Of a stretch of 33,152 bases of DNA, positions 1 through 33,152 are shown one piece after another (positions within the stretch are counted from its first letter, which is position 1; every line of letters starts with the position of its first letter). A program made the position numbers and the translations under genes. The notes under the pieces were generated by a model. It was not told the DNA's origin. It ran no database searches and saw only the letters and a list, made by a program, of their open reading frames with translations. The stretch spans positions 1-33,152 of the forward strand of contig JABGQV010000195.1 of the NCBI GenBank assembly GCA_018648655.1. Direction: 5' to 3'. The DNA comes from Anaerolineae bacterium (GTDB lineage: Bacteria; Chloroflexota; Anaerolineae; Anaerolineales; Villigracilaceae).

Positions 1-66
1 GCGAATCAATACTCTGTTCTCGAAATTATCCTCCACATATAAAATGCTTATAGGTTTTTTAGCCAT
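1..66 (-). CDS. Response-regulator receiver domain protein, N-terminal 22 aa only (cut by window edge)
   Basis: Minus-strand reading from ATG at 66 gives MAKKPISILYVEDNFENRVLIR, a typical CheY-like start (VEDN..NR.LI); GAGGAG RBS about 6 nt upstream. Not in the ORF track because it is truncated. Confidence 0.75.
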   Translation of the reverse strand, partial: MAKKPISILYVEDNFENRVLIR

Positions 67-186
67 GAACTGCTCCTCAATGCATTTATTTTACCCATAC
101 TTACTCCTTTCTGCATAACAGCAACCTTGCAAAACTGTATGGGAAAGCTGTCTAAAATTCTAACACATACGCATTCAAATTAAGCA

Positions 187-228
187 AAAAAAGAGATAAC
201 CACCTTGCAATATGGTTATCTCTTTTTT
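187..228. terminator. Bidirectional intrinsic terminator
   Basis: AAAAAAGAGATAACCA / TGGTTATCTCTTTTTT, perfect 16-bp inverted repeat with 10-nt loop. Confidence 0.85.
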
Positions 229-365
229 CAGAAGATTTTATCCCCCTACCTGATAGGGAAATGAAGAGTCTTTTGGGGTACGCGTAATCTAAACTTGTGT
301 CCTGTCTATGAAGGTCTTTGGGTGTTGCACTTCAGTCAAAAGCATGTTTCTAGCATCATATAAAA

Positions 366-398
366 AGCCTTGACAGGTTTTCGAAGCCTGTCAGGGCT
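366..398 (-). terminator. Intrinsic terminator of the ABC exporter operon
   Basis: Minus strand AGCCCTGACAGG-CTTCGAAAA-CCTGTCAAGGCT followed by TTTTATAT, just after the 405..2228 stop codon. Confidence 0.8.
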
Positions 399-404
399 AA
401 TTCA

Positions 405-2228
405 TTATGCAGTTGCTTCCGTAAGTCCATCACGGCCATATTTCTGCCCCAGCTCTTGCCGAAATTGTTGCGTATAGAGCCGATAATAATGCCCACGCTC
501 GCGTAATAACTCAGCATGGCTACCAACCTCAGTAATTCTGCCATCTTCGATGACCAAAATTCTGTCCGCCCGCCGAATTGTTGACAAACGGTGAGCAACC
601 ACAAAACTAGTGCGCCCCGCCATGAGATGCTCCATCCCTTTTTGGATGAGAGATTCTGTCAGCGTATCCACACTGGATGTTGCCTCATCCATAATGAAAA
701 GTTCAGGCTGGGATAGCACGGCGCGCGCGAGGCTGATGAGTTGCTTCTGTCCAGTAGATAGCAGATTGCCGCCCTCACCAACCTTTTCGCCATACCCCTT
801 TGACAGCGATTCGATAAACTGATGCGCGCCTGCCAGCTTAGACGCTTCTGTGATCTCCTCTTCGGTTGCGCCCAAATTCCCATAGCGAATATTATCGCTA
901 ATTGTGCCAGAGAAAAGGTGGGGCGTTTGTAGCACAATACCGATGCGCTCATGGATGCTTTCAAGCGTGTATTCTGTATAGTCTTTTTCATTAATAAGAA
1001 CGCGTCCGTTCTTTGGTTCGTAAAATCGACAGAGCAAGTTCACGATGGTGGATTTTCCACCACCAGTGGGCCCGACCAGTGCAATCATCTCGCCAGGTTG
1101 CACTTTGAGCGTAAAATCTTGTAAAACAGGCTTTCGCTCTTCGTAGTAGAAATCGACATGGTCGAATTCAATCTCACCAAGTAAAGTTTCTGCGTGAACC
1201 GCGCCTTTTAGGTTATGTACATCGGGCGGAGTATCAACCAGTGTGAAGATCCGCTCAGCTGAGGCGATAGAGTGTTGCATTTCTGCGTAAACACGCGCAA
1301 TATCTTGAATAGGCCAGAGCATAAAAGTTAGATAAGAGACGAAAGCGTGAATGCCGCCAATGGTTAATAAGCCCGTTTGGGATTGAATGCCGCCGTACCA
1401 AACGATTGCGCCTAGCGCAATTGCAGCGATGATCTGCACAATGGGGAGGAAGAGCGCAGAAAGCCACGCAGCTTTATAAGATGAGCGGTACATCTCACCA
1501 GTTAGCCCTTGAAACTCGCGCAGATTTTCTTTCTCGCGTCCCAGTGCCTTGACGATGCGTACGCCGGTGATATTCTCGTTATACGCTCCCGTAATCTTCG
1601 AGTTGGCGCGCCGAGATGCACGAAACTCAACCAAAATTCGTTGGCGAAATTTGACCCCAACAACAATCAGAACGGGGATTATTGCAAAAACAATCAATGC
1701 CAACCGCCAATTGATAATCATCATAAAAATGACTGACGTGGTGATATTCGTTATCGCCCAAGTGACATCGAGCAAACCCCAGGTCATCAAATCTGCCACA
1801 CGGCCGGTATCAGAAGTCATGCGAGACATCAGGCGCCCGACCGAAGTTTGGCTGTAATAGGAGAGCGACAAATCTTGTAAATGCTCAAACATCATCTTTC
1901 GCAAATCATATTGGATGCGTTCTCCCAAAACACCGGCCAAGTAGACAAAAGCGAAAACCATAATGGCTTGTACAACGATAAAAGCACCGTAAATTTTGGC
2001 GAGCTCATAAACGCGCGGTACGTCGCCGAGGACAATGCCTTCGTCGATGATATTTTTATTAATATAGGTAAAAACGCCATCCAATGCAGATGTTGCAGCA
2101 ATCGCGACAAAAAACCCAATTGCCCACATCTTATGAGCTTTCAGCAAACCCAAAATTCTCTTGAAAACGGGCATGGTGAGTTGGCTGGTATATTCTTCTT
2201 CTTCGAGTTCTATTTTTTCTTCTGACAT
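405..2228 (-). CDS. ABC exporter subunit (TMD-NBD), catalytically competent half of a heterodimer
   Basis: 607 aa; Walker A GPTGGGKST, Walker B LFIMDEATSS with catalytic Glu, H-loop AHR, degenerate signature LSTGQ. Confidence 0.95.
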   Translation of the reverse strand: MSEEKIELEEEEYTSQLTMPVFKRILGLLKAHKMWAIGFFVAIAATSALDGVFTYINKNIIDEGIVLGDVPRVYELAKIYGAFIVVQAIMVFAFVYLAGVLGERIQYDLRKMMFEHLQDLSLSYYSQTSVGRLMSRMTSDTGRVADLMTWGLLDVTWAITNITTSVIFMMIINWRLALIVFAIIPVLIVVGVKFRQRILVEFRASRRANSKITGAYNENITGVRIVKALGREKENLREFQGLTGEMYRSSYKAAWLSALFLPIVQIIAAIALGAIVWYGGIQSQTGLLTIGGIHAFVSYLTFMLWPIQDIARVYAEMQHSIASAERIFTLVDTPPDVHNLKGAVHAETLLGEIEFDHVDFYYEERKPVLQDFTLKVQPGEMIALVGPTGGGKSTIVNLLCRFYEPKNGRVLINEKDYTEYTLESIHERIGIVLQTPHLFSGTISDNIRYGNLGATEEEITEASKLAGAHQFIESLSKGYGEKVGEGGNLLSTGQKQLISLARAVLSQPELFIMDEATSSVDTLTESLIQKGMEHLMAGRTSFVVAHRLSTIRRADRILVIEDGRITEVGSHAELLRERGHYYRLYTQQFRQELGQKYGRDGLTEATA

Positions 2229-2248
2229 GGTTTTTCTCCGTTCATTGC

Positions 2249-2284
2249 TTTTGTAGGGGTGAAAGATCTTTCACCCCTACAAAA
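2249..2284. repeat. 36-nt perfect palindrome between the two ABC genes (REP-like)
   Basis: TTTTGTAGGGGTGAAAGA|TCTTTCACCCCTACAAAA, perfect 18-bp arms with no spacer. Confidence 0.85.
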
Positions 2285-2300
2285 ACTTGCGATGACGATA

Positions 2301-4139
<1,839 letters not shown>

Positions 4140-4200
4140 TGTATTCGTCCTGTTGGTCTACTTGTCTTACTGGTTTACTGGTCTGCTGAGGCACTGATCT

Positions 4201-4238
4201 TAAACAAAAAGCCACGATGCTGTGCGCACCGTGGCTAA
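4201..4238 (-). terminator. Intrinsic terminator/attenuator between leader ORF and ABC exporter genes
   Basis: Minus strand AGCCACGGTGC-GCACA-GCATCGTGGCT (11-bp stem, one G-U) followed by TTTTTGTTT; lies after the leader stop and before the ABC start codon. Confidence 0.88.
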
Positions 4239-4263
4239 AAAGACGAGAATATAATTTCTTTCT

Positions 4264-4338
4264 TTAAAGAGGCATAGGCGCACTAAGGCTAAGTGAGTTA
4301 TCAACACTTGGGCGGATAAAGATTTTTTGAATGGTCAT
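4264..4338 (-). CDS. 24-aa regulatory leader peptide MTIQKIFIRPSVDNSLSLSAPMPL
   Basis: ATG at 4338, TAA at 4264-4266; strong RBS (AAAAAGGAG, 9 nt spacing). Sits between a good promoter and an intrinsic terminator. Confidence 0.75.
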   Translation of the reverse strand: MTIQKIFIRPSVDNSLSLSAPMPL

Positions 4339-4385
4339 ATTAGTACGCTCCTTTTTAAAATTTACTTCCGAAGAAGTATGCGCAG

Positions 4386-4414
4386 AGTCTATCATTTTGA
4401 AGGGGGAGAGTCAA
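4386..4414 (-). promoter_or_regulatory. Sigma-70-like promoter for leader/ABC operon
   Basis: Minus strand TTGACT-N17-TAGACT with extended -10 TG (TGATAGACT). Confidence 0.65.
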
Positions 4415-4479
4415 GTAGATTCTGTGAGAAAATGTGCGGTTTTTTTTTACAGCTCTGCCAATGGAATCCAGTGCCAGCT

Positions 4480-5376
4480 TTATTCCGTTGTATCCCAACG
4501 CCAATAAGGGTTTACGCCACCGACTACCAACACTCTTTCCTCCTTTGTCTCAAGATCATATCGATAGATGATATTGTTTTCTCTCTCCGTGTCACCTTCG
4601 CAGTCCCAACCATCTTTAGTGCAATAATGATAGACGATTGATTTTCCATCGGGAGACCAAGATGCAGCCGAAGTCCAAAATTGGCGCATATTTTTCATTT
4701 GAACTATTCGTTGAATTTCACTACCATCAGGACGAATCAAATATATGCCATCATTTGATGTGTAGGCTATCCATTCCCCACTTGGTGAAAATGCTGGATT
4801 TAGGATACGAGTTACTTCTTGGGGTATACCGCTATAACTTAGTAAGATGCTTATTTGGTTTGTGTTTGTATCAAGAATGACCAACTCGTACCGATAAATA
4901 TTATTATCTTCCTTAATTAATTGTGAATATAATAATTGTTGTTTAACAAAATTATTGGCTCCAAGATATATCCTGGATATACTCTGATCCATTGGATAGG
5001 TTTCTAGAATTTCTGCGCTAAAGTAATCCTCGCGTAAGATAGCTGACGTGAATTCATCAAGCACAGAGTTGAGCAGAATTTCATGTGTACCGTGTATGAG
5101 AGATGGTTGATATGTCCACTTATTTCTTAGCTTTAGTGTAAGTGGGTAATCCTTTTCGATTAAAGCAGTAACAACCGTATTAGGGGCCCCAAAAAAAAGA
5201 AGCCCGCCATCATCTGTCCAGACAGGGGTTTGTATACTTACACTTTCTTTAAAAGGAATCTGAAAATAATGTAAGTCACTGCCATCAGCATTTATAAAGC
5301 CAATTTCATCAGTGCTTCCTGTATAAGATACGCCTAGCTGGAAGACAATATCTCGGTTCGGAAAAAAAGTGTTCAT
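4480..5376 (-). CDS. PD40/TolB-like beta-propeller protein (body of a probably frameshifted gene)
   Basis: 298 aa with PD40-type motifs (EWIAYTSNDGIYLIRPDGSEI; ASWSPDGKSIVYH). Confidence 0.75.
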   Translation of the reverse strand: MNTFFPNRDIVFQLGVSYTGSTDEIGFINADGSDLHYFQIPFKESVSIQTPVWTDDGGLLFFGAPNTVVTALIEKDYPLTLKLRNKWTYQPSLIHGTHEILLNSVLDEFTSAILREDYFSAEILETYPMDQSISRIYLGANNFVKQQLLYSQLIKEDNNIYRYELVILDTNTNQISILLSYSGIPQEVTRILNPAFSPSGEWIAYTSNDGIYLIRPDGSEIQRIVQMKNMRQFWTSAASWSPDGKSIVYHYCTKDGWDCEGDTERENNIIYRYDLETKEERVLVVGGVNPYWRWDTTE

Positions 5377-5380
5377 TACT

Positions 5381-5488
5381 TTATCGTCTAAGGGAACAAA
5401 CTCTCCTATAGGTTAGAAATAAAAAGATTAAGAAAACGAGAAATGAGAATATTTTTTTTGCTATCTTGTTCTTTCTTTTTCTGGACAT
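5381..5488 (-). CDS. 35-aa ORF MSRKRKNKIAKKIFSFLVFLIFLFLTYRRVCSLRR: likely detached N-terminal signal anchor of the downstream propeller gene
   Basis: RBS TTAGGAG 7 nt before ATG; basic N-terminus plus hydrophobic helix; stops 4 nt before the ATG of 4480..5376. Confidence 0.6.
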   Translation of the reverse strand: MSRKRKNKIAKKIFSFLVFLIFLFLTYRRVCSLRR

Positions 5489-5589
5489 AAGTTTTCTCCT
5501 AAGTTAGGCTGCCTGTTTGATAGTGAAGGTTTGTAATTTTATATAAAATTGCTAATAATACCGTGCATAACCCGTGTATAATAGTGTGT

Positions 5590-6351
5590 ATGACTGAAAC
5601 TAATAATATCATTCGTCGCCGAATCAGTATTTTGATTGATGGCGACAACGCACAGGCCAAGCTACTTCCGCAGATGTTGGCTGAAACCAGCAAATATGGG
5701 CAGGTAACGATTCGTAGAATTTACGGGGATTGGACAACCGCTAGCATGAATTCATGGAAAAAAGTTTTGAATAATCATGCTGTGCAGCCAGTGCAACAGT
5801 TCCGTTATACGATTGGAAAAAACGCGACAGACAGCGCAATGATCATTGACGCGATGGATATTCTCCACTCAGATAATGTGAATGGATTTTGTCTCGTCTC
5901 TAGCGATAGCGACTATACGCGTTTGGCCACGCGCATCCGTGAAGCTGGCGTTTTTGTAATGGGCATTGGCGAAAAGAAAACGCCCAGACCCTTTGTAAAT
6001 GCTTGTGATCTTTTTGTTTTCACCGAAAATCTGGCTCCAAAAAGAAAACCTGCTCCACGCACAAAGACGACTAGTTCTTCTAAACAACAAAAGACAACGA
6101 AAAAGCCAGCGGCAGCCCCAGAACCAATTCCATTGCTCAAGCAAGCCTTTGAGATTGCTGTCCGTGAAGATGGTTGGGCCTCCATGGCGATGTTAGGCAA
6201 CGCACTCTATCAAGTTGACCCTAGTTTTGATCCACGCTCTTATGGGCATGGTCAGCTTTCAAGATTAATCGGAAAATATAAAGAATATTTTGAGTTACGC
6301 ACACAAGATAGCAACGGAACAACTTTATTTCATGTGAAGTTAAAAGAGTAA
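5590..6351 (+). CDS. NYN domain (LabA/DUF88-like) protein with C-terminal OST-HTH/LOTUS domain
   Basis: ILIDGDNAQ, SSDSDYTRLATRIREAGVFVMGIG, plus C-terminal LLKQAFEIAVREDGWASMAMLGNAL. Start chosen at MTETNN rather than 5563. Confidence 0.85.
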   Translation: MTETNNIIRRRISILIDGDNAQAKLLPQMLAETSKYGQVTIRRIYGDWTTASMNSWKKVLNNHAVQPVQQFRYTIGKNATDSAMIIDAMDILHSDNVNGFCLVSSDSDYTRLATRIREAGVFVMGIGEKKTPRPFVNACDLFVFTENLAPKRKPAPRTKTTSSSKQQKTTKKPAAAPEPIPLLKQAFEIAVREDGWASMAMLGNALYQVDPSFDPRSYGHGQLSRLIGKYKEYFELRTQDSNGTTLFHVKLKE

Positions 6352-6371
6352 AAATAAAGAAAAAACCAATA

Positions 6372-6405
6372 AAAAAAAGAGACAGCCTGCGCTGTCTCTT
6401 TTTTT
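6372..6405. terminator. Bidirectional terminator between convergent genes
   Basis: AAAAAAAGAGACAGC-CTGC-GCTGTCTCTTTTTTT. Confidence 0.85.
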
Positions 6406-7642
6406 ATTCTTCTTGCAGCTCTTCATATAATTCAATAATCTGAGTTGCAATTTTTTTCCACGCATACTCTTTCGCGTAGTCAGCGGCGTTCTTCCCCATC
6501 TTTTTCCTTAACTCAGAATCCTTCAATAAAGTGCCCAATTTTTCTCCCAGTACCTCTGGTGAATCAAAGGGGACATGATAGCCTGTCTCGCCATCTTTTA
6601 CCAAATACGCCAATCCACCCACCTGTGAAGCGATAACGGGCGTGCCGCAAGCCATCGCCTCTAAGGCGACCATCCCAAAAGATTCGTAATGTGAAGGCAT
6701 TAGCAAAACTTCTGCCGCCGAATAATAATAGGGGAGTGTATCTTGGGCGCGTTTTCCTAAAAAGAGAGTCATTTGATCTAAGCAAAGTTCATCGCATAAA
6801 CCTTGTAATCGTGCCATTTCTTCAGTGATTTCTTCGGGGGCGGCATCTGGTTCCCCGCCGATAATAGTTACATAAAAGGGATGTTTTGCGTCGTGCATGC
6901 CCATCATCGCAACGGCTTTCATCAAGGTATCAATCCCTTTTAGCGGTTCAATTCTACCCACAAAAAGTGCCATGCAATCGTCAGGAGAAACGCCGATATA
7001 AGCGCGCGCCTCATCTTCGGGGATAGGATAAAAATGTTCGGTATCGACACCAGGTGGGATGATGACCATCTTTTCCGCGTTTGCCTGATATAAAAACTGG
7101 AGTTGGGATTTTTCAGCAGGTGTGGCGACGATAAGCCGATCTGCTCGTGCAATAACTTGCTTCTCGCCCTCAACGCGGTACGGTCCCTCACGCTCCGATT
7201 CGCTACGCGCGATCCTATTCTTCATTGCCCCTAAGGTGTGGAACATATGAACGATAGGTACATCCCAAGCATCTTTTAGCATCCCTGCTGCAATGCCAGA
7301 CATCCAATAATGAGAGTGAATCACATCATATTTCAACCCTTTTTCTTCGGCAAATTGCTGAATGCCAGCAACAAAATCGGGGATATGCTCTACAAGCTTT
7401 TCTTTTGCCTGTGGCACTTCTTCCCCCGCAGGAATGTGGACAACACGATTCCCAAAACCTAAATCATGCAAAACATGGGGCACATGCTCATCTTGGGAGC
7501 GTGTGAAGACATCTACATGGATGCCCATTCTGCCTAGCTGGCGCGTCAAATCTCGGACGTAGACATTCATCCCGCCAGTATCTTTCCCGCCCAAAGTTGC
7601 GAGGGGGCAGGTATGGTAGGAAAGCATAGCTATTCGGAGCAT
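6404..7642 (-). CDS. Glycosyltransferase family 4, MshA-like
   Basis: 412 aa; LGGKDTGGMNVYVRDL N-terminus, FVGRIEPLKGID, MPSHYESFGMVALEAMACGTPVIAS. Confidence 0.88.
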   Translation of the reverse strand: MLRIAMLSYHTCPLATLGGKDTGGMNVYVRDLTRQLGRMGIHVDVFTRSQDEHVPHVLHDLGFGNRVVHIPAGEEVPQAKEKLVEHIPDFVAGIQQFAEEKGLKYDVIHSHYWMSGIAAGMLKDAWDVPIVHMFHTLGAMKNRIARSESEREGPYRVEGEKQVIARADRLIVATPAEKSQLQFLYQANAEKMVIIPPGVDTEHFYPIPEDEARAYIGVSPDDCMALFVGRIEPLKGIDTLMKAVAMMGMHDAKHPFYVTIIGGEPDAAPEEITEEMARLQGLCDELCLDQMTLFLGKRAQDTLPYYYSAAEVLLMPSHYESFGMVALEAMACGTPVIASQVGGLAYLVKDGETGYHVPFDSPEVLGEKLGTLLKDSELRKKMGKNAADYAKEYAWKKIATQIIELYEELQEE

Positions 7643-7681
7643 CGTTTTTCCTTGTTGGGTGGAGCGTAGTTTGAATTTCTC

Positions 7682-7712
7682 TTGTAGGGCAGAAAATATT
7701 CACCCCATATAA
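7682..7712. repeat. Degenerate copy of the 2249..2284 palindrome
   Basis: TTGTAGGGCAGAAAATATTCACCCCATATAA resembles TTGTAGGGGTGAAAGATCTTTCACCCCTACAA. Confidence 0.4.
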
Positions 7713-7911
7713 GCGTTGATTAGTGGCACTCAAGTTAGAGGCACCTTCGGGCTCGGTTTTTCATCCTATAGAATTCTAACGCATTTTTATGAAACCTTGC
7801 ATATGCTTGTTTTTCTAAAAAGAGTAGGAGAAAAATCCCAGAAAAAAAATGATAATTAGCGCGCTAATTCTTGGTAGAATAACTGAGAAAATCAGCAAAG
7901 GAGATTTTAAG

Positions 7912-8709
7912 ATGGACTCAAAATATAATGCAACGGTGATCGGAAAAATTATGATCACTCCAGATATTATGGTCTTGCGCGTTAACACAGATACGCCGCG
8001 CGCGGAATTTGAATCGGGGCAATATACTGTAATTGGTTTATATGGGCATGAAGCCCGTTCTGTAAATTCTGGCGAAGAGCATAAAGAGAGTCAGTCTGAT
8101 AAATTGATTCAGCGCGCTTATTCGATTGCCTCAAATCGTGCCTCAAGCAATCAGATGGAATTTTATATCTCTCAAGTAAAAGATGGGCAGTTAACCCCGC
8201 GTGTTTTTGGGCTTGAACAAGGGGATAGGCTTTATGTGAGTGAGAGAATAGTGGGTATGTTCAAACTTTCTGATACGCCAAAAGGCTTCGATATTGCAAT
8301 GGTGGCAACAGGAACAGGCGTTGCGCCTTATATTAGCTTTTTGCGTTCACATATAGCAGAGAATAGCGATATCAATATGGCTGTTATACATGGCGCCGCG
8401 CATCAATGGGATTTAGGCTATTATTCTGAGCTAAGTTTTCTTGCCAGCACGTTCCCGAATTTCCACTATTTCCCTACCCTTACAGACGCCGATGAAACTT
8501 GGCAGGGACGCAAGTTATGGATTAAGGAATTGCTAGAAGATGAGATACTCGCTAATGAAGCAAATATAGCCACAGATCCTGAAAAAACACATTTCTTTTT
8601 GTGTGGAAATCCTAAAATGGCAGAAGGTATCTCGGCATGGCTGAACGAATATGAATATGAAAAACATTCTCGAAAAGTGCCTGGCGCATTGCATGTAGAA
8701 GAGTTTTAG
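7912..8709 (+). CDS. Ferredoxin-NADP reductase-like FAD/NAD-binding oxidoreductase
   Basis: RAYSIASN, MVATGTGVAPYISFLR, FFLCGNPKMAEGI; RBS AAAGGAG before MDSKYNA, so the 7849 start is too early. Confidence 0.88.
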   Translation: MDSKYNATVIGKIMITPDIMVLRVNTDTPRAEFESGQYTVIGLYGHEARSVNSGEEHKESQSDKLIQRAYSIASNRASSNQMEFYISQVKDGQLTPRVFGLEQGDRLYVSERIVGMFKLSDTPKGFDIAMVATGTGVAPYISFLRSHIAENSDINMAVIHGAAHQWDLGYYSELSFLASTFPNFHYFPTLTDADETWQGRKLWIKELLEDEILANEANIATDPEKTHFFLCGNPKMAEGISAWLNEYEYEKHSRKVPGALHVEEF

Positions 8710-8735
8710 TAGGTTTTGATTGTAAGCTCTTTTTC

Positions 8736-8764
8736 TTGGCAGTTCTGTGTGAGGCTGGTATAAT
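8736..8764 (+). promoter_or_regulatory. Promoter of tRNA-Thr
   Basis: TTGGCA-N17-TATAAT with extended TGG preceding the -10. Confidence 0.8.
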
Positions 8765-8780
8765 CTCGCCGCTAAGAAAT

Positions 8781-8853
8781 GCCACCGTAGCTCAGTTGGT
8801 AGAGCAGACGCTTCGTAAGCGCCAGGTCATGGGTTCGACTCCCATCGGTGGCT
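8781..8853 (+). tRNA. tRNA-Thr (anticodon CGT)
   Basis: 73-nt cloverleaf: acceptor GCCACCG/CGGTGGC, D-arm GCTC..GAGC, anticodon loop TTCGTAA, T-arm ATGGG TTCGACT CCCAT; no encoded CCA. Confidence 0.95.
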
Positions 8854-8869
8854 CAGATAGCCTATAATG

Positions 8870-8903
8870 AAGAGACCAAGTATTTTTCTTGGTCTCTTTT
8901 TTC
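8870..8903 (+). terminator. Terminator after tRNA-Thr
   Basis: AAGAGACCAAG-TATTTTT-CTTGGTCTCTT followed by TTTT. Confidence 0.85.
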
Positions 8904-8924
8904 TTAAAAACAGGATGCTGAAAT

Positions 8925-10157
8925 TTGAATACTGAAACCCCCTCTCCCATAGTTGCCATCATTGGCGCAGGCCCTGCTGGTTTGATGGCGGCAGAAGTTT
9001 TGTTGAAAAAAAATATACGCGTAAGAATTTACGATTCTATGCCTTCGGCAGGCCGTAAATTTCTTCTTGCGGGCAAAGGTGGCCTAAATCTTACGCATAG
9101 TGAAGATTATCCTGAATTTATTTCACGCTATGGAGAGAAAGCAGAAGTTTTAAAAGCTTATATTGATGATTTTACGCCAAATGATTTGCGCCTTTGGGCT
9201 AAAGAATTGGGAATTGAGACCTTTATTGGCTCATCAGGCCGTGTCTTCCCTGAGGGGATGGGGGCTGTCCCGCTTCTGAATGCTTGGATCGCTCGTTTGC
9301 GAGACTTGGGTGCCGACTTCCACTTTCGGCATCGCTGGTTGGGCTGGGGTGCTGAAAATGTGCTTCGCTTTGATACAGTTGAAAGCGAAATTTTAACGAA
9401 AGCTGATGCAGTCATTCTCGCGCTTGGGGGCGGTAGCCGGCCCAAAACAGGCTCAGATGCGGCCTGGATTCCAATTCTGGAATCGCATGGCGTTGATGTG
9501 AATCCCCTCAAGCCATCTAATTGCGGATTCGACATCTCATGGTCTGAACATATCAAAGCGCGCTTTGCTGGAGAGCCTATCAAAACAGTTAAACTTTCTT
9601 TTGGGGGAATATCAAAAAAAGGAGAATTTGTCATCACCGAAAATGGGGTAGAAGGTAGCCTGATTTACGCATTTTCTGTTGCGTTACGAGATGAAATAGA
9701 CGCGCAGGGTAGTGCCACTGTTCAACTTGATTTATTGCCAGATTGGTCAGAAGAAAAATTATTAAAGTCTCTTTCTGTCTCTCGTAAATCGCGTAGCCTT
9801 TCAAATCATCTCAAAAAACAAACGGGGCTAAAAGGTGTAAAAGCAAATTTGATTTGGGAGTTTCTGCCACGCGAAAAATGGAATGACCCTGTTGAGTTGA
9901 GCGCGGCAATAAAGGCTTTGACTATTCCCTTGCTCGCTGCGCGTCCGCTGGAAGAAGCAATTAGCAGCGCGGGCGGGGTAAGTTTTGATGCGGTGAATGA
10001 GAGGTTGATGTTGCATAAGTTTCCAGGCATTTTCTGTGCTGGAGAAATGCTCGATTGGGAAGCCCCAACAGGCGGCTATTTGCTGACAGCCTGTTTTGCA
10101 ACTGGGCAAGCGGCAGGAAATGGGGCGCTAACGTGGATAAAAAGCGTTGAGAAATAG
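8925..10157 (+). CDS. NAD(P)/FAD-dependent flavoprotein of the HI0933/BaiN-like group
   Basis: TTG start; AIIGAGPAGLMAAEVLL, PAGRKFLLAGKGGLNLTHSED, C-terminal APTGGYLLTACFATGQAAG. Confidence 0.88.
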   Translation: MNTETPSPIVAIIGAGPAGLMAAEVLLKKNIRVRIYDSMPSAGRKFLLAGKGGLNLTHSEDYPEFISRYGEKAEVLKAYIDDFTPNDLRLWAKELGIETFIGSSGRVFPEGMGAVPLLNAWIARLRDLGADFHFRHRWLGWGAENVLRFDTVESEILTKADAVILALGGGSRPKTGSDAAWIPILESHGVDVNPLKPSNCGFDISWSEHIKARFAGEPIKTVKLSFGGISKKGEFVITENGVEGSLIYAFSVALRDEIDAQGSATVQLDLLPDWSEEKLLKSLSVSRKSRSLSNHLKKQTGLKGVKANLIWEFLPREKWNDPVELSAAIKALTIPLLAARPLEEAISSAGGVSFDAVNERLMLHKFPGIFCAGEMLDWEAPTGGYLLTACFATGQAAGNGALTWIKSVEK

Positions 10158-10165
10158 GTGGCTTA

Positions 10166-10963
10166 ATGGACTACAATGCTCGCTTCTACTCTCCCTATAA
10201 TACCCACCAATTCACCAGTCCAGATAGCATCATTCCCGACCATTATAACCCACAGAGCTGGAACCGCTATGCATATGTCCGGAACAACCCTGTAAAGTAT
10301 ACGGACCCCACAGGCCATTGGGAAATGCATATAGATGATAACGGCCCATACCGCCCAAGCTTGAGTGATTTTGGCATCAAAACGAGTGGATTATCAAGAA
10401 CACAAAAAGATATAGTTTGGGAAGGAGCTCGTTTAATAGGTTCTCGTATAAATGGGCTTTCTGATCTTCCCATTGCTGATGCTTTTCGAACAGCACATCG
10501 GGATAATATTAACAATAAAGACGTCTCCATAAGTATTACGGGGGTTGATTACGGTATTGGAAACTGTATAACAGATAGTCACACAATAAATTGTGAGTAT
10601 TCTTTGACTACAGAAGGGGCTATCCATGAATTGGGACATGTGTTTGATAACCAATTCAACAGTTTTGCCGGAGAGTTTTGGGCATCAAATTATCTGCCAA
10701 CACATACCAGAGAAATCACTGGATATAAGGGCAATGATTTTCCCTATGTAGGGCATTCGTGGATACATGAGGGGGGAGATAAGATGATCGAAGAGTTCGC
10801 TGACATGTACCAGAATTGGGTTTTACATGACCTCCCTGACTATCCAAGGAGCGGGTTTACAAGCGATGTTCCCGCCGCCTATTCTCCATGGGATAGATAC
10901 AGTTATATGAACTACCAAATGACTAATATATGGTTGCCTACAATGGGGATGGTGATACGATGA
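10166..10963 (+). CDS. Orphan RHS-repeat-associated core tip with C-terminal putative zinc metallopeptidase domain
   Basis: Starts in the RHS core motif (MDYNARFYSP..FTSPDSIIPD..NPQSWNRYAYVRNNPVKYTDPTGH) then HELGH (HExxH) and a downstream EEFADMY segment. RBS-like AGGTGG 6 nt before the ATG. Confidence 0.8.
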   Translation: MDYNARFYSPYNTHQFTSPDSIIPDHYNPQSWNRYAYVRNNPVKYTDPTGHWEMHIDDNGPYRPSLSDFGIKTSGLSRTQKDIVWEGARLIGSRINGLSDLPIADAFRTAHRDNINNKDVSISITGVDYGIGNCITDSHTINCEYSLTTEGAIHELGHVFDNQFNSFAGEFWASNYLPTHTREITGYKGNDFPYVGHSWIHEGGDKMIEEFADMYQNWVLHDLPDYPRSGFTSDVPAAYSPWDRYSYMNYQMTNIWLPTMGMVIR

Positions 10964-11856
10964 ACATTACCAAAAGAACAGTCCTGAAAATTATCTTGGG
11001 GATTCTTATTCTTGGATCAGTTTCAAGCTGTGCTCAACCAACAGAAGGTTCTGAAAAGCATAGCTTATCTCTCGCAACAGAAATTTCTGAACCAATTGTT
11101 ACTGTTCCACCGACTGCTACGCAACATTCAGTCAGTTTGCCACCGACACAAAGGATATTTCCAACCATTAGTCCACATCAAAAAGAACTGTTTTTCCAAC
11201 AAATACTCTCTGAAAACTGCTTGCTTCCTTGTTATTTAGGTATCTTTCCTGGTGAAACCAATATCGAGGTAGCTGAAAGAAATTTGAAGGAATTGGGTTT
11301 TTCATCAGGGCATTTGACAAATCCACAAAATGATAATTACAAGACTTATAGCTATCAAATAAACTTCGATGACGAGAGTGGAAATTCTCAACATTATGTA
11401 TACCTGACAACCCAGGAAACGAGGGTGGAGAGGGTAGAGTTTGAGATTGTTGGTCAGAGGCATCCTCTGTTGAATGACAATTGGTCAGTGTATTCTACAA
11501 AACACGTCTTCGAACAACAAGGCCTTCCAAGCAGGATGTTTATTCATCTCGGGCGATTAGGTGAGACATACTCAGCATTAATCGTGTACGAGGATGTTGG
11601 GGTAGTGATCAGTAATTTTGGGCTAATTGAAAACGAGAATGTTTGTTTTGGATCCTTTGATCATAATCATGAGGCAATTAAAGTGATTGCTACTCGTGCT
11701 AATTCCGAACTGGGATTGTATCGAGAAGATGATATTGCCCCAGACGGATCTGAACATTGGCAGTCAATAGAAAAGATATTAGGTACTAGTGTAGATGAAA
11801 TTTATGAGGCTCTTCTCACGGAAGATCAAGTTTGCTATCAAGTGCTAAAACCTTGA
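10960..11856 (+). CDS. Putative lipoprotein, uncharacterised
   Basis: MNITKRTVLKIILGILILGSVSSC lipobox; ATGA overlap with the RHS-tip stop codon; internal ENCLLPCYLGIFPGET motif. Confidence 0.7.
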   Translation: MNITKRTVLKIILGILILGSVSSCAQPTEGSEKHSLSLATEISEPIVTVPPTATQHSVSLPPTQRIFPTISPHQKELFFQQILSENCLLPCYLGIFPGETNIEVAERNLKELGFSSGHLTNPQNDNYKTYSYQINFDDESGNSQHYVYLTTQETRVERVEFEIVGQRHPLLNDNWSVYSTKHVFEQQGLPSRMFIHLGRLGETYSALIVYEDVGVVISNFGLIENENVCFGSFDHNHEAIKVIATRANSELGLYREDDIAPDGSEHWQSIEKILGTSVDEIYEALLTEDQVCYQVLKP

Positions 11857-11892
11857 TTTGGTAATGAGAAAAAAAGTTTCAGATGAAGTCGA

Positions 11893-12138
11893 CTAGGGAT
11901 CCTTTGATACTTTGAGAACAACCACCTCCCTCAACCTGCCCACGATGTTCAGCCTCTCTTCTACTCCAAGAAGGGACTGAGATAGCTTGTCCAGCAATAC
12001 CTGCACATTAACATCCCCCATAGTATCCCCTTCATCCTCTCCCACGGGCACTACCTCCAACCTCTTCTCAACGCGCCCCATCGCGGCATAGAAATCATCC
12101 GCCACCGTCTGGTTGTAGGCGCGGGCATAGACCTGCAC
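11893..12138 (-). pseudogene. Probable C-terminal remnant of a tyrosine recombinase/integrase
   Basis: VYARAYNQTVADDFYAAMGRVEKRLEV resembles the C-terminal tail of tyrosine recombinases; the catalytic core is not found upstream. Confidence 0.45.
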
Positions 12139-12340
12139 CCCAAGGCGGGCCTCTATTGTGCCTGAAAAAATAGCGAAATCAGATATCGCTTGACGCTCTT
12201 TGCCCCGAATGGTATAGTTTTTTCAATATGAAAATCAACTACCTTTTCACCAACTTCAACCTTAATATTTTTAATCGTACCCGTTACGGGATGTTGGCGC
12301 ACAGCTATAGGTAGAAATTAAACTTAGCAAGTAAAACCCA

Positions 12341-12369
12341 ACGCCCCGAATTTATCGGGGTGTTTTTTG
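12341..12369 (+). terminator. Intrinsic terminator
   Basis: ACGCCCCGA-ATTTA-TCGGGGTGT followed by T-run. Confidence 0.75.
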
Positions 12370-12387
12370 TATATAAAAGGATAAAAA

Positions 12388-13695
12388 ATGACCACGCTCG
12401 CATCCCCCGACCAACCCCTTTATGTTCTGCCCGAAGAAAATCTTATTCCTCATAGTAATCATTTTTCAAAGATGAAAGAAATCCCTGCCTCGCGGATGTT
12501 TCTCATCAAAGAATCGCTCAAAACTTATGAGGCAAATAATCCCGGCAGCTCCCTATACGACGCATCTCAGGGCGATGGTGGCGCCAGCCTGCCCGGCACA
12601 CCACCCCAGATTCTAGAACGCGCGCTTCAATTACAAGTGGATCATGGGACAGGATACGATTCCCCTTTTGGGACAGCCAAATTTCGTGAGATCGTTGCAG
12701 AAAAATATTGGAGCTTCGCACCTGACCTTGGGCTTGCTCCCGCTAATATAATCGCCACTGTGGGCGGGAGAGATGGTCTCGTTAAATCTTACGAAGCCAT
12801 GCTTGCGCTTGGACACGGTAATCAAGGCGATGCGCTCCTCGTCTCCCGTGTCCCGTGGATTTCCTATAATTGGGGTCCCTATGGCGTGGGCGCAAATGTG
12901 ATGCTCGCCCCCGGGCAAGAAGATGAGGGTTGGACATATAGTGAAGATAGCATCCAAGCCAGCGTAGACTTTGCCGCAAAATCTGGACGTAAAATTGCAG
13001 GGATGGTTATCACAAATCCCGATAACCCCACAGGCCAAACCATTACTATAGAAAAACAAGTTTCGCTTGGCAAATCCGCACTAAAAGCTGGGGTTGCCTT
13101 TGTGCTATATGATTGGATTTACCACCAAGTGACCGATGAAGAGCCGATGGATATCAACGCCTTCATGCGCGAATTTACACCCAAAGAACGTGAGCGGCTT
13201 ATCGTTCTTGATGGTCTTACAAAGTCATTGGGCGGATCGAATTTACGGAGTGCACATCTCGTTGCTCCTGAGCGGGTTGCTAAATTCATCACTGCGCGGG
13301 CTTCGCATAATATCATCCCGCCATTTTATGGAACGGCGGTCGCTATGGCAGCCTATGAAATGGGCTATAAAGAAGCCTCCCGCTCTATTGTGGAGCCAAC
13401 CAATGCCAGCCGAAAAGTTTTAGAAGCTTTTTTGAAAGAAAATGACTTTAAATATATTATTGGCAAAGGCTATTATGCCTTTATCCATGTTGGAGAATGG
13501 GTAAATTCTAAAGGGTGGGATAATACTGAAGCACTCAGCCAATATCTCGCCGAAGAGCATGGGGTCGCGACTGTACCAGGTGTTTATTTCTCTCAATTTG
13601 GTAGAGAATGGTTGCGTTTCTCGTATGCTACGCCACCAGAAAAAACACAAGGCGCGGCGGAGAGTTTGCTGGAGGGTTTGAGTTCGCTAAAATAA
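12388..13695 (+). CDS. PLP-dependent aminotransferase, class I/II fold
   Basis: TVGGRDGLVKSYEAML, VITNPDNPTGQTI, LYDWIYHQ, VLDGLTKSLGGSNLR (PLP-lysine region), C-terminal REWLRFSYA. Confidence 0.9.
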   Translation: MTTLASPDQPLYVLPEENLIPHSNHFSKMKEIPASRMFLIKESLKTYEANNPGSSLYDASQGDGGASLPGTPPQILERALQLQVDHGTGYDSPFGTAKFREIVAEKYWSFAPDLGLAPANIIATVGGRDGLVKSYEAMLALGHGNQGDALLVSRVPWISYNWGPYGVGANVMLAPGQEDEGWTYSEDSIQASVDFAAKSGRKIAGMVITNPDNPTGQTITIEKQVSLGKSALKAGVAFVLYDWIYHQVTDEEPMDINAFMREFTPKERERLIVLDGLTKSLGGSNLRSAHLVAPERVAKFITARASHNIIPPFYGTAVAMAAYEMGYKEASRSIVEPTNASRKVLEAFLKENDFKYIIGKGYYAFIHVGEWVNSKGWDNTEALSQYLAEEHGVATVPGVYFSQFGREWLRFSYATPPEKTQGAAESLLEGLSSLK

Positions 13696-13700
13696 GAATG

Positions 13701-13802
13701 CCAGTTCCTGAGCGGAGGGCGATTGCGCTTGAGCCTGTAGACGAAGGACGGGATGCTCCAGAAGCCGCCCTTCGTCTGCGCTCTGCTCCGCTCAGGGGCT
13801 GG
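13701..13802. repeat. Complex nested palindromic element (REP/MITE-like)
   Basis: Outer arms CCAGTTCCTGAGCGGAG / CTCCGCTCAGGGGCTGG (17 bp with 2 G-U); inner arms AGACGAAGGACGG / CCGCCCTTCGTCT (13 nt, one mismatch). Confidence 0.8.
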
Positions 13803-13935
13803 AAGGTTTTTCACGCATCATTTGTCACTTATCAAAGAAATGTTAATTAAACGGAAACAAGCCCAAATCAGACCCGTCTCTCTGTTCCGAGTGCAGGTGA
13901 GCGAATCGGCTCTTTATCCAAAAAAGGAAAAAAAT

Positions 13936-16758
13936 ATGTCTTATGATCCAATCCAATTTGCAAAAAAATATCAACTTGCCCTCGAAACAGCTCGGCAGGA
14001 TTTTCCGAAACAAGGCACTTGCGGGCTTGAGGTAGAGTTATTTCTTTTAGATTCTGATTTGCGCCCCTTGTTAACGGTAGGATCAGGGCCTAGCAAACAA
14101 TCTTTTGTCGATTATTTGCGTGAGAATAATATCCCTAAAAGTGTTTTATCAAAGACCGATTTAGAGGCTTTTCAATGGATGGTAGAGTGGGGAACAAACC
14201 CATATTATTCGGCACGGGGCGCAATTTATGAAGGGCGAATTTTGCAAGGTGTAGTTTTGAATGCCTTATATCAGGCGGGACAAACTCACAAAGAAAAACT
14301 GCATCTTTGGCACGGAAATTTGCCTTATGCAACAACCGTAAATTATGATTCTATCCCCGGTGGCTGGCATTTAGCAAAGCGGCGTTATATTGAAAAATGC
14401 GTAGATATGTACGGAGACACGCTCTCCACAGCGGGCAATCACACGAATATTTCTTTGCCAGAACCTTTGCTCATGTGGGATTTTATGCACCTGCCGGCTA
14501 CAGAGCGAGAAGGTTTTTTACTCGATAATTATAAAAATGATGTCTACATAACTATTACGCGCATTTTGCGCGCTTTTGCGCCCCTTTTTGTGGCGACATC
14601 AGCAGCCTCGCCGTTTCAGGCAGGTGTGCGTGATGGAAAAGCAGTCGTTTTGATGACAGAGCATAACTCGCTTCGTAGCCAGACTTTCCCGAAACCTGCA
14701 AATATAGATATTCCTGATATTTATCGCTCGCACAGCGATTATATTCAAGCCTCTTACGATTTGGTACGGCACGGCGTGCGCTTTGGCAATAATAACTGGA
14801 TCCCCGTACGCGCGCGTTCTCTTGAAGAACGCGTAGAAAGTTTGGTGGAAGTGACCAGTGAAGAGTTGGAGAGTTTATACTCGCGCGGGCTTTATGCCGC
14901 AGGCGAGGCACAGCCTCTAGATGATATGGCGCAGCAGATTGAGATTCAGAATATGCTCGCACGTGTGGATTTGCCGATGACACGCGTTGAAATCCGAACA
15001 GATGATGGCGGAAACCCCCTTGACCTTGAACTTGCGAATATGACCCTGAAGAATCTCCTGACAATGCGCATCTACGCAGACCCCGAATTTGCACGGGCAT
15101 TCAGATATGATCGTGAAGATATTCGCATAGCGCGTCAAAATGAAGTGCTTGCAGCGCAAAATGGTTTAGAAGCTGAAATTTCTAATCCCTTTACGGGAAA
15201 ACCCATTCAAATGCGCGACTTTTTGCGCTGGACACTTACCGAAATACGCCCTCTCGCCGAGGCTCTTGAGCAATGGGATGATTTACACCCACTAGTAGAA
15301 ATGGTTGCAGGTGCGCCTAATACCGCCCAGCAACTGCGCCAAGAAGTTCGATCAAAAATTGGTGATATAGAAGAAATCCCCGCCGATGTCTTCAAAGAAG
15401 TTGTCGCTGGATTTGAAAAAACAATCTCTGATGAAATTGAAATTATTGCTTCTAGCGTTGGCCTATGGGGCGAAGATAAAGAAACGCTTGGCGATGTTCT
15501 CTATAAACTTCGTAGTCATGCCCATAAAGATACGGGGGCACCAATTCGCTTTAGCCCTCAGTCTGAAAACTTAATTAACACAGAATATCCCGACAAAACC
15601 AGTGAAATTGTAGACCTTGCCAGCCGATTAATTCGCATTCCCTCTGTCACGGCCAGCCCCGATGAACGTTTAGAAGAAGTGCATCGTGCAGGCGTATTTA
15701 TTTATGATTATCTCCAAAGTCATGGCTTAACGGTGCGTTTTTTCGACCAAGAAAAATATCCATCTATGCTTATTTCTTTCCCTGATAACGAAAATGCGCC
15801 TGTTATGCTTAGTGGTCACTTTGATGTGGTCGAACCAGAGCCAGACGATAGCCAATTTAGACCAAAATTTGAAGGTGACTATCTTTGGGGGCGTGGTGCA
15901 GGTGATATGAAAACCGTCGTCGCAACCTATATGGTCTGGATGAAAGATATGCTCAAAAAAGGTGCGCCTTATCCGCCCATCAATCTTATGCTCATCGGTA
16001 ACGAAGAAAATGGAGAAGGTGAAAAAATGGGCACGCCACATATTCTTGAATTGCTTAAAAAAGAAAGTGGTTATGAGCCTGAGCTATTTATTGCTGGAGA
16101 GCGTACAGATATAAGTGGGGAAAAACTTTTTGGTGAGATTTGCACAGAGAATCGTGGTGCTATGCGTTTTGATATTGTGGCACGTGGTCAACGAGGGCAC
16201 ACTGGCATCGCAAATGCCCATGCTGATCTCTCCGAGAGCCTTATCTTAGCGCGCACAAAAATTCAAGAACTTGGCGAAAAATATTTCACGCTTAGTAGCC
16301 CCGATGGCTGGAAAACCCAGCTTCGTTTTCCATTTATCCAAGTTGGCACGCCCGATGTCTACAATATCACCGCCGATTACGGGATTTTAGGTATAGAAAT
16401 CCGGAGCATTCCCCAAGATGATTTGGCAGGATTGATTGACGACGTACGCGTATATTGCAAAGAAGTGGGATTAGAAATTCGCTTGGGTGCAATGGAAGGC
16501 GGAATCGCGTGTGACCCTGAGAATCCCTCCCTAAAAGAACTCATTGCGGCAGTTGAGCGTGTCTCTGGCGAAAAAGCCACCATCGGACGCAAATTGCCTG
16601 GCACCTCAGCACGTTTTGCCCCCAACGGGCAAGGCGTAATCTGGGGACAAAGCGGAGTTGGTCCTCATTCCAACGAAGAAAGGCATTATATACCTAGCAT
16701 TAAACCTTATTATGAGATATTAGAGGTATTTGGCGATCTTCTTGCTAAGAAAAAATAG
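13936..16758 (+). CDS. Two-domain fusion: GCS2-like carboxylate-amine ligase (N) + M20 family metallohydrolase (C)
   Basis: N part: CGLEVELFLLD, GNHTNISLPEPLLMWDF, MTRVEIRTDDGG. C part: LSGHFDVVE, WGRGAGDMK, GNEENGEG, GERTDI, GPHSNEERHYI. Start at MSYDPIQ with AAAAAGGA RBS; the ORF-track start at 13753 lies in the repeat. Confidence 0.85.
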   Translation: MSYDPIQFAKKYQLALETARQDFPKQGTCGLEVELFLLDSDLRPLLTVGSGPSKQSFVDYLRENNIPKSVLSKTDLEAFQWMVEWGTNPYYSARGAIYEGRILQGVVLNALYQAGQTHKEKLHLWHGNLPYATTVNYDSIPGGWHLAKRRYIEKCVDMYGDTLSTAGNHTNISLPEPLLMWDFMHLPATEREGFLLDNYKNDVYITITRILRAFAPLFVATSAASPFQAGVRDGKAVVLMTEHNSLRSQTFPKPANIDIPDIYRSHSDYIQASYDLVRHGVRFGNNNWIPVRARSLEERVESLVEVTSEELESLYSRGLYAAGEAQPLDDMAQQIEIQNMLARVDLPMTRVEIRTDDGGNPLDLELANMTLKNLLTMRIYADPEFARAFRYDREDIRIARQNEVLAAQNGLEAEISNPFTGKPIQMRDFLRWTLTEIRPLAEALEQWDDLHPLVEMVAGAPNTAQQLRQEVRSKIGDIEEIPADVFKEVVAGFEKTISDEIEIIASSVGLWGEDKETLGDVLYKLRSHAHKDTGAPIRFSPQSENLINTEYPDKTSEIVDLASRLIRIPSVTASPDERLEEVHRAGVFIYDYLQSHGLTVRFFDQEKYPSMLISFPDNENAPVMLSGHFDVVEPEPDDSQFRPKFEGDYLWGRGAGDMKTVVATYMVWMKDMLKKGAPYPPINLMLIGNEENGEGEKMGTPHILELLKKESGYEPELFIAGERTDISGEKLFGEICTENRGAMRFDIVARGQRGHTGIANAHADLSESLILARTKIQELGEKYFTLSSPDGWKTQLRFPFIQVGTPDVYNITADYGILGIEIRSIPQDDLAGLIDDVRVYCKEVGLEIRLGAMEGGIACDPENPSLKELIAAVERVSGEKATIGRKLPGTSARFAPNGQGVIWGQSGVGPHSNEERHYIPSIKPYYEILEVFGDLLAKKK

Positions 16759-16778
16759 AGTTCTGTTGCGGAATCATT

Positions 16779-16822
16779 TAACCAAAAAGACTTCCGAAAA
16801 TTTTCGGAAGTCTTTTTGGTTA
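16779..16822. terminator. 44-nt perfect palindrome, bidirectional terminator between convergent genes
   Basis: TAACCAAAAAGACTTCCGAAAA|TTTTCGGAAGTCTTTTTGGTTA. Confidence 0.85.
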
Positions 16823-16832
16823 GTTATCTCTT

Positions 16833-19241
16833 TTAGTCAATCTCAATACCTATATGATTGGCAACCCTTCTTTCATTACCCGGGATACCACCTTCAATGG
16901 GGGAATTAAGCACTTCAACTTCCCCGTTCTTTTCAAGCACCATTGTGGAGGAGCCACCTCCATCAAGGTTGATAGCATCATGAACGCCACCAAATTTGAT
17001 AAGCATTTCTGCCAATTCTTTGAGCGTGCAACCTTCGCTATAGCCTGGCTGTCTGCCGTCTACAACAAGCATCACCATCCAGCGGCCATTTGAATTTGTG
17101 CCAATTGCAGTTCTTGGCTCTAGGGTGAAGTTATCTAAGCCTGCAACAGGATTTCCGTTTTCTACTAGTGTGCGGTCGCCAGAGATTGCGTTATAAATAT
17201 TCCCTGAAGATTTATTATAGCTAATCTTATTATTTTTATTTATATATAGAATTGGGCGACTGGCATTCATTCGTTGTGAATAAATTGTGCCACGAGATGC
17301 GGCATAGCTGTTGGGGTCAAAAAGGTCGCGCCCTTCTGGGCATAAAAGAGTAGATTCGTTTGCAAATCGGTAGCCATCGCCATTGATAGCAAGTTGAAGC
17401 CCCTGTCGCCCCACAAATTCAGAAGTTGTATATGCGCAAATCAAGGACTTTGAATTATGTTTGGGAGGCGTGACTAAGAAATTTAGTTTTGCATAACGCA
17501 AATCGATAACAAAAACATGGACCATCATTTTGCGTGGCGTTTCTTTGAACTCACGAATATAGCGAACGCTTTTGTTGAAGTATTTCTGGTTTATGGGAGT
17601 TGATTGCGGATAGCGTGTCAGATGCTCTGCTGCGCACCAACCAATTAGGTCATCTTTTATAATTTTTTGCCATTCGCCATCTTCTGTTGCATCCTCTACC
17701 CAAAGAATATCATCTTGACTTACTGAGCCTAAAACATCTCCAGATATATTTGCTTCTTTGCGCACGCTTAATGAACTAGTTATAACTTGATGACGCCCTA
17801 AAAGGCTTTTTGGCGTAGATGGTCCTGGGGCAGGGCTTGGATTAGGATCAGCCTCATTAGGAGCGCTGGTTTTTACCAAATAAGAAGCATAAACCCAACC
17901 AACTAAATTTTTACTATTCTTTATCTTGAACCACGAGCTGTTCTCGTTTTCGTCAAGCTTTTCTACCTTTTCGTTTTCGAGTAGTTTTCCAATAATCTCA
18001 AAGGTGGTGCTATCGCCTTCGCGTACATTCAGTGCGTAAGCTGTTACGCGATACCACTCTTCTTCTGTTGGGGTGGGATCAGGCGTAGGCGTGTCCGGTT
18101 TTTCTTTGGCGAAGGTGAAATAGCTAGCGTCGCTCCAGCCCGTTAGATTCTCATCGTCTAAGAAAATTTTGGCCCAGCTCTCATCATCGTTAAATTCAAG
18201 AACTTTGACGACACGTCCTTTTTTAAGTTTTTCAACTACAGTAAAGTGTGAGCCAGGTCCTTCGCGAACATTTAGCCCTTCTGGGGGTACAACGGTGCCC
18301 CAATTTTTTTCTTGAACAGGGGTAGGGTCTGGGTTGGGGTTAGGATCTGGATCAGGATTGGGGTCGGGATCAAGGGCTACTTGCTTAATTAAGTACTGGG
18401 TAGATGCCCAGCCCTCTACGTCATTTTGACGCTTGATTTTAAGCCAATCGCCTTCGCTATTAGATTCTAAGCGTTCGACAATCTCATCTTGTGCCAAAGT
18501 GCCCACAGATTCAGAATCCGTGCTGGGTTCTTTGCGCAGACTTAAATCAACTTTATAGGTTACGGGCTGAGAAGGAGTAGGCTGTATATTAAAGCGATTG
18601 TTGAACTCCTCTTGTGTGCCGTTAAAATAATTCAAATCAATACCTAGAGATTCTACGCCGTAAGCAGGCCCATCGCCATGTTCAGTATATTGCCAAAAAG
18701 TCCATTCATCTTCTCTCCAGGGCGCAGGGACTAGCGGCTTGCTTGCTTTATAACGGGCAACCCAAAGTGGGTATTGGTGAAAATATTCTAGGCTATCAGC
18801 TTGCGTATTGGGGTCGGGTGCATTTTCTTTCCAATAATAATAATTTGTATATAGGACAATCTCTTTCTTGGGCATCAATTCTTTCAGATACTCTAAAAAG
18901 GCATACCATTTTTCCCAACCTCTATATTCTCCCTCGTACCTTTCTTCAAAATCAGCGAAGAGGGGTAACTCACCCTGATCGTTTCCTAGAACATCTCGCC
19001 AAAGCTTAGCTTGGTCTTTTGGCTTAGAGCGACTGTCGTAAAACCAATAAGAGCCGCGTGGAATACCTGCTTTTTTTGCATTCTCCCAATAGGTCCTGAA
19101 ATCAGGGTCAAGCCAAGTGTTTTGGCCTGCACGAAGCACTACAAAGTCTGAAAGTGCCTTCATTTTATTAAAATCAACACTCTGAGGGGTTGAGTTATCG
19201 TCTTGATAAAAACTAATATCGGGTCCACTTGCTCGTGTCAT
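16833..19241 (-). CDS. Multidomain cell-wall enzyme: GH25-like lysozyme domain, four SH3b-like domains, C-terminal NAGPA-type phosphodiester glycosidase
   Basis: DISFYQDDN..LPLFADFEE (GH25-type); four repeats ending in a GW.sxYL pattern; C-terminal AINGDGYRF..LVVDGRQPGYSEGCTL..DAINLDGGGSSTMVL. Confidence 0.85.
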   Translation of the reverse strand: MTRASGPDISFYQDDNSTPQSVDFNKMKALSDFVVLRAGQNTWLDPDFRTYWENAKKAGIPRGSYWFYDSRSKPKDQAKLWRDVLGNDQGELPLFADFEERYEGEYRGWEKWYAFLEYLKELMPKKEIVLYTNYYYWKENAPDPNTQADSLEYFHQYPLWVARYKASKPLVPAPWREDEWTFWQYTEHGDGPAYGVESLGIDLNYFNGTQEEFNNRFNIQPTPSQPVTYKVDLSLRKEPSTDSESVGTLAQDEIVERLESNSEGDWLKIKRQNDVEGWASTQYLIKQVALDPDPNPDPDPNPNPDPTPVQEKNWGTVVPPEGLNVREGPGSHFTVVEKLKKGRVVKVLEFNDDESWAKIFLDDENLTGWSDASYFTFAKEKPDTPTPDPTPTEEEWYRVTAYALNVREGDSTTFEIIGKLLENEKVEKLDENENSSWFKIKNSKNLVGWVYASYLVKTSAPNEADPNPSPAPGPSTPKSLLGRHQVITSSLSVRKEANISGDVLGSVSQDDILWVEDATEDGEWQKIIKDDLIGWCAAEHLTRYPQSTPINQKYFNKSVRYIREFKETPRKMMVHVFVIDLRYAKLNFLVTPPKHNSKSLICAYTTSEFVGRQGLQLAINGDGYRFANESTLLCPEGRDLFDPNSYAASRGTIYSQRMNASRPILYINKNNKISYNKSSGNIYNAISGDRTLVENGNPVAGLDNFTLEPRTAIGTNSNGRWMVMLVVDGRQPGYSEGCTLKELAEMLIKFGGVHDAINLDGGGSSTMVLEKNGEVEVLNSPIEGGIPGNERRVANHIGIEID
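18318..18376. repeat. Imperfect hexanucleotide repeats encoding a DPNPDP linker
   Basis: Encodes DPDPNPDPDPNPNPDPTP between the first and second SH3 domains. Confidence 0.7.
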
Positions 19242-19294
19242 TTTAGTCTCCTTGCGAATTAACTGTCTCTATGGCTTTCAAGTATAGCAACTTC

Positions 19295-19957
19295 TTAGTT
19301 CTCTTGCAAACAGTTGATTACTGAAATAATAATTTCTTCTGGCTCATCTTTGGTGACAGCCAAGATAGGGAAGTCTCCGATCGAATACAGGATGTGGAGA
19401 TTTGTGCTGAGTTCCGCTTTTGTGCTAATCCCAATCGCACTTGTGTCTTGGGCAATTTCCCTGCGCATTTCTTGCATATTTTGGGCTTGGCGCGCCATAG
19501 TAGGCGGGATGCCAGTTCCTAGCGTGGTTTTGTCAAATATAATCTGAATCTCGTTATTTTTATCATAAACCCAGAGTTTTATTGGCGCATCTTCCCCGCC
19601 AATTTGTGACCAGTTGGTGATTTTACCTTTAAAAATATCAGCAACTTGGGTCTTGCTTAAAGTCTGGTTGGCATTTTGGTTATTGCCTATTACTACTAAT
19701 TCTATATCACTGATTTTGTAGCCATTTTCGGCCGCGCCGATATGAAGGGCAATATCAGCTTCGTTGATATTGGAAGTGCGCGAAGCAAGCCCAAGTCGCG
19801 TCTCTTCCGCGCAACTGTATATTAGCGGCACTTGGCTTTCGGTGGCAGATGTTGAATAGAAGCTAAAAAGCAGGGGCTCCTTATCCAAATCTAAGGAAGA
19901 AGATTTTGGAGAGCAAGCGCTAACCAAAAAGAGAAGGAGGATGAAAATATAACGCAT
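19295..19957 (-). CDS. PstS-like periplasmic-binding-fold lipoprotein
   Basis: Lipobox FLVSAC; VADIFKGKITNWSQIGGEDAPIKLW..GTG typical of PstS-like proteins. Confidence 0.8.
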   Translation of the reverse strand: MRYIFILLLFLVSACSPKSSSLDLDKEPLLFSFYSTSATESQVPLIYSCAEETRLGLASRTSNINEADIALHIGAAENGYKISDIELVVIGNNQNANQTLSKTQVADIFKGKITNWSQIGGEDAPIKLWVYDKNNEIQIIFDKTTLGTGIPPTMARQAQNMQEMRREIAQDTSAIGISTKAELSTNLHILYSIGDFPILAVTKDEPEEIIISVINCLQEN

Positions 19958-21073
19958 TTACCAATCTCGCAGAAGGGTGGCGGTAAGTTCAGCACGCGAG
20001 ATAAAGCTGTCGAGGAGAAAATACTCATTTTCGGTGTGAAAATCTTCACCAATAGTGCCTAGACCATCCAAAACGGGGACATTTAGGTAGGCGACGAAAT
20101 TAGCATCAGATGCACTACCTGATCCACCAGCACGAATTTTTATACCCTCGGCTTCAGCAAGTTTTTCAGCTTTTTTAAAGGTTTTTTCCAAAAGTTTGTT
20201 AAAAGGCATAGGAGGGCGATTAAGAATGCACCAAACAGAAATAAAGGCTTCTTTTTTGACCGATTTGAGTGAGCAGATAAAATTTTGAACACGTACATAT
20301 TCTTTTAGATTGGTGAGACGTATATCGCCTTCTGCTTCTGCGTAGGCAGGGACAATATTGATTGCGCGCCCTCCATACATGGCACCGATATTGATGGTGG
20401 TGCCTTCTTCGTAATCAGTAAGTTGTTGAATTTTGACGATTTGATGCGAAAGTTCTTCGATGGCATTTAGCCCTTTTTTATGTGCGCCGCCTGAATGAGC
20501 GGCTTTTCCTTGTACCCTAATGGTGAACTTTCCGGTTCCTTTGCGCCAAGTATGCAATGTTCCTTCTAGATATTCACAGGGTTCAAAAACAAGGGTAAGA
20601 GCGTGTTTTTTTGCTTCGTCTTCTATAAGCGCACGAGATTCATAGCTGCCCATTTCTTCATCGGTGTTGAAGAGCATTGTAATTGGACGATTGGGCATTT
20701 CGTCTCTTTCTTTTAGCGCGGCAATTGCAGTGAGCATAATTACTAGGCCGCTCTTCATATCGAGGGCGCCAGGCCCAAATACTTTGCCATATTTTTCATA
20801 AAAGGGCTGCATTTCGATGGTGCCAAGGGGAAAAACAGTGTCAATATGCCCAATGAGCAAAATGCCATCTTCACCTTTTCCCCAGCGCGCTACGATATTA
20901 TTGCCAAATTCTTTATGTGGGTGAATTTCAATTTCCGCGCCGAGTTTTTTGGCTTCTCGAATCATAAGTGCGCCCATCTGATCTACGGCTTCTTTGTCGT
21001 AGGTGGGCGATTCTGTTTCAACCATTTCTTTCAGCAATTGCAGCATAGCTGGTTTGCGTGCAGAGAAGTCCAT
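19958..21073 (-). CDS. M20 family metallopeptidase (glutamate carboxypeptidase/CPG2-like)
   Basis: GHIDTVFPLG, GPGALDMKSG, TDEEMGS, GSGSASDANF. Confidence 0.92.
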   Translation of the reverse strand: MDFSARKPAMLQLLKEMVETESPTYDKEAVDQMGALMIREAKKLGAEIEIHPHKEFGNNIVARWGKGEDGILLIGHIDTVFPLGTIEMQPFYEKYGKVFGPGALDMKSGLVIMLTAIAALKERDEMPNRPITMLFNTDEEMGSYESRALIEDEAKKHALTLVFEPCEYLEGTLHTWRKGTGKFTIRVQGKAAHSGGAHKKGLNAIEELSHQIVKIQQLTDYEEGTTINIGAMYGGRAINIVPAYAEAEGDIRLTNLKEYVRVQNFICSLKSVKKEAFISVWCILNRPPMPFNKLLEKTFKKAEKLAEAEGIKIRAGGSGSASDANFVAYLNVPVLDGLGTIGEDFHTENEYFLLDSFISRAELTATLLRDW

Positions 21074-21180
21074 ATTCGAGAGTTCCTATCTTGAATAATA
21101 CAAAACTATTATAGTCGCTTTATTCTCTTTTTGGATAAAGGTTAAATGCAGAACTTAGCGCGTGTTTCTATATTGGGGTT

Positions 21181-22281
21181 TTACCATTCTCGCAATAGAG
21201 CAGCAAGAAGTTGTGTTTTTTCTGCTAAAGATTTTGTAAAAATATACTCTCGTGAAGAATGTAGCCCTTCACCAACTGTGCCTAAACCGTCTAAAACAGG
21301 TATTCCCAGTGGAGCAATAAAGTTTGCATCCGATGCGCCGCCTGTGCCGCCTGCTTTGAGCTTTATGCCTTCTTTTTCCGCGATAGCCTGTGCTCTGGCA
21401 AACGTTGCTTTCATTATTTTATTGAAAGGCATAGGGGGGCGGTTAAGTTCCCCTTTAACCTCTAGGGATGTGCCATTCAGGACAGGTTTTAGCGAATTTA
21501 TAGCATCTTCGATGCGTTCATATTCCCCTTCTTGCATTAAGCGCAAGTCTATGTTAATTTCAGCAAATTCGGGCACAACATTACTTGTTGTGCCCCCTCG
21601 AATAGCACCTACATTTAAGGTTGTTTCTTTTGCGTAGTCAGTTAGATTTTGAATGGTTAAAATCTGATGGGCTATTTCTTCGATTGCGTTTCTCCCCTCT
21701 GCGTGTGCGCCCCCTGCATGAGCGGCACGGCCATGTGCCTTGAGAGTGAAGTCGCCCGTCCCTTTGCGCCATGTTTTTATTGAGCCATCCACGAGCGCAG
21801 ATTCTAATACTAAGACTAACTCTGATTTAATGGCTAACTCTTCAATTATTGCGCGTGATGTTTGGCTGCCCACTTCTTCGTCTGATGTGAAGAGCATAGA
21901 GATTGGGCGATTTGGCAAGGCGTCTGCTGCACGAAGTTTTTCTATGGCACTCAAGCCAATTACAAGTCCGCCCTTCATATCTAAAACGCCGGGTCCGTAG
22001 ATTTTATCTTCTCGCTGATAAAAAGGCATTTTGTCCAATGTCCCCAGCGGGAAAACAGTATCCATATGTCCGAGTAATAAAATGCCTTTTTTCTGGGATT
22101 GTGGGCTGGGTGCTTGCCATTCAGCTAAGATGTGGTCCCCGCGCTTTTCTTGGGGGAAAAGTGTGATTGTTGCACCTAGTTTCTGGCTTACTTCCGCTAA
22201 AATCGCGCCTACTCGATCTACAGCTTTTTTATCATGAGTTGGCGATTCTGTTTCGACAAGTTTTTTGAGAAGGGAAATCAT
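21181..22281 (-). CDS. M20 family metallopeptidase, tandem paralogue
   Basis: GHMDTVFPLG, GPGVLDMKGG, SDEEVGS, GTGGASDANF; start taken at MISLLKKLVETESPT. Confidence 0.92.
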   Translation of the reverse strand: MISLLKKLVETESPTHDKKAVDRVGAILAEVSQKLGATITLFPQEKRGDHILAEWQAPSPQSQKKGILLLGHMDTVFPLGTLDKMPFYQREDKIYGPGVLDMKGGLVIGLSAIEKLRAADALPNRPISMLFTSDEEVGSQTSRAIIEELAIKSELVLVLESALVDGSIKTWRKGTGDFTLKAHGRAAHAGGAHAEGRNAIEEIAHQILTIQNLTDYAKETTLNVGAIRGGTTSNVVPEFAEINIDLRLMQEGEYERIEDAINSLKPVLNGTSLEVKGELNRPPMPFNKIMKATFARAQAIAEKEGIKLKAGGTGGASDANFIAPLGIPVLDGLGTVGEGLHSSREYIFTKSLAEKTQLLAALLREW

Positions 22282-22285
22282 TTTT

Positions 22286-22678
22286 TTATTTTTCTTCTTC
22301 GTATTCAGCTTCGATAATTTCCTCAGGGGCTTCAAGTTTCTTTTGATTGTTTTTATCTTTTCCGCTACCTAGCATTTGCATTGTGCCCAATGCGCCGCCG
22401 AGCAAAGGTACTAATGCTGGTAGGGGGGTTGGGATGGCTGTGAGTACGCCAATTAACGTGCCCTTGCCAATTGCTGCACCCCAGTTATCGTTGAAGCTAT
22501 GGCGTTGTATCAAGATGCTGGGGATTGTTAATGCGGCACCCACTGCCACAGAGAAAGGCAAAGTTAGCTCAAAAGTGAGCGTTTCGGCACCAAAGAGCAT
22601 CATGTCTATTGCAAACATGCCAAAGCCTACAAGAGGGTGTAAGCCAAAAGATTGAGAGAGTTTTTTTAATGAGTCCAT
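22286..22678 (-). CDS. Small membrane protein of unknown function
   Basis: 130 aa with hydrophobic segments; TAATG overlap with the upstream kinase gene. Confidence 0.65.
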   Translation of the reverse strand: MDSLKKLSQSFGLHPLVGFGMFAIDMMLFGAETLTFELTLPFSVAVGAALTIPSILIQRHSFNDNWGAAIGKGTLIGVLTAIPTPLPALVPLLGGALGTMQMLGSGKDKNNQKKLEAPEEIIEAEYEEEK

Positions 22679-23322
22679 TATTTTCCTCGTAAATCTACAG
22701 TTTCTTTTCCTGACAATTTGTTCAAGATGCGCTCTGTAACAATTTCTAGTGCATCTGATTGGTGAACATAATCAAGGTTGTCGGTGCGAATAGTTAGCAC
22801 AGGGCAGAGGTCAAAAGAGCCTAACCATTCCTCGTAAAAAGAGTCGAGCAAGGTGAGATACTCAGCCGTGATTCCCGTCTCCATATCTCTGGCGCGGTGC
22901 TGAATACGCTCCATTAATACGTCTACTGGGGCCTTGAGGTAGATTAGCAAATCGGGGCGCGGCAAGCTTTCTACGACCAAGCCAAAAAGACGCTTATAGG
23001 CTAGATAGTCTCTTTTTGTAAGATTGTCTAGATGGTGTAAAGCGCGTGCGAAAATATAAGCATCTTCATAAATGCTGCGATCAAGAATTGCAGAACGTGC
23101 GTCTCGGGCAACTTCAAGATATTGCTCTGCGCGATGCCCTAAAAAGAAGACTTGCAAATGAAAAGACCAAGCACGCATATCAGCATAAAAATTGGACAGA
23201 TATGGGTTATCTGTAACCGATTCGAAGTCTGTGCGCCAGCCAAGGCGGTCGCCCATTCGTTCTGTTAGTGATGTTTTTCCTACGCCGATATTCCCGGCAA
23301 CTACAACAAGGTGTTTGGTCAT
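22678..23322 (-). CDS. Deoxynucleoside kinase family protein
   Basis: VVAGNIGVGKTSLTERM P-loop, ILDRSIYEDAYIFA, PDLLIYLKAPVDVLMERI. Confidence 0.9.
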   Translation of the reverse strand: MTKHLVVVAGNIGVGKTSLTERMGDRLGWRTDFESVTDNPYLSNFYADMRAWSFHLQVFFLGHRAEQYLEVARDARSAILDRSIYEDAYIFARALHHLDNLTKRDYLAYKRLFGLVVESLPRPDLLIYLKAPVDVLMERIQHRARDMETGITAEYLTLLDSFYEEWLGSFDLCPVLTIRTDNLDYVHQSDALEIVTERILNKLSGKETVDLRGK

Positions 23323-23422
23323 GTTTTTCTCCTTAGATTAATCTTACCTTATTCGTTGAAGATTAGTCTAGCGCATTCTTTTTTCAGTGTAATGACAATC
23401 TGTGGGATGCTTATGCGTAATG

Positions 23423-25759
23423 CTAGTTACTTAATAAGCTCTTGGCAATTTCTTCTGCTAGGCCAGCGTTATTTTCTTCCAGTAAAATCACCAATCCCAA
23501 GGGGGCGCCTTGCCAGTTTTTCGTTGTTCCAGCCAACAACCAAGTGATATTTTCTTTTTCATCTGCGACCAAAAAATGCCAATATGCTCCATTATCTGTT
23601 GTGAAATTCTTTAGAAAACTATCAGTTTCTGATTGCGTGAAAAGCTGAGTTTCTTCACCCAAAGCAGGCAAAATCACCCATTCGCTTTGAGGTGTGTTTA
23701 CAGCTAATGCTAAACGAGGAGCAGGTGCGAGCCCTGCGTTGCTCAAAGCAGATGCAGCTATCGCCATTTCTATGGGACTGCCATCTTCTACGGGGATTCG
23801 GATGATGGTACGAATCTCTGAAGTTTTGAAAAATAAGGAAGTTTCTGTGATAGAGATTGGATATTGGCCCTGCGTGGCGCGATTTATCAGTGGAGAGTTT
23901 TCATCATTCAGGACGGTTTCGTCTAATTGATTTGCATCAAAGGTGGGATGGGAGGACATGACCAAAATTTCACCACTTTGAGCATTGATGAGGACGACCG
24001 CGCCCTTGTGCTTGCTTAGGCGTTGGTCAACATCTTCCTGGAGATCAATATCGATACTTAAACGTAAATCTAAACCTGAAGGAGGTTGTCCGTATAATAG
24101 TTGATTCCACCAAATTGTTGAAGTGGGATTGCCAGCTAAGCCTCGTAAATACTCATCAAGAGCAAATTCAATACCAGCTTGCCCATATATGCTATTCGTA
24201 TAGCCAGTGACAGGGGAGAGATTTGGATAGAGATATTCTCGTGAGAGTTCTCCAGATGTACCTTTTGTGATAACGATGGGCTTATTATTTCTGTCCAAGA
24301 TATTTCCGCGCGGAACATATAAATCTGCTAGGGTGCGACGAGGATTATCAGAACGGGTGAGTAGATCGGGGCCACGAAGAATTGCCCACCAACCATTGAT
24401 GATGGCAGATAAGACTAATCCCAACATGAGGAGCGCACTCAATAGGTGATAGGGTTGAGGTTTGGGGAGAGGGGCAGCTTCTTCGTTTTCATTGCTGATT
24501 TTTAGTAGTAAAAGTAAAGCTATGAAAGAAGTTAGTAGTGAAGAGCCGCCGTAAGAGATAAAGGGGAGGGTTACGCCTGTAAGGGGCAATAAACGTAAAT
24601 TTCCTCCGATAATGAGAAGGGACTGGATGCCAAGATACATGGTTAGTCCAGCAGCAAGGAGGCGAAGGTATCGACTAGGGGCACGGAGGGCTATTCTTAA
24701 GCCACGAGAGAGAAAAATGCCGAGGAGGGCAAACAAGCCTAAGGTTCCGGCAAGTCCCGTTTCTTCTGCTAATGATGTGAAAATAAAATCGGAGTGGGCA
24801 ACAGGTACAAAGGCGGGCGACCCTATCCCAATTCCGCGCCCCCACAGACCACCATTTGCGATTGCCATGAGCGATTGAATGATTTGGTATCCGCGCCCAC
24901 TTGGATCGCCCCAAGGAGAAATCCAGATGGAGAGACGGGTGTGAATGATATCTATAAAAAAGTAGCCAAAAAGGGCAACTGCGAGAAGTATGCTGGCATT
25001 GATGAATAAAACGCGCTTTCGGGCGATGGCTAGGTAAAGAATGCTGGCATAGAGCATGATGAAAATAGATGCCGCACCAAGATCACGTTGGACAAGGAGG
25101 AGGAGTAAAGCGATGCTTGCAAGAAAAAGGGTAGGGAGAATGAATGGAAAAATTTGCTGGTCTTGGATGGGCTTATTGGCAAGATAAGCAGAGAGATAAA
25201 TAACAAGAAGTAGCTTGAGTGGCTCAGAGGGTTGTAGATAAACGCCACCAAACCCTAACCAGAGACGGGGTCCTATGCCTAGTGGGTTTGCACCAAAAAT
25301 TAGAGTAAGAGATGTGAGAATTAGCCCGCTAATGAGAAGGATATATTTATAGCGTCTTAAGGTGGGAAGCAACTTATCCCATTTTGTGCCGATCATAAGA
25401 GCACCCATACTCACTGCAAGCCAGATGGTTTGTCGAATACCAAAGAGAGGAGTGAGTCTCCAGATGCTGAGAAGACCCCAGCCGCTGAGGAGGGCGGCAA
25501 TGGTAAAAATATAAGGGTCCCTATCGGGGAGATTTTTATTCAGATATTTTTCTGTGATGGCAGTTAAAAATAACCACAAAAAGAACCCTGTCCAGTGGGC
25601 ATAGATATAGTCCGCGTTCCAACTACGAGCGCGAACAGAGGGGGAGAGGGTTAAAATGATGCTATATAAAGCGAGGAAGATGGCGGAAAGCCAATGTAGG
25701 AGGCTAAAGTTAGGGAGTGAGAAGCTAAAGACTTTGTTTTGTTTTTTTTTATTTATCAT
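23423..25759 (-). CDS. FtsW/RodA/SpoVE family protein fused to a degenerate penicillin-binding-protein-like domain
   Basis: LPLTGVTLPFISYGGSSLL (FtsW/RodA signature), then VPRGNILDRNNKPIV and GAVVLINAQSGEILVMSSHPTFDANQL (PBP); SxxK, SxN and KTG motifs not found. Confidence 0.88.
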   Translation of the reverse strand: MINKKKQNKVFSFSLPNFSLLHWLSAIFLALYSIILTLSPSVRARSWNADYIYAHWTGFFLWLFLTAITEKYLNKNLPDRDPYIFTIAALLSGWGLLSIWRLTPLFGIRQTIWLAVSMGALMIGTKWDKLLPTLRRYKYILLISGLILTSLTLIFGANPLGIGPRLWLGFGGVYLQPSEPLKLLLVIYLSAYLANKPIQDQQIFPFILPTLFLASIALLLLLVQRDLGAASIFIMLYASILYLAIARKRVLFINASILLAVALFGYFFIDIIHTRLSIWISPWGDPSGRGYQIIQSLMAIANGGLWGRGIGIGSPAFVPVAHSDFIFTSLAEETGLAGTLGLFALLGIFLSRGLRIALRAPSRYLRLLAAGLTMYLGIQSLLIIGGNLRLLPLTGVTLPFISYGGSSLLTSFIALLLLLKISNENEEAAPLPKPQPYHLLSALLMLGLVLSAIINGWWAILRGPDLLTRSDNPRRTLADLYVPRGNILDRNNKPIVITKGTSGELSREYLYPNLSPVTGYTNSIYGQAGIEFALDEYLRGLAGNPTSTIWWNQLLYGQPPSGLDLRLSIDIDLQEDVDQRLSKHKGAVVLINAQSGEILVMSSHPTFDANQLDETVLNDENSPLINRATQGQYPISITETSLFFKTSEIRTIIRIPVEDGSPIEMAIAASALSNAGLAPAPRLALAVNTPQSEWVILPALGEETQLFTQSETDSFLKNFTTDNGAYWHFLVADEKENITWLLAGTTKNWQGAPLGLVILLEENNAGLAEEIAKSLLSN

Positions 25760-25772
25760 AAGCAGGCTGGGT

Positions 25773-26636
25773 TTATAGATATTTATTTACCAATAAATCT
25801 AAACGACTTCGTGTTTCTGATGGAATAACGCGTGGTTGTGTGATGATTGCGTCAGAGAGTGCGTTTTCGCATCCACATTCTCGATGAGATGTATAGGAGC
25901 GCGCTAAATTTCGAATTGCTTCTTGTGCAACTTTCGTGTTTTTCATCAGGGTTTTTATGACCATCTCAACCGTTACGGGCTCTTCGCTGATATGCCAAAC
26001 ATCATAGTCGGTGACATGCGCCATTACCGCGTAGCAAATTTCTGCCTCACGTGCGAGGAAGGCTTCTGGGGCTGTGGTCATGCCAATAATGGACATATCC
26101 CAAGAACGAAAGACATTCGATTCGGCGCGCGTTGAGAAACGAGGCCCCTCAATGGTGATAAAGGTACCACCGTCGTGAACTTTTGCGCCAGTTTTTTGAA
26201 CAGCTGCCAGAGTTTTCCCGGAGAATTCAGAACAAAATGGTTCTGCAACGCTAATATGGCTAACTAAGCCCTGTTCAAAAAAACTTCGTTTACGGTTTTT
26301 TGTCATATCAAAAAGTTGGTCAGGAATGACGATTTCCCCAGGGGCATAATCGTCTCTTAGGGAGCCACAAGCGTTTATACTCACAATTTTTTCGACACCA
26401 AGTGATTTTAAGGCGTAGATATTTGCGCGATAATTGACTTCGCTAGGATTTAAGTGATGCCCGATTCCGTGCCGTGCCAAAAAGGCGATAGGTTGCCCCT
26501 CTAAGGTGCCTACGACAATAGGCGCACTCGGGTCTCCGAAGGGGGTTGAAATGATGCGTTCCTCTGTGCCTTCAAGTCCAGGCATAGCGTATAGGCCAGA
26601 GCCACCGATAATTGCAAGTGATATAGTTTTGATCAT
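25773..26636 (-). CDS. mtnP: S-methyl-5'-thioadenosine phosphorylase
   Basis: IIGGSGLYAMPGLEG, RHGIGHHLNPSEVNYRANIYALKSLGVE, EGPRFSTRAES, VIGMTTAPEA-like IIGMTTAPEAFLAREAEI. Confidence 0.92.
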   Translation of the reverse strand: MIKTISLAIIGGSGLYAMPGLEGTEERIISTPFGDPSAPIVVGTLEGQPIAFLARHGIGHHLNPSEVNYRANIYALKSLGVEKIVSINACGSLRDDYAPGEIVIPDQLFDMTKNRKRSFFEQGLVSHISVAEPFCSEFSGKTLAAVQKTGAKVHDGGTFITIEGPRFSTRAESNVFRSWDMSIIGMTTAPEAFLAREAEICYAVMAHVTDYDVWHISEEPVTVEMVIKTLMKNTKVAQEAIRNLARSYTSHRECGCENALSDAIITQPRVIPSETRSRLDLLVNKYL

Positions 26637-26660
26637 TATATTTTCCTTCTTGAAGTCTAC

Positions 26661-27119
26661 CTAAACTTTTTGTGTATTTGGGGAGAGATCGCCTATCGTA
26701 AGATGTATTTTTAGTGGAACTTTCCCACAATAAATCTCATCGTTGCTGATAACGATTGTGGGCGTTTTCACATCTTCATTATTTAGTGTTGTGCCGTTGG
26801 TAGAATTCAAATCCTCTAGCCACCATTGCCCGTGATGATAAATTAACTGAGCATGATGTGCAGAGACTGTGTCATTTTCGAGATAAATATCGCTATGTGG
26901 ATCACGTCCGATATTAATTTCAGGAACTGTAAAATGTTTTATTTTCTTTTTTTCTTTGTGGTCTATATAAATTAGAGATAAAGGAGGCGTCTTTCGTGAA
27001 GCTAATAATTCACTTTCGGTTTTGAAACTTCTCCATAAAAACAAAAACGCCCAGCCTATAAAAAGATATAGGCTGAGAGTCATGCCGAAGCGTAAAGTCA
27101 GCAAAAAAGGACCGCTCAT
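26661..27119 (-). CDS. FHA-domain protein with N-terminal membrane segment (FhaB-like)
   Basis: INIGRDPHSDIYLENDTVSAHHAQL..WWLEDLNSTNGTTLN. Confidence 0.88.
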   Translation of the reverse strand: MSGPFLLTLRFGMTLSLYLFIGWAFLFLWRSFKTESELLASRKTPPLSLIYIDHKEKKKIKHFTVPEINIGRDPHSDIYLENDTVSAHHAQLIYHHGQWWLEDLNSTNGTTLNNEDVKTPTIVISNDEIYCGKVPLKIHLTIGDLSPNTQKV

Positions 27120-27121
27120 TA

Positions 27122-27952
27122 TTATTTCTTATCGTTAAGACTGGCTGTGTCTCGAAGAATCGCTGTCTCACGTTCTGACGAAGCTTCTGACGAAGCTGAA
27201 TTAATTTCAAATGGCGTTGTTATTGTTAAATCTGCTCGGTTAGGAGGATTGTCTTGCCCGTAAATTAGAGGAACGCCTGCCAAAGAAATCACATCACCGG
27301 GATAAAGCACAGACTGATGTGAGCGCTGGCTATTTACGTAAGTTCCACCTGTGGAGTTGAGGTCAAAGATGACATAGTGTCCGTCCACTGCCCGCAATTG
27401 TGCATGGTCTCGAGAGACACGAGGGTCGTCAATGGTTAGGGTGTTTTCCATACGCCGACCGATATTAATTACCGATTGAGCAAGTGGGAAAACCTTTGTC
27501 CCGTGAATAATAAGAAAAGCATTTAAGGGAACTTTTCCTGTATCGTCTTCTTTTTTTTGTGTATTCATACCTTTTGTATCCGCAATTTGGTCTACTCGTT
27601 GGGAAACGAGTATTTTGATTTCTTCAGTTCCAAGCTCAGGGTCTGTAGCAAGTGAAAATGAAAGTGTCTCTGAAAAAGCTAAGTCAGCTTCACTAGCCAC
27701 ATCTTTTATTGCTTTCTTTAAGTTGTTGATTATTGCTAAATCGTTTTTCCACTCTTCAATTAAGTTCGGGTGCGCCACAAGTGTGTAAATATGAGGCGCA
27801 AATTTACTTCCACCATTTTCAATGAGATTGCTGTGCATAGCCTTGGCCAATTGCTTTGCAATCTTGTTTTCTTTTCTTCTCGTCAGAAAATACTCAGGCA
27901 AACGCACCTCAATAAGCGCTTCTAAGCGTTCTTCGAGTTTGTCAAGCTTCAT
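27122..27952 (-). CDS. FhaA-like protein: DUF3662-type N-terminus plus FHA domain
   Basis: N-terminus LEERLEALIEVRLPEYF..; FHA INIGRRMENTLTIDDPRVSRDHAQLR..IFDLNSTGGTYVN. Confidence 0.88.
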   Translation of the reverse strand: MKLDKLEERLEALIEVRLPEYFLTRRKENKIAKQLAKAMHSNLIENGGSKFAPHIYTLVAHPNLIEEWKNDLAIINNLKKAIKDVASEADLAFSETLSFSLATDPELGTEEIKILVSQRVDQIADTKGMNTQKKEDDTGKVPLNAFLIIHGTKVFPLAQSVINIGRRMENTLTIDDPRVSRDHAQLRAVDGHYVIFDLNSTGGTYVNSQRSHQSVLYPGDVISLAGVPLIYGQDNPPNRADLTITTPFEINSASSEASSERETAILRDTASLNDKK

Positions 27953-27982
27953 AAAACCTCACCCTTTTATTTTTTTCCTCTT

Positions 27983-28011
27983 ATTATAGAATTGGATTGT
28001 CATTAATGCAA
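27983..28011 (-). promoter_or_regulatory. Promoter of the FHA operon
   Basis: Minus strand TTGCAT-N17-TATAAT, about 30 nt upstream of fhaA-like start. Confidence 0.7.
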
Positions 28012-28126
28012 GCCTGAGATTTTTTTAAATACGACTGCGAATAAAATTTATCAAAAATATACCGCTTCATACGTGAACTAAACTTGCTAGGTCTTAATAT
28101 GCAGCGGGCTGAAGAAATGGAGCGAG

Positions 28127-28993
28127 ATGATTAATATACCGATGCGTCAGCTTTGGTCAGCAAAACTCCCCGATCTCTTGGAGAAATACGCAGCAAAGTG
28201 GAAGTTGGAGATTTTAACGCCCTTCGAAAACCTTTCTTATAATTATGCTGCACCTGCTCGCCGCGCAGACGGAACGCTGGTTGTGATAAAAGCGGGATTC
28301 CCGAAATGTGAACTTGATGCAGAAATCGCGGCATTAGGCCATTTTGGTGGTCAGAATATGGTGTGTATATACGAATGTGAGCTTGATGACGGTATCTTCC
28401 TCTTGGAAAAAATATCACCAGGCAAATCTCTGTGGAATTTGGATGACAAGCAATCCACAAATATTTTGCTCGACCTGATGCCGAAATTATGGCGACCCTA
28501 TTGTGGCGAATATCCTTTCCCGACCATAGCAGATTGGGGACGGGGTTTTTCTCATCTTCGAGAAAGAAATGCCGGCGGGACTGGACGTTTAGATAAGAGA
28601 TTAATTGATAGGGCAGAAAATATTTATACAGAATTAGTAATATCTAGCGAGAGTGCGGTCTTGCTACACGGAGATCTGCATCATGGCAATGTGCTTTTAG
28701 CAAAGGATAAGTCCTATTTGGCAATCGACCCTAAAGGCGTACTTGGTGAACCTTGTTATGAAGTCGGAGCTTTTTTACGTAATCCCATGCCTGAGTTATT
28801 GAAGAGAGAAAAACTACATACTTTGATGATGTGGCGCACGAAAGAAATTGTAGAGAAGCTGGGTTTTGAACAAGAGCGAGTAGTTGGCTGGGCTATGTCG
28901 CAAGCCGTTTTGGCCGCGATTTGGTGTGACGAAGATAGTCTGCCTTGTAGAGAGGGCTTTATGAGAATTGCTGAAGTTTTTGATAGTTTCTAG
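28127..28993 (+). CDS. APH(6)/hydroxyurea-type aminoglycoside phosphotransferase family kinase
   Basis: LLHGDLHHGNVLL catalytic loop, AIDPKGVLGEPCYEVGAFLRNP. Confidence 0.82.
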   Translation: MINIPMRQLWSAKLPDLLEKYAAKWKLEILTPFENLSYNYAAPARRADGTLVVIKAGFPKCELDAEIAALGHFGGQNMVCIYECELDDGIFLLEKISPGKSLWNLDDKQSTNILLDLMPKLWRPYCGEYPFPTIADWGRGFSHLRERNAGGTGRLDKRLIDRAENIYTELVISSESAVLLHGDLHHGNVLLAKDKSYLAIDPKGVLGEPCYEVGAFLRNPMPELLKREKLHTLMMWRTKEIVEKLGFEQERVVGWAMSQAVLAAIWCDEDSLPCREGFMRIAEVFDSF

Positions 28994-29574
28994 ATTCTCT
29001 TATTACAATTTGGGCAAGTTGTCTCATTTCCTGCTACCACATAGCCACAGCTCAAGCAGGTTTTTGGCTGGGAATCTCCAAGGGGCGCGCCACAGGCAAT
29101 GCAACTTGCCGCACCAACAGGATTAGCAGCTTCACAATATTCACAGCTGAGACGCTTCAGCTTCTCTGAGATTTCATGGGACGCGCCTGCCGCAAGAGCG
29201 GCTTTTGTGATTACATCCCAAACATCATCATCGAGTTGCAAATTTTCAATATCTTGGGCAATATCATCAAGACGATGCAATAAATTAAATGGATTACGAA
29301 ATGCTGCCCAGGCACTTTGTCCTAGACTAGCAACAATACCTAAAGTGGCCTGCTTGCCAAGTTGCACCAAAACACCCTCTGTAGTCTTTTGAATATTGAT
29401 TGTTAGCGCCGTATGTCCGCCTGAACGCGCAAAAGGGCGTGACGATATTTGCACAACCATCTTCTCGAGAGTTCCATTTGCCTGAGTGAACAAATTACTA
29501 CGATTAAATGCAGTGCCCAAAGCACTGGCAAAGTCGGTAGGAGTTAAGTCTCCGTGAAAAATTCGTTTTTCCAT
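28990..29574 (-). CDS. Double zinc-ribbon protein of unknown function
   Basis: C-terminal CEYCEAANPVGAASCIACGAPL and CLSCGYVVAGNETTCPNCNK. Confidence 0.8.
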   Translation of the reverse strand: MEKRIFHGDLTPTDFASALGTAFNRSNLFTQANGTLEKMVVQISSRPFARSGGHTALTINIQKTTEGVLVQLGKQATLGIVASLGQSAWAAFRNPFNLLHRLDDIAQDIENLQLDDDVWDVITKAALAAGASHEISEKLKRLSCEYCEAANPVGAASCIACGAPLGDSQPKTCLSCGYVVAGNETTCPNCNKRI

Positions 29575-29637
29575 GTTTTGGATTATAATCTGATTTCTTG
29601 AATATATGAGAAACTCTATAAGGAAGTTCTAAAGAAT

Positions 29638-30258
29638 ATGACTCGTTTCAGTATTAAAATATTAGTTTGGCTTCTGTTGGCATTTGGTATCTTCGGATTT
29701 GTTTTTGGTGCACCAGCACCAACAGAAGTGCAAGCTCAACAACCTACTGGTTCTGTTCCCACAGTGACTGGGACACCCTCTGGTGCGCGCATTACGGTTA
29801 ACGCTGATCAAGATTTTGTCAATGTGCGTTCAGGCCCCAGTTCTTATTTTTACCCGCGCGTTGGCATTCTTCTAACAGGCCAATCTGCTGCAGCTCTGGG
29901 GCGTTCTCCTGGTGGCGATTGGATTATGATTGATTATGTTGGTGCGCCTGGAAATGTGGGATGGATTTACGCGCCTAATGTCTCTTTACTGGCTCAGAAT
30001 TTTTTGCCCGTTGTTGAGGCTCCACCCACACCAACGCCTTTGGCAACGCCCACAATTGACCCAACCTTGGCAGCTGCTTTTATCGTACCTGAAACGCCTA
30101 CGCGCCTACCTACTTTTACACCACCTGCCCCTTTATCAATCCCTGTTTTTTCTGATGACGTAGCCACAAGCTCCAGTCGCGTTCCAATGGGATTAGCAAT
30201 TTTTGGCTTAGGTTTCATAGGCTTACTAGGAGCTTTGATTTCAGTAATACGCCGCTAA
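29638..30258 (+). CDS. Exported SH3b-domain protein with C-terminal membrane anchor
   Basis: Signal peptide, FVNVRSGPSSYFYPRVGIL SH3 motif, Pro/Thr linker, C-terminal hydrophobic helix plus RR. Confidence 0.82.
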   Translation: MTRFSIKILVWLLLAFGIFGFVFGAPAPTEVQAQQPTGSVPTVTGTPSGARITVNADQDFVNVRSGPSSYFYPRVGILLTGQSAAALGRSPGGDWIMIDYVGAPGNVGWIYAPNVSLLAQNFLPVVEAPPTPTPLATPTIDPTLAAAFIVPETPTRLPTFTPPAPLSIPVFSDDVATSSSRVPMGLAIFGLGFIGLLGALISVIRR

Positions 30259-30321
30259 GCGTCAGAAGTGAAAAAGCATAATAAAACGAAAAAAAGAAAA
30301 AAAATGAAAGAAACTTAAAGC

Positions 30322-30350
30322 AAAAACCTGAGCTAGGCTCAGGTTTTTTT
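30322..30350. terminator. Bidirectional terminator
   Basis: AAAAACCTGAGC-TAG-GCTCAGGTTTTTTTT. Confidence 0.85.
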
Positions 30351-30369
30351 TGTTTTATTTAGTCTGGGT

Positions 30370-30771
30370 TTAGCAACCGCAACCGCCACCACCGTCGCCG
30401 CTACCACAAGAACTTGCTTCTTCCCCTTCATTATTTCCACACCCACAACCACCGCTTTGGGCGTTGGGGTTGCTGATAACAAAGCCGGTCCCTTTTTCTG
30501 GATCATTCACAAAATCTATGCTGGCACCTTGAACATGTTCGAGTGACTGATGGTCAACAATAATCTTGACACCTTCCATCTCAAGAGTGGTGTCTGTATC
30601 TTTTATATTATCGTCTAATGCCATGCCAAACTGTACGCCACTGCAACTGCTTCCAGCAACATAAATGCGTAGACCGTGTCCATCCATGCTTTTTTCATCA
30701 ATGATATTTTGTACTGCTTCTGCGGCTTCGCTCGAAATACTAACTGCTTGTTTTTCTGCTTCTTTTAGCAT
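30370..30771 (-). CDS. HesB/IscA-type iron-sulfur cluster assembly protein with extended Cys/Gly-rich tail
   Basis: GLRIYVAGSSCSGVQFGMALDD..GFVISNPNAQSGGCGCG then NNEGEEASSCGSGDGGGGCGC. Confidence 0.9.
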   Translation of the reverse strand: MLKEAEKQAVSISSEAAEAVQNIIDEKSMDGHGLRIYVAGSSCSGVQFGMALDDNIKDTDTTLEMEGVKIIVDHQSLEHVQGASIDFVNDPEKGTGFVISNPNAQSGGCGCGNNEGEEASSCGSGDGGGGCGC

Positions 30772-30839
30772 AATTTACGCTCCTATTTTATATATTCGGA
30801 CTAATGTTATCAGATTTGCTTTATGTTGTCAATTTTTTC

Positions 30840-31625
30840 TTACCAACGACAACCTTTTGCGGTATTCAATTCTGCCGATTTGCCAACTTCTTTATACATT
30901 GTCACATTAGAAAAGGGTTCTCCTAAAATTCCGTCATGGATAGCCCAAGAGCGGAGACGGATGCTCTCTTTTGTATCTGGATGTCGAAAGATAGATTTAG
31001 CATCTAGACTACGAGATACTTCCGTGTCCTGCGTGAATTCATCTTGAATCCGTGTCATTAGCTTTTTGCCAGTTTGATACTTAAAACCATAACGCTCGAA
31101 GATAATTGCATTATGGTAATAGAGCGGCTCAGCGAAGTACATATCGTGCCCAAGGTCGGTAATGAAGTTTTCGAAGGCTTTTGTGGCGGCAGAGAAGATG
31201 CTGAGTCCACTGCGTATTTGACCGGGTGTCAAGCCAGAGGCAAGTGCGCCCTGCTCCGCTGCGATATTACGCTGAGATGTTCCAAACTTGGTTGGCTGTC
31301 CATCGGGCATCACGTCCACATCGAAACGTGGCGCAGTGGGATCATTTAAGATATATAATAAAATATGAACTTGTCCATTCATCGTATCGGTAAGGTGCCC
31401 ATAAAAAATGGGATCCTGAAATCCATATTTGTGATAAAGATATATCTCAACGCTTGTGCTACCAGGGCTGGCTTTGAGCTTCATCAGAGAACGCCCCTGA
31501 ATATCGGTGAGATAGGGAGTGAGCTTGAAGCGTTCGAGCATCTCGCCAGGGATTATTCGCCGATAGATTTCTCGTTTTTCGTGTGTCGATAATTTGTTGA
31601 TGCCACCAATTGTAGATGCGCTCAT
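30840..31625 (-). CDS. Conserved-looking hypothetical protein
   Basis: 261-aa ORF with even composition, compactly placed upstream of the IscA-like gene. Confidence 0.65.
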   Translation of the reverse strand: MSASTIGGINKLSTHEKREIYRRIIPGEMLERFKLTPYLTDIQGRSLMKLKASPGSTSVEIYLYHKYGFQDPIFYGHLTDTMNGQVHILLYILNDPTAPRFDVDVMPDGQPTKFGTSQRNIAAEQGALASGLTPGQIRSGLSIFSAATKAFENFITDLGHDMYFAEPLYYHNAIIFERYGFKYQTGKKLMTRIQDEFTQDTEVSRSLDAKSIFRHPDTKESIRLRSWAIHDGILGEPFSNVTMYKEVGKSAELNTAKGCRW

Positions 31626-31635
31626 AAGTTATTCC

Positions 31636-32082
31636 CTAGTATCGCATTTCTCTTTTCATTTCTCGATCGCTTTGTTTTTTCTTGAGAGCGTGTCTTTTGT
31701 CGTGAAGTTTTTTGCCACGTGCGAGCGCAATTTCAATTTTTGCGCGTCCGCCTTTGAGGTAGACCTTGGTAGGAACGATGGTTAAGCCTTTTTTTTGAAC
31801 TGCTCCTCTAAGCTTTTTGATTTCTTTTTTGTGTAGCAAAAGTTGACGCGCTCTGCGGGGTGCATGATTGAAGCGATTTGCTTCTGCATAGGGTGCAACA
31901 TGAGCTTCCATAAGCCAGGCTTCATGTTCATCTACGCGGATATAGGCCTCTTTGATGCTGATATGCCCGGCACGAATCGATTTGATTTCAGAGCCTTTTA
32001 AGGAAATTCCAGCTTCAAAAACATCTTCTAAGAAGTATTCAAATTTTGCTCTTCTATTTGTTGAAACGACTTTGATTTTCAT
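31636..32082 (-). CDS. smpB: SsrA-binding protein SmpB
   Basis: NRRAKFEYFLEDVFEAGISLKGSEIKSIRAGHISIKEAYI..LHDKRHALKKKQSDREMKREM. Confidence 0.97.
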   Translation of the reverse strand: MKIKVVSTNRRAKFEYFLEDVFEAGISLKGSEIKSIRAGHISIKEAYIRVDEHEAWLMEAHVAPYAEANRFNHAPRRARQLLLHKKEIKKLRGAVQKKGLTIVPTKVYLKGGRAKIEIALARGKKLHDKRHALKKKQSDREMKREMRY

Positions 32083-32229
32083 ATTGAGATTGTAACATGG
32101 GAGGGATATTCGCTCAATTTTTCTTTGCTAATAAAATCTTTTTATGCGCTACGAATGCGAGTATAATCTTTTATATGCTAGGCTTTGCTTTCGGTGAAGC
32201 CTAAAGCTTTATGAGAAAAGGTATTGAAA

Positions 32230-33120
32230 ATGAAAAATATAGCAGTCGCTTTGGGCGGCGGTGGCGCAAGAGGTAATGCCCATATAGGGGTCTTGCGTGT
32301 TTTAGAAGAAGAAGGTTATGTGGTTTCTGCAATTGCAGGGACAAGTTTTGGCGCTTTGGTTGCGGCCTTTTATGCTGTGGGGTATTCTCCAAATGAAATT
32401 GAAAATTTTTTTAGCAAGGTAGATCAGAATAAAATGTATGAGCTGGGCTTGCACGCTAACCCCAGCCTATTGGGATTGGGCAGGGTACGAAAATGGCTTG
32501 ATAAAATGCTTGGTGATAAAACTTTTTCAGAAACACGTATTCCTTGTGCAATTACTGCGGCTGATTTAAGCTGTAATTGCGAAGTCACTTTGAATTCTGG
32601 GATGCTCAAAAATGCTATTTTGGCGAGTATTGCTATTCCGGGTATTTTCCCGCCTTATAAAATGGACGATCATCACCTTGTTGATGGTGGAATTTTAAAT
32701 CCTGTTCCCGTGTCATTGGCGCGCGAACTTGCCCCTCGTTTGCCCGTAGTAGCAGTTGCGCTGACTGCGCCGCTTTCATCTACTTCAGCTTATTATTTGC
32801 CAACTTCGCTTTCGGCAATGATACCTAGCTCTATTGCACGGCGTATTACGCGGCTAAATGTCTCACAGGCAATGGATATTTTTCTGCACTCAATTGATAT
32901 TAGTAATAGAACTATTACCGAGCTTAGGCTTGAAAAAGAACCGCCAGATATTCTCATTCGACCTGCTGTGGAGCAAATTGGCTTATTGGATCAAGTCGAT
33001 ATAGCCCATGTAGCAGGCTTAGGTGAGGATGCCACGAAAATACTTTTGCCTGCCATCAAAAAAGCGATGCGCCCACAAGGTTTTTTCGATATACTTATGA
33101 CCCTGCTGCAAAAAGGATGA
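32230..33120 (+). CDS. Patatin-like phospholipase family protein (RssA-like)
   Basis: VALGGGGARGNAHIGVLRVLEE, GTSFGALVAA (GxSxG), DGGILNPVPV. Confidence 0.92.
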   Translation: MKNIAVALGGGGARGNAHIGVLRVLEEEGYVVSAIAGTSFGALVAAFYAVGYSPNEIENFFSKVDQNKMYELGLHANPSLLGLGRVRKWLDKMLGDKTFSETRIPCAITAADLSCNCEVTLNSGMLKNAILASIAIPGIFPPYKMDDHHLVDGGILNPVPVSLARELAPRLPVVAVALTAPLSSTSAYYLPTSLSAMIPSSIARRITRLNVSQAMDIFLHSIDISNRTITELRLEKEPPDILIRPAVEQIGLLDQVDIAHVAGLGEDATKILLPAIKKAMRPQGFFDILMTLLQKG

Positions 33121-33152
33121 AAGTCACCCTCCTCAAGAATCACTTTCCTTAA

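Follow-up and report, generated by a model that had tools for sequence, protein, structure and literature searches.

Does the DNA between a promoter and a pair of ABC exporter genes in an Anaerolineae bacterium encode a leader-peptide transcription attenuator, and if so, what would switch it? The window, that is, the whole stretch of 33,152 nt that we analysed, carries on its minus strand, by sequence inspection, a promoter followed by a 24-codon leader, an intrinsic terminator and the genes of a heterodimeric ABC exporter (Table 1). The initial annotation had proposed an attenuator here from a promoter, a 5' hairpin, a ribosome-binding site, a 24-codon ORF, a terminator and the ABC start codon, and every one of these parts is present where it was placed. 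It had also suggested an alternative pairing between GTGCGC, correctly located at 4278-4283 within what we call segment 2, and GCGCAC in the terminator apex (segment 3); this partner exists, two bases away from the 4224-4229 assigned to it, which was the only slip of coordinates. What it missed were a further RNA segment at the leader ribosome-binding site (segment 1), a multi-operon family to which the element belongs, and a conserved peptide motif at the leader C-terminus.

Table 1. Predicted features of the leader region and the exporter genes, in window positions.
Feature	Position	Strand	Basis
Promoter: -35 TTGACT (4414-4409), 17-nt spacer, -10 TAGACT (4391-4386), TG upstream	4386-4414	-	Consensus match, predicted
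Hairpin ACTTC-TTCG-GAAGT at predicted transcript 5' end	4364-4377	-	Sequence and fold
Segment 1: Shine-Dalgarno AGGAG (4352-4348) and spacer; GCGUACUAA (4348-4340) pairs with segment 2	4340-4352	-	Fold, covariation
Leader ORF, 24 codons and stop (4266-4264), MTIQKIFIRPSVDNSLSLSAPMPL	4264-4338	-	Related leader at equivalent place in 35 orthologous loci
Segment 2: L-S-A-P motif codons CTT AGT GCG CCT; TTAGTGCGC pairs with segment 1, GTGCGC (4283-4278) with segment 3	4276-4286	-	Fold, covariation
Segment 3: terminator upper 5' arm and loop, GGTGCGCAC; GCGCAC (4227-4222) pairs with segment 2	4222-4230	-	Covariation, duplex energies
Intrinsic terminator (3:4): AGCCACGGTGC-GCACA-GCATCGTGGCT (4236-4210) and T run	4206-4236	-	Two-sided changes at 9 of 11 stem pairs, 33 orthologues
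ABC exporter subunit A, 612 aa, ATG at 4139	2301-4139	-	Pfam ABC_membrane and ABC_tran
ABC exporter subunit B, 607 aa	405-2228	-	Pfam, alignment with subunit A

The predicted transcript folds far better than expected (z = -4.08), with none of 200 dinucleotide shuffles folding equally well. Promoter-like hexamers per se are no more frequent in the region than chance predicts (17 seen versus 15.0 +/- 4.1 expected); a TTGACA/TAAACT-type pair is kept at the matching position ahead of most orthologous leaders. The UUCG hairpin at the 5' end is conserved within the genus only and absent outside it, and in five congeners another hairpin-forming sequence occupies the position.

Leader and terminator recur in loci that were found through protein homology alone. 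With the downstream ABC protein as query, a match was obtained in all 60 of 60 related genomes, and 46 close orthologous loci were taken together with their upstream DNA. Outside a few families, the ABC orthologues are preceded by a short ORF with a Shine-Dalgarno sequence and then by a GC-rich hairpin with a T run, as the initial annotation had expected of homologous loci if its reading were right. In a few families the ABC orthologue has an unrelated short leader and a strong terminator (L032, G053:C60; L036, G040:C328; L040, G044:C265), these leaders ending in VKDGVDS or MNSLNSNFPVADAALMIHTC, which we read as leader turnover at one and the same ABC operon.

A covariance model (R1) built from 33 leaders over 162 positions matches 143 of the 152 genomes of the host's family, 184 of 250 sampled genomes of the order (83 of 106 genera) and 41 of 399 genomes across the phylum, often with several copies (2-6) per genome. 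The window copy, itself part of the training set, scores 89.8 bits (E 1.8e-22) and is one of three strong copies in its own genome, the others preceding an MFS transporter (88.3 bits) and a second ABC gene copy (76.4 bits); the last of these and its gene lie where a contig ends. When 85,488 named genomes were scanned for the exact pattern, 65 stretches were returned, 64 of them in Chloroflexota-named records and mostly in Anaerolineales. The sole match elsewhere, in Clostridia (L141), looks like chance, its ORF being some 100 codons long or longer and no homologues being listed downstream. A model match of 24.7 bits with a chance ORF (L104) was dropped. By these comparisons, the element belongs to a family that stands before several operons and extends over Anaerolineales and their relatives. 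No Rfam 15 family, including the Chloroflexi-1 motif (listed in PMC2864571), matches it at gathering or permissive thresholds (window and 10 orthologue loci, E up to 1), and NCBIfam has no family for the 24-aa leader. A search of the open-licence literature gave nothing relevant on Chloroflexi or Anaerolineae leader peptides or attenuators, and papers beyond it could alter this picture; the Anaerolineales family appears to be undescribed so far.

The only Rfam match in the window is a tRNA elsewhere. Two other features of the window may be recorded here: a near-perfect 15-bp bidirectional terminator hairpin between two convergent genes (6372-6405), and a 265-aa ORF (10166-10963) that starts with an RHS-like repeat end (YNARFYSPYNTHQFTSPDSIIPDHYNPQSWNRYAYVRNNPVKYTDPTGH) and has no long RHS protein ahead of it, a putative orphan C-terminal RHS fragment.

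The genes behind the copies are mostly of the efflux or resistance type. Extra copies precede a second ABC exporter pair (13 loci), GNAT acetyltransferase clusters (11), MFS transporters followed by GNATs (5), the window-type ABC pair (4), DrrA-type ABC genes (2), and rsgA with a RIO kinase (1), and the pattern-scan loci comprise GNAT clusters (43) and window-type ABC pairs (16). The likeness of the GNATs to acetyltransferases of ribosomal proteins, spermidine and aminoglycosides lies far below curated cut-offs, those for known antibiotic acetyltransferases among them. The locus ahead of rsgA, which encodes a ribosome assembly GTPase, and the RIO kinase (L114, G038:C71:131904-132075) is the sole clearly non-exporter, non-GNAT operon. 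A second ABC-1 leader (L121, G126:C2:3038991-3039152), identical to L120 over the element, has no ABC genes behind it, and is either an orphan left by duplication of the leader or an artefact of assembly. As for the window exporter, alignment of its subunits places Asp where the catalytic Glu stands in the Walker B motif of subunit A (LILDD); subunit B has LFIMDE and a non-canonical signature, LSTGQ. The two make up a heterodimer with one degenerate ATP site; among its relatives with structures in the PDB are B. subtilis YheI, TM287/288 and TmrAB.

Three RNA segments of the element are conserved and co-adapted: the Shine-Dalgarno region of the leader (segment 1; in a family example AGGAGGCGCACUUC), the R/L-S-A-P codons (segment 2; CGGAGUGCGCCU) and the upper 5' arm and loop of the terminator (segment 3; for example GGUGCACUCC). 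Helix 1:2 excludes 2:3, and 2:3 breaks the top of the terminator stem (3:4). Across the 33 orthologues, pairing holds in 86% of cells for 1:2 and 95% for 2:3, compared with 17-67% when the segments are slid. Among 97 distinct elements, duplexes within a locus are more stable than duplexes made across loci, by about 11 standard deviations for 1:2 (native mean -15.97 versus -14.07 +/- 0.17) and about 8 for 2:3 (-15.98 versus -14.44 +/- 0.19), and not at all for 1:3, the negative control (-11.07 versus -11.23 +/- 0.14). The segments, their mutual exclusivity and their conservation are shown by the sequences themselves.

The alternative pairing that the initial annotation had pointed out, 2:3, also covaries in 64 other copies, nearly all of them ahead of other operons and outside the training alignment. 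There, the wobble base of the Arg codon varies with a base of the terminator loop (GC 19, AU 9, UA 8, CG 3), slid versions pair far worse, and the covariation score was reached by none of 500 shuffles, a statistic inflated by the relatedness of the sequences, for which 1:3, with no signal in the same copies, serves as internal control. Helix 1:2 covaries too, but about half of these loci came from a pattern in which segments 1 and 2 were largely fixed, and 2:3 gives the cleaner test. A natural double change is seen in the RSASV subgroup, where Pro CCT has become Ser TCT in segment 2 and segment 1 has gone from GGAGGCGC to GGAGACGC, a matching G-to-A change. The self-complementary terminator apex GTGCGCAC would allow pairing 1:3 in the window, but since 1:3 is not co-adapted we discarded it.

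The proposal of a leader-peptide transcription attenuator ahead of the exporter gains support from the leaders and terminators of the orthologues and from the 2:3 covariation. We consider it probable that the element is a ribosome-mediated transcription attenuator, in which a translation inhibitor, or something else that holds a ribosome on or close to the start codon, would free segment 2, let 2:3 form as an antiterminator and so permit read-through. Folding of the different states, which the initial annotation had proposed as a check, agrees with such a switch. When the start region is masked and the RNA ends at segment 3, the minimum-energy fold is 2:3 in 92 of 96 elements; the free full-length RNA forms 1:2 in 92 of 96 and 3:4 in all 96; and a ribosome mask over segment 2 leaves the terminator as the sole structure. 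In 91 of 96 elements, 3:4 exceeds 2:3 in stability as soon as segment 4 exists. Because the complete terminator is the more stable structure, antitermination would have to be a kinetic trap.

The course of events can be outlined as follows, with ribosome occupancy, kinetic trapping of 2:3, read-through and the inducer being steps that we infer. With no ribosome on the leader, 1:2 would form, the terminator would fold and transcription would stop. During normal translation, a ribosome at the end of the leader, paused on the R-S-A-P or stop codons, would cover segment 2, and again the terminator would fold. An inhibitor that holds one ribosome, or a queue, on or near the start codon would occupy segment 1 and leave segment 2 bare, the 2:3 antiterminator could form while segment 4 is still to be transcribed, and RNA polymerase would continue into the resistance-type operon. 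Anything that keeps ribosomes on or close to the leader start would be the simplest inducer, in keeping with operons that encode exporters and acetyltransferases; that translation inhibitors are sensed is a prediction from the topology and the downstream genes.

The leader peptides themselves bear on this mechanism. Across the family, the ORFs have 22-34 codons with variable N-terminal halves, and the C-termini share R-S-A-P, then V/I-D-R or similar, then a stop; the window leader ends in L-S-A-P-M-P-L, with the Arg replaced. Of the 97 elements, 92 have the Ala-Pro/Ser codons in frame, a property for which neither search selected. Six different codons encode the Arg, which is retained in 72 of the 92 in-frame leaders; the remaining 20, the window copy included, have Trp, Leu or others. 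Within the Arg codon, the paired third base varies by 1.61 bits and the first two, outside the core pairing, by 0.93 and 0.43 bits, and this lower variability of unpaired bases points to a coding constraint. In 90 of the 92 the stop codon follows 2-4 codons past the Pro, so that a terminating ribosome would cover part of segment 2. In 82 of 97 elements, the stop codon of the leader is spanned by a small hairpin (mean -5.85 versus -3.41 kcal/mol in shuffled sequences), which is weak in the window copy (4249-4276); perhaps it slows release. In one element (L026/L185, G021:C21) the leader is frameshifted (MNGITPNISAAGDEPTFLLGVRLLTGKG) with the RNA segments intact, which is either a natural test case or an assembly error.

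The in-frame motif and the retention of Arg through six codons would also suit an inducing arrest at the R-S-A-P codons, dependent on a drug or other ligand, in which the stalled ribosome itself blocks termination as in tlrB or TnaC; indeed, C-terminal arrest sites drive both tlrB (PMC6851288) and the RAPP-type leaders (PMC12992588). However, a ribosome there covers segment 2, leaving the conserved 2:3 helix without a role, about 28 nt lie in the window between the expected footprint edge and the terminator, and the window copy lacks the Arg altogether, and we regard this explanation as unlikely. An RNA-only switch, whether a riboswitch or a protein-binding element with an incidental ORF, could draw on the hairpin across the stop codon and on two loci of other classes in which the RNA pairing persists and which do not read Ser-Ala-Pro: L097 keeps 1:2 with the segment read in another frame, and in L099 the leader stops just ahead of the segment. 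These exceptions indicate that the RNA pairing is the older or stronger constraint, with the RSAP reading being, in the leaders collected, the rule in Anaerolineales. Against an RNA-only switch, the Shine-Dalgarno sequence, in-frame motif and stop position are kept in 92 of 97 elements and the element contains no aptamer-like domain and no Rfam match, which makes it very improbable. We give still less credence to a mainly translational role, in which 1:2 would throttle leader translation by hiding segment 1, the leader ribosome-binding site, and the terminator would merely insulate the operon, as this leaves the co-adaptation of segment 2 with the terminator loop unexplained. An attenuator responding through control codons to an amino acid or other metabolite has the trp-type topology of 1:2, 2:3 and 3:4 in its favor, but is likewise very improbable, as none of the 97 leaders contains a run of one amino acid and the genes downstream are exporters and acetyltransferases rather than biosynthetic.

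The ribosome-mediated attenuator that we favor can be set beside several known systems. Its leader ORF has its own ribosome-binding site between promoter and operon, an intrinsic terminator lies between leader and first gene, and mutually exclusive helices (1:2 and 2:3) covary, as expected of ribosome-mediated attenuators with trp topology. Genes of the efflux or resistance type follow, as expected of antibiotic-responsive attenuators of the bmrB kind. The initial annotation had likened the layout to bmrB-bmrCD of B. subtilis, where antibiotic induction needs leader translation (PMC4191407). The functional likeness is reasonable, in that a leader ORF, terminator and antiterminator stand ahead of a heterodimeric ABC multidrug exporter, with induction here being a prediction; the layout is unlike, since bmrB is a single locus with its terminator within a 53-codon leader ORF (PMC4191407), whereas here the terminator is downstream of the ORF, outside the leader coding region, the ribosome-binding site serves as segment 1 and copies of the element precede several operons. 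As in the E. coli trp attenuator (described in PMC4191407), three helices compete, the position of the ribosome would decide between them, and lack of translation would give termination; unlike trp, there are no control codons, segment 1 is not made of leader codons, and exporters and acetyltransferases lie downstream.

A short upstream ORF with Arg-small-small-Pro near its C-terminus is shared with SecM, ApcA and ApdA/ApdP (RAPP-like; PMC10987492, PMC12992588). RAPP-type arrest involves an irreplaceable Arg followed by A/G, P/G and P/G (PMC12992588), whereas here the third residue is Ala, which does not support arrest there, and Arg is replaced in 20 of 92 leaders; the family leaders also lack a signal sequence or membrane segment, and the genes are not sec or yidC. 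As RAPP arrest depends on the Arg together with Pro/Gly as the third residue, RSAP falls outside this class of peptides. Finally, B. subtilis tlrB (PMC6851288) likewise has a leader and terminator ahead of a resistance gene, with an antibiotic response that is established for tlrB and predicted here; however, tlrB lacks an overlapping antiterminator and relies on drug-dependent stalling of the ribosome at RYR (PMC6851288), whereas a covarying antiterminator is present in our elements.

A broader picture can be put forward only tentatively, and the odds are somewhat against it as a whole: an order-wide resistance regulon in Chloroflexota that would work without a shared transcription factor. 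A modular leader, with an operon-type-specific N-terminus and a constant RSAP-coding segment, would have been duplicated before pumps and acetyltransferases; a pause at R-S-A-P over segment 2 would be the default OFF state, the ribosome-binding site would compete with the antiterminator for that segment, and a jam near the start codon would turn the operon ON.

Chloroflexota are abundant in sediments, groundwater and sludge. We found no description in the open-licence literature of an antibiotic-response regulator of this kind for the phylum. The element family looks to be a new, regulon-like form of ribosome-mediated attenuation, with an antibiotic trigger as its prediction. If this is true, it would provide a phylum-level parallel to the single-gene resistance attenuators, in which one module of RNA and leader peptide has been copied before many operons, and it would predict which uncharacterised exporters and GNAT clusters share one response. 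Two further predictions concern R-S-A-P as a possible new pause motif and the ribosome-binding site of the leader as a possible switch segment of an attenuator.
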